Source: Victivallis vadensis (GTDB taxonomy: Bacteria > Verrucomicrobiota > Lentisphaeria > Victivallales > Victivallaceae). Taken from it: a stretch of DNA of 64,000 nt. Every line of letters starts with the position of its first letter. Position 1 is the stretch's first letter. A model generated the notes under the pieces. The model searched no databases. It was given only the letters and a program-made list of their open reading frames with translations, and was not told where the DNA came from. Below, in pieces: positions 1 to 64,000 of this stretch. The position numbers and the translations under genes are program-made. The stretch is taken from assembly GCF_003096415.1 (NCBI RefSeq), contig NZ_QEKH01000005.1:62001-126000 (forward strand), written 5' to 3'.

Positions 1-1495
1 GGCAGTGTGACGGCGTCCCCGCCGGACGGCCCGCAACCGGCGTGAACACAAAGCCGTGCAGTTCCGTCTCCTCCGGCAGCTCGAACACCATCTCCATGCC
101 GGAGACCGCCGGATTTTCCAGCTTCCGGTAGTCCGGGTGACGCAGCGTCTCGCGCTCGTCGCGCCGGAACTCCGGGGCGAGCGCGACGCAAACCGACAGT
201 TCCGGCACCGGAGCGAGCGCCGATTTCACCGCGACCTTCAACGCATCGCCCTCCGTCTCCGCAAACCGCCGGATACGGCATAGGCCGATCGATTCGCCGG
301 CAAACACCTCGCTCCACTTCCCGCCGCTGCGGAGCGATACCGTATAGGCGGTCACTTTTTCCTCCTCCGCAACCGGCTCGGCCAGCTCGACGAAATTGAT
401 CCGGCGGCATCCGCCGAATTCCAGCACCGCCTCGCCGCCATTCAACGCGATGGAACCGCGCGCAAATTCCCCGCCCCGGATCGCCTCCAGCGCCTGTTTG
501 AACTCCGCCAGGCGCTTCACATCGACCGGGTGCATCCGCCCGGAGGCGTCCGGGGAGATCCCCAGATTCAGGAAGCCGCCGTTGCCGACCGACTGCTCGT
601 AGATTTCGACCAGATGCGCGACGCTGCGCAAGCTGGAATTTTCCGTCTCGTGATAGAACCAGCCCGGCCGCAGCGGCACATCGCACTCCGGCGGAATGCA
701 GAGGCGCCCGTCCACGTCACCGCAGCCGAGATTCGCCTCGTCGACGCTGCCGGGGGCCGGTTCCCCCGCGGAGCCCGGCGCGGGCCGGGGCGTGATGCAG
801 CCGCGGCACTCCGGCGCCGCGTAGCCGCGCTCGTTGCCGACCCAGCGCAGGTCGGGGCCGACGTCGCTGAAGATCGCGGCCTCCGGCTGAAGTTCCCGGA
901 CCAGCTGCCAGGTTTCCGCCCAGCCGTAGTAGGAGCCGCGGTCGATGCGCCGTTCTTCGCACGCGCCGCCGTACCAGCCGTCGCCGCCGTTGGCCCCGTC
1001 GAACCACACTTCAAAGGCCGGGCCGTAATTGCCCAGCACCTCGCGGAGCTGTTCGCGGAACACTTCGGTCACATATTCCGGTCTGCCGTAGCGCGCGTCG
1101 TGCCGGTCCCACGGCGACACGTAGAAGCCGACCTCCAGCCCGGCGCGGCGGCAGGCGGCGGCCATCTCCCCGACGAAATCCCCTTTGCCGCCGCGCCACG
1201 GCGAAGCCGCGACCGAATACGCCGTGGTTTTCGTCGGCCACAGGCAGAAGCCGTCGTGATGTTTGCAGACCAGGATCAGGCCGTCCAGCCCGCCCGCCTT
1301 GCAGCTAGCGGCGATCTGGTCGGGATCGAACGCGGCCGGATTGAACAGCTCCGGCGATTCGTCGCCGTATCCCCACTCGCGGCCCGAAAAGGTGTTGAGT
1401 CCGAAATGCATGATTCCGCAGATGCGGATTCCGGCGCGGCGGACCATGCGCGGCTGCGGCTTCCGGCCCGGATTGAAAAGCTCCAGTGCGTTCAT
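1..1495 (-). CDS. alpha-L-fucosidase, GH29 family (3' end outside window)
   Basis: The reading frame is open from ATG at 1495 to the window edge, so the C-terminus is missing; about 498 codons are visible. Family GH29 enzymes remove alpha-L-fucose with retention. The sequence shows the family hallmarks: MHFGLNTF near residue 29, CKHHDGFCLWPT at 78-89 (His-His-Asp-Gly), and VWFDGANG at 163-170, where D166 corresponds to the GH29 nucleophile. After about residue 330 the chain becomes beta-rich, as in the GH29 C-terminal sandwich. There is no obvious signal peptide, so the enzyme may be cytoplasmic. A GGGAG ribosome-binding site precedes the start. It is transcribed divergently from the esterase at 1704. 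The family call is strong; exact substrate is not known. Confidence 0.88.
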   Translation of the reverse strand, partial: MNALELFNPGRKPQPRMVRRAGIRICGIMHFGLNTFSGREWGYGDESPELFNPAAFDPDQIAASCKAGGLDGLILVCKHHDGFCLWPTKTTAYSVAASPWRGGKGDFVGEMAAACRRAGLEVGFYVSPWDRHDARYGRPEYVTEVFREQLREVLGNYGPAFEVWFDGANGGDGWYGGACEERRIDRGSYYGWAETWQLVRELQPEAAIFSDVGPDLRWVGNERGYAAPECRGCITPRPAPGSAGEPAPGSVDEANLGCGDVDGRLCIPPECDVPLRPGWFYHETENSSLRSVAHLVEIYEQSVGNGGFLNLGISPDASGRMHPVDVKRLAEFKQALEAIRGGEFARGSIALNGGEAVLEFGGCRRINFVELAEPVAEEEKVTAYTVSLRSGGKWSEVFAGESIGLCRIRRFAETEGDALKVAVKSALAPVPELSVCVALAPEFRRDERETLRHPDYRKLENPAVSGMEMVFELPEETELHGFVFTPVAGRPAGTPSHC

Positions 1496-1501
1496 CGAAA
1501 A

Positions 1502-1542
1502 AACTCCCGATCCTGTGGTTGACGTTCAGGTTCACGGGAGTT
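1502..1542 (-). promoter_or_regulatory. 5' UTR hairpin overlapping the ribosome-binding site of the GH29 gene
   Basis: Arms AACTCCCG (1502-1509) and CGGGAGTT (1535-1542) are perfect complements, reinforced by CCTG (1512-1515) and CAGG (1527-1530). On the minus-strand transcript the proximal arm contains the GGGAG Shine-Dalgarno sequence of the fucosidase, so folding would occlude it. The regulatory role is inferred. Confidence 0.5.
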
Positions 1543-1544
1543 CT

Positions 1545-1572
1545 AATATAACGGTCAAAGCGGCCGTTTCAA
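1545..1572 (-). promoter_or_regulatory. putative sigma70 promoter of the GH29 gene
   Basis: On the minus strand TTGAAA (1567-1572) and TATATT (1545-1550) are separated by 16 bp, about 50 bp upstream of the start codon and just before the hairpin leader. Confidence 0.45.
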
Positions 1573-1703
1573 ATACGGGGCTGCTCTTTTCCGGCGGAAA
1601 CCGTTCCGACATGTCTTTTTGTCGTTTCTTTGTATCTTTCCAATTTGCATTTGCGGCAGCCGCATACGATATTGATTAGAAACCCCCAATGACAGGAGCT
1701 GAT

Positions 1704-2825
1704 ATGAAATACGGTAAACTGTTGGCAATCGGCGGACTGGCGGCGTTGCTGCCGCTCAGCGCAATCCGGGCGGCGGTATGGCGGGCCGTGGCGGTGAAAA
1801 ACGGCGAGACGGTGGAACTCTGGACCAGCGACGGCATCCGGTATCCGGTCAGCGGCAGCCGCTTCACCGATTCTCTGCTCAATCAGGAGCTGCTGGTCGC
1901 AGGGCGGCTGATTCCGGTCGGACCGTTGCGCGAAGGACAGGTCCGCCGGGTCGTGATCACCCGAGCCATCCCCTGGCAGCCTCCCACCGGAGGCGTTCAG
2001 TTCCGGCCGGAACAGCGCAACACCTACGCGAAAACCGCCCGGACTCTGCCCGAAACGGAACTCAAGCCGGAAGCCTTGCTCACCCTTGAACTCCCGGAAC
2101 TGGGCAACTCCGCCTCCTCCGGCGGCTCCGCTCCGATCAAGATGTGCGTGAGCCTCCCCTCCGATTACAAGCGCGCCACGCCCCATCCGGTCATCATTCA
2201 TTTCGGCGGCGGCACCGGCGGCACCGGAGACTGGCAGCACTGGCGGCGGATCACCGGCCCGGAAAATTTCATCATCGTCACCGCCGACTACAACCATGAC
2301 GAAAACGAGAAAAAAGGGTTGCTCAAAATCGGCACCTGCCGGGATTTCAACTCGAAGATCGCCTTTCACGCCCTGCAGATTCTGCGCAACTCCACTATGA
2401 CCGATCCGAAAACCGTGATCCTGACCGGCTTCTCCTCCGGTGCGTACTCGATCACCGACAACCTGAAAAACAATCCGAAGGCGTGGCAGCCATTCAGCGG
2501 CTTCTGCGCGATCGCGGGCGGCTCCAAAGCGGGCAGCGCCCGAATCGCCGACCGTCCCACCCTCTTCATCATCGGCGCGAATGACACCATGCGCCACAAG
2601 TGGCTCGACGAAGCCGTCGACGGCCTGAAAAGGAACCGCCCGGAAAAGCTCTTCGTGGAAAAGGTTCCCGGCGTCGGGCACGACTGGCCGGAAGCCTTTA
2701 CACCGCTCATCCGCAAATGGCTGGAAAACTTCCCCGCTTACGGCACCTCCGCCCGCCTCGACGCGATGACCCGGGAAGCCCCCGACGACAGCGTGCGCGC
2801 CATCGTCGAAAGCTGGAAACAATAA
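1704..2825 (+). CDS. secreted alpha/beta-hydrolase, putative esterase
   Basis: 373 residues from ATG 1704, chosen over the in-frame ATG at 1689 because AGGAG (1694-1698) lies five bases before it and the shorter form begins with a clean signal peptide (residues 1-23). The catalytic triad of an alpha/beta-hydrolase is visible: GFSSG with Ser244 in the nucleophile elbow, GAND with Asp294, and GVGHDW with His326. HFGGGTGG at 166-173 resembles an oxyanion-loop glycine stretch. An N-terminal region of about 140 residues without a recognised domain precedes the hydrolase fold. Its neighbour, a fucosidase, suggests de-esterification of a decorated glycan, but the substrate is not evident. It converges on the GH-A glycosidase at 2899. 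Confidence 0.72.
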   Translation: MKYGKLLAIGGLAALLPLSAIRAAVWRAVAVKNGETVELWTSDGIRYPVSGSRFTDSLLNQELLVAGRLIPVGPLREGQVRRVVITRAIPWQPPTGGVQFRPEQRNTYAKTARTLPETELKPEALLTLELPELGNSASSGGSAPIKMCVSLPSDYKRATPHPVIIHFGGGTGGTGDWQHWRRITGPENFIIVTADYNHDENEKKGLLKIGTCRDFNSKIAFHALQILRNSTMTDPKTVILTGFSSGAYSITDNLKNNPKAWQPFSGFCAIAGGSKAGSARIADRPTLFIIGANDTMRHKWLDEAVDGLKRNRPEKLFVEKVPGVGHDWPEAFTPLIRKWLENFPAYGTSARLDAMTREAPDDSVRAIVESWKQ

Positions 2826-2853
2826 ACCTCCCCGGGCCCCCCGCAGGGCATCA

Positions 2854-2887
2854 GGGATTTCGCCTTTGGCGAGCAGGGCGAAATCCC
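2854..2887. terminator. hairpin between convergent genes (REP-like, possible bidirectional terminator)
   Basis: GGGATTTCGCC (2854-2864) pairs perfectly with GGCGAAATCCC (2877-2887) around a 12-base loop. It lies in the short gap between two convergent genes. It lacks a T tract, so intrinsic termination is uncertain. A related, larger palindrome occurs at 34436-34504. Confidence 0.45.
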
Positions 2888-2898
2888 GGCAGTAGGGA

Positions 2899-5895
2899 CT
2901 ACGGAATTACCAGCGTCGGATAACGCTCCGGGTCCTTGTCCTCGGCGATGCCCGGCGCGATGCCGATGCAGGATTCGCGCATCTCGCCGTCGTTGTCGTT
3001 CACGATCAGGTTGAAGCGGAAGCCGCGGCGGGCCGCCGCTTCCGTCAGGCCGATCGCCCGGAAGGGGATCGCCGCGCGGTAGACGGTCCGCTTCGCCCTC
3101 TCGTCCCGCGAAGTTTCCAGCCGGATCGCCGCGGCGGTTTTCTCCGCCGGAAATCCGGCGGGGGCCAGCCAGCAGAACGCCTCGCCGGAGTTGTCCCGCA
3201 GCCGGGAAAGCCCCAGCTCCCACAGGCCGTTCTGTCCGGGCAGCTTCATCGCGATCTGGATGTTGTCCCCTTTCCACGCCTCGGCTCCGGCATACGGCTG
3301 ATGGTGGACGTCGTCGGTGACGGCCGCCTCGAAAAGCAGTGCCTCCTTATCACGGCCCAGACGGATTTCCGCGCTGAGGTCCGCTGCGTTCTTCCAGAAA
3401 AGATGCGCTTTATCGGGTACGTTCGGCACAAAAGGAATCACCTGCGAAGCATCGCGCAGCACGAAAGTCGGCGTCCGGGGCACTCCCTGAGCCAGCCGCA
3501 CCACCGGATGCAGCGGCCAGCCGACGCTCCCCTTCCACAGCGCACCGAGTTCAAGACCGAGCTGCAGCACGGCAGGCTCCCGCTCCGGCGGGGTGAAGGT
3601 TTCCGCCACGGCCAGCCGGACCGGCACTTTCCGCGCCTCGCCCGGCTTCAGGCGCAGCGAGCGGACCGCGTCGCGCACCGTGACCCCGGCGGGAGTTTTC
3701 CACGCCAGCTTCACCGCAAGCGGCCGGCCGGTCGGATTCACAAATTCCGGCGTGACCGTGCTCTCGCTCCCCGGGGTGACGGTGAATTCGGCGCCGGAGC
3801 GCAGGAAAGCGCCGCCTGGCTGCAGTCCGGCCGCATCCGCCTCCACCCGGACCGTCGCCGGACGCCGTCCCGCCTTGAACGCCAGTTCCCCCCGCCGCAC
3901 CGGCAGCGGCGTCATATTGCCGAAAAGGTCGATCTCCGCCGCCATGCCCGTCACGCCGGCCAGCCGCAGCGGAATGCCGTCGGCTCCGGCGTCGTTGCTC
4001 CAGACCGCCAGCAGCAGTTTCCCGTCCCGCCCCCGGAACAGGAACGCCTCCACCCCGTTGCCGAAAGCGAGCGGCCGCAGGAACTCCGCCCCCCGGTAGT
4101 GGTTCGCCAGCATATTGTAGGCCGCATAGGCGGCTTTGGGGCGGATGTCGCGGGTCAGCAGCCCGAAATTGTGCTCGTTGTTGCCGGGGTCGTCGCCGTC
4201 GTTGCGCAGGTCGTACCAGTTGTAGCCGGACGCGCCGTTCGCCCAGCTGTACAGGAATTTCTGAAACAGGATCTCCGCCTGCCGCAGCTCCCCGATCAGA
4301 ATCGCCGAAATCGCGGTCTCATTCGCAAACCACGGCGTATCCGCGCCGGCTTCCCGGCGCAGTTTCAGAAGATTGGCGACCTGCGGGCGGTAGCCGCCCA
4401 GCCCGCCGTGGCCGTGGAACGCGAGCATGTCGCAGCTCTTCGACTCCAGAATCAGGCGGAACAGCCGCTTCTGTTCTTCGGACTGAAGCCCGGCGACGCC
4501 GCCGGAAAGGACCGAAAGCTCCGGCGCAACCGCCTTGATCTCCCGGTATGCGGTTTTCAGCAGCTCCACATACTCCTCGCCGGAGAAATTCGCGAAACCG
4601 GGATGATCCGGCTCGTTCCAGATTTCGACGGAACGGATTTTGCCGCGGTAATGAGCCGCGAATCCGCGCACGAACCGCGCCCAGTCGTGATATTCGGGCC
4701 GGTGGCAGCCGCCTTTGCGTCGCGGCCGGGAATCCGCCGCCCTGGACCAGAGCGGCGGGAAATTCAGGATCGGCGCCCACTCCAACCCGTACTCCGCCAG
4801 CAGCTCCCGGATCGGGTCGTAGACCTCAAACCGCCACTCTCCCGGCTTCGGCTGAATCCGTCCCCAGCTCGCGTCGTCGCGGATCAGCGTGGCCCCGCAC
4901 CACGCCGCCGCCATCGCCTCGCGGCGCTGCTCCTCCGCCGGTTTGCCGCGCAGGTGCGCGCAGATGCCGAATACGAATTCCTCCCGCTTCCCCGCGACCG
5001 GTCCGGCCGGAGCCAGATACGCATAGCTGAGACGGCGCACATCCGCTGCGGCTCCGGCGCTCTCCTTCAGGCGGAGGTCCAGATAGTATACGCCGAACTT
5101 CCGGGGCGGCGGCAGCGGAATCTCCGCCGTTTTCCCGGATTCCAGCACCTGCGACCACTTTCCCTCCCCGGCCGCCTTTCCGGAAACATCGGTGATGCTC
5201 CACGACAGCTCCGGCGTCAATGTGCCGGGGCGGCGGTTCTCCAGCCGGAGCGACAACTGCTTTTCCTCGCCCGGCGTCAGCACGCCGATCGCGGAACCTT
5301 TGCCGGTATCGAGCGACAGCAGCGGCGGCGCGCTGGTCACGGTGAACTCCACCTTTTCCAAACCGATCCAACCCGTTCCGGCGTGCGAGCGGAAATCTCC
5401 CGCGAACCCGGCGAAACATGCCGGGAAATCGATCTTCTTATTCGCCTTTTTGCCGCCGTACCAGCTCCCGGCATCAGGTTTCAGCGGGTCGATCCGGTAA
5501 CGGAACTCACGCCACCCCGACGCCTCCGCCGGAACCGGCTGCGAAAACTGGAACATCTCGCCGTCCCGGTCCCGCAGCCGGACATTCAAAGTACGCGGCG
5601 TCCCCTCCGGCGGCAGGTACGCCGTCACGCGGATTTCGGCGGCGTCGAACTCCGGCAGTTTCCGAAACTCTTTCAATACAAATTCAAAATGGTTCGCACT
5701 GCCATTGTCCCACTCGAACCGCAATCCCCTCTTTCCGTCCGGCAATGTCCGATACACTCCGGTCTGGCCGTTTTCCGCCGCACGGTGAATTTCCAATGCG
5801 GGAGTTTCGGCGCCGAAATCCACCAGAGCCGCCGGTCCCGCAGCCGCGACACAGAAAGCCGCGGCTAAAACCGTTCCGAATAATCCGATCTTCAT
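2899..5895 (-). CDS. secreted GH-A clan glycoside hydrolase with C-terminal CBM9-like domain
   Basis: 998 residues with a signal peptide (1-19, cleavage after an AAAG region). An N-terminal beta-rich half (about 20-300) precedes a TIM barrel of GH39/GH5-like type: VEIWNEPD gives the acid/base candidate Glu428 in an NEP motif and WFANETA gives the nucleophile candidate Glu526. After the barrel come beta-sandwich segments and a terminal domain (about 830-998) resembling CBM9-type sugar binding (TDDVHH, WKGDNIQI). The gene starts 19 bp after the pseudopilin at 5915 with an AAGGGA ribosome-binding site, so the two are cotranscribed. The protein should act outside the inner membrane on a beta-linked polysaccharide; the exact GH family and substrate cannot be fixed by eye. 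Confidence 0.75.
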   Translation of the reverse strand: MKIGLFGTVLAAAFCVAAAGPAALVDFGAETPALEIHRAAENGQTGVYRTLPDGKRGLRFEWDNGSANHFEFVLKEFRKLPEFDAAEIRVTAYLPPEGTPRTLNVRLRDRDGEMFQFSQPVPAEASGWREFRYRIDPLKPDAGSWYGGKKANKKIDFPACFAGFAGDFRSHAGTGWIGLEKVEFTVTSAPPLLSLDTGKGSAIGVLTPGEEKQLSLRLENRRPGTLTPELSWSITDVSGKAAGEGKWSQVLESGKTAEIPLPPPRKFGVYYLDLRLKESAGAAADVRRLSYAYLAPAGPVAGKREEFVFGICAHLRGKPAEEQRREAMAAAWCGATLIRDDASWGRIQPKPGEWRFEVYDPIRELLAEYGLEWAPILNFPPLWSRAADSRPRRKGGCHRPEYHDWARFVRGFAAHYRGKIRSVEIWNEPDHPGFANFSGEEYVELLKTAYREIKAVAPELSVLSGGVAGLQSEEQKRLFRLILESKSCDMLAFHGHGGLGGYRPQVANLLKLRREAGADTPWFANETAISAILIGELRQAEILFQKFLYSWANGASGYNWYDLRNDGDDPGNNEHNFGLLTRDIRPKAAYAAYNMLANHYRGAEFLRPLAFGNGVEAFLFRGRDGKLLLAVWSNDAGADGIPLRLAGVTGMAAEIDLFGNMTPLPVRRGELAFKAGRRPATVRVEADAAGLQPGGAFLRSGAEFTVTPGSESTVTPEFVNPTGRPLAVKLAWKTPAGVTVRDAVRSLRLKPGEARKVPVRLAVAETFTPPEREPAVLQLGLELGALWKGSVGWPLHPVVRLAQGVPRTPTFVLRDASQVIPFVPNVPDKAHLFWKNAADLSAEIRLGRDKEALLFEAAVTDDVHHQPYAGAEAWKGDNIQIAMKLPGQNGLWELGLSRLRDNSGEAFCWLAPAGFPAEKTAAAIRLETSRDERAKRTVYRAAIPFRAIGLTEAAARRGFRFNLIVNDNDGEMRESCIGIAPGIAEDKDPERYPTLVIP

Positions 5896-5914
5896 TGCAA
5901 TCCCTTCCCGATCG

Positions 5915-6655
5915 TTAAAAACCGGCAGTTACCGCCCAATTGGCCGTCTTGTTTTCACCCAGCCAGCGGTGATCCACACTCAATGCGTTTCCGGCGGGCA
6001 TCAGCACATTGGCCCGGCGCATGCCGGAGTGGCGCAGATGAACCACCTTATTCGCCGGAGCCGTTTCCATCACCCCCCGTCCATCCGTCGGATGGGCCGC
6101 CGTATCCAGATACCAGATCTGCTCGTTTCCGGCTCCTCCCCCGGCGCGAACCGCATCGGCCAGCAGAATCATCCTCGCGTCAACCCGGCTGCGCGGAAAC
6201 CAGAAGAAATTCGCATTGATGGCCGATCCCACCGCATTGTCGCAATTATAACCGTTGGCCAGCCCGTAAACGCTTTTATAATTCCTGTAACGGAAAGGAG
6301 CGAAGCCCGGACAGAGCAGCGCCGAGCTGCCTCCGACTTTCGGTTCGGGAAGATATCCGGCTTTCACCATCACATAACTCCACGCCCCGCCGTCGTCATA
6401 GGCGCGCGCGCTCGGAAAAAAATCCCGGAAGTCGTTCGCATACATATTCAGCAGTGTGCCGAGCTGTTTTTGGTTGTTCAGGCAGGCAGTGCTCCGCGCC
6501 GAATCCCGCGCTTTGTTCAAAGCCGGAAGCAGCATCGCCGCCAGTATGGCGATAATCGCTATTACAACGAGCAGCTCAATCAATGTAAAATTATGATCCC
6601 TGCCGTCACGCCTGTTTCCACGCTGCATCTGTTTATTTTCTCTTACGTTATCCAT
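5915..6655 (-). CDS. pseudopilin-like protein, prepilin-type N-terminus
   Basis: 246 residues. Start at 6655 is supported by AAGGAGG five bases upstream. Residues 23-45 form a type IV prepilin-like segment ([19 protein letters not shown]) with Glu at +5, but Asn instead of Gly at -1, so it lacks the canonical prepilin peptidase glycine. The remainder is a globular domain with a short Asn/Gln-rich helix followed by Cys-containing strands. The C-terminal H-X9-DG motif of this group is degenerate here (HSG... then AG). It is the first gene of a two-gene operon with the GH-A glycosidase. Family members are expected at the cell envelope; whether this one serves type II secretion, a surface fibre, or substrate binding is unknown. 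Confidence 0.8.
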
Positions 6656-6742
6656 ATTCCCTCCTTGATAAACGGGTTGTCTGTTTCAAAAGCCATGTTT
6701 ACCTGCCGGCCTCATGCCGTCCGCTTTCCAATCGCACATGAC

Positions 6743-6756
6743 TGTATCATGATACA
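6743..6756. promoter_or_regulatory. perfect 14-bp palindrome, putative operator
   Basis: TGTATCATGATACA is a perfect inverted repeat 88 bp upstream of the pseudopilin start and has no counterpart in repeat copy B. It is a candidate site for the adjacent GntR/LacI-hybrid regulator, whose own promoter region carries a related imperfect TGT..ACA palindrome near 8511-8520. Assignment is inference. Confidence 0.45.
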
Positions 6757-7167
6757 TAAGTTTAATCTGCCTTTCCGTATCGTTACCGGTCACAAACTGG
6801 GTGCCAGTCGTTTGCGGATGGCTCCGGAGGGCCTTTTCAAGGCCTGCCCGCCTGCGGCGTGCACGATCGCCCGTCCGGACCTCCCCGCTCGCCTCGGAAC
6901 TCCCGTTGACTTGCGAAGCACTTCCATTCGCGGGCGGCCCTAGCGGGCCTTACTTGTCCGCCTGCGGCGGCCAACCCTTCATCGTTCGCTGCGCTCACTA
7001 CGCCGGAGGGGCTTCGCTCTCTACGTTCGGCTTCGTCACTATCGTTCCTCGTTACTTGCTGCCGCAAGTAATGCCCTCACATTCGTTCGCGGCGCTGACC
7101 GCGCTTGTTGTGCGCCGCGTAAATGGCGGCGTAGCCTTATTTATGCACTGCGTAAATGGCTTGGCTG

Positions 7168-7400
7168 ACCAACCAATGTCTGCCAGTACCAGCCGCCGCG
7201 CGACCCCGAAGGGCGTAGAGCGCGCACTCGGCGGCGGCACCTTGCCGCCCGCGCTTGTTGTGCGCCGCGTAAATGGTCATGGAGACCAACCAATGCCTGC
7301 CAGTACCAGCCGCCGCGCGACCCCGAAGGGGCATTGGCGGGCGCACCCGGCAGCGGCACCTTGCCGCCCGCGCTTATTGTGCGCCGCGTAAATCGCGAAC
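7168..7400. repeat. two tandem 117-bp units inside repeat copy A
   Basis: Units 7168-7284 and 7285-7400 share a 46-bp block with a single mismatch (7168-7213 versus 7285-7330) and a second block around 7231-7276 versus 7351-7395. Copy B at 47 kb has only one such unit, so this is a local duplication. Confidence 0.75.
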
Positions 7401-8480
7401 GCTTTCACGTTCCACCAGAACCGGTTCGATCGGATTGACCAGCCCGCCCTGCCCCGGCTTGAGCAGCAGTTCAAATGCCCGGTCAACCACTTGCTGCCCC
7501 GGCACTTCCGTCGTCGTCAGCGCCGGGCATCCCAGTTCCTCCAGTCCGAAAAACTTGCCGACCGTCACGATGCTGACATCTCCGGGGCAGTTCAGGCCGC
7601 GTTCGTACAGCACCCGCAATGCGCCGAACGCGCCCGGCAGCGAATCGGTCAGGAGCGCGGTCAGGTCGTACCGGTCCAGCAGATCCGCCGCGATCCGGTA
7701 ACCGGCGGTCAGCGGATTGCTCCAGTTCCCGATCCGCAGTTCCGAACGCTTCAGGTCGCGGTAGTTCAGCTTGTATTCGTACAGCGCCTGCTTGACCCCC
7801 TCCAGATGCAGCGCGCCCGCGCTCTGCAAAGGCTGGTCGGAAACGTAGCCGATCCGGCGGTGGCCGTGACGCAGCAGGCACTCCATTTTCAGATAGCCCG
7901 AGCGCCGGTTGTCGCCGTAGACGAAAGCCAGCTTTCCACCGAATTCAGGCGGCGGCAGCAGCACCACCATCGGAATCCCCGCCGCCTCCAGCCGCTTCAC
8001 CAGCGTTCCGGTCAGGTTGAAACCGATCCGGATGATCGCTCCAGCGATCCTCTCCTCCCGCTCCAGCAGTTCAAATAAGGATTCAAGGTCCGAATCCGGC
8101 TGCAGCTTCAGCGAAACAAGCTCGCAGTTGTTTTTCAGCGCGGCCAGCTCGATCCGATGGGTCATCTCCCAGTCCGAATAAGAAAAGAAATCGGGATAGA
8201 CCGATACGATCCTGCCTCCGCCGAGCAGCGGATTGCCGTTTTCGAGCTTCTGGTCGCGCGGGATCACGAAGGTTCCCTTGCCGCGGCGGCGAATGATGTA
8301 CCGCTCCCGCTCCAGCTCGACCATCACCTTGTTCACCGTCGCGCGACACACGCCGAACTGCCGTGACAGCTCGTTTTCCGACGGAAGCCGCGTGTTGATC
8401 CCGCTGTTCCGTATCTCCCGGAGCAGCATCTCCTTAAGCTCGCCGTGCCGGGTGTTCCTCTGACCGGATGCCACCGCCAT
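7374..8480 (-). CDS. GntR-type transcriptional regulator with LacI-like sugar-binding domain
   Basis: 368 residues: an N-terminal winged helix-turn-helix of GntR type (LPSENELSRQFGV at about 34-46, RRRGKGTFV at 67-75) and a periplasmic-binding-protein-like effector domain (about 90-360) ending in the usual FELLLKP and VLVERESV segments. Such hybrids repress sugar operons until a carbohydrate binds. ATG 8480 sits directly against AAGGAG, which is too close; the in-frame GTG at 8474 has the ideal six-base spacing and may be the true start. The last residues and the stop codon come from repeat A. The likely target is the pseudopilin/glycosidase operon downstream, plus itself. Confidence 0.82.
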   Translation of the reverse strand: MAVASGQRNTRHGELKEMLLREIRNSGINTRLPSENELSRQFGVCRATVNKVMVELERERYIIRRRGKGTFVIPRDQKLENGNPLLGGGRIVSVYPDFFSYSDWEMTHRIELAALKNNCELVSLKLQPDSDLESLFELLEREERIAGAIIRIGFNLTGTLVKRLEAAGIPMVVLLPPPEFGGKLAFVYGDNRRSGYLKMECLLRHGHRRIGYVSDQPLQSAGALHLEGVKQALYEYKLNYRDLKRSELRIGNWSNPLTAGYRIAADLLDRYDLTALLTDSLPGAFGALRVLYERGLNCPGDVSIVTVGKFFGLEELGCPALTTTEVPGQQVVDRAFELLLKPGQGGLVNPIEPVLVERESVRDLRGAQ

Positions 8481-8523
8481 CTCCTTACCCTCATAAAAAA
8501 TAATTCAAGTTGTCTATACATTA

Positions 8524-8552
8524 ATTATACCCGATAAGCGGTCCCATGTCAA
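8524..8552 (-). promoter_or_regulatory. sigma70 promoter of the GntR-type regulator
   Basis: TTGACA (8547-8552, minus strand) and TATAAT (8524-8529) are consensus hexamers with 17-bp spacing. An imperfect palindrome TGTCTATACA (8511-8520) just downstream would suit autoregulation. Confidence 0.72.
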
Positions 8553-8596
8553 GAGGCGCTTGTGAAATTATCAGAATTTTTTTCCGGCGCCCCTCT

Positions 8597-8624
8597 TTGC
8601 AAACATGGAATTTCACTGTATAAT
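8597..8624 (+). promoter_or_regulatory. putative promoter of the first kinase gene
   Basis: TTGCAA (8597-8602) and TATAAT (8619-8624) are spaced 16 bp apart. The leader of about 100 nt contains AGGAGG (8635-8640), which can pair with a downstream CCTCC (8658-8662), and a three-codon mini-ORF ATG-AAA-GGA-TAG at 8708-8719 just before the real start. Confidence 0.5.
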
Positions 8625-8734
8625 AATAACGGGCAGGAGGCTTATTTCCCAATAGTCCTCCAGATGCCGGAACAGGCGGCATACGCTCCTGTTTTCATCA
8701 TTTCACCATGAAAGGATAGCCGAGAATTCCGACT

Positions 8735-11041
8735 ATGAGTTCCGAAAAAGAGAGACTGACCGATACCGATGAAATCGATGCCGCCGTAGTGCCGGCGGAC
8801 GATGTGCAGGGTTTGGGCAATACCGATGAAATCGGCGCTTCCGCAGTACTGGCGGGCGATGCGCAGCACAACAGCCCCCGGATGCAGCCGGTTGAAACCC
8901 TGACTGACTCCGACGAAATCGACGCCACCGTGATTCTGGCAAACGGCGCGCACAACGACGATGTGTCAACACAGCCGGCAGCGGGAGAAGCGCAAGCGGT
9001 TCCGGAGCTCCCCGGCGGCATCGGTCAATATCGTTTTCTGTGCAACTTCGCGGCGGGCGGAGTCGGACAGGTCGGCAAAGCCCGCGACCTGATTTTCGAC
9101 CGCATCGTCGCGGTCAAGAAACTGAATGAAAAACTCCGGGACAATCCGCGCGCGGTCAGCGCCTTCTTCGACGAATGCCGCCTGAACGCCCGGCTCGACC
9201 ATCCTTCGATCGTGCCCGTCTACGCGATGGGCAAGGATGAATCCGGCCACCTCGAAGTGATGATGAAACTGGTCAACGGCAGTTCGTTCGCCCAATTCAT
9301 CAGGGCCGCCCGCCAGACCTACGACCATAAGAAGATCAGCAACCGTCAGGAGCGCCACGCCTTAACCTCCCGGCTGGAATATTTCCTGAAAGTCTGCGAA
9401 GCGGTCTCCTACTGCCACAGCCGCGGCATCATGCACGGCGACATCAAACCCGCCAACATCATGATGGGCGAATTCGGCGAAGTCTACCTGATGGACTGGG
9501 GCAGCGCCCAGCCGCTGAATATCGTGCTGGAACACCTCAGCGGGACTCCCAACTACCTGCCGCCGGAGTTCCTGCGCGACCGCCGCACCTCAACGCAGGT
9601 GGATGTTTTCGCGCTCGGCATGGTCCTGTTCGAAGTCGTGACGCTGCGGCGCAGCGGCAACGGCGCGGTCCCCGACACCGCTGCCGCTTCGAAAAGCGCC
9701 CAGCCCTCAGGCCCCCGCAACGACGTGAACGACTCCGACAGCTACCGGCACTACCTGCCGGAGCTGAAAATCGGCAAGGCGATCAAGGCGATCATCTACA
9801 AGGCGATCCATCCCGACCCGGCGCAGCGCTACCAGAGCGTGAGCGCACTGGCTTCCGACGTGCGCCATTTCATCTATGACGAGGAGGTCTCGGCATCGCC
9901 GGACGGGCCGGTGCGCAAACTGTTCCGGATCGTCTACCGGAACCGGATCAGGACGCTGCTGGTGCTCGGCGCGCTCTTCGCATTTCTCGGCGGCTGGCTT
10001 TTCTACTCCTATTACCGCGCCAGCGAGCAGGAGCGCATCCACACCCGCGCCCTGACCCAGCAGCTCCGGTTCCAATCCTACACCGACCGCCAGGCTGCCG
10101 CGGTGGAAAAGAAATTCCTGCTGGCCCAGACCCAGCTGCTGCTTTTTTCCGACAACCTGATCGAGGAGATGGCAAGGCCGCACGAGGCCGATGCCGCCTT
10201 TTACGACAACGAACAGTACAAGTCGCCGGAGACCTCGCCGCCCGGCATGCAGGATTCGGAATATTATCCGAATCCGGTCAACCTCCGGCACATGGTCCGC
10301 ATTCCGGCGGAGCGCCCCGAAGCGGTCCGGCTTGACCTGCTCGGCCCGAGGCAGTTCACCCAGCTTTGCAACAAAGTGATCCGCTACACGCTCGACAGCA
10401 ACAAGGTCAGCCTGCTGGACCGGCAGTTCCACGCGAAGCTTTTCGATCAGAACAACCTGATCCAGCGGCTGTTCATCGCCTGGGCCGACGGAACGCGCTA
10501 CAGCTATCCCGGCACCTACCAGCAGACGGTTTTCAACGACTCCATCCATTCCGCCTGGTGGAAACAGCTTGAACACTCCGCGGACAAGCAGGAGATTTCC
10601 TGGTCGAAACCTTACCGCAACAATGCCGGACGCATCCTGATCAACTGCAGTTATCCGCTGTACAGCCCCCGGAAGGAGTTCCTCGGCTTCGCCGGAATAG
10701 AGTTGCGGGTCTCCAAGCTGTTCGCTTCCGTGCTTCAGGCCCGCCGGGACGATCCGGTTCACGAGTTTTATTACGTCGGGCGGTTCCACCATGTGATCTC
10801 GTTCGACACCGACGGTCTCAGCCTGACCGGCCGGAACGGCACGCTGCCCGACGGCGTTTCGGTTCAGCCGCTGGTCGGCTTCGCAGAACGGTTGCGCGAG
10901 AATCACTACCGCCAGTTCGAAGCGGAATTCAACGGGAAACGCTACCATGTCGACGGCGCTCTGATTCCGACCTCCGGCGGCGTATTGCTGCAGCTGATCG
11001 AAAACAAAGCGTTCCACTCCCACCGCCACCCGGAGGAGTGA
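8735..11041 (+). CDS. membrane Ser/Thr protein kinase with extracytoplasmic Cache-like sensor
   Basis: 768 residues. An N-terminal tail holds three repeats of a T/S-D-E-I motif (residues about 11, 30, 59). The kinase domain spans about 97-385: glycine loop at 104-115, VAVK with Lys128, HGDIKPAN with Asp236 and Asn241 (HGD in place of HRD), and DWG at 254-256 in place of DFG. One membrane helix follows (about 406-426), then about 340 residues that look like a double-Cache sensor (YPNPVNLRHMVRIP, ADGTRYSYPG, WSKPY, FLGFAGIELRV). This gives a cytoplasmic kinase reading an outside signal. It is a tandem paralogue of the gene at 11143. The signal and phosphorylation targets are not known. Confidence 0.88.
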   Translation: MSSEKERLTDTDEIDAAVVPADDVQGLGNTDEIGASAVLAGDAQHNSPRMQPVETLTDSDEIDATVILANGAHNDDVSTQPAAGEAQAVPELPGGIGQYRFLCNFAAGGVGQVGKARDLIFDRIVAVKKLNEKLRDNPRAVSAFFDECRLNARLDHPSIVPVYAMGKDESGHLEVMMKLVNGSSFAQFIRAARQTYDHKKISNRQERHALTSRLEYFLKVCEAVSYCHSRGIMHGDIKPANIMMGEFGEVYLMDWGSAQPLNIVLEHLSGTPNYLPPEFLRDRRTSTQVDVFALGMVLFEVVTLRRSGNGAVPDTAAASKSAQPSGPRNDVNDSDSYRHYLPELKIGKAIKAIIYKAIHPDPAQRYQSVSALASDVRHFIYDEEVSASPDGPVRKLFRIVYRNRIRTLLVLGALFAFLGGWLFYSYYRASEQERIHTRALTQQLRFQSYTDRQAAAVEKKFLLAQTQLLLFSDNLIEEMARPHEADAAFYDNEQYKSPETSPPGMQDSEYYPNPVNLRHMVRIPAERPEAVRLDLLGPRQFTQLCNKVIRYTLDSNKVSLLDRQFHAKLFDQNNLIQRLFIAWADGTRYSYPGTYQQTVFNDSIHSAWWKQLEHSADKQEISWSKPYRNNAGRILINCSYPLYSPRKEFLGFAGIELRVSKLFASVLQARRDDPVHEFYYVGRFHHVISFDTDGLSLTGRNGTLPDGVSVQPLVGFAERLRENHYRQFEAEFNGKRYHVDGALIPTSGGVLLQLIENKAFHSHRHPEE

Positions 11042-11078
11042 AAACTGCCGGAATTCCGTCGCTCCGCCCGCTCGCGGC

Positions 11079-11107
11079 TTGTAATTTCGCCGGAGATGCT
11101 GTATTTT
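11079..11107 (+). promoter_or_regulatory. putative promoter of the second kinase gene
   Basis: TTGTAA (11079-11084) and TATTTT (11102-11107) with 17-bp spacing lie in the 101-bp gap between the two kinase genes, so the second kinase may be expressed independently. Confidence 0.35.
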
Positions 11108-11142
11108 CAGAATGAATATCAATATACAGCGGAAGGTTTCAG

Positions 11143-13296
11143 ATGAGTTCCGAAAAGAAGCCGGTCGATACCGATGAAATCGATGCGACCGTCGTGCTGG
11201 CGGGAAACGCGCGGCAAAATACCACCCGGACGGAACCGGCGGAAGAAAGCCGGGCGGAGGTGCCGGAGAGCAGCCGCCAGTTCCGTTTCCTGTGCAACTT
11301 CGCCGCCGGGGGAGTCGGCTGCGTCGGCAAGGCCCGCGACCTGTTTTTCGACCGCATCGTCGCGGTCAAAAGCCTGAACGAGAAGTTCCGGGACGATCCG
11401 CGCGCGATCGAAGCCTTCCTCGAAGAATGCCGCCTGAACGCCCGGCTCGACCATCCTTCGATCGTCCCGGTCTACGCGATGGGCAAGGACAGCGCGGGGC
11501 ATTGGGAAGTGATGATGAAGCTGATCAACGGCACCTCGCTCGCCCAGTTCATCAAGGCCGCCCGCGAAGCCTATCTCCACAAACAGGTCAGCAGCCGCCA
11601 GGAACAGCACGCGCTGATCTCCCGGCTGGAATACTTTCTGAAGGTGTGCGAGGTGGTCTCCTACTGCCACAGCCAGGGCATCATGCACGGCGACATCAAG
11701 CCGGGCAACATCATGATGGGCGAATTCGGCGAAGTCTACCTGATGGACTGGGGCAGCGCCCAGGCGCTGGACACCGTGCCGGAACATCTCAGCGGAACCC
11801 CCAACTACCTGCCGCCGGAGTTCCTGCGCGACCGCCGGACCACGCCGCAGGTCGACATTTTCTCGCTCGGCATGGTTCTCTTTGAAATCGTGACCCTGCG
11901 CCGGAGCAGCAGCGGCAATGTATCCGAGGAGGGATCGGCACCGCCCGGCACGTCCGCCACCGTGACCCGCAGCGACATCCGCGACTCCGACAGCTACCGC
12001 CACTACCTGCCGGAGCTGAAGATCAGCAACACGGTCAAGGCGATCATCTACAAGGCGATCCATCCCGATCCGGCACAGCGTTACGCAAGCGTAAGCGCGC
12101 TGGCCTCCGATGTGCGCCACTTCATCTACGACGAGGAGGTTTCGGCGGCTCCGGACGGGCCGGTGCGTAAATTCTCCCGGGTCGTCTACCGCAACCGGAT
12201 CAAATCCCTGCTGATCCTCGGAGCGCTGTTCGCCCTGCTCGGCCTCTGGCTTTTTTATTCGTATTACCGCGCCAGCGAGCAGGAACAGCTGCGCAGCCGC
12301 GCCCTGGCCCAGCACCTCAAATTCCAGTCCTACACCGACCAGCTCGCCGCCGCGGTGGAGAAGAAATTCCTGCTGGCGCAGGCTCAACTGCTGCTTTTCG
12401 CGGACAACCTGATCGAGGATATGGCCGAGCCGTACCGCAGCACTTCCGCCTTCTACGACAACGACCGATTCCGTTCCGCCGAAACCTCGCCGCCGGGCAT
12501 GCAGAGTTCGGACTATTATCCGAATCCGGTCAACCTCCGGTACATGGTCCGCATTCCGGCGGAGCATCCCTCCGCCGTCCGGCTCGAACTGCTCGGCGCC
12601 AAACAGTATGTCGAGATCTGCAACAAGATCATCCGTTACGACCTGAGCAGCCACAACATCAACATGCCGACCCGCGAGATCCATCAGTTGCTGTTCAGCG
12701 CGCAGAATCAGGTGCAGCGGCTGTTCGTCGCGTGGGCCGACGGGGTGCGCTACAGTTATCCCGGCACCTACGAGGACCCCGCCAGTTCCGCCTTTTCCCA
12801 GTGCTGGAGCAAGCTCAAAGAGACCGCCGGCAGTCAGGCGATCAGCTGGTCCAAACCTTACCGGGGCGTACTCGACCGGCACCGGATCAACTGCCGTTAT
12901 CCATTGTACACCACCGCCAAAGAGTTCCTCGGCATCGCCGGGCTGGAACTGCGGCTGGAGGAAACGTTCGGCCCGCTGGTCCGGGCGCACCGCGCCGATC
13001 CCGTTCATGAGCTCTATTTCGTCGGCCGCCACAATCAGGTGGTCGCGATCACCGGCGACGGTCTTTTCCTCGCGAACGAGGACGGCAGGCTGCCCGGCGG
13101 CCCCCCGGTTCAGCCGCTGGTCCGCTTCGCAAACCGGCTGCGGCGGAACCGCTACCAGCAGTTCGAGGCGGATTTCAACGGCAAACACTACTATGTTTCC
13201 GGAGCGCCGATCCAGACTGTCGGCGGCACGCTGGTTCAGATGATCGAGGAGAACGCCTTCCGCACCCATCGCCATCATTATGAAAATGAAAATTGA
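11143..13296 (+). CDS. membrane Ser/Thr protein kinase with Cache-like sensor, tandem paralogue
   Basis: 717 residues, closely similar to its upstream neighbour over the whole length. Kinase features: glycine loop near 53-64, Lys76 in VAVK, HGDIKPGN with Asp183, DWGSAQ as the metal-binding motif. A single membrane helix is near 353-373, followed by the extracytoplasmic Cache-like region. The N-terminal tail is shorter, with one TDEI motif (residue 10) instead of three. GGAAGG provides the ribosome-binding site. The sensor halves have diverged more than the kinase halves, as expected if the duplicates read different ligands. It is followed after 65 bp by an NhaC-type antiporter, possibly a regulated partner. 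Confidence 0.87.
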   Translation: MSSEKKPVDTDEIDATVVLAGNARQNTTRTEPAEESRAEVPESSRQFRFLCNFAAGGVGCVGKARDLFFDRIVAVKSLNEKFRDDPRAIEAFLEECRLNARLDHPSIVPVYAMGKDSAGHWEVMMKLINGTSLAQFIKAAREAYLHKQVSSRQEQHALISRLEYFLKVCEVVSYCHSQGIMHGDIKPGNIMMGEFGEVYLMDWGSAQALDTVPEHLSGTPNYLPPEFLRDRRTTPQVDIFSLGMVLFEIVTLRRSSSGNVSEEGSAPPGTSATVTRSDIRDSDSYRHYLPELKISNTVKAIIYKAIHPDPAQRYASVSALASDVRHFIYDEEVSAAPDGPVRKFSRVVYRNRIKSLLILGALFALLGLWLFYSYYRASEQEQLRSRALAQHLKFQSYTDQLAAAVEKKFLLAQAQLLLFADNLIEDMAEPYRSTSAFYDNDRFRSAETSPPGMQSSDYYPNPVNLRYMVRIPAEHPSAVRLELLGAKQYVEICNKIIRYDLSSHNINMPTREIHQLLFSAQNQVQRLFVAWADGVRYSYPGTYEDPASSAFSQCWSKLKETAGSQAISWSKPYRGVLDRHRINCRYPLYTTAKEFLGIAGLELRLEETFGPLVRAHRADPVHELYFVGRHNQVVAITGDGLFLANEDGRLPGGPPVQPLVRFANRLRRNRYQQFEADFNGKHYYVSGAPIQTVGGTLVQMIEENAFRTHRHHYENEN

Positions 13297-13321
13297 AAGA
13301 AGCCGGTTCCTCCTGTATATT
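13293..13321 (+). promoter_or_regulatory. putative promoter of the antiporter gene
   Basis: TTGAAA (13293-13298) and TATATT (13316-13321) are separated by 17 bp, overlapping the stop of the second kinase gene. Confidence 0.45.
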
Positions 13322-13361
13322 ATGCAATTTCAACAACGCATAACCGCAGGACGGATACGAG

Positions 13362-14684
13362 ATGGATATTGAAGATTTTTCACAGGACCGGGAGCCGCGG
13401 GCAAAAGCGCTGATCCCTTTCGGTGTGTTCCTGGTCTTTTACCTCGGGCTCTCGATCGCATCGGGAGATTTCTATAAGGTTCCGATGCCGGTGGCCTTTC
13501 TGGTCGCCTCGGCGACCGCGCTGGTGCTGAACCGCAGGGCTTCACTGAAAAGCAAGATCGAACTTTTCGCGCACGGCATGGGCAACGTGGACATCATGAC
13601 CATGTGCCTGATCTTCATCCTGGCCGGAGCCTTCGCCAGCACCGCCAAGGCGATGGGGGCGGTCGATGCGACGGTGAACCTCGCATTGACTTTCATCCCG
13701 CCCAACCTGCTTGTAGGCGGACTCTTTCTGGTGGCCTGCTTTATTTCGCTGTCGATCGGCACCTCCGTCGGAACCGTGGTCGCGCTCGCGCCGATCGCGG
13801 CGGGCGTAACCCAGAACCTCGGCATCCCGATCGGCGTCTGTCTCGGAGCGGTAGTCGGCGGAGCGATGTTCGGGGATAACCTGTCGATGATTTCGGACAC
13901 CACCATCGCGGCCACCCGCACCCAGCAGGTCGAAATGAACCGCAAATTCTACGCGAATATCAAAATCGTGATCCCGGCCGCCATCCTGACCATACTGCTG
14001 TACCTGATTTTCGCCACCCACGCCGGAACCGCGCCGCAGGTCAGGCCGATCACCTTCATCGACTGCTGCAAGGTGGCGCCATACCTCGCAGTGCTGGTGC
14101 TGGCGCTGTTCGGCGTCAATGTGATGGCGCTGCTGATGTTCGGCTCGGTACTGGCCGGGACGGTCGGGCTGCTGAACGGCAGCTTCGATTTCTTCGGCTT
14201 CCTGAAAGGCGCGGGGGACGGCGCGCTGAGCATGTCCGAAACCCTGATCGTCGCGCTGCTCGCGGGCGGCCTGCTGAAAGTGATCCGCTACAACGGCGGC
14301 ATCGGCTATCTGCTCGGCCTGATCGAGCGGCACATCCGCGGGCGGCGCGGCGGCGAATTCGGCATCGCGCTGCTGGTTTCGGCGGTGAACGTCTTCACCG
14401 CCAACAACACCGTCGCAATCGTGATCGCCGGGCCGATCGCCCGGGACATCTCCGAACGCTACGGCATCGCGCCGGCCCGATCGGCCAGCATCCTCGACAC
14501 CTCCAGCTGCATCGTGCAGGGCATCCTGCCCTACGGCGCGCAGGTGCTGGCGGCGGTGGGGCTGGCCGGGGCGGCGGTCTCCGCCTTCGACGTGCTGGCG
14601 TTCCTGTGGTATCCCTATGTATTGGCCTTCTTCCTGATACTCGCAATCGCGCTCGGCTTCCCCCGCTCCGCCTCCCGTCCCTGA
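13362..14684 (+). CDS. NhaC-family Na+/H+ antiporter-type membrane protein
   Basis: 440 residues with about eleven hydrophobic segments. The family signature region is clear: SIGTSVGTVVALAPIA (about 127-142) and GGAMFGDNLSMISDTTIAATRTQ (about 165-187), with a second half containing FTANNTVAIVIAGPIA and SCIVQGILPYGAQ. NhaC proteins exchange Na+ for H+ (some exchange organic anions) across the inner membrane. Nothing in the sequence shows the exact substrate. It follows the tandem kinases on the same strand and converges with the MFS gene, the two stops lying within one palindrome. Confidence 0.85.
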   Translation: MDIEDFSQDREPRAKALIPFGVFLVFYLGLSIASGDFYKVPMPVAFLVASATALVLNRRASLKSKIELFAHGMGNVDIMTMCLIFILAGAFASTAKAMGAVDATVNLALTFIPPNLLVGGLFLVACFISLSIGTSVGTVVALAPIAAGVTQNLGIPIGVCLGAVVGGAMFGDNLSMISDTTIAATRTQQVEMNRKFYANIKIVIPAAILTILLYLIFATHAGTAPQVRPITFIDCCKVAPYLAVLVLALFGVNVMALLMFGSVLAGTVGLLNGSFDFFGFLKGAGDGALSMSETLIVALLAGGLLKVIRYNGGIGYLLGLIERHIRGRRGGEFGIALLVSAVNVFTANNTVAIVIAGPIARDISERYGIAPARSASILDTSSCIVQGILPYGAQVLAAVGLAGAAVSAFDVLAFLWYPYVLAFFLILAIALGFPRSASRP

Positions 14685-14698
14685 CTCCGGAGTCAGGG
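14679..14698. terminator. perfect 20-bp palindrome carrying both convergent stop codons
   Basis: CCCTGACTCCGGAGTCAGGG is a perfect inverted repeat. Its left arm holds the TGA of the antiporter (14682-14684) and its right arm the TGA of the leftward MFS gene (14693-14695). It may act as a shared transcript end; no T tract is present. Confidence 0.5.
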
Positions 14699-16042
14699 CC
14701 TGAGCGGCGGTTGATAGCCCTCGTCGCCGCCGAGCTTTTTCCAGCGGAAATAGATCCACAAGAGAAGCACGAAGCACGGGATCGTAAAAAGGAAATCCCA
14801 CACATAGAGCCAGCGGTAGCCGAAGAGATCGATGAACCAGCCGCCCGCCGCGTTGGCGGCGACCAGCAGCAGGGCCTTGACCATCGCCGCCGCCGAACAG
14901 AACTGGCCGAACTGCTCTTTCGGATACAGTTTCACGCACAGCGGCAGCAGCGAGGAGTTCTGCACCGTATAGACGACGGCGAGCAGGATTCCCATCGCCA
15001 TGAACGTGCCGTAGCCGTGCACGAAAAAGAATCCGAAGGGGTTCACGAAGATCACCAGCAGCGCCCCGGCCAGATAGATCCGCAGCGGATGGAACCGGTC
15101 CACGAGGTATCCCATCGGCAGATAGAGCGCGACGCCGACGATGCCGCCGACCGCGCCGACCCGGCCGAATTGCGCGGTGGTCAGCCCGAGGTCATTCAGC
15201 GCGAACAGCAGATTGAACATGTTGCGGCAGACCGTCGACACGTAATTGAACGCCAGCCCGACGAAAAGGATCGAAAAGAACGGCACCGAAAAACAGTCGC
15301 GGAAATAACCGGCCACCATCGCCTTCAGCCCCGGCTTCACCGGCGGAGGCGGCGGATACTCCCCCTCCTTCACGTTCAGGCACATCCCGGTGAAGCTCAA
15401 TACGTAGATCAGCGCGACCACCGTGAAGATGACCGACATGTGGGTTTTCGCATAGGGCATCACCAGCAGATTGAAGCACATGCCGCCCAATGTTCCGGCG
15501 ATCCGGAACAGCGACATGAAGCGGCCGATGAACTGCTGCGGCACCACGTCCGCGAAAATGTAGTAGAACACCGACCCGACAAACAAATCGAATCCCTGAT
15601 AGCAGATCACGAAAAACGCGATCAGGCAGATGGTGAACGTCGCGGGACTCCCGCCGTCCCCCCACAGCAGATTGTAAAAGAACGCGCCGATCTGATCGCT
15701 CCAGCCGAGCAGGATCAGAAAGAGCGCGGTAAAGGGAGGCGTGAACAGCAGATACGGAATCCGCCTGCCCCACCGGCTGCGGGTGCGGTCGCTGCGGGTG
15801 CTGACGATCGGGTTGATGATGAAATTCAACAGCGCGGGGATGCTGCCCATCAGGATTCCGATGGTCAGGTTGCTCGCATTGTGCATCTTCAGCAGCAGCG
15901 GCGTCAGCGACGGCGACACCGTCTCCATCATCGAGAAGCAGAAGTCCCCCCACAGCAGCCAGATGAAGAGATTCAGCAGCCCGAGGCGGGTGTAAGTCAG
16001 TGTCCCGCAGCGGTAGAGGACCTCGCCCCCCTCCTCTTTCAT
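14693..16042 (-). CDS. MFS sugar transporter (SLC45/GPH-like)
   Basis: 449 residues from ATG 16042, which overlaps the stop of the upstream oxidoreductase as ATGA, indicating translational coupling. Twelve membrane helices are apparent. The loop NPIVSTRSDRTRSRWGRRIPY (about 70-90) matches the family's helix 2-3 signature (D-R-x-x-x-R-W-G-R-R), and FADVVPQQFIGR precedes the central loop. Proteins of this type import sugars or glycosides with protons. It is the last gene of the leftward eight-gene sugar operon, and a close paralogue is encoded at 56740. Confidence 0.82.
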   Translation of the reverse strand: MKEEGGEVLYRCGTLTYTRLGLLNLFIWLLWGDFCFSMMETVSPSLTPLLLKMHNASNLTIGILMGSIPALLNFIINPIVSTRSDRTRSRWGRRIPYLLFTPPFTALFLILLGWSDQIGAFFYNLLWGDGGSPATFTICLIAFFVICYQGFDLFVGSVFYYIFADVVPQQFIGRFMSLFRIAGTLGGMCFNLLVMPYAKTHMSVIFTVVALIYVLSFTGMCLNVKEGEYPPPPPVKPGLKAMVAGYFRDCFSVPFFSILFVGLAFNYVSTVCRNMFNLLFALNDLGLTTAQFGRVGAVGGIVGVALYLPMGYLVDRFHPLRIYLAGALLVIFVNPFGFFFVHGYGTFMAMGILLAVVYTVQNSSLLPLCVKLYPKEQFGQFCSAAAMVKALLLVAANAAGGWFIDLFGYRWLYVWDFLFTIPCFVLLLWIYFRWKKLGGDEGYQPPLRP

Positions 16043-17151
16043 CGTGTTGCCTCCAGCGTGATTTCGCGTTCCAGCCGGATCGACTCGTAGGCGGCGTTCA
16101 TCACCCGGATCGCGGCGTAGCTGTCCTCCAACGTGGTTTCCGGGCGCTTTCGCTCCCCGGCGATGGCCGCAACGAAACTGCCGATCAGCGAATCCGCCGG
16201 GTCGCCCGGCAGCCGCGGCGTGCCGTCCACGATCAGCCGGTCGGGCGATACGTAACGGTTGCCGACGATATAGATGTGCCGGTCGAAGAAGTCGCACGAA
16301 AAGTATCCCTTCGTGCCGGTCAGCTTCAGGTTGCACTCCAGCGACTTCGGCCAGAGCAGCCGCCGGGTCGGCACCTTCTCCTCCAGATTGGAGTAGGAGG
16401 GATTGATGAAATACTTCACGCCATCGTCCAGTTCGCCGGTGATGGCGGCGTGATCCTCGACCGCGAGGTGGGCGCGCTGGTTCCGGGCCGAAACCGCGCT
16501 GACGGTGCGGAACTCCCGCCCGGTGATCCAGCGGATCAGGTCGAACGGATGCGGATGGTCGGTGATCGCGCCGCCGCGGCAGGTCTCCGAGCCGGGCCGC
16601 AGCGGCACGCGCCTGCCGTAGGAGAGCACCGGGTCGCCCCAGTTCGGGAAGTAGTTGCACGGGCTCTGTGAAATATTGGTCAGATAGACCGATTTCAGCT
16701 TACCGAGCGCGCCGGACCGGAAGAGCTTCCGGGCGTACGCGAACTGCGGATTGAAGTGCAGCTCAAGCTCGCACTGGATCACCCGGTCATAGTTCCGGCC
16801 GATCGCGATCATCTCCCGGCACTCATCCTCATCCATCGAAATCACCTTCATCATATAGATGTGCAGCTTGCGGGAGACCGCCGCCTTGAACATTTCGAAG
16901 TGGTCGATGTTGTCGCTGCCGATCATCACCGCGTCGGCTTCGGGATGCGCCTCGAACATCTCGCGATAGTCGGAATAGAAGCGCACTCCCGGACGGTTTT
17001 CCAGAAAGCCGCGCGCCTGTTCCAGCCGGGCGGCGTCGAAATCCGAAACCGCGACCACCTCCATTGTGTCCACCCGCCGCCCCGCGCCGCGCAGATAGGC
17101 AGGCACGTGGGGGTTGGCGGTTCCGGCGACCATGATTCTGATTTTATTCAT
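16039..17151 (-). CDS. Gfo/Idh/MocA-family NAD(P)-dependent oxidoreductase
   Basis: 370 residues. An N-terminal Rossmann fold (IMVAGTANPHVPAYLRG, then VVAVSDFD near 33-40) is followed by the family's EADAVMIGS segment (about 70-78) and a C-terminal beta-sheet substrate domain with GGAITDHPHPFDLIRW, in which the Asp and His match the usual catalytic region. In the canonical family a Lys of an EKP motif is catalytic; here the equivalent stretch reads MMKVIS, so the Lys is kept but the Glu-Pro context is altered. Family members oxidise or epimerise sugars, inositols and their derivatives. It is coupled by 4-bp overlaps to the genes on both sides. Confidence 0.82.
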   Translation of the reverse strand: MNKIRIMVAGTANPHVPAYLRGAGRRVDTMEVVAVSDFDAARLEQARGFLENRPGVRFYSDYREMFEAHPEADAVMIGSDNIDHFEMFKAAVSRKLHIYMMKVISMDEDECREMIAIGRNYDRVIQCELELHFNPQFAYARKLFRSGALGKLKSVYLTNISQSPCNYFPNWGDPVLSYGRRVPLRPGSETCRGGAITDHPHPFDLIRWITGREFRTVSAVSARNQRAHLAVEDHAAITGELDDGVKYFINPSYSNLEEKVPTRRLLWPKSLECNLKLTGTKGYFSCDFFDRHIYIVGNRYVSPDRLIVDGTPRLPGDPADSLIGSFVAAIAGERKRPETTLEDSYAAIRVMNAAYESIRLEREITLEATR

Positions 17152-17786
17152 CGCAAAGCCTCCCTGATCATGGTTTGAATTGCCGCCGCATTGCCGGGGC
17201 CGGGCGGCACCAGCCCCAGCCGGGCCGCCTCCGTGAACCGCTGTTTCATCTGTTCAACCGGACCGTTCGCGGGCGGCAGCGAAGCCAGCTCCGCGACCGG
17301 GAACTCCAGAATTTCGTCGGTGGCGAACACCATGCCCTCCTCGTTGAAATATCCGACCAGCGGCTGGTTGGTCACATGGCCGTTGCTGAAATTGGCTTTG
17401 ACGAAACAGATGTCCGGCATGGTCTCCGGCAGGCATTCGTTCAGCTCGCATTCCGCAACGACTTCGTTGCCGAACCGGACCAGCGCAAAGAGATTGTTCA
17501 TGCCCGGAACCTTCTCGACGTACAGAGAACGGAACTCCGCGCCCGCCAGCTGCTGCGCGCCGTCCAGCATCGCGGCGAAGGTGTCGTACAAAAACTCCCG
17601 TTCGCCGGTTGCGAAGCGTTTCGGCCGGCTCCAGGTGAAACGCAATGAGCAGAGTTCCCCGCAGCAATTTTCCGCAATCGCCTGTTGAATGCGTTCCAAT
17701 ACCGGATTCATCCGCCAGTAGAAGGCGGTCACGAAGCCGTCGCCGGTGCGTCCGGCGGCCTCCGATGGGGTGATGATCGGCAGCAT
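17148..17786 (-). CDS. short oxidoreductase-associated protein, possibly a Gfo/Idh/MocA C-domain lacking the Rossmann fold
   Basis: 212 residues, no signal peptide and no nucleotide-binding glycine motif. The beta-rich middle and its conserved-looking FGNEVVAECELNE and GYFNEEGMVFATDE stretches resemble the substrate domain of Gfo/Idh/MocA enzymes, but this is a weak resemblance. It lies 3 bp after the DUF4091-type hydrolase and overlaps the complete oxidoreductase downstream by 4 bp, so it is probably a partner subunit or accessory of that enzyme. I do not recognise a named family. Confidence 0.55.
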   Translation of the reverse strand: MLPIITPSEAAGRTGDGFVTAFYWRMNPVLERIQQAIAENCCGELCSLRFTWSRPKRFATGEREFLYDTFAAMLDGAQQLAGAEFRSLYVEKVPGMNNLFALVRFGNEVVAECELNECLPETMPDICFVKANFSNGHVTNQPLVGYFNEEGMVFATDEILEFPVAELASLPPANGPVEQMKQRFTEAARLGLVPPGPGNAAAIQTMIREALR

Positions 17787-17789
17787 GGT

Positions 17790-20700
17790 TCAGTTCGCCT
17801 TTCCGTTGAGGGCCGTTCCGGTTTCCAGCACAAGGTCGATTAGCCGGTCGCGGAAAGCGAGCAGCTTCGCCGGGTCTTTCGTATAGCCGGTCGCTCCGGC
17901 GACCACATCGTCGTCGATTTGCAGCGCGGCTTCGGCCCGTTTCACCAGCTCCGGATGCGAGCTTCCGTTTTTCAACGCTTCCGTATTGCGTTTCAGCATC
18001 GTGAAGTACTCGTAATCCTGCATGCCGTCGCGCAGGTTCTTGAGCCGCGTGGAGGCCCACGGTTCCCAATCGGGGGCCGGATACATCAGGTTGCCGCCGC
18101 CGTTGGTCGCGCTGATCTGCTGGTTGAAGGCGCTGCGGAAATAGGGTAGCCACGGAATCTGCGGCCAATGCACTTCGCCGCGCGCCATCTTCGCCTGGAT
18201 CTCCGGCGTCATCCACGTCACGGAGCGGCTCCGGTAATCCTGCTGCGACGCGGCCTGCGCCTCCTTCGGGGAATTGCTCATCCACTCGCGGTTCAGCCCC
18301 CAGTAGAGCAGCCCGGAAAGGCCGAGTTTCCAGGTCATGTACGGAATCACGCGCGGGTCGATGCCGGGCGAATCGAGGTTGAAGTTCGCATACGGAGCGG
18401 ACGGATAATCGGTCGGATACCACCAGACCAGTTCCCCTTTCGCCTGACGTTCGCGCACCAGCGCCATGTCGAGGTGGTCGAACAGCGGGCACCAGATATC
18501 CACCTTGCCGTACAGCCGCGCGTCGATTGCGGCGGTGTTCAGCCGGGGGACTTCCGGGAACAGTTCCTTCGCGATCCCGTAATCCCGCCGCATCGCCTTG
18601 AGCCTTGTTTCGATCGTTTCAGGCGTGCCGACCGCCAGCACTTCGTCGTAGCCGAAGAAGACCGGACGCAGTTTTCCTTCATACCGCCTGATGAGTCCGC
18701 GATACTTCACCTCATTGTCGCGGATCTTCTCGTTGACCGGCAAAAAGAGCATCGCCTTGCCGTTTTCGGCGCAATAGTCGAGATACTCCTCGCCGATGTC
18801 GATCCCGCCGCCCCACAGGTTCATCGGTTCGAGCCGGTGGTCGAGCAGAAAGCGGAGGAAGCCGCGCCGCTTCTCCGGCGGCGTATCCGCACCATAGAAC
18901 ATCTTCGCCCACGCGTCCGCAAAGCAGAACGCGGTATCCAGCGACGCCTTTTCCGGCAGCGACAGCCCGGTGGCCGCCACTGTAACCGGCACCGTGACCG
19001 GTTCCATTCCCTCCGGCGTCACAGTCACGGACGCCGCATAGTTCCCGGCCGGAGTTCCGGCGGGCAGATACAGATCGAACCACAGCGTCACGAGGCCGCC
19101 CGACACCTTGAAAGCAGCGCCGGGACGCAGGATGTCCGGCCACGCCTCCGGCGTTTTCGCGGCCTTCGCGGTCATCACCGGCTCGACCAGATACGAGGCG
19201 AATTTCGCGCCCTTCACCTCCCTGCCGTCCGGGCCGGTCACCCTGGAAAGCTCCGCCTTGACGCCGGAGAAGCTCTGCCCGGGCCGGGCCAGCAGCACCG
19301 TCTGGAAGCTGCCGTATTCGTTGCCGGAAAGCCGCAATCCGGCGCAGTCCGAACCGTTGCCGCCGTAACCGGACTTCACCTTCACCATCGGCGACTCGAC
19401 CAGCACCGCATAGCCGCGGCGGGCGGCGGCGGAACCGGGAACGAAGCACGCCTCGATCCGCTTCACATCCAGCAGCAGCGCCTCACCGTCCTCCAACTGC
19501 CGGCGGCATTCGGCGATGCTCCGGGCGTATTCGGGAAAACTCCGGGCAGCGGCAAGCCGTTCCGCCGCGCCGCGCACCGCCGATTCGATCTTCGCCCGGC
19601 GCGCTTCGAGCTGCTCCGGCACGGCTTCTTTGAGTTTTTGTTGCATTGCGGCCAGTTCGCCGCGCAGGGCGGCAAGATCGAAGCCGTTCTCCATCAGCCG
19701 CGCGGTACGTTCTTCGACCGTGCGGCGGTCGCCCGTTTCGGGGAAGCAGAGCTTGCCGAACCGCTCCGGCTGGTGGAATTGCACCATCGGCACCCGTGAC
19801 AGCACCTCACTGGTCACCGGATTCTCGCGTCCGGCGTTGAAGCCCCACACCGCATCCGGCGCGGGAGCGCCGCCCAATGCAGCGAACGGCACGGTCAGCA
19901 GCGCACTCCAGCCGTCGGCCTGCTTTGCGACTTCCACGGTTGCGCCGGAATTCCAGCTTTTATCCCGCACAAAACCTTCGCAGCGGGCATCGTACAGCGT
20001 TCCGGCGGCATTGCCGACCCAGTGGAAATAGGCTTTGCCGGTCCGGTCCGGCTGCAGGAAAAGTTCGAAACAGTCGTCGCGCCAGACCTTGCCGTCCGTT
20101 TCGGCCGTCCCGCCGGAGCGTTTGGCCATGTCGGCGGCCTTCAGGCCGAAACGAGCGTACAGATTCCGGTCATCCCTCCACAGTTTCACTTCGGCCGTCT
20201 CCTTCGCGGCTCCGCCGGCGGGAAGCAGTTCCATCCCCGCCTGCGGTTCGGACGACGGAGCGGCGTGTAAAAAGAACGGCGCTTCGCCGACCGCCGCCGG
20301 AGGAAACTCCCCGGTCGCGGCGGTCACCGTGACCGGCCCGAACAGCGTCGCGGAGTTTTCGGAAGGGCTGCCGAGCGTCCAGAGCCGGCCCGGCGCATCC
20401 GCGTCCGCATCCCGGAATTTCGCGTCGCGCAGCACCGGAACCCCGTTCACCAGCAGGTCGAATGTGCGTTTCAACAGGTTCAGCCGGTAGCAGACGCGGT
20501 TCCACTCATTCATCTTCACCGCTCCGGCATTCACCCACGCGCCGCCGTCGAGCGCGCGCAGCTTTCCTTTTTCCTGAACCACCGTCACGATCCGTTTGCC
20601 GTTTGCGGCGTTGACCAGCAGCGCATAGCGGGAGCTCTCCGCAACCGGCTTGAACCAATAGTCGACCTCCAGCTCGACGGCGTCGCCCGGACCGGGCAGC

Positions 20701-21485
20701 GGAAAGCTCCAGCTTCCCTCCGACACCTTGCCGCCTTCCTTGACGGACGAGACTTCCAGCGCGACCGGAAACTCCGGCGAACCGGATTCCACGATCCGCT
20801 GCCGCTTTCCCTGCGGGCTGTAGTTGCGGAAATCCTCCCGCACCAGCAGCCGCCGGGCGGCCCGCTCCCGGGAAGCGTCGTGCACTTCGATCGCGGCGAA
20901 GCGGCTGACGGACTCCCCCTTTTCGGAGCCGAGCGTCCAGATCTTGCCCGGAGTTCCCGGCCCTTCCTCCCGGAATTCCACTCCGGCCAGCACCGGATAC
21001 TCCATATCATTCACATAGAGATCGTATCCGCCGTCTCCCACCGCATACCGGATATACGCCCACTCCCCGGCGGCCAGCGGCCCGGCAGGGCGCCATTTGC
21101 CCGCCTGGCCGTCGGCGGCGAGCAGGCGTCTGCCGTCCCAGACCAGCGTGACCAGCTTCTTTCCCGCCGTGTCGTTGACCAGCAGCCCATAGCGGGCGTC
21201 ACCGGAAACCGGACAGAACCAATAATCGATTTCGACCGGCTTCCCGGCCGGAACCGCCAGCCGGGCATTCCAACTGCCCTGTTCCGGTTTCCCGCCGTCC
21301 GGCTCCAGCCGGGAACGCAATTCCATCGCCTGTTTGAATTCCGGTTTCCCCTCTACCGGCACAATGCCGATCAGGTGGTGCGACGGAATGCCCCCCTTGC
21401 TGAAATCCTGTTGATAATACACCTCCGCCGCCAGACTCCATGCCAGAAGCAGCACGGCGGCCAGTAACAGTCGTCTGATTGCCAT
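17790..21485 (-). CDS. large secreted hydrolase with DUF4091-type C-terminal domain and sugar-binding modules
   Basis: 1231 residues with a signal peptide (1-20). Two successive jelly-roll-like repeats (about 22-200 and 212-390, each with a YYQQ/FRNYSPQ opening, a PGTPGKIWTLGS-like strand, and FYLLVN elements) are followed by a CBM9-like domain (about 400-590: LKAADMAKR, WRDDCFELFLQPD), a helical stretch, a beta domain, and a C-terminal barrel with NMWGGGIDIGEEYLDY and GFGYDEV-like acid residues. The end LRDGMQDYEYFTMLKR is diagnostic of DUF4091 proteins, often annotated as glycosidases. It starts 14 bp after the pseudopilin of the same operon. Substrate unknown. Confidence 0.78.
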   Translation of the reverse strand: MAIRRLLLAAVLLLAWSLAAEVYYQQDFSKGGIPSHHLIGIVPVEGKPEFKQAMELRSRLEPDGGKPEQGSWNARLAVPAGKPVEIDYWFCPVSGDARYGLLVNDTAGKKLVTLVWDGRRLLAADGQAGKWRPAGPLAAGEWAYIRYAVGDGGYDLYVNDMEYPVLAGVEFREEGPGTPGKIWTLGSEKGESVSRFAAIEVHDASRERAARRLLVREDFRNYSPQGKRQRIVESGSPEFPVALEVSSVKEGGKVSEGSWSFPLPGPGDAVELEVDYWFKPVAESSRYALLVNAANGKRIVTVVQEKGKLRALDGGAWVNAGAVKMNEWNRVCYRLNLLKRTFDLLVNGVPVLRDAKFRDADADAPGRLWTLGSPSENSATLFGPVTVTAATGEFPPAAVGEAPFFLHAAPSSEPQAGMELLPAGGAAKETAEVKLWRDDRNLYARFGLKAADMAKRSGGTAETDGKVWRDDCFELFLQPDRTGKAYFHWVGNAAGTLYDARCEGFVRDKSWNSGATVEVAKQADGWSALLTVPFAALGGAPAPDAVWGFNAGRENPVTSEVLSRVPMVQFHQPERFGKLCFPETGDRRTVEERTARLMENGFDLAALRGELAAMQQKLKEAVPEQLEARRAKIESAVRGAAERLAAARSFPEYARSIAECRRQLEDGEALLLDVKRIEACFVPGSAAARRGYAVLVESPMVKVKSGYGGNGSDCAGLRLSGNEYGSFQTVLLARPGQSFSGVKAELSRVTGPDGREVKGAKFASYLVEPVMTAKAAKTPEAWPDILRPGAAFKVSGGLVTLWFDLYLPAGTPAGNYAASVTVTPEGMEPVTVPVTVAATGLSLPEKASLDTAFCFADAWAKMFYGADTPPEKRRGFLRFLLDHRLEPMNLWGGGIDIGEEYLDYCAENGKAMLFLPVNEKIRDNEVKYRGLIRRYEGKLRPVFFGYDEVLAVGTPETIETRLKAMRRDYGIAKELFPEVPRLNTAAIDARLYGKVDIWCPLFDHLDMALVRERQAKGELVWWYPTDYPSAPYANFNLDSPGIDPRVIPYMTWKLGLSGLLYWGLNREWMSNSPKEAQAASQQDYRSRSVTWMTPEIQAKMARGEVHWPQIPWLPYFRSAFNQQISATNGGGNLMYPAPDWEPWASTRLKNLRDGMQDYEYFTMLKRNTEALKNGSSHPELVKRAEAALQIDDDVVAGATGYTKDPAKLLAFRDRLIDLVLETGTALNGKAN

Positions 21486-21499
21486 TTTTCTTTCCTTCC

Positions 21500-22564
21500 T
21501 TAATTGGTTTTACGCCATCCGGCTTCGACATCGCAATAATACACCTCCTTGGCCGGGTCTTCCCACCCCTGCCGGACCAGTTCTCCGAAGCGGGCCGGAG
21601 AGACGGCTCCGACATGCCCGTCCGCATATCCCAGATTCCCGAGACCGCTGTGGATGTTGCTGAAACCGCCTCTGCCCCCGTCGCCGGAGCCGATATAACA
21701 GTTGTAGAAACCGACTCTGCCGCCCGGCTTGATACTCATGCAGCAGCCCGCGAACGCGGTTTCCGTCGGATGGGGGACTTTCCGCCAGTCGCGGTATTTC
21801 GGCATTGGCCAGACCGTATTGGTCTGCATGCCGCCGTAAGTGACGAAGCGCCCGGCCAACACCTTGGGATTGCGCGGCATCGACGGGCAGAAAAACACCT
21901 TGTCCTTCTCGGTCACGATCTCGCCTCCATTCAGAAAATCGTTCCAATACCGTTCCGGCGTCACCTGATACCCCTGCAGGATCCCTTTGTTGTCGTTGAT
22001 ATAGCTGATGAAATACAAACCGAGCTGTTTCAGGTTGGATGCGCAGCTGATCGCCCGTGCCTTCTCCCGCGCCCGGTTCAGCGCGGGCAGCAGCATCGAC
22101 GCCAGAATCGCGATGATCGCTATCACCACGAGCAACTCAATAAGCGTGAATGATCTTAAGCGGCGGGATGCGGGGGGCGTATCCGCCGCCCCCCGCGCCC
22201 CCTGCGTCCGGCAAGGTGCCGGTGCCGGGTACGGGACGGTCGACAGGCGGAGCTGCGGTCGCTCGGCGAAGGAAGAAGATCCGCAATAACGTGAAGTTGT
22301 CTTCCCGCTTTTTTGCGGAAAGGCAACTTCACGTTTTTGCTCCGACTTGCCGCTTGCAGAGCATTGGCGAAGGCGTGAGAGCTTGCCGAACATCTGGGTA
22401 ATGTTAAGATTATCTGGTACGGGGAGAGACGCGGCGCAAGCCGCCGCTTTCTCTCCCCCGAACCCCTCTCTTTTACGCAGAGCGGCAGCCGTGGACTGAT
22501 TGTATATTTTACAAATTATGTTCGTAAACAGCTTAATCAGCGTAAAATGATTGTTTTTCTTCAT
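21500..22564 (-). CDS. pseudopilin-like protein with in-frame structured insert in the leader
   Basis: 354 residues. ATG 22564 has AAAGGAGG at good spacing. The N-terminus begins like a prepilin (residues 7-13 FTLIKLF), then runs through 125 extra codons before a second, complete prepilin segment [19 protein letters not shown] starting near residue 139. The extra part is basic, rich in Arg/Ser/Pro and hairpin-encoding at the nucleotide level, and is homologous to that of the gene at 35654. The body ends with an H-X9-DG motif ([13 protein letters not shown]). Deleting between the two repeat segments leaves about 222 residues, the size of the other paralogues. It sits between the SIS gene (10 bp upstream) and the large hydrolase (14 bp downstream). 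The mature form is uncertain. Confidence 0.78.
22151..22525 (-). repeat. structured in-frame insert, copy 1, inside the pseudopilin leader
   Basis: 375 nt (125 codons) lie between two leader segments: 22526-22546 encoding FTLIKLF and 22130-22150 encoding FTLIELL. It aligns with 35687-36073 over nearly the full length. A long hairpin with 12-bp outer arms (22288-22299 and 22324-22335) and inner arms around a short A/T loop is shared by both copies. Further hairpins are formed by the GGGGAGAG/CTCTCCCC segment and by a CCGGCACC...CCGG segment. The flanking 21-nt direct repeats have diverged (about 6 differences), so the insertion is not recent. Confidence 0.75.
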
Positions 22565-22574
22565 CTTCCCTCCT

Positions 22575-23327
22575 TTACAGGTTCTTGACCAGAGGCCGGT
22601 ATTTTTTCAGGTTCGCGGCGTTGTATTCGTCGCCGCCGGGGGCGTTCGCACTGCGCCAGACCGGCGGCGTCAGGCCGCGTTCCACGCACTGCCGGACGCA
22701 TTCGATTTCGAGCCAGTGGGCGATGGTGAAGTCCACCACGTTCGACACCGGTGCGATCGGCGTATCGAAGCCCGGCACCTTCACCTGCGCGTCGCCGACC
22801 GGGTTGCAGTCGTCGATGCAGACGTCCGCGAGGTCGAAGAGGTTCTTCCCGGAACTGTGCCGGATGAAGTGGTCCGGCGGCATCTCCTTCTGCCAGTGCG
22901 AGCTGGACACCGCGACGATCTTCGCACCGGCCCGTTTCGCCTCCAGCGCCGCGTCGATGGTCGCCGCGTTGATCCCGATGTTGTGGAAGATGATCAGCAG
23001 GTCTCCCGGCTGAAGATCGTAATATCTCATGATCGCCGAACCGTAATTCTCGGAGCGTTCGAGTTCGAGGTACTTCAGCGCCTGGTTGAACACCGACAGC
23101 CCGGTTTCCATGACCGGGTTGATGTTCGCGAGGCCGCCCGCCCGGAAGAACATCTCGCCCATCACCAGTGTGGTGTGCCCGCCGCCGCCGTACACGCTGA
23201 TCAGCCGGTCCTGTTCGACCGCGTCGGCCATCAGCTTCCCGGCGGCCTGAATGTTCGTGGCCTGCTCCTCTTTGACCCGGCGCAGGTTCGCCTCGATCTG
23301 TTCCAGATATCCGAAATCGTTCAACAT
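22575..23327 (-). CDS. SIS-domain protein, UPF0309-like sugar isomerase/binding protein
   Basis: 250 residues from ATG 23327, which follows the previous stop by one base and has AAGGGG upstream; the longer in-frame start lies inside the neighbour. The SIS fold is recognisable from [22 protein letters not shown] (about 37-58) and [18 protein letters not shown] with the switch to AVSSSHW. This subgroup is usually annotated as sugar isomerase-domain proteins that bind phosphosugars. There is no signal peptide, so it acts in the cytoplasm. In this operon it probably handles a product imported by the MFS transporter. Catalysis is not proven. Confidence 0.75.
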
Positions 23328-23328
23328 C

Positions 23329-24366
23329 TCATTTCCCCTTTCCGATGACACGTTTGTAGTTCTCTCCGATGCGGTCCCACAGTTTCAGCGCGTCCGGCGC
23401 GGCCAGCACGGTGCCGTAGCCGCCCCGGTAGGTCCAGGTGCCGAGCCGGTCCACCCCCAGCGACTCGTACAGCTCCACCGTCCGGTCGATCTCGGCGAAA
23501 TCCTCCGGCTGTCTGTAATAGCCCATCAGCCACCGTTCCGACTGCTTGCCGTACTTTCTCGCGGCCGCGACCGTGCGGCGGGTGATCTCCTCGAAGAAGC
23601 CGCGCGGCAGGTTCCACGCGACGATCGTGGTCGAAAACACGTCGAAGTACGGGCTGGCCGCGACTTCGTCCCAGTCGTCGTAGCCGCGGTGTTCGGTCAC
23701 GTAATAGCTGTTCAGCGTCGCGTGCACGCAGCAGGTGATCTCCTGCGCCGGGTCCAGCTCCTTGATCCGGCGCGAGGTGTCCTCAAGGATGAACAGCGCC
23801 TCGCGGCGGCGGAACCGCTTCACGTCGTCGTTCATCACCTTCGGCATCTCATAGCCGTAATGCTCCCGGAACTTCCCCATGCAGACCGGGCAGCGGCAGG
23901 TCCAGTCCTCGCCCGCGCCGCCGGTGATCGAAGCGTAGGATTTCGGGAACGCATAGTGCGGCTCGTCCCAGAAGAAGCCGTCCGCCCCCGCCTCGCGCGC
24001 CAGCGTCAGGCAGAACCGCGCGAAGTAGTCGCGGAAGCTCGGCGTGTTGAAGCACGCATACGGCAGCGCCTCCCCGGTCAGCGCCGAAACCTGCCGGTTC
24101 CCGGTGTTGTCCTGCAGGAACTTGCTGACCTGCTCTCCGCCGAAAAACTTGCCGATCCCCCACGGGTCGATCAGCACCTGAAGCCCGAGGCGGTGCGCCG
24201 CCTCCACGATGCGCGGGATGTTCGGCCGCCAGAAATCGAAATCGAATTCGGTGACCGCCAGGATCACGGTCGTACAGCCGTGATCGAGCATTTCGCGGAA
24301 ATCCGCTTCGGCGTGCTCCACATAGCCGAGGTTGTAATAGCTGACGGCGGTTCGCGTGATTGACAT
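23329..24366 (-). CDS. TIM-barrel glycoside-hydrolase-like protein, cytoplasmic
   Basis: 345 residues from ATG 24366, chosen for the GGGAGG upstream; the longer frame has no ribosome-binding site. The pattern of strands (VSYYNLGYVEHAE, TTVILAVTEFD, LQVLIDPWG, ADGFFWDEPHY) suggests a beta/alpha barrel with Asp134-Glu135 at the end of a strand as candidate acid. A CRCPVC cysteine cluster at 157-162 followed by KFREHYG is like the metal-binding or structural cluster seen in several GH-like proteins of this phylum. There is no signal peptide. It is the second gene of the sugar operon, 37 bp after the regulator. Function is inferred only from fold and context. Confidence 0.6.
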   Translation of the reverse strand: MSITRTAVSYYNLGYVEHAEADFREMLDHGCTTVILAVTEFDFDFWRPNIPRIVEAAHRLGLQVLIDPWGIGKFFGGEQVSKFLQDNTGNRQVSALTGEALPYACFNTPSFRDYFARFCLTLAREAGADGFFWDEPHYAFPKSYASITGGAGEDWTCRCPVCMGKFREHYGYEMPKVMNDDVKRFRRREALFILEDTSRRIKELDPAQEITCCVHATLNSYYVTEHRGYDDWDEVAASPYFDVFSTTIVAWNLPRGFFEEITRRTVAAARKYGKQSERWLMGYYRQPEDFAEIDRTVELYESLGVDRLGTWTYRGGYGTVLAAPDALKLWDRIGENYKRVIGKGK

Positions 24367-24403
24367 GGTTCCTCCCGATATTGTTATATGTAAAGTAAAA
24401 AGG

Positions 24404-25459
24404 TCACGGCAGATCAAAGGAGCTTTCGCGCACCACCAGAGTCGGATCCAGATAGTTGGTCGCCCCCGGCCCGTCATTCGCGCCGTGCAGGCGGCGCAGC
24501 AGCATTTCGAGCGCGTTTTCCGCGATTCCGGCCAGCGGATAGGAGATGCTGGTCAGCGACGGATACACCTCCGACGCGATCGGCAGATCGTCGAAGCCGA
24601 CCACCGAAACCTCGCGCGGGATGGAGAATTTGCACAGCCGCGCCGCCCGGATCATCCGCAGCGCAAACAAGTCGTGATAACAGAACACCCCGGTCTTGCC
24701 GCCGCGGTGGAGCCGCGCGAGGTACTCCGGCAGGTCGCTTTCGTCGCGGTCGACGTCGACGCGCAGATGACGCTCCCCGGGAAGCTCCACGCCGCGCTGG
24801 TGCAGCTCGAATGCAAAGCCGCGGAACCGCATGTCGTTGCGGAAGTTGCTGATCCCCATGTACAGATAATCCGAACAGCGCTGTTCGATCAGGTGGATCG
24901 CCGCCAGCCTCCCGGCTTCAAAGTCGTTGGTCATCACGGTGTCGGCGTCCACCCCGGCGACCCGGCGGCCGATCAGCGCGAAGGGCAACGTCAGATTCCG
25001 CAGGGCCGGAGCCGAATCGATGTCGTGCGCGGGACAGACCAGAAAACCGCCAGCACCGCTGTTTTCCAGCATCCGGAACAGGTGTTCCTCATGGCGCACA
25101 TTGTAGTCGCTGCCCGCCGAAATCAGTTCCAGCCCCCGTCGCCTCCCGGCCAGTTCCAGCGCATTCAGCAGCCGGGAGAAGAACGGATTGTCGATCTTGG
25201 TGACCACCACGCCGATCCGGCATGAAGCCGCCGCGCCGTGCATCGAACGCGCGGCGATGCTGGTCCGCCTGCCGCTGCGCACCAGCAGCCCGTCCTCCTT
25301 GAGCCGGTTCACGATCCGCTGCGCGGTGACCAGAGAAATATCGAATACATCGCACAGCTCGCGCACCGTCATGAACGCGGTTCCGGGCGCGCCGTGTTCG
25401 CCGTTGCGGATCTCCGCCCCGATCTCCTTTACGATTTCCGCGCATTTGGTGGCCGACAT
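24404..25459 (-). CDS. GntR-type transcriptional regulator with LacI-like sugar-binding domain
   Basis: 351 residues from ATG 25459 (GGAGGG five bases upstream). The N-terminal winged helix includes MTVRELCDVFDISLVTAQRIVNRL (about 30-53). The effector domain opens with CRIGVVVTKIDNPFFSRLLNAL and ends with PTLVVRESSFDLP, typical LacI/GntR-hybrid landmarks. It is the first gene of the leftward operon that runs to the MFS transporter at 14693, so it most likely controls that operon and itself. The inducing sugar cannot be told from sequence. Confidence 0.83.
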   Translation of the reverse strand: MSATKCAEIVKEIGAEIRNGEHGAPGTAFMTVRELCDVFDISLVTAQRIVNRLKEDGLLVRSGRRTSIAARSMHGAAASCRIGVVVTKIDNPFFSRLLNALELAGRRRGLELISAGSDYNVRHEEHLFRMLENSGAGGFLVCPAHDIDSAPALRNLTLPFALIGRRVAGVDADTVMTNDFEAGRLAAIHLIEQRCSDYLYMGISNFRNDMRFRGFAFELHQRGVELPGERHLRVDVDRDESDLPEYLARLHRGGKTGVFCYHDLFALRMIRAARLCKFSIPREVSVVGFDDLPIASEVYPSLTSISYPLAGIAENALEMLLRRLHGANDGPGATNYLDPTLVVRESSFDLP

Positions 25460-25485
25460 GATACCCTCCGGTTGTTTCAATATTT

Positions 25486-25514
25486 ATTATACCCAAAGCA
25501 TAACAAACCTCCAA
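25486..25514 (-). promoter_or_regulatory. sigma70 promoter of the eight-gene sugar operon
   Basis: TTGGAG (25509-25514, minus strand) and TATAAT (25486-25491) with 17-bp spacing lie just upstream of the regulator start at 25459. The remaining intergenic DNA to 25768 holds a GC-rich inverted-repeat region (about 25717-25760) but no gene that I can support. Confidence 0.62.
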
Positions 25515-25768
25515 GAGAAGTATAACAATAAAGTCCGAAAAAATTCCGGCGCGGTATGTGCCCCCGCCTCTCCTGCAGCTGATGTTCACTTTCATCGGTC
25601 CCGATATCCGCTTTTCCGTCAGGCAGGACGGAAATGAGGATTGTCTTTTTACCGCTTCTGAAGTAAAATCACAGCAGAATATCCAGACGGACCGGGAAGC
25701 AGCACCGCCGTGATTTTCTTCGCGGCCGGAACCCGGCGCGGCCCCGTTTCCGGGCGGCGCGGAACAAT

Positions 25769-27145
25769 CTACAATCCGGCATTGATCATGCGCTGATACT
25801 CCAGCAGATGACTCCGATCCAGTTCGCGTTTTTGCGCCAGCGCCTGATTCAATGTTTCAAATACCATCGGAATGACATTCAGACTGGGGTTCTGAATCGG
25901 CGGCCTGGCGTATTTCAACCACTCCAGCCAGAAATTTTCAACTCCTAGCCCGACCGGATCATAGGCGGGAAGCGCCAGGCACTCCCGGCAGAAATCGGCA
26001 TAATGGTTCCGAATGAATAAAAGTTCCAGATTTCTGAGGAGCTTTTCCGGCGCCGGATGATTTGAAGTCACTCCGATACCGCGCAGCGATACCGCCGCGG
26101 CACGGCAGCTCCCGTGCGGAACCGGCTGCGCACCCCACTCTCCCGGCGGTGCGATGCGGGTCAGCAATGTATAATCCACACTGTCGCCGAGCACCATCGC
26201 CAACTCGCCGGAAGCCAGCTTCTTCACCAGAATGTCACGGGGATCTCCGTAATGATGCCAGACGACGCCCTCCTGCCGCATGAGACGGGAAAAGAACATG
26301 AGTCCCTCCGCCGCTTCATCCCGCGCGATGGCGCAGTTCCGGTTGAGGTCGAAGAAGCAGCCGCCGCTCTGAAAAATAAAGGACGCATACATGCTTACGG
26401 TAAACAGAATCCCGAGGCTCTGCAAAGAAAGCTCCTGATTTCCCAGTACGACCGCATGTTCCAGGAGTTCGTTCCATCCCCAGTGGTCATCCGGGAAAGG
26501 GCGCCCCGCCTGTCGGAAGCGCAGCTTGTTATACAATAACACCGGCAGGCAGAAATTCACCGGCAGAGCGTAAAGTTTCCCGTTGTAGCGCATGGCGTCA
26601 AGCAGTGAGTTCGGAAATTTCTCCGGACTCAGGATTTTTGAACGATACAGCAGCTCATCCAGCGGCTCAAGCACGCCGCAGTCGGCCAGAATCGGCAACT
26701 GCCCCTCGTCCAACGCAATCAGTCCGGGATGTTTCGCCAGTCCGGTATTCTGCTGAATCAGCCATTCCAGATAGTTGCGGTTGCCCAAGTATTCCCGGGA
26801 AGGGAACTCATTGATGATGAGTTCCGGCGCCGCCCGCTCCACAAATTTCCTGAACGGTTCCATATCGAATACCGCCTGCCATGCGTGGAAAAAATTTTTA
26901 TGTTCCAATCTGACATCATCCGCGACAAAAGTGCCGGCCCCATGGCTCCGCCGGATCAATCCCTTCTCTTCCAGACAGTTATATGCACCATTGATCACCG
27001 CGATACTGCACTGGTACAGCCCGGCGAATTCCCGCAGACTGGGCAGCCGCTCTCCGGCCGGACGCGCTCCGGAAAGGATTTCGTCCGAAAGTCTCCTTAC
27101 GATCTGTTTCGTCAGCGGTACTATTTTTTTCAATTTCCCAGGCAT
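25769..27145 (-). CDS. GntR DNA-binding domain fused to an extracellular solute-binding-type (SBP family 1) domain
   Basis: 458 residues, ATG 27145 preceded by GGAGG. Residues about 10-75 are a GntR winged helix (ERLPSLREFAGLYQCSIAVINGAY, then RRSHGAGTFV). The rest looks like an ABC-type sugar-binding protein of SBP family 1: DEGQLPILADCGVLEPLDELL, MRYNGKLYALPVNFCLPVLLYNK, a WGWNELLEHA segment, and PAPEKLLRNLELLF. No signal peptide is present, so the binding domain should sense a ligand in the cytoplasm. The usual partner of GntR in this genome is a LacI-like domain, which makes this fusion unusual. It is divergent from the pseudopilin/GH pair at 27360-31575. Its base composition is visibly less GC-rich than flanking genes. 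Confidence 0.78.
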   Translation of the reverse strand: MPGKLKKIVPLTKQIVRRLSDEILSGARPAGERLPSLREFAGLYQCSIAVINGAYNCLEEKGLIRRSHGAGTFVADDVRLEHKNFFHAWQAVFDMEPFRKFVERAAPELIINEFPSREYLGNRNYLEWLIQQNTGLAKHPGLIALDEGQLPILADCGVLEPLDELLYRSKILSPEKFPNSLLDAMRYNGKLYALPVNFCLPVLLYNKLRFRQAGRPFPDDHWGWNELLEHAVVLGNQELSLQSLGILFTVSMYASFIFQSGGCFFDLNRNCAIARDEAAEGLMFFSRLMRQEGVVWHHYGDPRDILVKKLASGELAMVLGDSVDYTLLTRIAPPGEWGAQPVPHGSCRAAAVSLRGIGVTSNHPAPEKLLRNLELLFIRNHYADFCRECLALPAYDPVGLGVENFWLEWLKYARPPIQNPSLNVIPMVFETLNQALAQKRELDRSHLLEYQRMINAGL

Positions 27146-27221
27146 TGGCTCCTCCGATTATTGCCTTGGACGCCATCAACATCCACTCATCGATAATATA
27201 AACCCTTCCCTGGATAAATTC

Positions 27222-27247
27222 ATAACACTTTTCGCATAATGTGTTAT
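27222..27247. promoter_or_regulatory. inverted repeat in divergent regulatory region, candidate operator
   Basis: ATAACAC (27222-27228) and GTGTTAT (27241-27247) form a perfect 7-bp inverted repeat with a 12-bp spacer, between the GntR-SBP regulator and the pseudopilin. A TATAAT (27298-27303) facing right lies nearby. Binding by the regulator is inferred from position. Confidence 0.4.
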
Positions 27248-27359
27248 ATTTTCAGAAAAAAAATAAAATGACAGGTGGCAAAATCATTTTTTTTTGCTAT
27301 AATATCCTGTAATGAACATGCGGAATATAACTCTCAAAAGTGCCGGAAGAGGAGAAATT

Positions 27360-28046
27360 ATGAGTAGAATCAAATTCACATTAATTGAACTTCTTATCGT
27401 AATTGCAATCATAGCAATTCTGGCCTCGATGCTGCTTCCCGCTTTGAATCAGGCACGGGAAAAAGCGAAAGGGGCCAAATGCCTCAACAATGTGAAGCAG
27501 CTTGCACTGGGGATGATCCAATACACGGAAGACAACAACGGCAATTTAATGCCATACTCCGGATACGGCTGCAGTTTGAAAAACAGTTCCGGCGACAGCG
27601 TGATCTGGATCGGGCAAATCGCCCGGTATGTCGGTATCGGCCTGGTCAACAACAACTGGTATACTTCGCAGCAGCAAGGCTCGGTCTGGATTGCCACTCC
27701 GGTTTCCCCGCTCTTTCAATGTCCCAGCCGGGACTCGTCAAACAATACCAGAGATCGTTTATTTCAGGAAAACTACGGCATGAACTTCCATATGGGATGG
27801 GCGACGGCCACAAACAATACCTACCTGAAACGTGTCAAACGCCCTGCGGAGCGGCTGCTCATCGCCGATAATAAACGAACCGACGGATTGCCGATTCTGG
27901 AACATCGCGCCCATTTCGGAGTTCGCCACGGCAACGGCAAAGGCAGTATTGTCGGCTATGGCGACGGACACGCTTCCATGTTTTTCCATACTGCCGTTGA
28001 AAGCGGCGAACACCACTATATGTGGGGGAAGAATATGAAGGATTGA
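27360..28046 (+). CDS. pseudopilin-like protein
   Basis: 228 residues from ATG 27360, chosen over the upstream in-frame ATG at 27312 because GAGGAG precedes it and the short leader MSRIK then matches the paralogues. The prepilin segment [19 protein letters not shown] has Lys, not Gly, before the Phe, and Glu at +5. The body contains the usual [12 protein letters not shown] helix and ends with a variant of the terminal motif ([15 protein letters not shown], an H-X11-DG spacing). Codon use is more A/T-rich than in the paralogues. It is cotranscribed with the GH gene 40 bp downstream and divergent from the GntR-SBP regulator. Confidence 0.8.
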
Positions 28047-28086
28047 CGGACTGTTTATTCCGTTTATAATTTTCAAGGATCATGAC

Positions 28087-31000
28087 ATGAAGAAATTTCT
28101 GACCTCCATCGCACTTGCTCCGGCATTCGTGCTGGGCGCAGCGGAGATGTTGTTCAACGGATTCCCGGCGGACAATCCGGGAGCCGGCTGGGGCGGCAAT
28201 CCGGTCATTGAAAACAGCGTGCTGAAAATCAGATCGGAATCCGCCAACCCGGTTTTCTATCTGGCGAAAGACAACTGGAAAAATTACCGTGTGAGTTTTA
28301 CGCTGGTCCGGCGCGGAGGAGCTTATTTTGAAATTTATGCGGGATGGCGGTATCCGCACTTCATAAAATTTTCCCTTCCTCCGGTACATCAGGGAAAGAT
28401 TCTGGTTTCCCGCGGAACCGCCGGCGGCAAATCCGAAAAACTGAAAGAGTGCCGCTGGCCCCAAAAGTTTACCGCCGGGCAGGAGTTGAAATGCGCCGTC
28501 ACGGTTCTCACGGAAAAGGCCTCGCTGCATATCAATGGCGAACTCGTCGCGGAAACCGGATCAGATGTCCCGTTTTCCGGCGGAATCGCTTTCGGCGGCA
28601 CCTGGAACTCCGATTTTGAAGTCAGCGATCTCAAAGTGGAACAATTGCCGCCTCCGCCCCGAAAAGCAGTTCCGGTAACGGACAACTTCGAGCGTCCCGT
28701 CATCCGTAACGGGACCTTCTTTTACCACGGCAAACCCACTTTCATGCTCGGAGTCAATGACGCCGGCAACAATTTCTGGGAATTCACTCCCGACAACGCC
28801 CGGCCTCCTTACGAACCCAATGACCTCCTGACCGACCAGCTTGACCTGCGCATTGCCGGAGAAATGGGATTCAATGTCAACCATACCTATACATTTGCCC
28901 GTCAGGTGGCGGAAGAGTATCTGCCGGAGATGGGTTTGACCCACGCGCAGGCGGACCTGCTGCTGGGCAGCCCTTACCGCGAACACTGGGCGAACCGCTT
29001 CCGCCACCGCGACCGGATCAGCGGGATGCCGCTGGTTGTGGACTACTCTCTGCTTCATTTATTCACGATGAATGATTTGCCCGGCCGTCTCTCCCAAGCC
29101 GGTTTTCCGGCCGATACCCGGCACGACGGCGGCTTCATGCCGTATGTGCCGGAAACCCGTCCGGGCAAGGATATCTATAAATATTACTTCAAAGGCGGGG
29201 CGGAATTCTGGCTCAACAGCGGCAAATCCAATCCATGGGTCTATGAACTTTTCAACGAAGTCCAATGGTATCACTCCAAACATCCGGAAAACAAAAAACT
29301 TTTTGCCGGCTGGCTGAAGCGTAAGTACAATCACGACCTGGAACAGCTCCGTGCGGTATGGGGAAACGAAACGCCGAAAAATTTTGAAGCGGCCGCGGAA
29401 CCTTCGCCATGGACCGGCGGCCGCATGAAAGCGGACTGGATGGATTTCCTCGGCGACCGTTTCGTCGAAATCTTTCAGGCAGGCAAAGCGGCAATCCGGG
29501 AAGTCGACCCGCGCCCCAATGTCTATTTTGACATTGAAATCGCCGTAAGTTCGCTCTGGTACGAACAAAACGGCATCGATTACCACAAGCTGATGAAAAC
29601 TGCGGATATTTTCGGCAGCGAAGGCGGCATGCCATTCGGACTCTTTTCCGGCACTTCCGGCAATTATCTGGAAGATGTTTACAACAACAAATTTCTTTCG
29701 GTGATGTTCTTTTACGATCTGGCCCGCGCATTTGCCGGAGAGAAACCGATCATGAATCAGGAAAGTTATGTTTCCCGCAACCACGGCGCGCTGGGCCGCA
29801 TTCCGGTTCGCCGTTCGGACTTCACCACCATGCTGTGGTTTGAAGTTTTTCACAATTACTCCGGCTCCCAGATTTACTGCTGGTGGAAAGGAGGACGCAA
29901 TTTCCCATGGAAAACGCTGGATGATGCCCGCCGAAGCGGCATCGGAAACCCGCCGGCCCTGCTGAACCCCTATTATTATCCGCTGGACACGCTGAAAGGC
30001 ATCAAAGATTTTTCACAGGAAATCGCCCGGCTGGCAGAAATCGCGCTGCCGTATCCGCGCACACTCAACGATATCGGTATTCTCTACTCCCTGCCCTCGG
30101 TGTGGCGTCAGCCGCACGCGGTACGCGGCGATCAGAAATTCGCATACCAGCAGCAATGCTTCAACTGGTACAACGCCTTCCTGTCCCGCCAGCTTCCGGT
30201 CGGCGTAACGACGGAGCAGGAACTCAATGAGCGCGGAGCGGGTACATTCAAAGTGATCGCGGTGCCGAACCCTTCCCACATCTTCCCGGCCACCCGCGAG
30301 ACGCTGAAAAAATTCGCAGCGGCGGGCGGTATTGTACTGTGGGGAGAAAATTCCGGCAAATTCGACCAGTATGGACGCAGTCTGCCCGAATTCTCTCCGC
30401 AGGATGCCGGTTTCCGAATCGTCCCGGCCTTGAAAGATGCGGAAAGCGAACGCAATGCAATATATCGTGCCCTGCAAGATTCCGGCTACGTTTCCCCATG
30501 GAAAATCATCCCGGCAGATGCGTGGCAGACCCATGAACTTGAAGTCCGGGCGATCCGCCGCGACGATTGCGATCTCTATTTCCTCTGCAACTGGAACGGA
30601 CGCGAAACCGGAGCCGTGAAATTTATCCCGCCTCTCCCCGGTTCCCGCCGGAACAATTCCTTCTACGTCACCGACATGGTTACCCGGGAACCTTTCGCGG
30701 CTCCATCCGGCAGGCTTGAATGGAAGCGCGAAGAACTGCGTGCCGGGATCTTTCTGGCACTTCCGTCACAGGAACGGGTGCTGCTGGCCGTCTCAACCAC
30801 ACCGGCAGCGGCTCCGGGAAAAAATGCAAGGACCCGGGCCGATGAACAGAAGAGAAACTCCGCAATACAGCGGGAGCTGGCGGAACGTCTGGCCGCACTC
30901 GACGCGCAACTCAAAGCAATCGAGGCGGAAAAGCGAGCAGCACACGCTCAGGCGCGAGCCGGGTATCAAGTCGATTCGGCCAAGTGCCGCGCACTGGATA

Positions 31001-31575
31001 TGACCGGAGCTGTCAACATGGGATTTCAGGATGAAACTGCCGGCGACCGCAAAGGGGGCTGGACCGATCAGGGAGAGTTGGACGCCCGGGATTTCCCGAC
31101 CGGCAGAATTACTCTGGCAAACGTCCCGTTCAAGGTGATTGATCCGGCGGACAACGACGGAAAATCCTGTGCGGTACTGGCAGGTACGATCAAATATTTT
31201 CCGACGGAAACTCCGGAGATTCCGGTAAACGCCAAAATCGCCAATCTCTATTTTCTACATGCCGCCGCCTGGGGGAACAAGAGCGGGAAACTATTCGAAT
31301 ATCTCATTACCTATGATGACGGAACAACCTGCGCGTTTCCGATAAACGGCACTGCGGAATGTGCTGACTGGATCAACCCGCAGCCGTTGAACAACGGTTA
31401 TATCGCATGGGAAAAAAAGCGGCCGGCCGGTTTCACCGTCGGCGCTTACGTGACACGCTGGAACAATCCGAATCCGGCGAAAAACGTAAAGTCAGTCAAG
31501 GCGGTTTCCGGCGGCAGGGAAGCGGTCCCCGTAATTCTCGGGATCACCTGCGAACTGTTGACAGAACTTCCCTGA
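28087..31575 (+). CDS. secreted GH-A clan glycoside hydrolase (GH42/agarase-like)
   Basis: 1162 residues with a signal peptide (1-19). A concanavalin-like beta domain (about 20-187) precedes a large TIM barrel: ELFNEVQW places the acid/base candidate Glu391 in an NE motif, and IMNQESYV gives nucleophile candidate Glu559. After the barrel a Rossmann-like segment (VPNPSHIFPATRE, then AAAGGIVLWGENSG) resembles the trimerisation/amidotransferase-like domain of GH42 enzymes. A Lys/Ala-rich coiled-coil-like stretch (about 915-965) and a terminal beta domain complete it. It follows its pseudopilin by 40 bp. It should cleave an exo-polysaccharide; the substrate is not evident. Confidence 0.72.
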   Translation: MKKFLTSIALAPAFVLGAAEMLFNGFPADNPGAGWGGNPVIENSVLKIRSESANPVFYLAKDNWKNYRVSFTLVRRGGAYFEIYAGWRYPHFIKFSLPPVHQGKILVSRGTAGGKSEKLKECRWPQKFTAGQELKCAVTVLTEKASLHINGELVAETGSDVPFSGGIAFGGTWNSDFEVSDLKVEQLPPPPRKAVPVTDNFERPVIRNGTFFYHGKPTFMLGVNDAGNNFWEFTPDNARPPYEPNDLLTDQLDLRIAGEMGFNVNHTYTFARQVAEEYLPEMGLTHAQADLLLGSPYREHWANRFRHRDRISGMPLVVDYSLLHLFTMNDLPGRLSQAGFPADTRHDGGFMPYVPETRPGKDIYKYYFKGGAEFWLNSGKSNPWVYELFNEVQWYHSKHPENKKLFAGWLKRKYNHDLEQLRAVWGNETPKNFEAAAEPSPWTGGRMKADWMDFLGDRFVEIFQAGKAAIREVDPRPNVYFDIEIAVSSLWYEQNGIDYHKLMKTADIFGSEGGMPFGLFSGTSGNYLEDVYNNKFLSVMFFYDLARAFAGEKPIMNQESYVSRNHGALGRIPVRRSDFTTMLWFEVFHNYSGSQIYCWWKGGRNFPWKTLDDARRSGIGNPPALLNPYYYPLDTLKGIKDFSQEIARLAEIALPYPRTLNDIGILYSLPSVWRQPHAVRGDQKFAYQQQCFNWYNAFLSRQLPVGVTTEQELNERGAGTFKVIAVPNPSHIFPATRETLKKFAAAGGIVLWGENSGKFDQYGRSLPEFSPQDAGFRIVPALKDAESERNAIYRALQDSGYVSPWKIIPADAWQTHELEVRAIRRDDCDLYFLCNWNGRETGAVKFIPPLPGSRRNNSFYVTDMVTREPFAAPSGRLEWKREELRAGIFLALPSQERVLLAVSTTPAAAPGKNARTRADEQKRNSAIQRELAERLAALDAQLKAIEAEKRAAHAQARAGYQVDSAKCRALDMTGAVNMGFQDETAGDRKGGWTDQGELDARDFPTGRITLANVPFKVIDPADNDGKSCAVLAGTIKYFPTETPEIPVNAKIANLYFLHAAAWGNKSGKLFEYLITYDDGTTCAFPINGTAECADWINPQPLNNGYIAWEKKRPAGFTVGAYVTRWNNPNPAKNVKSVKAVSGGREAVPVILGITCELLTELP

Positions 31576-31702
31576 AACTCACCGGCCGAATGCTCTGTCC
31601 CCCCCTTCCGCAAGAGAAAAATTGAAAAAACGGCATGACTATCTTCCGGCAGCGCTTCAATATTCTGCCGCAATCGACTTCCATTCCGCAGCCGGCTGAG
31701 CG

Positions 31703-32290
31703 TCACGGCATCCAGTCGACGATGCCGCCGGCGGGATGAAGTTTGCGCCACTCGGCGAACTCCGGCCAGGTGCGGACTCCGTCGCGGATCACCGCCTGAC
31801 AGTACTCGATCCCCATCACCTTTTCGGTTTCGGGCGTGTCGTTCTTCACGGTCAGGATCGCCAGCTTCAATTCGGGCGTCAGCACCGCGGAGATGCGCTC
31901 CGCGACCCGCTCGAAATAGCCGTCGTAGAAGGTGCCGCGCTCGATCTGGATCATATCCAGCTGCCACAGCTCCCCGTCCGCGTCCCGGAACCACGCGTGC
32001 CATTCGAAACAGTGCTCGTCGGTGGCCGCGAGGTTGCCGTAGGTCACGCGTTCCACCGCCGGGTTCGCGGCGATCTTCGCCATTGCCGCGAAACTCTTTT
32101 CCGGTTCGAGCTTCGCGGTGTAGATGTGAAAATCGATGTCGCGGTGCTTCATCAGCAGCCCGGTCTTCAGCGACCCGACCAGATGAACCTCGGCGCCGAT
32201 CGACTCCCATGCGGCGATCAGGCCGCTCGCTTCGACCACCCGCCACGCCTTTCCCTGATTTTCCTCCGCCAGCGCCAGAACATCGTTCAT
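31703..32290 (-). CDS. nucleotidyltransferase-like protein
   Basis: 195 residues. VGSLKTGLLMKHRDIDFHIY (38-57) has the G-S...D-x-D arrangement of the polymerase-beta nucleotidyltransferase fold, with WQLDMIQIE supplying a possible third acidic residue. No regulatory or helix-hairpin domain is evident. The start overlaps the stop of larE by 4 bp, so it is translated with the nickel-pincer cofactor genes. Whether it takes part in that pathway or simply shares the transcript is unknown. Confidence 0.6.
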   Translation of the reverse strand: MNDVLALAEENQGKAWRVVEASGLIAAWESIGAEVHLVGSLKTGLLMKHRDIDFHIYTAKLEPEKSFAAMAKIAANPAVERVTYGNLAATDEHCFEWHAWFRDADGELWQLDMIQIERGTFYDGYFERVAERISAVLTPELKLAILTVKNDTPETEKVMGIEYCQAVIRDGVRTWPEFAEWRKLHPAGGIVDWMP

Positions 32291-33105
32291 TTCAGAATCC
32301 CTTTCAGGGTCAGATCCATGCTTCCCGACCGGAACCCCTCCAGATCGAGCGTCACATAGAGAAATCCCAATTTTTTCAGCTCCGGAACCAGCTCCGCGGC
32401 GCGTTCCGCCAGCCGCGCCAGCTCCGCCGCCGGAACCTCGATCCGGGCGATGTTGCCATGCACCCGGAGCCGGACCTGCGCAAATCCGGCCTCCCGCAGC
32501 AGCGCCTCCCCCTCCCCGATCCGCCGCAGCAGCTCCGGCTCCAGCCGGGCGCCGTAGGGAAGCCGGGTGGCCAGGCAGGGGGTCGACGGGCGCGACGCGG
32601 CCGAAAGCCCCAGTCCGCGCGCCAGCTCCCGCACCTCGCGCTTGGGAAATCCGAGCTCGGCAAGCGGGCTGCTGATCCCCAGCTCCTTCAGCGCCTGCAG
32701 GCCCGGGCGGTATTCCAGCAGGTCGTCGGCGTTGGTGCCGTCCATCACCACCGGCAAATGCAGCGCCCCGGCGAACTCCTTCAGACGGCTGAACAGATGT
32801 TTCTTGCAGCGGTAACAGCGGTCCGGCGGATTCCGCACGATCTCAGGGTCGGAAAACTCGTCGATCTCGATCACGTGAAGCGGCACTCCCGCCTCGCCGG
32901 CAATCCGCCGCGCATTGTCGATATCCGACTGCGGATGGAGCCGGGTGGAAAAAGTCACCGCCTGGATTTCGCCGCCGCCCGAACGCTGCGCTTCCGCCGC
33001 CAGCGCCAGCAGCAGCGCACTGTCCACCCCGCCGGAAAACGCAAGGCAGACACCCTGCTTCACCAGCCGGGCGATTTCGGTCCGCAGCTCCGTCAGGCGC
33101 TCCAT
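32287..33105 (-). CDS. larE: LarE, ATP-dependent sacrificial sulfur transferase of nickel-pincer cofactor synthesis
   Basis: 272 residues from ATG 33105, one base after the larC stop; the longer frame is antisense-like run-through inside larC. The PP-loop SGGVDSALLLALA (24-36) binds ATP for adenylation of the nicotinic-acid-derived substrate. RPSTPCLATRLPYG places Cys177 at the position of the sacrificial cysteine known in Lactiplantibacillus LarE. Cys97 and Cys100 (RCYRC) are also present and could help bind a cluster or metal. LarE supplies the two sulfur atoms of the nickel pincer nucleotide used by LarA-type racemases. LarA and LarB are not in this window. Confidence 0.9.
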   Translation of the reverse strand: MERLTELRTEIARLVKQGVCLAFSGGVDSALLLALAAEAQRSGGGEIQAVTFSTRLHPQSDIDNARRIAGEAGVPLHVIEIDEFSDPEIVRNPPDRCYRCKKHLFSRLKEFAGALHLPVVMDGTNADDLLEYRPGLQALKELGISSPLAELGFPKREVRELARGLGLSAASRPSTPCLATRLPYGARLEPELLRRIGEGEALLREAGFAQVRLRVHGNIARIEVPAAELARLAERAAELVPELKKLGFLYVTLDLEGFRSGSMDLTLKGILK

Positions 33106-33106
33106 C

Positions 33107-34348
33107 TCAACGCTCCCGTTTTTCCGCTTCGCACCGGGCGGCGTCGAAGACGGTCTGGTACGGTACGCCGGAGGCCTCCGCGACCGCGCGCACACTCTCG
33201 AACTCCGGGTAACAGCGCACCAGTTCGCCATGACGGCAGCGTTTGACCGCGACCGGGCCGTATCCCGATTCGACCGTGACCGATTCACGCGCCATCACCG
33301 TGCGCTCCCAGCGGGAGCGGCGGATGCCGATGGTGGTGGTGGTTTCAAAAATGACCGATTCCAGCCTGCCGATCAACGCTTCGTCGCAGATCACCCGCAG
33401 CAGCTGCGCCGGGCGGTTCTTTTTCATGAAACAGGGCAGGAAATGCACGTCGCGCGCACCGGCGGCAAAAAGCCGCTCCATCGTCAGCCCCAGCGCCTCG
33501 CCGGTGCAGTCGTCGAGATTGCTCTCCAGCACCCAGATACCGTTCCCCTCGGCGGGGACTTCGGCTTCCTCCACCTGCAACAGCATCGCGCGCAGGATGT
33601 TGGGGCGGCCGAAGTCGCGCTTGCCCGCGCCGAGACCGACCGCGGCGACCGTGTACCGCTCCGGCAGCCGGTCCGCGGTGCGGATCGCCGCCGCGATCGC
33701 GGCCCCGGTCGGCGTGACCATCTCGCCCTTCGCATCGGTGAAGCGCAGCGGCAGCGCATGGGCGGCGGCGATGTTGACCACCGCCGGAACCGGGACCGGC
33801 AGTTCGCCGTGCTGACAATGCACAAAACCGCTCCCCTCCGAAATCTCCCGGATCACCACCGCATCGGGGGCGATCTTATCCATCAGGATCGCCGCCGCCG
33901 CGATATCGACGATCGAATCGACCGCGCCGACTTCGTGGAAATGCACCTGCTCCACCGGCAGACCGTGCGCCTTGCCCTCGGCCTCCGCGACGATCGTGAA
34001 GATCCGCTTCGCCAGTTCCCGCGCCCCGGAACTCATCCCGGAACGGTCGAAAATCGCGAAAATATCCGCGAGATGGCGGTGTTCGTGATGGTGGTGATGA
34101 TGCCCGCTGTCTTCTTCATGTCCATGCTCATGGTGATGGTGATGCTCTTCCAGCTTCACGTCGAAATTCAGCGCCGCCAGCCCGTAACTCCGCGTCGGAG
34201 AAACCTCCAGTTCAAATCCATCCACATTCAGCGCGCGTAGCTCATCGAGCACCTGCCGCCCGTCGCAAAGTTTCAGATCCAGCAGCGCGGCGGCGAACAT
34301 GTCGCCGGAAATGCCGGACGCACAATCGAGATACAGTATTTTTTTCAT
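33107..34348 (-). CDS. larC: LarC, nickel insertion protein (pincer cofactor cyclometallase)
   Basis: 413 residues from ATG 34348; MKKILYLDCASGISGDMF is the standard N-terminus, so the longer frame is rejected. LarC inserts Ni into the pincer precursor in a CTP-dependent step. The sequence is one uninterrupted ORF, unlike the Lactiplantibacillus plantarum gene, which needs a frameshift to make the full-length protein. A His-rich loop (about 69-92, two runs of five and six His) follows the N-terminal domain and could store nickel. The C-terminal half has the conserved ESNLDDCTGE and VFETTTTIGIR stretches. It is the first gene of the larC-larE-nucleotidyltransferase operon. Confidence 0.9.
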   Translation of the reverse strand: MKKILYLDCASGISGDMFAAALLDLKLCDGRQVLDELRALNVDGFELEVSPTRSYGLAALNFDVKLEEHHHHHEHGHEEDSGHHHHHHEHRHLADIFAIFDRSGMSSGARELAKRIFTIVAEAEGKAHGLPVEQVHFHEVGAVDSIVDIAAAAILMDKIAPDAVVIREISEGSGFVHCQHGELPVPVPAVVNIAAAHALPLRFTDAKGEMVTPTGAAIAAAIRTADRLPERYTVAAVGLGAGKRDFGRPNILRAMLLQVEEAEVPAEGNGIWVLESNLDDCTGEALGLTMERLFAAGARDVHFLPCFMKKNRPAQLLRVICDEALIGRLESVIFETTTTIGIRRSRWERTVMARESVTVESGYGPVAVKRCRHGELVRCYPEFESVRAVAEASGVPYQTVFDAARCEAEKRER

Positions 34349-34435
34349 CGCAGTTTCTTTCCCCGGATTCACTTCATACAATACGGTAGGTTGTTTGGAA
34401 AATATAATGGCTTGGGCAGGGAAATACAAGCGGCG

Positions 34436-34504
34436 TTCGGGATTTCGCTCCTGTTGGAGCGAGCAGGGCGCTTCGCCCCTGCTCGCCGAAGGCGAAGTCC
34501 CGAA
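34436..34504. repeat. REP-like compound palindrome
   Basis: Outer arms 34436-34448 and 34492-34504 pair over 13 bp with one G-T wobble, enclosing a 10-bp hairpin GCGAGCAGGG (34459-34468) / CCCTGCTCGC (34477-34486). It lies between divergent genes, so it is not a terminator. It shares the GGGATTTCGC start and a GCGAGCAGGGCG core with the palindrome at 2854-2887. Confidence 0.6.
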
Positions 34505-34576
34505 TAACGCACTTGCATCACGGCAATTGTTTAAAATATGTTTAAAAATTAATTTATAAAATCGGTTATTAAACTA

Positions 34577-34605
34577 TTGACATCGCCGCCGTTTTTTGGT
34601 ATAAT
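34577..34605 (+). promoter_or_regulatory. sigma70 promoter of the LacI regulator/pseudopilin/GH operon
   Basis: TTGACA (34577-34582) and TATAAT (34600-34605) are perfect consensus boxes with 17-bp spacing, 36 bp before the LacI-family gene. The spacer and flanks strongly resemble those of the promoter at 60300-60328. Confidence 0.75.
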
Positions 34606-34640
34606 AAAAATAAAAGCAATCATCAGGAGTTGAGACGACG

Positions 34641-35630
34641 ATGGCGTACCAGAGAAAAACCAGAAACCTGCACGACCTTGCGGAAAAAGCGGGCGTGACC
34701 GCGGCGACGGCGTCGATGGCGCTGCGAAATTCGCCGCGCCTTTCCGAAGCGGTCAAGGAGCGGATCCGGCGGATCGCCGAAAAGGACGGCTTCACGCCGC
34801 GCAGCTACAACCGCAAGCAGGAAAACGCACCCGGCAAGCGTTTTTCCCACCTCGGCCCGGTGCTGTTCCTCGACAACAGCGTCGATGAAACCGATCCGAT
34901 CGGGGCGGCGCTGCTGGCGGCGCTCGGGCCGATGATGAATGAGTACGGCGTCGACTTCCAGGTGGTGAACCAGCGGGAGCTGGCGGCGCAACCGGAGACA
35001 TTGGAAAAGTTCGACGCGCTTTTCTTCTACAACGACCCGCCGGTGCTGGAGCTGATCCCGGAGCGGATTCCGGCGGTACAGGTGTTCGGCTGGGAGAAGC
35101 AGCGGCGGAACTGCGACCGCATCACCGCCAACGACGGGCAGATCGTCGCGCTTGCGGTGGAGTTTCTGCGCAAAGCCGGAGTTGAACGCAGCGCGATTTT
35201 CTGGCGCGACGATATCGTGAGAATCCCGGACCATCCCCGCATCACCCGGTTTCTGGCGGAGATGAACGCGCTCGGCATTGAGACGACGGAGTTCCGGTTC
35301 GGCAAGTACGACACCGATTTCACCGGGCGGCTGAAGCAGTACATCGAAGCAGGCTCGGAGCGGATCGGCTTTTTCGGCTTCAACGCCCGCTGCGGCGTGA
35401 AGCTCTGCTGCGGGCTGGACAGCCTCGGGCTGCTCCAGAAGTACAGCCCGACAAATGTGATCGTCTGCGACAACAGCGTCCTGCTGCGGGACTTCTGGCC
35501 GAATCCGGCCCTGATCGACCTCGACCTGCCGCTGATGGCGAAGCGGGCGCTGGAGATGCTGTTCTGGCGCATGGAGCAGCCGGGCATCCCGGAAGCGTTC
35601 GTGCTGCAGGCCCCCCGTCCGCTGCAATAA
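34641..35630 (+). CDS. LacI-family transcriptional regulator
   Basis: 329 residues. The N-terminal helix-turn-helix is classical LacI type ([34 protein letters not shown], about 9-42). The effector domain is divergent and Cys-containing ([16 protein letters not shown]) and has the terminal [16 protein letters not shown] region. CAGGAG serves as ribosome-binding site. It heads an operon with the pseudopilin 23 bp downstream, a small secreted protein and a GH, and is therefore the probable local repressor of that cassette. Inducer unknown. Confidence 0.83.
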
Positions 35631-35653
35631 AACCTTACTCAGGGAGAACAAAC

Positions 35654-36787
35654 ATGAAACGGAAATCCACTTTGATTGAGCTGCTCATTATTAAAACCTG
35701 TCAAATATACAATCTCTTTCCATATACCGCTCTGCGTAAAAGAGAGGGGTTCGGGGGAGAGAAAGCGGCGACTTGCGCCGCGTTTCTCCCCGTACCAAGC
35801 AATCTGAACATCTCTCTCATTCTCCGCAAGCTCTCACGCCTCCGTCAATGCTCTGCAAGCGGCAAGTCGGAGCAAAAACGTGAAGTTGCCTTTCCGCAGA
35901 AAAGCGGGAAGACAACTTCACGTTACTGCGGATCTTCCTTCCCCGCCGGCCGACCGCGCTCCCGCCAGTCGACCGTCCCGTACCCGGCACCGGCACCTTG
36001 CCGGACGCAGGGGGCGCGGCACGAGGCGGACACGCCCCCCGCATACCGCCGCTTAAGGCCGACTACCGCAAGATTTACTCTGATTGAGCTGCTCGTGGTG
36101 ATAGCGATCATTGCGATACTCGCAAGTATGCTGCTTCCGGCATTGAACTCGGCGCGGCAGAAGGCGCGGGCGATCCAATGCACCTCCAACTTGAAGCAGG
36201 CCGGAACCGCGCTGGCGCTTTATGGCGCGGACAACGCCGATTTCCTGCCGAATCCGGCTTCCAAGCCGACTTCCGACGGCAAGAGCTACAATATGATCAC
36301 GGTTGAAACCACGTACCGGCACAACCTTGCCTCCTATCTGGGGGGAGTCGACCTGTACCGTCCGGCGTCGAATCCGCTGGTCTGTCCGGCGGCGCGCGCC
36401 GCGACGGTCACGAACCTGACGAAATGGAGCTGTACCTACAGCTACACCACGCTGGCCAACAACAACATCGGCAGAAAGAGCCAGGCGTATCTGGAATACA
36501 ATTCCAAAGGTCATAAAACTCCCCGGCTGGCGATGATGTACGGCAGCGGCGTGGCGCTGCTCTACTGTGCGGCGCCTTATACTTCGGGCGCGGTACGGTG
36601 CAATATCGAAGGCTTCGGGGACAAGAGCGAAAATCCGCTGAACCCGGCATTCGGGGGCGCGTTCCACAACCGGCGGCTGTCGCTGCTGTTCGGCGACGGT
36701 TCGGCGGGGATGACCAATATCCCGGCGAAGCGGCTCTCGCCCGATACCGGAACCTACAGCACATTTACATGGGTGATCGAACGATGA
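35654..36787 (+). CDS. pseudopilin-like protein with in-frame structured insert in the leader
   Basis: 377 residues, ATG 35654 with GGGAG upstream. Residues 6-11 read TLIELL, then 130 extra codons follow before a second TLIELL, which opens the true hydrophobic segment [19 protein letters not shown] (about residue 141). There is no ATG, GTG or TTG just before the second copy, so it does not provide an alternative start. Deletion between the two TLIELL copies (408 nt) would give a normal 241-residue pseudopilin. The body ends with [13 protein letters not shown] (H-X9-DG). Its stop overlaps the start of the small secreted gene as ATGA. The insert is homologous to the one at 22151-22525. Confidence 0.78.
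35687..36076 (+). repeat. structured in-frame insert, copy 2, inside the pseudopilin leader
   Basis: 390 nt between TLIELL-coding repeats at 35669-35686 and 36077-36094 (18 nt, one mismatch). Conserved with copy 1 from an AATATACAATC segment through a CCGCCGCTTAAG end. The long hairpin spans 35877-35924 with 12-bp arms AACGTGAAGTTG and CAACTTCACGTT and GC-rich inner arms. Another hairpin pairs GGGGAGA with TCTCCCC around GCGGCG/CGCCGC (about 35754-35791). Length is a multiple of three and the pseudopilin frame stays open throughout, as in copy 1. Confidence 0.78.
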
Positions 36788-37344
36788 AAAAACTGTTTCT
36801 GACTGCCATCCTGTCGGGGAGCGTGCTGCGGCTTGCCGCCGCTCCGGTCGTAATCGACGATTTTGAAAAGGGCAAACCGGACGGCTGGACCGTCTACAAA
36901 GACGCGAAAAGCCCCGCCGCGCAGCTTGCCGTCACGGATGACGCGATCAGCGGCGACGGCGCGCTGAAAGTGATGCTGGGCGGCTGCACCCGGTATCAGG
37001 GAATCCAGTTCTTCAAGGTTCCGGTGATGCCGGAAAAGGCGGTGGCGGTCTCCTTTCTGGTCAAGCCGGTATCGGGCCCGCCGCCGACGGCGCTGGCGCT
37101 CTCCGAACGCAAGGAGCGGTACGGCAAGGATCTGGCCACGGCGGTTGCCAATCTGAAAATTTCGGGAGATGACTGGCAGAAGATCACCGTGCCGCTCGCC
37201 TCGATGAAATACGGCTCCGGGCCGGAACGCGGCAAGGCGTTCCCGTTCAAGCCGGGAGCGGTCTATTCGCTGCGTTTTTACGGGGCGGTTTCGGAGCGGC
37301 CGTCGGTTTTCCTGCTCGACGATATCGTGTGGGAGACCGAATAG
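36784..37344 (+). CDS. small secreted beta-sandwich protein, carbohydrate-binding-like
   Basis: 186 residues with a signal peptide (1-20). The mature part begins [19 protein letters not shown] and has the strand pattern of a CBM4/11-type jelly roll ([42 protein letters not shown]). No catalytic residues are apparent. It overlaps the pseudopilin stop by 4 bp and its own stop abuts the ATG of the large GH, so the three proteins are made together. A separate binding module or chaperone for the hydrolase is plausible. Confidence 0.62.
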
Positions 37345-40230
37345 ATGAAGCAACTGCTGTTGTCCGTGGTGGCGGGCATCGCCGTCGCCGCATGGGGAAA
37401 CAACCTCTTCCCGGAGGACACCGACTTCGAGACCGGCACGCAGAACTTCCGCTACTACCGTTCGGCGGAGCCGATCCGCACCGTTTCCGGCGACGCGGCC
37501 TCGGGAAATTCATCGCTGGAGATCGATTCGGCGGTGTCGTGGGCGCACGGGCGCTGGGGTTACGCGATCCGGAAAGATACCGACTACACGGTCAGCTTCT
37601 CGGCGCGGCGGGTTTCGGGCGGCGATACGATCGCCTTTGCGCTGATCGGCGTGCTCGACTGGAAACAGGTCGGCTTCACGCAGTTCCGGCTCACCGACGA
37701 GTGGAGGCGTTACCGTTGCCGCATCCGCACGGACCGGGCGGGAACGGTGCTGTACCCGGCATTCCTGCCGCAGGGGGAGATCGTGTTCCGCATCGACGCG
37801 ATCCAGCTGGAAGAAGGGAGTGAAGCGACGCCCTACCGCCATTCGGAAGCATTCAGCATTTTTCCGTCAGTGAACGGCGCGGGAAGCGTGGTGCATACGC
37901 CGGAGATTCCGCGCCTTGCGGTGAACGCCTTCAACGCCGGAGTTCCGCCGGAGGGGCAGCCCTTCACGCTGCGCGTCGGCGTGCCGGGTACGGAAATCCG
38001 CCGCGAACGCAGCTTCCGGCTGGAAAAGGGGAAAACCGCCGTAATGGAATTTGAGCTGGCCGAAGCGGCGGAGCCGGGTTACTATCCGGCAGAGGTCGAA
38101 GTGCTGGACAATGCCGGAAGGACAGTAAAGAGCTCCGCCGCTCCGTTCGTGGTCACCGCCCCGTTCCCGCCGCCGTCGCGGGAGGGCTTTTTCGGGATGC
38201 AGGACAGTTCGCTGCCGCAGTCGGTGCTGCCCCGGATCGGCGTATCGTACCTGCGCAGCGGTTTCACGGTCTGGAAGGCGATGGAACCGCGCGAAGGAGA
38301 GTTCCGGGAGTATGCGTTCCTGCCGCCGCCGGAACTGTTCTGGCACCCGACCATCCAGAGCGAGTTTACGCCGGGACGGGTTCCGGCGTGGGGCTGCAAG
38401 CCGGGGAGCACACAGGCCGATCCGGCGAAGGCGGCGCTTTTCATGGAACAGCTGTTCCGGCAGCTCCGGGGCAAGACGGAATACCTTGACTTCATCAACG
38501 AACCGGATCTGGAGCTGCGCAACATGCCGGACGGCGCGGAGTATTACGGCGAACTCCTGAAAACCGCCGCGCCGATCGCCCGGAAATACGGGATCAGGCT
38601 GCTGGCGGGCGTATCGGGGAACCGCTCCGACTTCACCGAGAAGGTGCTGACAGAGGCGCACAGCTCCATCGACATCCTCGGGCCGCACCCGTACTGTTCG
38701 CCCCGCTCCATCGCGGCGGACGGCCGGTACTGCGCGCCGCCGGAACAGGGAGAGTTCGCCGGATCGATGCGTTATCACAGCGAACTGGCCCGGAAGTACG
38801 GCAAGGAGTTCCTGATCGGGGAACTGGGCTATTCGCTGGAGGAGAGCATTCCGTTCCACGCCCCCGAAGCCCACCGGCACGCGGCGTGGCTGGCGCGGAT
38901 GTTCCTGATCGCGCGCAGCTACCCGGAGTGCCGCCGGCTGGTCTGGTTCACCGGGCTGGACCGCTGGGAGGGAGGCCCTTTCCTGTACGGAATCTGGCGC
39001 ACCGAAAACGGCATCCGGCCGCTGCCCGCGGTCGCGGCCTGCGCGCAGGCCGCCCATGAAATCGACCGCGCCGACGCGGCGGAACTGCTGCTGGACGGCG
39101 ACATCAAGCTGTTGCGCCTTCGCAGAGGAAACCATACCTCCTATGCCGTGTGGGATTCCGGCGGAAAGCCGGAGAAAACGGCGCTCCGGGAGCTGCCCGC
39201 CGGCGCCGCGCCGCGTTCGATCTACGGAACTGCGGTCAGGCCGGGCGAAGCCGCGATCACGGAAGCGCCACTCTACCTCTCGGAAAACGCAGCCGGAACG
39301 GTGCTTGCGGCGCTGCTCCGTGCGATCGACTCGCGCCCGCCGCTGACGGTCCGCGCCTGGCTGCGGGAGCGCAACCACCTCAAACTGGAGGTGAAAAACC
39401 GCAGCTTCTCCGACTGGAAAGGGACGGTGGCGATTCCGGGTGTGCTTCAGGCAACTATCCTGGCGGTGCCGCGCCAGTCCGCCGAAACGGTCACGGTGAA
39501 AACCGCCGCCGCGATCCCGGCGGCGTTCGCCGTGAAACTGGCGGGGGAGAACGGCAAAGAGTACCGGAATCCGGTCGAACTGCCCGCGCCGTTCGAGATT
39601 CCGAAACTGGCGGTTTCCGATCTGGAAAAGTTCGATTTCGTATCGAAACTGAACGGGCCGGGAAGCATCGTTCAGCAAACGCGCGAACACCTGTTCCCGC
39701 CTGACCCGTCGATCCCGTGGAGCGGCCCGGCGGACCTGTCGCACCGCACACTGCTCGGCTGGGACGAAGAAAACCTTTACATCTTCAGCGAAGTGCGGGA
39801 CGATATGCACCGGAACCGGAATCCGGACCACGCCGCGTGGCGGGGTGATTCGATCCAGATCGGCATCGATTCGCACAACGACGCCGACGGCCGGAACAGC
39901 TACGGCTCCGACGACACCGAATTCACCTTCGCGCTGAATAAGAAGCCGTGGAACCATCACGCCCCGCCGACCCGCCGGACTCCGGCGGAAGCCTCCGGCG
40001 TCCGGCAGTTCATCACCCGTTCTGAGGAGAGCGGCACCACCGTTTACCGGATCGCCATCCCCCGGAAGCTGCTGGCTCCCCTCAAGTTGAAACCCGGAAC
40101 AGTCTTCGGCGCGGCGCTCTGCTTCAACGACGCGGACGAGGGCAAGGTTCGCCGCTACATGACCTTCGGCGGCGGAATCGCGGATCGCAAATGCCCCGCC
40201 CTGTTCCAAAAAGCCGTGCTGGCGGAATAA
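37345..40230 (+). CDS. secreted GH-A clan glycoside hydrolase with N- and C-terminal binding modules
   Basis: 961 residues with a signal peptide (1-18). A CBM-like jelly roll (about 20-165) and a bacterial Ig-like domain (about 175-275) precede a TIM barrel of GH39-like type, with the acid/base candidate Glu386 in LDFINEPDL and nucleophile candidate Glu493 in LIGELGYS. After further beta domains, residues about 770-961 form a CBM9-like module (VRDDMHRN, WRGDSIQIGID). The start codon immediately follows the stop of the preceding small secreted gene. Architecture is parallel to the protein at 2899, suggesting related roles on different glycans. Confidence 0.75.
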   Translation: MKQLLLSVVAGIAVAAWGNNLFPEDTDFETGTQNFRYYRSAEPIRTVSGDAASGNSSLEIDSAVSWAHGRWGYAIRKDTDYTVSFSARRVSGGDTIAFALIGVLDWKQVGFTQFRLTDEWRRYRCRIRTDRAGTVLYPAFLPQGEIVFRIDAIQLEEGSEATPYRHSEAFSIFPSVNGAGSVVHTPEIPRLAVNAFNAGVPPEGQPFTLRVGVPGTEIRRERSFRLEKGKTAVMEFELAEAAEPGYYPAEVEVLDNAGRTVKSSAAPFVVTAPFPPPSREGFFGMQDSSLPQSVLPRIGVSYLRSGFTVWKAMEPREGEFREYAFLPPPELFWHPTIQSEFTPGRVPAWGCKPGSTQADPAKAALFMEQLFRQLRGKTEYLDFINEPDLELRNMPDGAEYYGELLKTAAPIARKYGIRLLAGVSGNRSDFTEKVLTEAHSSIDILGPHPYCSPRSIAADGRYCAPPEQGEFAGSMRYHSELARKYGKEFLIGELGYSLEESIPFHAPEAHRHAAWLARMFLIARSYPECRRLVWFTGLDRWEGGPFLYGIWRTENGIRPLPAVAACAQAAHEIDRADAAELLLDGDIKLLRLRRGNHTSYAVWDSGGKPEKTALRELPAGAAPRSIYGTAVRPGEAAITEAPLYLSENAAGTVLAALLRAIDSRPPLTVRAWLRERNHLKLEVKNRSFSDWKGTVAIPGVLQATILAVPRQSAETVTVKTAAAIPAAFAVKLAGENGKEYRNPVELPAPFEIPKLAVSDLEKFDFVSKLNGPGSIVQQTREHLFPPDPSIPWSGPADLSHRTLLGWDEENLYIFSEVRDDMHRNRNPDHAAWRGDSIQIGIDSHNDADGRNSYGSDDTEFTFALNKKPWNHHAPPTRRTPAEASGVRQFITRSEESGTTVYRIAIPRKLLAPLKLKPGTVFGAALCFNDADEGKVRRYMTFGGGIADRKCPALFQKAVLAE

Positions 40231-40240
40231 GCCCCCGTCC

Positions 40241-43200
40241 TCACCAGCGGTAATAGCGGTAGGGATCGTCGACGGCCTGCGGCGTGTCCGCGTAGAGCGG
40301 ATACGCGGGGGCGCTCCGAAGTTCCGGCTTGCCGAGCATCCCGCCTTTCATGCGCAGGTCGTTGCAGAGGACGGTCAGCACGTTGCCGCGCCGCTTCAGG
40401 TCGCGGCCGCCGACCGGATAACTGCGGTCCAGCGACCAGTGATCGACCGGGTTGGTTTTCTCGGAGAGTTCGCCGAGGAAACGGCCGTTGATCCAGACCC
40501 ATGACTCATCGTCGATCACGCCGAGGCGGAGCAGGTAATCGCGGTCCGGGCGCGGCTCCTCCGGCAGGTCGAAAGTCAGGCGGTACCAGAAAAGCCCGTC
40601 GTACTCTTTGAGTTCTTCAAACTGGTCCTCGAAGTTGCCGGGCACCCTGACGGGGTTCCAGCCGGAATCCGGTTGGAACCCCGGCCGGAACCAGCCGAGC
40701 TTCCAGCCCCGCGCTTCCGGGTCGGCTCTACCGGTCCAGCCGGCGCGGAGCGGCAGGATTCCCCCGTTGGCGGCGGAACCGTCGAGCAGCTCGAAGCCGT
40801 CCGCTTTCGGCTCCGCGCCGAGGTTGTGCAGCAGCCGCGAAATCAGGAACTGGGTCCGGCGGCGGGTGGTGCGGAACGCCTGCTCCTTTTCGTCGAACAT
40901 CCACGGCGCGATCTGCACCGCGACCGCTTTCCCCTTGCCGGAACGGTACAGCGACAGTGCGCGCCCCCCCGGTGAGGCGGCGTCGAAGGCGGCCATCGGC
41001 AGTTCGGTGCGCCAGTGCAGTTCGGCGTTGGAAATCCCGGCGAACTCCGGCATCCGCGAAAGCCCCTCCACGTAATCCGAAAAGAACTTTCCCTGTGCAG
41101 CGTTGAATCTGCCGGGGAAGTGGCGTTCCAGCTCCTCATGGTTCAGGCCGACGGCAAGCACGGCAAGGCCGCGTTCGACCGCGGCGGCGACGCCTTCCGG
41201 CTTCGCGCCGGGGCCGAGCACCAGCACGCCGGCGTCGGGCAGCGGCGCGGGAGCGGGCACAAAGCAGATGCCGAGCTGTTCCAGCAGCTTTGCGCCGCGC
41301 GGATCGCCCGCATAGTAAGTCGCAAGCGGCGGAATGGGACGGCTCCGGTCGAGGCGCAGCAGCAGCGAACGCAACAGTTCGGCCGCCTCCGGATCGGATT
41401 CGGTGCGGCCGGAGAGGTCGAGCTGGCAGAAGATCACCTGCTTATTCCACTCCAGCACCGGCGCGTACTGAAGGTCGAAGCCGCCGTGGTACAACGGCAG
41501 GAAATCGCCGACGGAGGGCTTTTCCAACAATACCGAGTTGACGGTGCCGCGATGGCCGGCGCGCCACGCGCGGGTGTTCTCAAAGCCGTTCCAGTTCCAG
41601 GTCGGATCGGCGGTTTCCAGCTCCGGGGTTTCGAGCACCGGCGGCACCAGCGTCGCCGCGCCGCGCCAGTCGCGCAGCACCGCGGAGCCGTCGAGCGCAA
41701 ACACCTCGCGCAGCCCGTGGATGTTGGCGCGGAAGCCGAGCCGGGCCAGCTCCGGATAGTCCTGCTCCAGCACCAGCACCCGAAGCCCGCCGCGCAGCGC
41801 CCCGGAGAGCCGGAGCGGAAACTCCTTCAACCCTTCGCGCCCGATCACCAGCAGTTCCACTCCGGCAAGGTCGGCCTGCGTGCGGACAATCCGGGCCGCG
41901 ACGCCGAGTTCGGCCAGAAGCGGCGCGGAGCGGCCCGCCGGATCGTAAAGCCCGACTCTGCTCCGCGGCAGTTCGGCGCGCTTCGGAATCACATGGAGCG
42001 CCAGCCGGTCGGTGATGCCGGAACCGTCCGCAAACCGGAATTCGGCCAGAAGTTCCAGCTCCCCCGCCGGGGTCCCCTCCGGGATCGTGAATTCAACCGG
42101 CGCTTCCGCGCGGGTGCCGGGGGCGGGATTCAGCGTCGCGCTTCCGGCGAGATTCAGCGCCGGGAGTTTCCAGCGGCATTCGACGGACTGGGGCCGCCGG
42201 GTGTCGTTCAGCACCAGCAGCTGTTTGCAGACGGTTTCGCCGGGGCGGAAGTTGTGTCCCTTTTCGGTGAAGTCGCCGGATCTGCCCGCGATCCAGCCGG
42301 TCAGCTCCCGCAGCGCGGGCAGCGCCGCCGCGCCGGTGCCGGAGGGGACGAAACGGTCGAAGGATTCGATCATCTGCCCGCCGTTGGAGCCGAAGTAATC
42401 GGGCACAATGCCGGGCCGCTTCAGATCCGCCAGCGGATCGAGCGCCGGGAAGTTCCCCTTTGCCCGGTGACTCCACAGCAGCGACTGGTCCCACGGCAGC
42501 AGCCCCGAAAGACCGCGCGCCCGCATCGCGCGGAAGTTGTCGGCGGTCATCCACGCGCGCACCTTGTCCGGGTCAAGGCTGTTGCCCATGCGGTGCAGCC
42601 GGCTGTAGAGCACCGGGCGGTTGCCGCGGCACAGCTCCTCCTCCAGCCGGTACAGCGTGATTTTGGCCGCATCGATCCGGTAAGCTTCCTCGCCGAGGTG
42701 CGCGGCGTTGAATTCGTTGAGCCACACGCACTGTACCGCCGGACTGCTCCAGATGAAGGCGGGGCCGCGAAAGCTCGACCAGCTCGCGGTGTGCGGCATG
42801 CCCCATTCGACCAGCATCAGCGGCTTGGTGCCGTGCCGTTCCCACTCCTCGAACCAGTCGCTGCGCTCCTGGCGCGGCACCCAGTTCAGATAGCAGTTGA
42901 GCGAGGAGACTTCGCCGAGGTTGCCGGATTCGTGGTGGTAGACCGGGCGGGTCGGGTCGATGCCGCGGACGATCCCGGCGGCCAGCAGCGCCTGCCTGCG
43001 CTGGAGGTCGCGGCGGCGCGGGTCTTCGGTTTTCATGCGCTCGTCGGGAGAGTAGACGCCGTCGAGCTTCCGCGGATTCTGGTCGCCGAAGTAACCGGTC
43101 GCGTTGTGGTTCATCGCGTAGAGCACCACGCCGGACAGGTTCTGGAACCGGCGGATCAGCGATTCGGCGTAAACCCGGTAGCGTTCCGCCTCGGCGGGAT

Positions 43201-44935
43201 CGTCGAGCTTCCAGCGGAAATCCTTCGCGTGCGGCATGGTCAGGGAGGTCAGCACTCCCGCCCGGCTGGCTTCGCGGTAAAAGGCGTCGATGTAACCGAC
43301 CGTGCCGGGGGCGAAATCGTAGTCGTAGCCGATCAGATGATTGAAACCGGCATCCCGGGCGCGTTCGGCCAGATTTTTCTGGCGGGCGGCACAGCACATC
43401 TCGGCCCCCTGCCGGATCGTGTTGTTGACCAGTGACCGCAGGTGGATCGGCGAACCGTTCAGCAGGAAGTTGCGCCCCTCCACCCGGAACTCCCGGTAGC
43501 CGAACTCCTGCGCAAACAACTGGTCGACCGTTTCGCCGGAGGCGGCCTTGAGCCGGATGTCGGCGAAATAGAGGTTTTGCGGCGCATCGGTGTCCCACAG
43601 CTTCGGCGCGACCCAGCCGGTTTCAAACCGGACGCGGCGGAACGCCGGATCGGCTGCGGAAACGGAAAATTCGGCGGAACGGAACACCGTTTCGCGCTGA
43701 TCGCCGTCGCGGATCTCCGCCTCCAGAAAGTAGCGGCCCGGCTTCACTCCGGCCAGCCCCGCGTCGACCGCGAGTTTCCGGTCGCGCAGCAGCGGGATCA
43801 GATGGGCGTCGGTCAGATGGCCCGCTTTCGGGAACGCGTGCAGAAACACATCGCCGGTGATGCCCCGGCAGTTCAGTTCGCGCGTCGCGTCGATCAGCCG
43901 CCCCGGCGCCATGAAAACCTGTTTCGCACTCTCGTCGGGAACAGCCGAAACCCGCAGCGCCAGTTCGTGCGTCCGTCCCGGCGTCAGAACTCCGGTCAGG
44001 TCGAGCCTGCCGCCCGGATAATAAAATTCGCCGGCGGGTCTGCCGTCGACGAACACCTGCGCGCAGGTCTGGAGCATCGTGATTTCCAGCTCGATCCGGC
44101 GTTCCTTCCACGTGCCGGGTATGTGGAGGCTGCGGCGATACCACGCGGTGTTGAGCCGGGCGGGATCGAAGGGGGGAGCAAGCGGCGAGAGGTGGATTTT
44201 CTGGGAACTTTCCGCCGCCAGCCAGCCGGTGCGCCCCGGCCAGATGCCGGGAACCTTGAACCAGCCCCAGCCGCTCTCTTTCACCGGAATTTTCGCTCCG
44301 GCCGCAGGGAAAAACCGCCACAACCCGTTCAGCGACACCGTTTCGCGGTGCCGGTTGACGTCGCGGGCGGCGTCGTCGAGCGACCAGAGGGCGGCTTCGG
44401 CCGCGCCGCCGGGCGGGTCGGCGTCCTTGTCCAGCGCCGCCGGATCAGTGACGGCTTCAACCCGGATTTCGGAGAACTCCACCAGCCCGGACTTGCCGAA
44501 GTTGCTCGGCGTAAAGGCCAGATAAGCCGCCCCTTCCGGGATCGGATAGAGGCGCGCGCACTTCCGGCCGGAGGTGTTGCCGCTGAAGCCGAACACCTCC
44601 GGCCATGGGCCGACCGCCTCGTTTTTCGCGTTGAAAAAGCGCATCGCCAGCCGCCCGTTCTGCCAGCTCTGTCCGCCGGGGACGAGGTTCACAGTGCGGA
44701 TCGAAGCGGTGAGCTTCAGGAATTTCCACTCCGGCTTGACCGGAATCCGCAGCGAAGCGTGGCCGGGGCCGTCGATCGCGATGGTCAGGCTGCCGCCCGG
44801 AGCGGTGATCCGGGTGTCGCCGGCGCCGTTCCACCAGCGCGGCCTGCCGCCGCCGTCAAGGGAACAGGCGAGATTTTCCGCCGCGAACGCGGCGGCGGTG
44901 AGAAACAGCATGGAGAGAAACAAGAACGGTTTCAT
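40241..44935 (-). CDS. very large secreted GH2-like glycosidase
   Basis: 1564 residues from ATG 44935, chosen because GAGGTG precedes it and the signal peptide MKPFLFLSMLFLTAAAFA is then clean. After an N-terminal beta domain it has GH2 sugar-binding and Ig-like domains (NGLWRFFPAAG, AWYRRSLHIPGTWKERRIELEI, LLNGSPIHLRS) and a TIM barrel with LMLVEWGM, where Glu710 is the nucleophile candidate. The canonical GH2 acid/base N-E is not evident; the matching strand reads LYAMNHNATG. Beyond the barrel, a Rossmann-like region and a terminal jelly roll (YRLTFDLP, WVWINGRFLGEL) extend the chain well past a usual beta-galactosidase. It follows its GntR regulator by 8 bp. Confidence 0.75.
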   Translation of the reverse strand: MKPFLFLSMLFLTAAAFAAENLACSLDGGGRPRWWNGAGDTRITAPGGSLTIAIDGPGHASLRIPVKPEWKFLKLTASIRTVNLVPGGQSWQNGRLAMRFFNAKNEAVGPWPEVFGFSGNTSGRKCARLYPIPEGAAYLAFTPSNFGKSGLVEFSEIRVEAVTDPAALDKDADPPGGAAEAALWSLDDAARDVNRHRETVSLNGLWRFFPAAGAKIPVKESGWGWFKVPGIWPGRTGWLAAESSQKIHLSPLAPPFDPARLNTAWYRRSLHIPGTWKERRIELEITMLQTCAQVFVDGRPAGEFYYPGGRLDLTGVLTPGRTHELALRVSAVPDESAKQVFMAPGRLIDATRELNCRGITGDVFLHAFPKAGHLTDAHLIPLLRDRKLAVDAGLAGVKPGRYFLEAEIRDGDQRETVFRSAEFSVSAADPAFRRVRFETGWVAPKLWDTDAPQNLYFADIRLKAASGETVDQLFAQEFGYREFRVEGRNFLLNGSPIHLRSLVNNTIRQGAEMCCAARQKNLAERARDAGFNHLIGYDYDFAPGTVGYIDAFYREASRAGVLTSLTMPHAKDFRWKLDDPAEAERYRVYAESLIRRFQNLSGVVLYAMNHNATGYFGDQNPRKLDGVYSPDERMKTEDPRRRDLQRRQALLAAGIVRGIDPTRPVYHHESGNLGEVSSLNCYLNWVPRQERSDWFEEWERHGTKPLMLVEWGMPHTASWSSFRGPAFIWSSPAVQCVWLNEFNAAHLGEEAYRIDAAKITLYRLEEELCRGNRPVLYSRLHRMGNSLDPDKVRAWMTADNFRAMRARGLSGLLPWDQSLLWSHRAKGNFPALDPLADLKRPGIVPDYFGSNGGQMIESFDRFVPSGTGAAALPALRELTGWIAGRSGDFTEKGHNFRPGETVCKQLLVLNDTRRPQSVECRWKLPALNLAGSATLNPAPGTRAEAPVEFTIPEGTPAGELELLAEFRFADGSGITDRLALHVIPKRAELPRSRVGLYDPAGRSAPLLAELGVAARIVRTQADLAGVELLVIGREGLKEFPLRLSGALRGGLRVLVLEQDYPELARLGFRANIHGLREVFALDGSAVLRDWRGAATLVPPVLETPELETADPTWNWNGFENTRAWRAGHRGTVNSVLLEKPSVGDFLPLYHGGFDLQYAPVLEWNKQVIFCQLDLSGRTESDPEAAELLRSLLLRLDRSRPIPPLATYYAGDPRGAKLLEQLGICFVPAPAPLPDAGVLVLGPGAKPEGVAAAVERGLAVLAVGLNHEELERHFPGRFNAAQGKFFSDYVEGLSRMPEFAGISNAELHWRTELPMAAFDAASPGGRALSLYRSGKGKAVAVQIAPWMFDEKEQAFRTTRRRTQFLISRLLHNLGAEPKADGFELLDGSAANGGILPLRAGWTGRADPEARGWKLGWFRPGFQPDSGWNPVRVPGNFEDQFEELKEYDGLFWYRLTFDLPEEPRPDRDYLLRLGVIDDESWVWINGRFLGELSEKTNPVDHWSLDRSYPVGGRDLKRRGNVLTVLCNDLRMKGGMLGKPELRSAPAYPLYADTPQAVDDPYRYYRW

Positions 44936-44943
44936 GGAGCACC

Positions 44944-46035
44944 TCATTGCATCGACGCCGGGCCGGTCGCGGCTCCCGGCTGGAATTTCATGTCAAGCCA
45001 TCTGAGTTTGACCGACGGGGCGGGCTGTTCGAGCTGGCGGATCAGCAGCTCGCACGCGGCCCGCTGCCGCTCCAGGCAGTCGCCGATCAGCCGGGTGTAG
45101 AAGGGATCGCACGGCACCTCCGAATCCCAGCTTGTGACCAGCGCGACCGAGATGTCATGCGGTACGCGCAGTTTCCGTTCCGCCAGCACCTGCCGCAGCT
45201 TTTCACCGGTGCGCAGGTCGTTGACCACGATCGCGGTCGGCGGGGCAGGAAGGTTCAGCAGCCGGTCGATGCAGTCGAGGTTGAACCGTTCCAATGCGGC
45301 GGCTTCGTCCGGCGCGCCGCGCTCCGGCAGCAGCCGGTCATACCCGACATAGTACGAAGGGTCGAAAATCCGGTGCGCCGTCATGAAATCGCGGTAGATG
45401 TCGCGGAAGTGCTCCGTCCAGAACCCCAGCCGGTTGGCCGGGATAATCTCGGCAATACGGCGGTGTCCAAGCCCGTACAGATGGCGGTAAAGCACCGGAC
45501 GGCTGTTCACATGGTCGAATTCGACCAGATTCACAGTGGAAGGCTCATTGATCTGGTTGACCGAAACAAAGGGAATCCCGTTCAATTGCAGGTTGCGGGC
45601 GATTTCAAGGTCGAGCACCGAGTTGGAAAAGACGTAGCCGTCCACGTTGATCGCGGTCAGGAAATCCTCGTTGCGCAGGATGTCCAGCGATCCCGCGCCG
45701 AGCACCAGCAGCCGGTAGCCCGCTTTTTCGACGGTGTCGAGGGTGGTCCGGTACATGAAATCCTCCGGCCCCGGATGGCCGAGGCTGTTCACCAGGCAGA
45801 TCAGCCGCCGGCAGGGCCGGTTCCGGTTGCGCAGCGTCACGAAAGCGCCGCGCCGGTCGAGGATCGCGATATAGCCGCGCCGCTCCAGCAGCTTCAGCGC
45901 CTTGCCCATCGTGACCGGCGAAGTGTTGAATTCGGCGGCGAGCTTGTGCACGCCGGGGAGCTTGCCGGAATAAGCGCCGTCGAGCAGCCGTTCCTCCAGC
46001 TCCATGCAGAGCTGCGTGTATTTGATATCAGGCAT
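44944..46035 (-). CDS. GntR-type transcriptional regulator with LacI-like sugar-binding domain
   Basis: 363 residues. A GntR winged helix occupies about 5-68 (KLPGVHKLAAEFNTSPVTMGKALKLLERRGY). The binding-protein-like domain contains VDGYVFSNSVLDLE, FVSVNQINEPST, and HLYGLGHRRIAEI, the usual GLGHRRI landmark of this hybrid family. It lies inside the operon pseudopilin - regulator - GH2-like gene (12 bp after the pseudopilin, 8 bp before the GH), an order that differs from the other cassettes, where the regulator comes first or is divergent. Confidence 0.83.
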   Translation of the reverse strand: MPDIKYTQLCMELEERLLDGAYSGKLPGVHKLAAEFNTSPVTMGKALKLLERRGYIAILDRRGAFVTLRNRNRPCRRLICLVNSLGHPGPEDFMYRTTLDTVEKAGYRLLVLGAGSLDILRNEDFLTAINVDGYVFSNSVLDLEIARNLQLNGIPFVSVNQINEPSTVNLVEFDHVNSRPVLYRHLYGLGHRRIAEIIPANRLGFWTEHFRDIYRDFMTAHRIFDPSYYVGYDRLLPERGAPDEAAALERFNLDCIDRLLNLPAPPTAIVVNDLRTGEKLRQVLAERKLRVPHDISVALVTSWDSEVPCDPFYTRLIGDCLERQRAACELLIRQLEQPAPSVKLRWLDMKFQPGAATGPASMQ

Positions 46036-46047
46036 CGGAGGTATCCT

Positions 46048-46785
46048 TCAGTATTTGGAGAGGTCGGAGCCGTCCGGATTCCAGCTGATCCGGTGCTGCA
46101 GGCCGTCGGAGGGATATTTGCCGTACAGCGCGGAAACGTGGCCGTCGGCCAGCAGCATCCCCATCCCGTCCGGGTGCGGAAAACGGGCTGAATTCCACGC
46201 CCCGTCCCACTCGCCGGTCCACTTGGTGATCGAAAAATACAGTCCTTCGCCAGCCAGCAGGATTCTCGACGCATGACGGATGCCCGGGAATTTCACGGCG
46301 GGCTGTTCGTTCCCGAGAAAATTGTTCTGTGCGATGCCGCCGCAGCCGGCCAGTTTGCGGGTCTGCTCAAGGCTGTTGTCCAGCGTCGGGCCGGGGACGT
46401 ATTCGGAGCAGACCGGCACCGAATAGCGGTTCTTCTCCACTTCAGGATTGTCCGGCGTGAAATCCCCCTTGTTGTACCGCTCCAGAAAGAGCTGGGACGC
46501 ATAGGGTCCAAGGCTCGTCTCCCAATCCTGCCTGCCCCCCGAAGCATAAGTCTGACGGGTCGGCACCACGAAATCCTGATGGTCGGCCGCATAAAGCTGA
46601 TGGGCGATGCCGAGTTGTTTCATCTTGTTCTTACACTGCGTCCCCCGCGCGGAAGCCCGCGCCCGGTTCAACGCCGGCAGCAGCATACTCGCCAGAATCG
46701 CGATGATCGCTATCACCACGAGCAGCTCAATCAGCGTAAAATTCCGGCGGTGCTTCCCGTACCATACGTTCTTTCCGTACCGCAT
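46048..46785 (-). CDS. pseudopilin-like protein
   Basis: 245 residues from ATG 46785, with AAAGGA upstream; an upstream in-frame ATG at 46830 lacks such a site. The leader [15 protein letters not shown] precedes [19 protein letters not shown], so Asn occupies the -1 position. The body has the [16 protein letters not shown] helix and ends with [12 protein letters not shown], an exact H-X9-DG. It is the first gene of an operon with the GntR regulator and the GH2-like glycosidase. The structured repeat B lies about 110 bp upstream. Confidence 0.8.
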
Positions 46786-46896
46786 TTGCCCATCCTTTCC
46801 TGAATTGTACATGGTTTCTCTCCAATCCAATGCCGTCCGACGTCAACCTTGGAGTGCGGAGCCCGAAGGGGCGGCGAAGCCGACTTCAGCTCCGCT

Positions 46897-47370
46897 TTCC
46901 AATCGCACGTGACCATACAGTCACTCATACGTTTCGTTACCTTTCCATACCATTGCAGGCCACAAACTAAATGCCGGTCATTTGCGGATGGCTCCGGAGG
47001 GCCCGGTTGCGCCCTCCGGACCTCCCCGTCCGAATTTGGACTCACGCGAACTTTCAGAGCACTTCCGCTCGCGGGCGCGGCTTTGCCGCTTACTTGTCGG
47101 GCTGCGCCCGCCAACCCTTCAACGTTCGCTACGCTCACTACGCCAGGGAGGCTTCGCTCTCTACGTTCGGCTTCGTCACTATCGTTCCTCGTTATTTTGC
47201 TGCCGCAAAATAATTCCCTCACATTCGTTCGCGGCGCTGACCGCGCTTGTTGTGCGCCGCATAAAAGGTTTTGGAGACCAACCTTCGCCTTGCCTGTGCT
47301 GGACGCCGCACGCCCCCCGGAGGGGCATTGGCGGGCGCACCCGGCAGCGGCACCTTGCCGCCGGCAGCGA
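46897..47370. repeat. structured noncoding repeat, copy B (upstream of a pseudopilin gene)
   Basis: Homologous to 6725-7400 and in the same orientation relative to the adjacent pseudopilin gene. Its hairpins are TCCGGAGGGC/GCCCTCCGGA (46993-47020), GCGGC/GCCGC (47077-47089), CGGGC/GCCCG (47098-47110), TTATTTTGC/GCAAAATAA (47192-47213) and GCGGCGC/GCGCCGC (about 47231-47260). Loops and linkers match copy A while stems differ with pairing kept. The rest of the gap 46786-47536 holds only pseudopilin leader DNA on one side and, on the other, AT-rich DNA and the terminator; I see no gene. Confidence 0.8.
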
Positions 47371-47477
47371 TTGCTATATTACAGATATATTACAGTTTAT
47401 ATTATGACAAAGAAAACCGCAAATGTCAAGATGCCGGGAAAAAATTTTCCGAATTTTCCGAATTCTCCGAATCAGCA

Positions 47478-47505
47478 AAGAAAAAGCCGGGGCCAATGCC
47501 CCGGC
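47478..47505 (-). terminator. intrinsic terminator of the 55-47 kb operon
   Basis: On the minus strand GCCGGGGC, loop ATTG, GCCCCGGC (47486-47505) forms an 8-bp perfect GC stem directly followed by TTTTTCTTT. It lies about 30 bp after the last gene of the leftward operon, a textbook rho-independent terminator. Confidence 0.85.
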
Positions 47506-47536
47506 GTATTGCAGTCGCCTTTCTCGAATCAGCGGT

Positions 47537-50500
47537 TTATTTCACCAGAAAGGCGGTTTCGGCGGTGTGTCCGGCGATCAGGTCCTCAACCGTCACCTGC
47601 CAGTGGCCCGGCTCATCGTTCCGGGCAATCGGCAGCGGCAGCTCCAATGCGCCGTCTTTGAGTGCGTAGTACCCGGAAAGGGCGTTGGGGCGGCCGGAGC
47701 TGTCCGCTACTTTCAGCCGGACCGCCTGAGTTCCGGCGGCCCCTTTCCGGCTCCGGAGGGTGATCCGAAGCCGGGCCGCTTCGCCGCGCTTCACTTCCGG
47801 CTCGGCCTGCACGCGGATTCCGGTGATTTCACTCTGTGCGACATAGAGCAGCCGTCCCGCGCCGGCGCCGAGGAACAGGCCGTCGATTCCGCCGTCCTTT
47901 CCGGGCGTCAGCAGGCGGCGGGTCAGCACATCGTAGACCGCCCTGCCCCCGGCGAGCAGCTCCGGGGCAAACTCCACGGCGACCGTCTGCGGCACTCCCG
48001 CATCCAGCACTTTGCCGTATTGCCCGACGTAGGTTCCGGCGCGGCGGGCATCGTTGATCACGAAAAGCGCCTGATCGCCGTCCCCGATGCGGCGGCTCAG
48101 GATCACATCCTCCGCCGGCGAGGAGACCTGATAGCGGAACCCCTTCGCAAGCAACAGTTCCTTCAGTTTCCTGCCGGAGGCGATCCAGCTTTTCTGCTGC
48201 TCCGCCGCGCTCAGCTTTTCGGTGACGGGGAACATCATCTTGATCGCGCCCGGCACGTTCAGCCCGAAGGTCTGGTCGACGATCACAAGCTTTCCCTTGC
48301 CTGCCGCGAATTTCACCACCGCGTCCCGGACGCTCCCGGTCAGGAAGCGGGTGTCCGGCACGATCAGCACGTCGTAACGTTCCAACTGCCCGGCGGATTC
48401 GTCAAACAGGATATCCGGCTGGAGCTGCGCGAATAGGATGCTGTTGTACACATCCGCGAAGAGCTTGTTGGAGTTCCCGTAGTTGCCGGTGCGCCCGTAG
48501 AGCGAACTTGCCGCCGACTGCAGCACCGCCACCCGGCCGGGGCCGCGGTTCATCGCCTTGAGCATCGGCCCGTAGGGCTTGACCAGCGTATCGGACACCG
48601 CCGCCAGCGCCTCGGCGGTGTCGGGATTGGTGTTCGCGTAGGTTCCCGGCGTGGTGCTGATGCTGCTGCCGCCGTCGAGCATGATCGCATCGACCGGGCG
48701 GGACATCGCCAGCCACACCGCTTCACGCACATGGTCCGGCGAAATCGTCACGAAACGGCCGAAATGCACCGCGTCGCGCGCTTCCACAAAGGAGTCGGCC
48801 TCTTTGGCGGCTTTGGCCCGATCGGCGGCGTTTTCAAGCTTGCCGACCACTTCGTTGGTATACCAGAAGAGCTGGATATTCGGCACCACCGGCTTTCTGC
48901 CGTCCACGGCGGCGCGCATTTCATCGATGTTTTCCAGCAAACCGAGCGGCGACGGATTGGTGTAGGTCCAGTGGCTCACGAAATCCATGCCGCGATCCCG
49001 TCCGAGAAAGGCCGGATTGCGCAGGATCGGGTCGTGGAAGGCGCGGGCTTTCGGCAGATACCGCTTCAGCCGCTCCGCCGCCAGCGCACGGCTGTCGACA
49101 TAGCCGGAGCCGTGCAGCCACCACCACCTGATATAGTCCAGCTCCGGCGTGGAGGCCGGCAGCACACCCTCCTTCGCCTGCTTCGCCTGCGCCCCGAGCG
49201 ACACGCCCACCATGCCCCAGGTGCGGTTCACATGGGCGGGAGGCTGCCCGAAACCGGCCTGCTTCGCCTGCTCCAGACAGGCGGGATGGAAGCACTGATA
49301 AAGTTTGCGCTCCTCGTTTTCGGTTTCGGAGTCGAAAAGCAGATAAGCCGGGGATTTCGCATCCCGCACCGCCTCGCCCAGCGCCTCGACCGATTTCTCC
49401 AGATGGCCGCGGTATTCAGGGTGGTTGTGGCAGATGTCGCCGGAGAGCTGATTGCCGCCTCTGGCATCCTTCATCATCATCGCGTCGAATTTCTTCTTGT
49501 CCCAGTAGCGCCGGGTATCCACCTTGAGCAGCGAACGCACCCCGTGCTTCAGCCCCGCGTCGGCACGGCGCACGGCGGCGGCCACCGATTCGAGATAGCC
49601 GGCTTCCTGCACATACTTCGACACGAAGAAGAACGGCGCCGACGATGCGGTGAAGCCGAGCCGCTCCAGTTCCAAATATGAGTCGATCCCGTCCCACAGG
49701 ATCATCTCGAAACGCCCGGCGCGCGGCACGGGAGCCACGGAAAGGTCGAGCTCGCCCGAAGCCAGCACCTGTTTCGCGGCATCGGTCAGCCGGTAGACGG
49801 CGCGGTAGTCGCCGACCCGCAGCGAAGCGGCCGGAAAGTTGACGGTCACGGTGCTCTGCTCCCCCGGCTTCAGCGCCGCGACCGTGCGGATTTCCGGCGG
49901 AAACGCATCGTCGAACCGGAAGGAGAATTCGATGCCTTTCCACTCCGTCCCGGAGTTGTTCTTCACCTGAAACAATAGCGGCGCCTCCTTTTCATCGTTC
50001 AGGAAGACGGTGCGCCACCCTTCGCGGACCACTGCCGCTGCGGCAGGAGGCGGCGGAACCGGCAGTTTCCGCAGCTCCATATCGCGGAAAGCCGCCTGAC
50101 GGTAGCGGACGCCGAGCGCAACCGAGCCGGAGGCGAAATTCTCCGCATGGGCGGTAAGAGTGGTTCCGCCGGCGGATGCGGTAAGCTCATTCCCCGACAC
50201 CGAGAGCGACAGGGTCAGCGGAGCCTGCTGCGGCGAAGCCTTTCCGGCGCCTTCGGTTTTGGCCAGGACCGTCTCCCGCCCGTCGACCACCTTGAACAAC
50301 TCCAATTGCCGGTGCGGGTCACCGTAGCGGAGCGCGTAGAAATTATCCCGGTTCCGCCAGCGGATCGCGAGAAACACATCCCCGACGCCGTCCCGCGTGG
50401 TCACGGTCGCCGAAAAGCTCTCTCCTCCCGGAGTTTCCGGGCCGGGAGCCACGATCCAGAGCGGCCGGTTTCCCGCGTCGGCGGAGTCGGAAAGTTCGGC

Positions 50501-50620
50501 GACGACGCCGTCCGTCTGCTCCCAGTCGCCCGAAACCGGCACCCACCGGCTGATCTTATCCGCCCGCGCCGCCGTCGCCAATGCGATGCAGCCGATCAAT
50601 AATAACGGAAGATGCTTCAT
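47537..50620 (-). CDS. secreted TIM-barrel glycosidase-like protein with GH42-like architecture
   Basis: 1027 residues from ATG 50620, which overlaps the upstream stop as ATGA and begins with a clear signal peptide (MKHLPLLLIGCIALATAARA). A concanavalin-like domain (about 25-185: WVPVSGDWEQTDG, YALRYGDPHRQLELFKV) and an Ig-like domain precede the barrel, which has SHWTYTNP, NRTWGMVGVSL and IMLDGGSS. A flavodoxin/GATase-like segment follows (YDVLIVPDTRFL, GKLVIVDQTFG). It is a paralogue of the gene upstream at 50617. No assigned GH family is recognised; last gene of its operon. Confidence 0.65.
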   Translation of the reverse strand: MKHLPLLLIGCIALATAARADKISRWVPVSGDWEQTDGVVAELSDSADAGNRPLWIVAPGPETPGGESFSATVTTRDGVGDVFLAIRWRNRDNFYALRYGDPHRQLELFKVVDGRETVLAKTEGAGKASPQQAPLTLSLSVSGNELTASAGGTTLTAHAENFASGSVALGVRYRQAAFRDMELRKLPVPPPPAAAAVVREGWRTVFLNDEKEAPLLFQVKNNSGTEWKGIEFSFRFDDAFPPEIRTVAALKPGEQSTVTVNFPAASLRVGDYRAVYRLTDAAKQVLASGELDLSVAPVPRAGRFEMILWDGIDSYLELERLGFTASSAPFFFVSKYVQEAGYLESVAAAVRRADAGLKHGVRSLLKVDTRRYWDKKKFDAMMMKDARGGNQLSGDICHNHPEYRGHLEKSVEALGEAVRDAKSPAYLLFDSETENEERKLYQCFHPACLEQAKQAGFGQPPAHVNRTWGMVGVSLGAQAKQAKEGVLPASTPELDYIRWWWLHGSGYVDSRALAAERLKRYLPKARAFHDPILRNPAFLGRDRGMDFVSHWTYTNPSPLGLLENIDEMRAAVDGRKPVVPNIQLFWYTNEVVGKLENAADRAKAAKEADSFVEARDAVHFGRFVTISPDHVREAVWLAMSRPVDAIMLDGGSSISTTPGTYANTNPDTAEALAAVSDTLVKPYGPMLKAMNRGPGRVAVLQSAASSLYGRTGNYGNSNKLFADVYNSILFAQLQPDILFDESAGQLERYDVLIVPDTRFLTGSVRDAVVKFAAGKGKLVIVDQTFGLNVPGAIKMMFPVTEKLSAAEQQKSWIASGRKLKELLLAKGFRYQVSSPAEDVILSRRIGDGDQALFVINDARRAGTYVGQYGKVLDAGVPQTVAVEFAPELLAGGRAVYDVLTRRLLTPGKDGGIDGLFLGAGAGRLLYVAQSEITGIRVQAEPEVKRGEAARLRITLRSRKGAAGTQAVRLKVADSSGRPNALSGYYALKDGALELPLPIARNDEPGHWQVTVEDLIAGHTAETAFLVK

Positions 50621-53187
50621 CGCTCCGTCTCCTTCTTTCTTTCCCAGATGATCGAACACATTCCTTTTCCGGCCAGGTCGGCGGCTTCGATCCGCCACGG
50701 CCCTTCGGGGTCGCCCGCCGCCAGCGGAACCGTCAGCGACAGCACTCCGTCCCGGACCGGCCGCACTCCGCTGTATTCACTCAAAATACCATCGGGCCGG
50801 TAAATGTCAAGCCGGACCGGCCTTACGGTATCCTCGCCATCTTTGATCCGAAGATCAAGACTGAAAGCTTCCGGCAGCGGCGCCGCCCGGAGTACAAGCT
50901 CTCCCGGCGGCGTTTCGGAGATCGCCATAATCCTGCCTCCGGCTGCCGGAAGCTCCAGCTTGAATTCATAGAAACCGCCGCCCACGCTCCGGCAATCCGG
51001 AGTTTGTCCGGTCAGGAGCTCCCGGACAAAGGGAGGCTGTGCAAAGGGACCGATTTTCCAGACGCCATGCTCCGGCACGCCTTTTTCCATCATCGCCCGG
51101 TATTTGCCGGAACGTTCGTCCCAGGTGCGGCGGTCGTTGACCGCGAACAAATAGCGGAGCCGCCCGCCGGTGCGCATATTGCAGAGGATGCGCGGCGAAG
51201 AACAATCGAAGTCACGCCGCACCACGCCGTCGAGCCGTTCGCGCATCTCGGCGGCGAACGTTTCCAGGCGGCGCTGGTCCTCGTCCGCGGTCACGCCGTC
51301 GACCGCGACTTCGCCGCCCCACTCCGAGCGGAAATTGGTGTCGTCGGCCACCGCGAAATCACTGCCCCGGCAGATCGCGTTGGCGTTCACATTGCGCCGG
51401 TAGGAGAAATCGAAGCCGAACCGGATCACCCCCGGCACCTCCGCCCGGAGCCAGCGGTCGGCGATCACCGTGCCGCCCCGCCGCGCAAATTCGACGATCC
51501 GGCGGTAAACCGGCTCCGGCAGCGTGTCGGCGGCGGGCAGCGCCAGCAGCTCATAACGTTCCAGCGCATCCTCAAGCACATCTTCCTCGAAGATCACGTC
51601 GGCGGGAATCTGCGCCATATTCATCATGGTATAGAAGTCGTAAATCTGATAGTTCTGGTAGTGCGCGTGGGATCGCGGCACCCGGCCGTACACCCTCGAA
51701 GTGAAACAGTCCAATACCGCCGCCCGGCGCGGCAAATTGCAAGTGGCGCGGGCCAACGCGCCGAAAGGCTTAAGCACCTCCCGGTTGAACTCCGCAATCG
51801 CGGATTCGGTGGCCGGTGAAAAAATCGCCGGGTCGCCGCCTTCAAAGAACGCTTCGATCGGACTGCCGAAGTAGCAACCGAGCGCCTGCGGGCCGCGAGA
51901 GAAGTTGATCCACGCGCACTCCTTCCAGCGGTCCGGCCCCATGCGCAACGTAAACTCCCGCGCGAACCGGTCGCTGCCGCACGGCGTCAAGGTCCCGGCG
52001 TAATTCCACAGGGTGATCGTATGGATGAATTCCCGGTTCCCCCGCCGGGCGGCGGCGGCGAGGGTTTCGACGAAAAGCGTCAGCTTCGGGTCAGGATTGG
52101 TATAGGTCCACGAACTGACCGTCCCCAGCCCGTCGAACCGCGCGGGCAGCGGCGCCAGCCGCAGCGGATCGGCAATCGTCGCCAGGTCGGGCCGCGCCTG
52201 CCGGGCGGTTTCGGCCATCAGCCGGTTGATCGGGGTCCAGCCGTCGCCCTCCTCGAAATAGTAACGGGCGTACTTCAGCTCCGGGTCGGAAGCGGAAACC
52301 ACCCCGGGGGCCAGTTCGGGAATGTCGGGATAGCTCTCCGCGAACACCCGTTCCAGCGAACGCAGCCGGGAGAGCTTCACGCCCATCGCCGCTTCATGAT
52401 GCGCCACCGACTCCGGATCGCAGGGCAGCTTGAGCTTGTCCTCCAGTTCGCTGTTCATGAACATCGTCGAACAGGCCGGAAACTCCGCGAAAAGCGCCAT
52501 CAGCCGCCGGATCAGGAAACGGGCTTTTTCCTGCGTATAAGGATGATACGGATTCAGGAATTCCGAACGCGAGCCGTCGGGATTGATCCGGTGCGCTTCC
52601 GCCGGGGCGTCCGGCCCGGCCCGGAAAATTCCGCCGGCGGTGTTTTCGATCAGGATTCCCAGCTGGATGCCGCGTTTCATCGCCTTTTCAATCAGCGCAA
52701 CCGCGCCGTCCGGGTGCTCGACCGCCCAGCCGGCCCGGAACTGGCTCCAGGTCACGCCGAGGGCTTCGAGCTTGTCCAGTTCGCGCTCGGCGGTCTCCCC
52801 GCCGGCTTCCAGCGCATCGTAGTGAACCGTCGACGGCCAGTGCCAGAACTCCATGCGGTCCGGCTCCGGCGCGGGCACCACGTCGATCAGGAACTCCTGC
52901 CGGACCAGCGTATTCCCGCCGCACTCCAGCACCGCGGCCATCAGGTGGCTGCCGCAGCAGAGGCGGGCCGTATCGATCCGGAACTCCAGATCGCCGACAT
53001 GGTGGTTCAGCTTCGGGATATCCCGGCGGCCGACGATCCCGATTCCGGCGATTTCCAGCGTCAGCGAGCAGTTGTGGAAGTTGTGCGGCTCGAAGTTCAT
53101 CACATCGAAGCGCATCAGCGGTTGTTCATTCCGGAAAAAGCAGCGTCGGCGGCTGGTCTGTATGATTTTGATATTGCCGTCTTTCAT
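50617..53187 (-). CDS. TIM-barrel glycosidase-like protein without signal peptide
   Basis: 856 residues from ATG 53187 (GAGGTG upstream). Its middle matches the downstream secreted paralogue: VSSWTYTNPDP, an ARYYFEEGDGW segment, FMNSELEDKL with possible acidic catalytic residues, and a GATase-like part (YELLALPAADTL, GGTVIADRWL). Unlike its partner, it starts with MKDGNIKIIQTSRRR and has no export signal, so one of the pair appears cytoplasmic and the other exported. That division suggests stepwise breakdown of the same glycan. I cannot name its family. Confidence 0.65.
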   Translation of the reverse strand: MKDGNIKIIQTSRRRCFFRNEQPLMRFDVMNFEPHNFHNCSLTLEIAGIGIVGRRDIPKLNHHVGDLEFRIDTARLCCGSHLMAAVLECGGNTLVRQEFLIDVVPAPEPDRMEFWHWPSTVHYDALEAGGETAERELDKLEALGVTWSQFRAGWAVEHPDGAVALIEKAMKRGIQLGILIENTAGGIFRAGPDAPAEAHRINPDGSRSEFLNPYHPYTQEKARFLIRRLMALFAEFPACSTMFMNSELEDKLKLPCDPESVAHHEAAMGVKLSRLRSLERVFAESYPDIPELAPGVVSASDPELKYARYYFEEGDGWTPINRLMAETARQARPDLATIADPLRLAPLPARFDGLGTVSSWTYTNPDPKLTLFVETLAAAARRGNREFIHTITLWNYAGTLTPCGSDRFAREFTLRMGPDRWKECAWINFSRGPQALGCYFGSPIEAFFEGGDPAIFSPATESAIAEFNREVLKPFGALARATCNLPRRAAVLDCFTSRVYGRVPRSHAHYQNYQIYDFYTMMNMAQIPADVIFEEDVLEDALERYELLALPAADTLPEPVYRRIVEFARRGGTVIADRWLRAEVPGVIRFGFDFSYRRNVNANAICRGSDFAVADDTNFRSEWGGEVAVDGVTADEDQRRLETFAAEMRERLDGVVRRDFDCSSPRILCNMRTGGRLRYLFAVNDRRTWDERSGKYRAMMEKGVPEHGVWKIGPFAQPPFVRELLTGQTPDCRSVGGGFYEFKLELPAAGGRIMAISETPPGELVLRAAPLPEAFSLDLRIKDGEDTVRPVRLDIYRPDGILSEYSGVRPVRDGVLSLTVPLAAGDPEGPWRIEAADLAGKGMCSIIWERKKETER

Positions 53188-53243
53188 AATTACCACCTCA
53201 GAGGTTTATCGTCGCAGGCGGCCGCTTCGGGATCGGCTCCCGT

Positions 53244-53948
53244 TCAGTCCCCCTGCGTCAGTTCATCGGGAATGATCGCGCCGGGGCGGATCATGCGGAT
53301 AATCGGAGAAATGACTCCGGTCGAGTTGATCCAGCGTTCTCCGGAGTTCGCCGCGCCGTGGTCGATCGAACCGACATGGCCGTCGAAGAACACCATATTG
53401 CCGCGACCGCTGTGAACCAGATAGGGATACCCGTAACCGTTCGTGGTCACATTGGTCACCATGCGGAATGCGTTGCTGTTGTCCGCGTCCCCCGGATTCC
53501 GGGCGCATCCCAGCATTCCGATTCTGGAGGCGCCGACCTTCTGGTAATCGGACTTCGCCAGGCTGACCGGCTTCTGGTCGGCGGTGTAGACGCCACCGTA
53601 GGTCTTGCGCCATGAATTCTCATCCGCCGCCGTCTGGGTCGGCATCGCATCCGGGCAGAAGAATACCTTGTTGAATTTCGGAATGTACGCTCCCTTCCAC
53701 AGCGCATAATTCCATGCGTAGCTGTTGGCGCCGCCCTGCTGGTAGCTCTGGCCCGCCGGGAAGTACATCCGGTTGTCGTCCATATATCCGACCGCGCCCA
53801 TGCTGAGCTGCTTCAGGTTGCTGACGCAGTTGATCGCACGGGCCCGCATCCGGGCGTTGTTCAGCGCCGGCAGCAGCATCCCGGCGAGAATCGCGATGAT
53901 CGCGATCACGACGAGCAGCTCAATTAAGGTGAAATTTCTTCTCTTCAT
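53244..53948 (-). CDS. pseudopilin-like protein
   Basis: 234 residues from ATG 53948 (GGAGAG upstream). The short leader MKRRN leads to [19 protein letters not shown] with Asn at -1 and Glu at +5. The body contains [19 protein letters not shown] and ends with [12 protein letters not shown], an exact H-X9-DG. It lies in the middle of an operon: 28 bp after the secreted barrel protein (53977) and 56 bp before the gene at 50617. Role as for the paralogues: envelope-located, function unproven. Confidence 0.8.
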
Positions 53949-53976
53949 GGCATTTCTCTCCCTGGTTTGATTGTTC

Positions 53977-55239
53977 TTACTCGGCAACAAATCGGAGGCA
54001 TTTCACTTCATACGGCTGCAGTTCAACCTCGAACCCGCCGTGATCCACAGTAACCGCATTCCGCCCGGAAATCAAGTCGGCCACCCCGACTTTTCCCTCG
54101 GGCAGTCCCGAAACCCGCACCTTCACGGCGGCCTCCGGGGCCGAATTCACCAGAAACAGCGTCCGCCGGTCACGGTATCCGATCTCGGCGAATGCCACGG
54201 ACGGGTATTCGCGCACGTCCTTTTTGTTGTTGATCCCCACATCGACCGCGACCGCCGCCGGACCGGAGACCACCTCGACCTTCAGCCGGTCCAGCCGTTT
54301 GCCGAACAGGAAGAGTTCCCCGAGCTTCTTTTCGCCGGCCAGCTCCCGCGCGATTTGCGCATAGGCGTCGAAGTAACGGTCGTATGCGTCGAAGCCGGGG
54401 CGCTTCGCCAGCGAGAACACCACCACGCCTTTCGCCCCCGACACCAGCGACAGATATACGTCGTGGCGCACCAGCTTCTCCAGAATGTCCAGATGCTTCG
54501 CTTCCGGCTGCCGGAACATCTCCGGCACCGCGATCGGAACCGCCTTCGCACCGGTCTCCGCCACCGCCTGCGCTTCACTCTCGGCGGACCAGCGGCACCA
54601 GACCCGTTCATCCTCCTTTTTCAACTGGGTCGGATACATTCCCTTGCCCACCACGCCGAGAGCTTCGGCGAACGGAATCATCTGCTCTTTCGTATAGTGG
54701 TTCGGCAGATAGAGCCACACCGGGCGCCGCTCCGGATCATTTTCGCGGATCGTTTCAGCCGCCGCTTTCAGAAAAGCCATATCGCGCTTCCGCCACGGCC
54801 GCAGTTCCTCCGGCCCGAGATACCACCACGCGATCCGCCGGTTTACCGCATTCTTCTTCACCTGTGCGGCGATGCTTTTCAAATAAGGCTTCGCATTGAA
54901 ATCCGGCGCATCCAGCAGTTTTTTGGTCAGCCTGACGCCGTCCGCCTCCGGCTGGACCGGGTAGATCATAAACAGCCCTTCGCGCTCCGCATCGGCAGTC
55001 AGGTTGCGGATCTGGTACTCGCTGTAGACCGGCCCGGCCATCGTGTAACCGGCCTGCTTCATCGCCGCCGTATCCGCCGGAGAGAAACCGGAGAACGGGA
55101 AAATCCGCCCCTGCGGATAGATCCGGTCCTCCGGCAACCCGCGTCCCGAATCGAAGCCGGGAGCCAAAAAGCTTTCCGTCCCCGTCGCCGGCAGGCAGAG
55201 AAGCGGCAGAAGCATCAGTTTCAGAATCATCCGCATCAT
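53977..55239 (-). CDS. secreted TIM-barrel glycosidase-like protein
   Basis: 420 residues with a signal peptide (1-20). The strand sequence [38 protein letters not shown] (two acidic residues at a strand end), [32 protein letters not shown] suggests a barrel, followed by a C-terminal beta domain ([20 protein letters not shown]) like that found after many GH barrels. It is the first gene of the leftward operon controlled by the 13-bp palindromic operator. I cannot assign a GH family. Confidence 0.62.
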
Positions 55240-55266
55240 GCGATCCCTTTCATTATTCCAACATTT

Positions 55267-55279
55267 TGGACACTGTCCA
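55267..55279. promoter_or_regulatory. operator TGGACA-C-TGTCCA, operon copy
   Basis: A perfect 13-bp palindrome lying between the -10 box (55293-55298) and the start codon (55239) of the leftward operon, at about +7 to +19, where bound repressor would block transcription. The same site occurs at 56668-56680 and, with one mismatch, at 56598-56610, flanking the GntR-type regulator gene. Confidence 0.78.
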
Positions 55280-55292
55280 TTTTCTGATTACA

Positions 55293-55321
55293 ATTATACG
55301 CGATTCCGATTGAAAAGTCAA
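55293..55321 (-). promoter_or_regulatory. sigma70 promoter of the 55-47 kb operon
   Basis: TTGACT (55316-55321, minus strand) and TATAAT (55293-55298) with 17-bp spacing, immediately upstream of the 13-bp operator. Confidence 0.78.
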
Positions 55322-55452
55322 TAGGGCAAATCGAAATTCCGATGATTTTTTCTGATTTTTTGTTCGGTGTCCAAAAATATCAGTTCAACCGTAGTTCCGA
55401 CAGCAGAAAGCACGCCGATCCGCACCGGGATCCACGGCCGGGCGCTTCGGCT

Positions 55453-56535
55453 TTACGGCAGCGCCGCCACGCTGGCGCGTTCGACCAGTTCCGGTTTCAG
55501 CTCGACGGATTCCGGGCGTTTCCCGGAGGCGACCCACTGCCGCAGCAGCTCCACCGCCGTCTCGCCCTGTTCCCGGAGCGGCTCCGCGAACGTCGTCAGG
55601 CCGGAGACTTCCGCACCGCGCCATGAATGATTGTCGAAAGAAAGCACCGAAAGCTGCCCGGGAATCCCGATTCCGAGCCTTCCGGCGGCCTCGAACAGCC
55701 AGCCGGCCCGGTAGTCGCGCACCGTGAAGATCGCGGTCGGCAGCTCCGGCTGCTTCAGGAAGTTCATCAGCACGCCCACCTGGTCCGCGCTCTGCTCGTA
55801 ACCGAGGCCGGAGAGCACCCAGGCCGGATTCAGCGGCACATCCTCCTCCGCCAGCGCCCCCCGGAATCCGGCCAGCATCTCGGCGTACAGATAATCCCGG
55901 ACCGCCCCGGTCACAATGCCGATCCGGCGGTGCCCCCTGCCGATCAGGAAGCGCACCGCGTTACGCGCCGCCGCGCGGTAGTCGACATAGGTGCGCAGCG
56001 CCCCCTCGTGCCCCCGGTTGTCGGCGGCGATCACATACGGAACCGCCGCCTTCTCCAGCGGCGCGATCAACCCGTCGAAGTTGTCGCACTGCAGATAGAT
56101 CATCCCCTGGATCAGGCCGTTCATGCAGTGGGCGATGATCTCGTCGGTCATCCGGCCGGAATCGGAAAACGAAGCCAGCATCTCGCAGTTTTTCTTTTCC
56201 GCCCCGGCCGCGATCCCGGCCAGCAGCTCCATGGAAACCGGCAGATAGCGGAATGTGCCGAAATCGGAAGGGCGCACGAAAAAACGCTTGAGCATATTCC
56301 GGCTCGCGCCGTTTTCCAGCACCAGCGCCCCGCAGTTCGGATAGATCTGGATCAGCCCCTCCTCCTGCAGCAGCTTCAGGATATTGTGCACGGAGCTCTT
56401 GGAAACATTCAGCGATTTCGCCAGCTCCCGCGCCGAAGGCAAATAGGTGCCGGCCAGATAATGGCCGTTCAGAATCTCCTCGCGCAGCTGGGTGCGGCTT
56501 CCATTGGTCTTATTGTTTTTTCGCGGCGTCGCCAT
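55453..56535 (-). CDS. GntR-type regulator with LacI-like domain; probable repressor of the TGGACA operator
   Basis: 360 residues from ATG 56535, which has a near-perfect AGGAGGTG; the longer frame is rejected. The winged helix spans about 15-75 (LPSARELAKSLNVSKSSVHNILKLL) and is followed by a LacI-like effector domain with RGHRRIGIVTGAVRDY and a terminal ELVERASVAALP. The gene is flanked by three copies of a TGGACA-N-TGTCCA palindrome: in its own promoter, in that of the MFS gene, and in that of the leftward operon. It therefore probably represses all three and is autoregulated. The ligand is not known. Confidence 0.85.
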   Translation of the reverse strand: MATPRKNNKTNGSRTQLREEILNGHYLAGTYLPSARELAKSLNVSKSSVHNILKLLQEEGLIQIYPNCGALVLENGASRNMLKRFFVRPSDFGTFRYLPVSMELLAGIAAGAEKKNCEMLASFSDSGRMTDEIIAHCMNGLIQGMIYLQCDNFDGLIAPLEKAAVPYVIAADNRGHEGALRTYVDYRAAARNAVRFLIGRGHRRIGIVTGAVRDYLYAEMLAGFRGALAEEDVPLNPAWVLSGLGYEQSADQVGVLMNFLKQPELPTAIFTVRDYRAGWLFEAAGRLGIGIPGQLSVLSFDNHSWRGAEVSGLTTFAEPLREQGETAVELLRQWVASGKRPESVELKPELVERASVAALP

Positions 56536-56561
56536 CCTCACCTCCTGTTTTTTCCAATTAC

Positions 56562-56589
56562 ACAATACCCCCTTTCCCGAAAAAGTCAA
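56562..56589 (-). promoter_or_regulatory. sigma70 promoter of the GntR-type regulator
   Basis: TTGACT (56584-56589, minus strand) and TATTGT (56562-56567) with 16-bp spacing; the operator at 56598-56610 lies just upstream of the -35 box. Confidence 0.6.
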
Positions 56590-56597
56590 CTCAATTT

Positions 56598-56610
56598 TGG
56601 ACATTGCCCA
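56598..56610. promoter_or_regulatory. operator TGGACA-T-TGCCCA, regulator copy
   Basis: One mismatch from the perfect palindrome, adjacent to the regulator's own promoter, which suits autoregulation. Confidence 0.65.
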
Positions 56611-56639
56611 ATTATTTTATATTTTTTTCGTTTTTCCTC

Positions 56640-56668
56640 TTGACTTTCTCTCTTTTTCATCGTATAAT
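56640..56668 (+). promoter_or_regulatory. sigma70 promoter of the MFS transporter
   Basis: TTGACT (56640-56645) and TATAAT (56663-56668) with exact 17-bp spacing; the operator begins on the last base of the -10 box. Confidence 0.8.
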
Positions 56669-56680
56669 GGACATTGTCCA
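56668..56680. promoter_or_regulatory. operator TGGACA-T-TGTCCA, MFS copy
   Basis: Perfect 13-bp palindrome overlapping the expected transcription start of the transporter gene; identical half-sites to the copy at 55267-55279. Confidence 0.8.
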
Positions 56681-56739
56681 ATAAATAATTTTCAAATGGA
56701 CTCCGGGTATTATTACGATAACGATGGGGGGGATACATC

Positions 56740-58113
56740 ATGAGCAGCGGCGGAACGATCGTGGAAAACGGCCGGACCTATTATACGGTCGGAACGTTGA
56801 AGTATTCTCTGTTCGGGCTGGTTAATCTTTTCATCTGGATGCTGTGGGGGGATTTCTGCTTCACGCTGATGGAGATGCTGATCCCGTCGCTGCTGCCGCT
56901 GTTCCTGAACAACCATGACGCCCCGAACTGGCTGATCGGCCTGGTGGTCGGCAGCATTCCCGCCGCGCTGAATTTCGTGATCAATCCGATCGTCAGCACC
57001 CGCAGCGACCGAACCCGCACCCGCTGGGGCCGCCGCATCCCCTATTTGCTGTTCGCGAGTCCCTTCGTGACGCTGTTCCTGATCCTGCTCGGCTGGAGCG
57101 ACGCGATCGGCACTTTCCTGCAGCGGACGGTATTCGGCGGCAACGTGTCGGCGGCGGCGGTGACCATCGGCTGCATCATCGTATTCGCGGTCGGCTTCCA
57201 ATGCTTCAACATGTTCGTGGCCTCGATCTTCTACTACATCTTCGCGGACGTGGTGCCCAAACAGTTCATGGGGCGCTTCATGGCGCTGTTCCGCATGGTC
57301 GGCACCGTCGCCGGCTTCATCTTCAACGGCTACATCATCAAGCACGCCGACCTTCACATGCCCTGGATCTTCACCGTCGTGGCGCTGATCTACCTGACCG
57401 CCTTCGGCCTGATGTGCCTGCTGGTCAAGGAGGGACAGTACCCGCCGCCGGAACCGCCGAAAGGCAATCCGGTCAAAACCTACTTCCGGGAGTGCTTCAG
57501 CCTGAGCTTCTACCGCTGGTTCTTCCTCGCGATGGCCTGCAACGACGCCTCGACCGTCTGCCGCACCATGTTCAATCTGCTCTTTTCCAAAAACGAACTC
57601 GGGCTCTCTCTGGAACAATACGGCAACATCATGAGCGTCAACGCGGTGATCTCCTTCTTTCTGCTGATCCCGATGGGCTTCCTGGTGGACTGGCTCCATC
57701 CGCTGCGGACCTATATCGCCGGCGCAATGCTGGTGATCGCCGCCAATCTCTTCGGCTTCTTCTTCGTGCAGGATTACATCACGTTTTTCATCGTCGCAAT
57801 CCTGATCGCAATCGTATATGTGATCCAGAATGCCAGCAAACTGCCGATGTTCGTGTCGCTGCTGCCGGCCGCCAGCTACGGCCAGTTTTCCTCGGCCAAC
57901 GCGATGGTGGTCTCGGTATTCCTGATCTTCGCGAACTTCGGCGGCGGGGTCTTCATCGACTTTCTGGGCTACCGGTACATCTTCATCTGGGACCTGCTGT
58001 TCACCACGCTCGGGCTGATCGCGCTGCTCAAGGTCTACCGCTACTGGAGCCGCAGCGGCGGCCGCCGGGGCTACGTCGCCCCGACGGTGCAGAACCGTCC
58101 GGCCGTTGACTGA
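56740..58113 (+). CDS. MFS sugar transporter (SLC45/GPH-like)
   Basis: 457 residues, about twelve membrane helices, closely similar to the protein at 14693 throughout: NLFIWMLWGDFCFTLMEM near the start, NPIVSTRSDRTRTRWGRRIPY in the helix 2-3 loop, and FADVVPKQFMGRFMALFR before the centre. It is expected to import the product of the secreted enzymes encoded in the divergent operon. Expression is tied to that operon through the shared 13-bp operator. Exact sugar unknown. Confidence 0.84.
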   Translation: MSSGGTIVENGRTYYTVGTLKYSLFGLVNLFIWMLWGDFCFTLMEMLIPSLLPLFLNNHDAPNWLIGLVVGSIPAALNFVINPIVSTRSDRTRTRWGRRIPYLLFASPFVTLFLILLGWSDAIGTFLQRTVFGGNVSAAAVTIGCIIVFAVGFQCFNMFVASIFYYIFADVVPKQFMGRFMALFRMVGTVAGFIFNGYIIKHADLHMPWIFTVVALIYLTAFGLMCLLVKEGQYPPPEPPKGNPVKTYFRECFSLSFYRWFFLAMACNDASTVCRTMFNLLFSKNELGLSLEQYGNIMSVNAVISFFLLIPMGFLVDWLHPLRTYIAGAMLVIAANLFGFFFVQDYITFFIVAILIAIVYVIQNASKLPMFVSLLPAASYGQFSSANAMVVSVFLIFANFGGGVFIDFLGYRYIFIWDLLFTTLGLIALLKVYRYWSRSGGRRGYVAPTVQNRPAVD

Positions 58114-58121
58114 CCCGCTTC

Positions 58122-60179
58122 CTACTTCCAGTCGTTCAGCAGGAAGGAGACGGCGACGGCGGAGTAAAGCTCGGTCAATCCGGTCGCCGGGTCGAACTTC
58201 ACTTCAAAGCCGTTGCCGCGCTCGTCGCGCCAGCCGCCGGCGGGGAGCGGCGCGCGGGTCACCAGCAGCGGGACCCGTTCCCGGTGCGGCTCCAGCGGCA
58301 GCGGCGATTTACGTTCCAATTGCTCCAGCGCGTCGCGGTCCAGCTCCACGGCCGGTTCGGCGGCGACGGCCCCCTCCTCTTTCAGGAACAACGCCGCCAT
58401 GCTGTTCGGGACCTGAAGCGGAAACATCGTGACGAGTTCCGCCCCCGGATACGGCCTCAGCAGTTCAAAGCCGTGAATGCCGCCAATCCGGAAACGGCGC
58501 ACGCCGGACTCCCACGCCCGGCGGATCGTCTGCCGGGCAGCGTCCAGCTCCCGCTCCGGGATGAACGCCGACACCGTGAATTCCGGCGCGGGCGCGGGCG
58601 GTTCCGGCGCCGCACCCGGCAGCGCCCGGTAGTCGAAGTAAAAACGGGCCAGCGCCTCCGCCAGGTGGGAATGACGTTCTTCGAGCTTCAGCCGCTGTGC
58701 CGCCCAGCTCCAGAACTCCCGGCGCAGCTCCTTCAGCACGCTGGCGGGCACGAAAAACGAACCGGCCACCGCGGCTTCGACCCGGCCCGCGCTCCACGGC
58801 TCCGGCACGCCGGAGGCGAAAGCGGTTTCGGCTTCGGCGGCGGCGAAGGGCTTGCGCTCCGCGGGCTGAAACTCCACCGGGCGGCTCCACACCTCGCCGG
58901 GCAGTTCCGCGATTTCACCGCGCCACTCCGAAGCGGAAATCGTCAGCCGCACCGCCACCGGAAAGCGCCCGGCGGGCAGGCTTGCGGCCTGACGGCTGAA
59001 ATCGTAACCGTTCTCCCCGATCTTGTAGAGCAGGAAACCCGCCTGCGCCGGAAAGTCGCCCGGAATAAAGCAGTCGGTATCGGCGCGCACCTTCACCGCC
59101 GGTCTGCGCTGCACTTCCAGATTGATCAAAGTAAAGCTCTCCCCCTCCCCGCCGTCCGGCGGCACCAGCCGCAGCCGGTCACCGAGGTGGAGCCGGTCGG
59201 AGGTATGGATACAGAGCCCGTTGCGGACCCGTTTCGTCACGCTCCCGACCACGTTGCCGAATGCGCCGAGCCGCCCGGCGTCGATCAGCGCCGGATACTC
59301 CCGCTTCACATAGAATCCGAGCGAAGGCCGCCGGGTCGCGGTGGAGCGGAGCAACTGTTCGGCTTCGGCGACAAGCTCCGGCCCCGGCTCCGGCGGCCCG
59401 TCCAGCAGCATCCGGTAGGCGCGCACGGTCTTCCATACGTAGTCGGGAGAACGCAGCCGCCCCTCCACCTTCAGCGAAGCGATGCCGAGCCGCCTGAATT
59501 CCGGGATCAGCGAAACAGCCGACAGGTCACGCGGCGAAAGCAGGAAGCCCTCCGCCCCTTCCGCCCGGTAGCGGCGGCGGCAGGGCTGTTTGCATTTGCC
59601 CCGGTTGCCGCTCCAGCCGCCCAGCGCCGAGGAGAGCAGACAGCGCCCCGACAGCGAGCAGCAGAGCGAGCCGTGCACGAACACCTCCAGCTCCACCGGT
59701 GAACTTTCAGCCATCGCACGCAGTTCCTCAAGCGTGACCTGCCGTTCGAGGATCACCCGCGCGATTCCCCGGCGGGCGGCGGCGGCGATTCCGGCCGAAT
59801 TGTGAATTCCCATCTGGGTGGAGGCGTGCAACACCAGTTCGGGGAAGTAACTCCGGCAGAGCCGGATCACCGCCAGGTCCTGCACGATCAGCGCGTCGGG
59901 ACGGAGTTTGGCCAGCTCCGCCAGAAACTCCGCCGCCTCGCCGAGTTCGGACTCCTTCAGCAGCGTGTTGAACGTCAGGTAGACCCGGCGTCCCCGGCTG
60001 TGCGCATAATCAAGCAGCCGCCCGAGGTCGGCGGCGGAAAAGTTGGCGGCCCGTTCGCGGGCGTTGAATTTGGCGAGCCCGCCGTAAACGGCGTCGGCTC
60101 CGGCGTCGAATGCGGCCAGCGCGGTTTCCAGATTTCCGGCGGGAGCCAGCAGCTCCGGCACGGCAGATTGTTTGTCCAT
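58122..60179 (-). CDS. peptidase U32 family protein
   Basis: 685 residues from ATG 60179 (AGGAG upstream). The N-terminal LLAPAGNLETALAAFDAGADAVYGG (9-33) and the Cys-rich GSLCCSLSGRCLLSS ... GNRGKCKQPCRRRY segment (about 170-200) are diagnostic of the U32 family, whose members include proteins needed for tRNA/rRNA hydroxylation and others annotated as collagenases. The four or more cysteines could hold an Fe-S cluster. The long C-terminal extension (about 300-685) is typical of the larger U32 form. It is not linked to the surrounding carbohydrate cassettes and looks like a housekeeping gene. The precise substrate is not evident. Confidence 0.85.
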   Translation of the reverse strand: MDKQSAVPELLAPAGNLETALAAFDAGADAVYGGLAKFNARERAANFSAADLGRLLDYAHSRGRRVYLTFNTLLKESELGEAAEFLAELAKLRPDALIVQDLAVIRLCRSYFPELVLHASTQMGIHNSAGIAAAARRGIARVILERQVTLEELRAMAESSPVELEVFVHGSLCCSLSGRCLLSSALGGWSGNRGKCKQPCRRRYRAEGAEGFLLSPRDLSAVSLIPEFRRLGIASLKVEGRLRSPDYVWKTVRAYRMLLDGPPEPGPELVAEAEQLLRSTATRRPSLGFYVKREYPALIDAGRLGAFGNVVGSVTKRVRNGLCIHTSDRLHLGDRLRLVPPDGGEGESFTLINLEVQRRPAVKVRADTDCFIPGDFPAQAGFLLYKIGENGYDFSRQAASLPAGRFPVAVRLTISASEWRGEIAELPGEVWSRPVEFQPAERKPFAAAEAETAFASGVPEPWSAGRVEAAVAGSFFVPASVLKELRREFWSWAAQRLKLEERHSHLAEALARFYFDYRALPGAAPEPPAPAPEFTVSAFIPERELDAARQTIRRAWESGVRRFRIGGIHGFELLRPYPGAELVTMFPLQVPNSMAALFLKEEGAVAAEPAVELDRDALEQLERKSPLPLEPHRERVPLLVTRAPLPAGGWRDERGNGFEVKFDPATGLTELYSAVAVSFLLNDWK

Positions 60180-60299
60180 ACGGCGGACGGCTCCTGTCGT
60201 TGCGGTTGATTTTCCCCTGATAACATACCACCGCAACCGGCCCGCCGCAAGCCGTTTCCCGATTACGGAAAAATATCGGCTGTTTTTTTCGTTTCCCTC

Positions 60300-60328
60300 T
60301 TGACATCGGCGTTCGTTTTTGGTATAAT
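60300..60328 (+). promoter_or_regulatory. sigma70 promoter of the LacI regulator/pseudopilin/GH cassette
   Basis: TTGACA (60300-60305) and TATAAT (60323-60328) with exact 17-bp spacing. The whole core closely resembles the promoter at 34577-34605. Confidence 0.8.
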
Positions 60329-60332
60329 ATTA

Positions 60333-60352
60333 TTGACAAAACGTTTTGCCAA
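60333..60352. promoter_or_regulatory. LacI-type operator palindrome
   Basis: TTGACAAAACGTTTTGCCAA is a 20-bp palindrome with one mismatched pair and the central CG typical of LacI-family sites. It lies directly after the -10 box and 39 bp before the LacI-family start codon, pointing to autorepression of the cassette. Confidence 0.78.
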
Positions 60353-60390
60353 ATATTTTGCATCACATTTTTCAGGAGAGTCAGACAGAG

Positions 60391-61383
60391 ATGCCGGCCA
60401 AAGCCAAAATTACCGATGTCGCCCGCGCGGCGGGGGTTTCCGTGACCACGGTTTCGCACACGCTGAGCGGACGCCGTCCGGTCGGCGAGGAGGTGCGCGG
60501 CCGGGTGCTCCGGGCGATCCGCGAACTCAACTACCGCCCCAACTACTTCGCGGGGGCGATGAAACAGAACCGCACCGGGCTGGTCGGGATTCTGGTGGAC
60601 CAGTGCCGCAACGCCGCCACCGGCATCCTGCTCGAAGGCATGGAGCAGGAGCTCGGCAGCCGGGGCTATGAAATCGTGCTCGGCATCGCCGGGCTTGACC
60701 GGGCCAAGGGGACGCGGCTGCTCGAAAAATTCGCGTCCGGCATGGTGGACGGCGTGATCAATATGCTGCCGCAGCTCTCTTCCGACGAAGCGGAACTGAT
60801 CGCGCCGTCGCTGCCGCTGGTCACACACCTGCGGCAGGCTTCCGCGCCGGTGTACATCGACTATGAGGAGGGGGCGCGGCAGGCGTTTGAATACCTGCGC
60901 GGCCTCGGCCACCGCCGGATCGGCTGCATCAGCTCCCGGCGGCGGCGGATGAACGCCGCCGATCCGGTGCTGGACGGCTGCCGGAGCTTTCTGGCCTCCA
61001 TCGGGGAAACTCCCGATCCGGCTTTGTTCGCCGACGGCGACGACACCATCGACGGCGGCCGCCGCGCCGCCGCGCAGCTGCTTGAACAGGGAGTCACCGC
61101 GATTTTCGCCGCCAACGACCAGATGGCCCTCGGCGCCTACCAGCGCGCCTATGCGCTGGGGCTGCGGATTCCGGAGCAGCTCTCCGTGATCGGCTACGAC
61201 GACACGCCGCAGGCGATTTCGGTCTATCCGCTGCTCACTTCGGTCCAGATTCCATTCGGGGAGATCGCCCGATATACCGTCGAAGGACTGCTGCGCAAGC
61301 TCGACGGCGAAGCGCAGCCGCTCCAGCCCCGCGTGATCCATCCGCAACTGATCGTCCGCAATTCAACCGGCATTCCGGCATAA
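60391..61383 (+). CDS. LacI-family transcriptional regulator
   Basis: 330 residues from ATG 60391, preferred over the in-frame ATG at 60346 because AGGAGAG precedes it and the latter lies inside the operator. The helix-turn-helix [26 protein letters not shown] and hinge RELNYRPN are classical. The effector domain includes [28 protein letters not shown], and [21 protein letters not shown]. It leads a cassette with a pseudopilin 10 bp downstream and a secreted GH, and carries its own operator in the promoter. Confidence 0.88.
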
Positions 61384-61393
61384 AGGAGAAACC

Positions 61394-62080
61394 ATGAAAC
61401 GAAATTTCACATTGATTGAGCTGCTCGTCGTTGTAGCGATCATCGCGATTCTGGCGGCGTTGCTGCTGCCTGCGCTGAACAGCGCGCGGGAAAAAGTGAT
61501 CATGACCAAATGCAAGAACAACCTCAAGCAGATCGCGGTCGGCATCCACGCCTACGGCGGCGACAACGGCGAATACATGCCGAATTCTCCACTGAGCGCG
61601 ACGCCTCCCAACAGCCGCTACACCCACCGCGGCAACTCCGGCAACAAGAAATCCTACACCAACCTGGGGCTGCTGATCGAGGGCTACCTGAATGAAGCCG
61701 TGCTCTACTGTCCCGCCCAGAAAATCCGCACCTATGATTCCGTGAAAAACCTGCCGCGCACCTCCAACCGCATCGCAGGATACGACAGCCTGCCGGTATG
61801 GGCCAATTCAAAATGGAACTTTCGGCCCCGCATCGGCTTCATGCAGAAGGAAAAGCTGGCGATGGTGTACGATATCGCGACCGACAGCAAACTTTACAGC
61901 ATGCCGCACGGCCTGCAGTGGAATGTCGCCTTTGCCGACGGCCACATCGCCGTCTACCGGAACGGTTCGAGTTCGATCGGCGGCGGCGCCACGCTTGCCG
62001 GCATGATCGCGGAAGGAAAGAACACCTCGTTTCCCAACGCGACGACCATCCTGAAACGCCTCTCGACCTGCGGTTACTGA
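61394..62080 (+). CDS. pseudopilin-like protein
   Basis: 228 residues; AAAGGAG precedes the ATG. The minimal leader MKRN is followed by [19 protein letters not shown], again with Asn at -1 and Glu at +5. The body contains [20 protein letters not shown] and ends with [12 protein letters not shown], an exact H-X9-DG. It lies 10 bp after the LacI gene and 17 bp before the GH gene, the tightest example of the regulator-pseudopilin-hydrolase cassette in the window. Confidence 0.82.
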
Positions 62081-62097
62081 ACAAAGGAGCCTTTGAC

Positions 62098-64000
62098 ATG
62101 TCCGTCACCAGAATCGCCGCCGCACTGCTGTTGTGCGGCATCTGTTCCGCCGCCGGGCTGACCGTGGATACGCAGGTCAGCGAAAAAGCGGCATATCTGC
62201 GCGGGAAAAAAGTCTACCCCGAATACCTGCTCGACATGAGCAGCGCCGCCGACTGGGCCAGGATCGGCAGCACCGGCGGACACCGGCTGCGGGTTAGCGA
62301 GGTCGATGCGCCGGGTCGTCCCGGCCAGCGCGCGCTGATGTTTTCGGTGAAAATCGACAAAAAGAATCCAAAAGCGCCCGGCTGGGTCGCGTGGCAGTCG
62401 ATGCTTTCGCCGGAGCTGAACATCGTCGGCGCGGATGAGATCGAGTTTGAAATCTATCCGCTGCAGAAGTTTCCGTTCGGTGTGGTCGCCCGCTTCGGCA
62501 CCTCGAAGGGATTCGGCCAGCTCCCCTGCTCCTGGTCGGATGTCGTGAAGAATCTGGAGCCGAACCGCTGGCACACGGTGCGGATTCCGGTCAAGAAAAG
62601 CCGCAAATCCGTGGACAGCCTCCGCTTCGACTTCAACGCCCGCGCCGACGCGGTCCCGCACCAGCAGGAATTGTCGATGATCATCGGCGCGATCCGCTTC
62701 CTGCCCGCGCCGCATCCGGCCACGGCGGAGTGGTCGACCCGCATGAAAACCGGAGCGCCGCTCGAAAACGGCTTCCTGATCAACCCGCATTCGCTCGAAA
62801 TGGCGGATGATGCCGACCTCGAATACAACATTGAGCTGGCGGTCGAACGCACCGTGGAGGCGACGCTGGAACTCCGGTGCGGCGACAAGAGCTTCACGCA
62901 GCCGGTCACGCTCGGAACGCCGTACACCACGCTCCGGATCCGGATTCCCCGGTTTGCGGAGCAGTTCGCCCCCGGCGATTACCGGCTGGAAACCACAATC
63001 CGCGACGCGGCGGGCAAGGTGATCGCGCAGAACGCTGAACCGATGCCGCTGACGCTCTTTTCCGCCGCCGCGATGGACAAGCAGCGCCGCCAGCTCCTGA
63101 CACGCCTCGGCACGCTGACCGGCGAACTGGGCTCATTGCGCGAATCCGGCGTTGCCGCGCAGCTACCCGAAGTGACCCGGACCACCGCGGAGCTGTTCTT
63201 GAACCACTTCATCCCCGACGACTTCAACCGGCAGAAAGAGTTCGGCATCGCCCTCGCCGAGCTGGCCGATGTGGAACGTCTGCTCGACACGCTCGAAGCG
63301 GAGCTGGCCGCATACCGCGCCGGGACGCTCCGTGAACCGCCTCTCGCGCCTTACGACCCGGCGGCTCCCCTCGCCGTCCGCGACGGAGTGATCACCCAGC
63401 ACGGCAAGCCGATCCTGCTGATCGGACCGCTGACCGGAATGCCCGCACTCGACTGGAGCGAATACGCCGCGAAACTCGGCTTCAATTCGCTGGTGGTCGA
63501 GACCGACATGGACCGCTGGCTGAACTTCGACGCGAAAAAGAACATGGAACTGAAAACGCATCCCGACCTGATCCACGGCGCGCCCCGGAGTTTCCGGGGA
63601 GAGGCCGCCCGCCTCAACTACTATCTGGAACGCAGCCACGCCAACAAACTGGCCGCCAATCTGCTGCTCTCCTCGCACTACTGCAAGCACATCCCCGGCG
63701 ACCTCAAAAACGCGCGCAGCCCCTACGCCGGGCACAACAACTTCGACTGGAACGTACTGGCCCCGGAGGCGAAGGAGGCGTTCCGCCGCATGTACGGCAA
63801 CATCCTCCCGTTCCTGCTGGAAAAACCGCACCTGGTCAGCCTCGGCACCGCCAACGAACCCAGCTACACCGTCAAATCCGGTTCAAAGGAGTTTGAGCGC
63901 GGTTTCATCGGCCGCCTGCAAGAGAAGTACCAGACCGCCGCCGCGTTGAACCGGGCGTGGGGGACGCGGTACGCCGCCGTCGGCGATGTGACGCTCCGCG
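62098..64000 (+). CDS. secreted GH-A clan glycoside hydrolase (3' end outside window)
   Basis: About 634 codons are visible from ATG 62098 (AAAGGAG upstream); the frame runs off the right edge. A signal peptide (1-20) is followed by a jelly-roll domain (about 25-205), an Ig-like domain (about 220-310), a helical linker and the start of a TIM barrel. SLGTANEPSYTV holds an NEP acid/base motif, and the following RGFIGRLQEKYQTAAALNRAWG is the segment usual after it in GH42/GH-A enzymes. The nucleophile lies beyond the window. It is cotranscribed with the pseudopilin 17 bp upstream. Confidence 0.75.
   Translation, partial: MSVTRIAAALLLCGICSAAGLTVDTQVSEKAAYLRGKKVYPEYLLDMSSAADWARIGSTGGHRLRVSEVDAPGRPGQRALMFSVKIDKKNPKAPGWVAWQSMLSPELNIVGADEIEFEIYPLQKFPFGVVARFGTSKGFGQLPCSWSDVVKNLEPNRWHTVRIPVKKSRKSVDSLRFDFNARADAVPHQQELSMIIGAIRFLPAPHPATAEWSTRMKTGAPLENGFLINPHSLEMADDADLEYNIELAVERTVEATLELRCGDKSFTQPVTLGTPYTTLRIRIPRFAEQFAPGDYRLETTIRDAAGKVIAQNAEPMPLTLFSAAAMDKQRRQLLTRLGTLTGELGSLRESGVAAQLPEVTRTTAELFLNHFIPDDFNRQKEFGIALAELADVERLLDTLEAELAAYRAGTLREPPLAPYDPAAPLAVRDGVITQHGKPILLIGPLTGMPALDWSEYAAKLGFNSLVVETDMDRWLNFDAKKNMELKTHPDLIHGAPRSFRGEAARLNYYLERSHANKLAANLLLSSHYCKHIPGDLKNARSPYAGHNNFDWNVLAPEAKEAFRRMYGNILPFLLEKPHLVSLGTANEPSYTVKSGSKEFERGFIGRLQEKYQTAAALNRAWGTRYAAVGDVTLR

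Follow-up and report, generated by a model that had tools for sequence, protein, structure and literature searches.

The window, a stretch of 64,000 nucleotides from the genome of Victivallis vadensis (positions 62,001 to 126,000 of contig NZ_QEKH01000005.1), raises the question why one and the same repeat lies directly upstream of two separate pseudopilin genes. The answer that we favor, with a probability of roughly two in three, is that the repeat is a structured 5′-leader RNA module of pseudopilin mRNAs, which in sister copies is carried as cargo by an invertible ON/OFF switch of the Xer type.

The first copy (repeat B; 46891..47373, minus strand) has 73 blastn matches in its own genome and precedes a pseudopilin gene of the DUF1559 type (46048..46812, minus strand; PF07596 and PF07963 above cut-off). 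The sister copy (6720..7370, minus strand), which carries extra tandem 5′ units (direct repeats D5, D7, D10, and D12-D15), precedes a pseudopilin gene at 5915..6655 (minus strand), whose product scores above cut-off for PF07596 and TIGR02532 and just below the Pfam cut-off for PF07963 (N_methyl). The two copies share aligned blocks of 74–93% identity, and both downstream proteins combine a prepilin N-terminal motif with DUF1559, which bears out the initial annotation that the element occurs twice in the same orientation and each time 5′ of a pseudopilin gene. Of the pilin starts proposed there, 6655 is retained, whereas 46785 is most plausibly replaced by the ATG at 46812 because the latter is preceded by a well-spaced GGAG. 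The gap between the element and the best start codon is therefore 79 nt for repeat B; it is 65 nt for the sister copy. A predicted sigma-70 promoter (47401..47429, minus strand; TTGACA-17-CATAAT, which fits the consensus at 11 of 12 positions and has a TG ahead of its −10 box) is located between repeat B and the predicted intrinsic terminator of the upstream gene (47486..47505, minus strand; a G+C stem of 8 pairs followed by TTTTTCTTTG), so that repeat B would be transcribed in its entirety as part of a leader of about 600 nt. The sister copy, for which no promoter is predicted, lies directly 3′ of a regulator-like gene. The window also contains long inverted repeats (14933-16007 and 56790-57855; 72–76% complementary), which are probably paralogous genes.

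Read toward the pilin, the core of the repeat is a structured RNA of 176 nt that includes a pseudoknot. It comprises the helices H1, H2, H3 (the pseudoknot), H4, and H5 and is recognized by covariance model R1 both in repeat B (47073..47248, minus strand; 213.7 bits over positions 1-176) and in the sister copy (6932..7106, minus strand; 192.2 bits). The linkers are constant, and the arms of the hairpins vary with pairing kept. When 30 sequences were aligned with MAFFT, 94% of the cells paired, and double changes occurred at 16 pairs and in 102 cells (35.5 in shuffled alignments). An alignment across three genera, which was fitted to the covariance model and is therefore biased toward it, has double changes at 28 of 37 pairs and a covariation score of 0.487, compared to 0.137 when shuffled and at most 0.085 when slid. 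In the pseudoknot, the loop of the GCC[..]GGC hairpin forms base pairs with a strand further downstream (CTCC/GGAG, CCCT/AGGG, CTCT/AGAG, or TCC/GGA), and the two sides vary in concert, paired insertions included. In one hairpin, an apparent tandem G.A motif (UGAGC..GCGAA) replaces Watson-Crick pairs. Covariation in these alignments shows the core on the pilin-sense strand to be a conserved pseudoknotted RNA. The pilin-sense strand is also the one most likely to be the RNA, because its G-U cells outnumber its A-C cells by 18 to 5.

The suggestion in the initial annotation of a long structured 5′ leader is thus backed by covariation, by the strand bias of G-U pairs, and by the predicted promoter upstream of repeat B. 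Its comparison with a riboswitch fared less well, as there is neither a link to any known riboswitch nor a hint of a ligand, and some 30 copies are not followed by pilins. A search of the whole window against Rfam yielded no match at the gathering score and, at permissive thresholds, nothing beyond weak and implausible ones; by its predicted fold, the RNA is a new class of folded leader outside Rfam. Like the riboswitches and leaders in Rfam, it precedes a coding region and is a conserved RNA of several helices that include a pseudoknot; unlike these, it is present in many copies and is tied to one gene family yet also found away from this family.

Pattern searches of the host genome (5.2 Mb in 87 contigs) with a 33-nt core sequence detected 52 copies, 31 of them without mismatch, and none with the reversed control pattern. 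The same core was not found at up to three mismatches in 60 relatives, and phage and plasmid records contained no match to the element. Identity of whole copies to repeat B is only about 74–92%, and their layout is modular: tandem 5′ units in variable number, an invariant core, and a 3′ half of two types. A pilin gene follows in the sense of the core in 19 of the 52 copies (expected 0.5–0.9; P < 1e-19), at a distance of 230–750 nt from the core; the genome has at least 150 matches to the prepilin motif. About 30 copies are located elsewhere and have neighbors other than pilin genes; the crude calls of open reading frames made around them play no part in the argument. Random placement of further copies, which had been named as an argument against the link to pilins, is thus half borne out, by these copies. 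One degraded copy (contig C3, about 199.5 kb; L135 2990-3075) is located some 100 nt ahead of a CRISPR array, counted to its first repeat (GTTTCTAATCCACTACGGTTGGAGGGG); its interpretation as a CRISPR spacer was rejected in favor of a degraded element beside the array.

The covariance models match in six of the nine genomes from the host's genus, five genomes of genus g17, and two of genus g18, with a few weak hits elsewhere. The single RNA copies in the congeners G003 and G002 come after tandem repeats of GC-rich units, and that of G003 (C13:36700-40000) is located upstream of a transaldolase-like gene instead of a pilin. In G006 (C1, about 1.6 kb), a pilin-like gene on the opposite strand has the RNA next to its N-terminal coding region and seems to be interrupted by it there. 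All inspected copies of genus g17 are situated away from pilin starts, several of them flanked by palindromes (TTGCAAAA..TTTTGCAA), whereas two of three inspected copies of genus g18 precede pilins.

The boundaries of the pilin-linked copies point to site-specific recombination. In congener G005, the RNA lies within segments of 471 bp with perfect inverted ends (CGCATAATACCGGGTATGTGA), and the ends in G005 and the host genome share the consensus CGCATAAT-N5-GTATGTKA. We regard them as dif-like sites with outward XerC-like arms because they are nearly identical to a dif-like sequence of the relatives, CGCATAATGTATNTTATGTTA, which occurs exactly once in each of the 29 genomes (among 61) in which it was found. 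With arms assigned on the basis of the well-known dif site of E. coli and a table of pdif sites (PMC13141974), the XerC-like arm is outside and the XerD-like arm inside at both ends of the segment. A search for inverted pairs by the site alone, which made no use of the pilins, recovered 28 pairs; 27 of these have a pilin start at one end only, in most cases with the reading frame running through the site (...HIPGIMRKPFTLIELL...). The centers at the two ends are identical in 25 of the 28 pairs (3.9 by shuffling) and, with the commonest center removed, in 16 of 19 pairs (1.0 by shuffling); they differ among copies but match within a copy. The segments thus have the makeup of a dif module: two inversely oriented sites, each with an XerC and an XerD half-site on either side of a 6-bp center, and identical centers. 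Judged by these assemblies, intact copies linked to pilins are enclosed by inverted pairs of dif-like sites with equal centers, and the inner segment points in either direction. No such ends are present at the copies away from pilins. Shorter segments without RNA (117–311 bp) have the same sites and pilins and likewise occur in both orientations, which suggests that the RNA is cargo rather than the switch itself. A scan of a collection of genome contigs, which possibly does not include the host genome and its near kin, did not find the junction of pilin and site.

Among the RNA-bearing pairs, the inner segment is in the ON orientation in eight and in the OFF orientation in seven across loci, and the flanks beyond the sites are alike in kind whichever way the inside points. 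In ON copies of G005, a Shine-Dalgarno sequence and an ATG face the pilin and lead in frame through the site into the leader peptide of the pilin. In the OFF copies, the start signals point away, and an intrinsic terminator (a GCGCGG..CCGCGC stem and a T-run) faces the pilin; this terminator is readily recognized in G005, whereas its counterparts in the host genome are weak or distant. An identical flank of 73 nt is present beyond both ends of one copy on contig C8, and contig C45 starts with the same 161 nt of the 3′ end of this copy, joined to a pilin. These junctions can be explained by both isomers having been sequenced or, alternatively, by misassembly. The orientation of the segment is predicted to change the expression of the pilin. 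No promoter was recognized within the segments. A promoter with the XerC-like arm of the distal site as its −10 box is attractive in a few copies (c19 and the decayed site of repeat B) but was rejected because 102 of 2000 shuffles were as good over all distal sites.

The host genome encodes an XerD above the curated cut-off, whose closest relative among the named records searched is from a Victivallaceae MAG (62% identity), and an XerC-like protein slightly below the curated cut-off for XerC. Most simply, the segments would be inverted by the XerC/XerD of the host, although another tyrosine recombinase could act on them, because 13 genes with a PF00589 domain are present. We propose that such a recombinase flips each segment within its own pair of sites and that these ON/OFF flips cause phase variation of individual pilins. 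The mature pilin would remain unchanged, because the residues added by the segment fall in the prepilin leader, which is normally cut off by prepilin peptidase.

Switching by inversion has precedents. In fimS and other invertible promoters, a tyrosine recombinase inverts a segment before a pilus gene and thereby turns it ON or OFF; here, it is the translation start and the terminator that change direction, not the promoter. In the case of cwpV of Clostridioides difficile, a phase switch operated by RecV, the invertible segment lies between promoter and gene and is bounded by imperfect inverted repeats of about 21 bp; an intrinsic terminator has been proposed for the OFF transcript, and the tyrosine recombinase, a member of the XerC/XerD family, is encoded elsewhere (PMC2784873). 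The putative switches described here would share with cwpV the inversion of a leader, the terminator in the OFF state, and a recombinase of the XerC/XerD family. By contrast, cwpV is a single locus whose segment contains no part of the open reading frame, whereas here the segments occupy many loci, bear the start codon and leader codons, often include a conserved RNA as cargo, and end in sites that resemble chromosomal dif. Inverse pairs of dif-like sites, with XerC and XerD half-sites around a variable 6-bp center, also delimit the dif (pdif) modules of Acinetobacter plasmids, where inversion has been seen between sites with identical centers (PMC13141974). The layout with the XerD arms inside corresponds to the D module of Acinetobacter. 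However, the Acinetobacter modules bear genes and are located mainly on plasmids, between which they move, whereas the segments described here are part of the chromosome, contain no genes, and are fixed at pilin starts. By analogy, the closest mechanistic counterpart would be a cwpV switch combined with the site logic of the Acinetobacter dif modules.

The same resemblance invites the reading that the segments are Xer-dependent mobile modules (dif modules or IMEX-like elements), whose cargo is moved between dif-like sites by the host XerCD, with inversion as a by-product. Apart from the paired inverse sites with matching 6-bp centers known from Acinetobacter (PMC13141974), this would explain the truncated pilin starts found beyond the distal site in G005, an arrangement that resembles insertion of the segment into pilin genes. 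It nevertheless seems unlikely, because the segments contain no gene, each is tied to a single pilin start, usually in frame, and exchanged modules were not seen in the genomes examined. In most G005 copies (L254, L256, L260-L265, and L268), a conserved AATATGTCACAATATAACTGTAATT is located outside the distal site behind the truncated pilin start (M..FTLIELLV), with which it forms a short open reading frame that ends inside the site.

The initial annotation had also considered a mobile element that targets pilin promoters. The element is indeed multicopy, restricted to few genera, and bounded by sites at pilin starts, and no transposase was seen within it, but it is not exclusive to pilins. In a dispersed MITE-like repeat that is moved in trans and often arrives at pilin starts, the segments would end in ordinary transposon terminal inverted repeats, and independent insertions would account for the two orientations. 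Such an origin is compatible with 52 copies in one genome of a sequence that is nearly absent from relatives, with shorter derivatives that share the same ends, with the roughly 30 copies away from pilins, and with the lack of a recombinase gene inside. We nevertheless consider it rather improbable: the ends fit dif in both arms and differ mainly in the center, the centers vary between copies but agree within a copy, unlike the fixed ends of a transposon, the flanks outside the sites are the same whichever the inner orientation, and the copies away from pilins have no dif-like ends. With regard to a target-site duplication, which a transposon would leave outside its ends, no short direct repeat was seen by eye beyond the sites, and in G005 about 24 bp of N-terminal coding sequence of the pilin are present on both sides of the segment in diverged form. 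At the pilin loci, inversion between inverted dif-like sites is better supported than the transposition implied by a mobile element.

A plain cis-regulatory leader (riboswitch or attenuator-like), either duplicated with the pilins or spread by recombination between nearly identical 5′ coding regions of pilins, with sites and flips incidental, would suit the pseudoknotted RNA on the pilin-sense strand, the predicted promoter of repeat B, the pilin-linked copies of genus g18, and the absence of sites from the window copies but is very unlikely given the many copies far from pilins, the RNA-less segments that lie both ways at the same sites and pilins, and a near half-and-half distribution of orientations that is not expected for a leader transcribed in one sense.

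The invertible switch with RNA cargo, which remains our preferred reading, leaves a special place for the two copies in the window. Inverted repeats as in cwpV bound all 28 site pairs, but no recognizable dif-like sites were found at either window copy. All 15 pilin-linked copies of the host genome that lack an intact pair of sites are ON, whereas intact pairs in both genomes comprise 10 ON and 14 OFF (P=1.4e-4; the latter tally, made partly by hand, counts segments without RNA as well as one copy of which a single side was seen). Accordingly placed among the former, the window copies look like switches that lost their sites and stayed ON; because the sites are absent, their origin from switches rests on homology to the other copies. 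Their RNA would persist as a long leader and may tune expression.

More tentatively, a single genome might carry many separately addressed Xer-type switches, each with a private center of 5-6 nt and flipped by XerCD, with the new pseudoknotted RNA controlling either the ON transcript or the inversion. The center shared by the two sites of a locus would then allow XerCD to flip single loci without rearranging the chromosome. If this is true, the machinery of Xer/dif chromosome resolution has become an on/off panel that spans multiple loci of a very large pilin family, with the matching center serving as the address of each switch, and bacteria of the Victivallaceae type possess a means to vary their pilin-like proteins; moreover, three genera of one family share a class of structured RNA whose role is directly testable. 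Searches of the open-access literature turned up no description of such switches for Victivallis or the Lentisphaerae. The two-site segments of 117-118 bp without RNA (L271, L278, and L284), each of which is located at a pilin start, possibly represent the minimal form of the switch.
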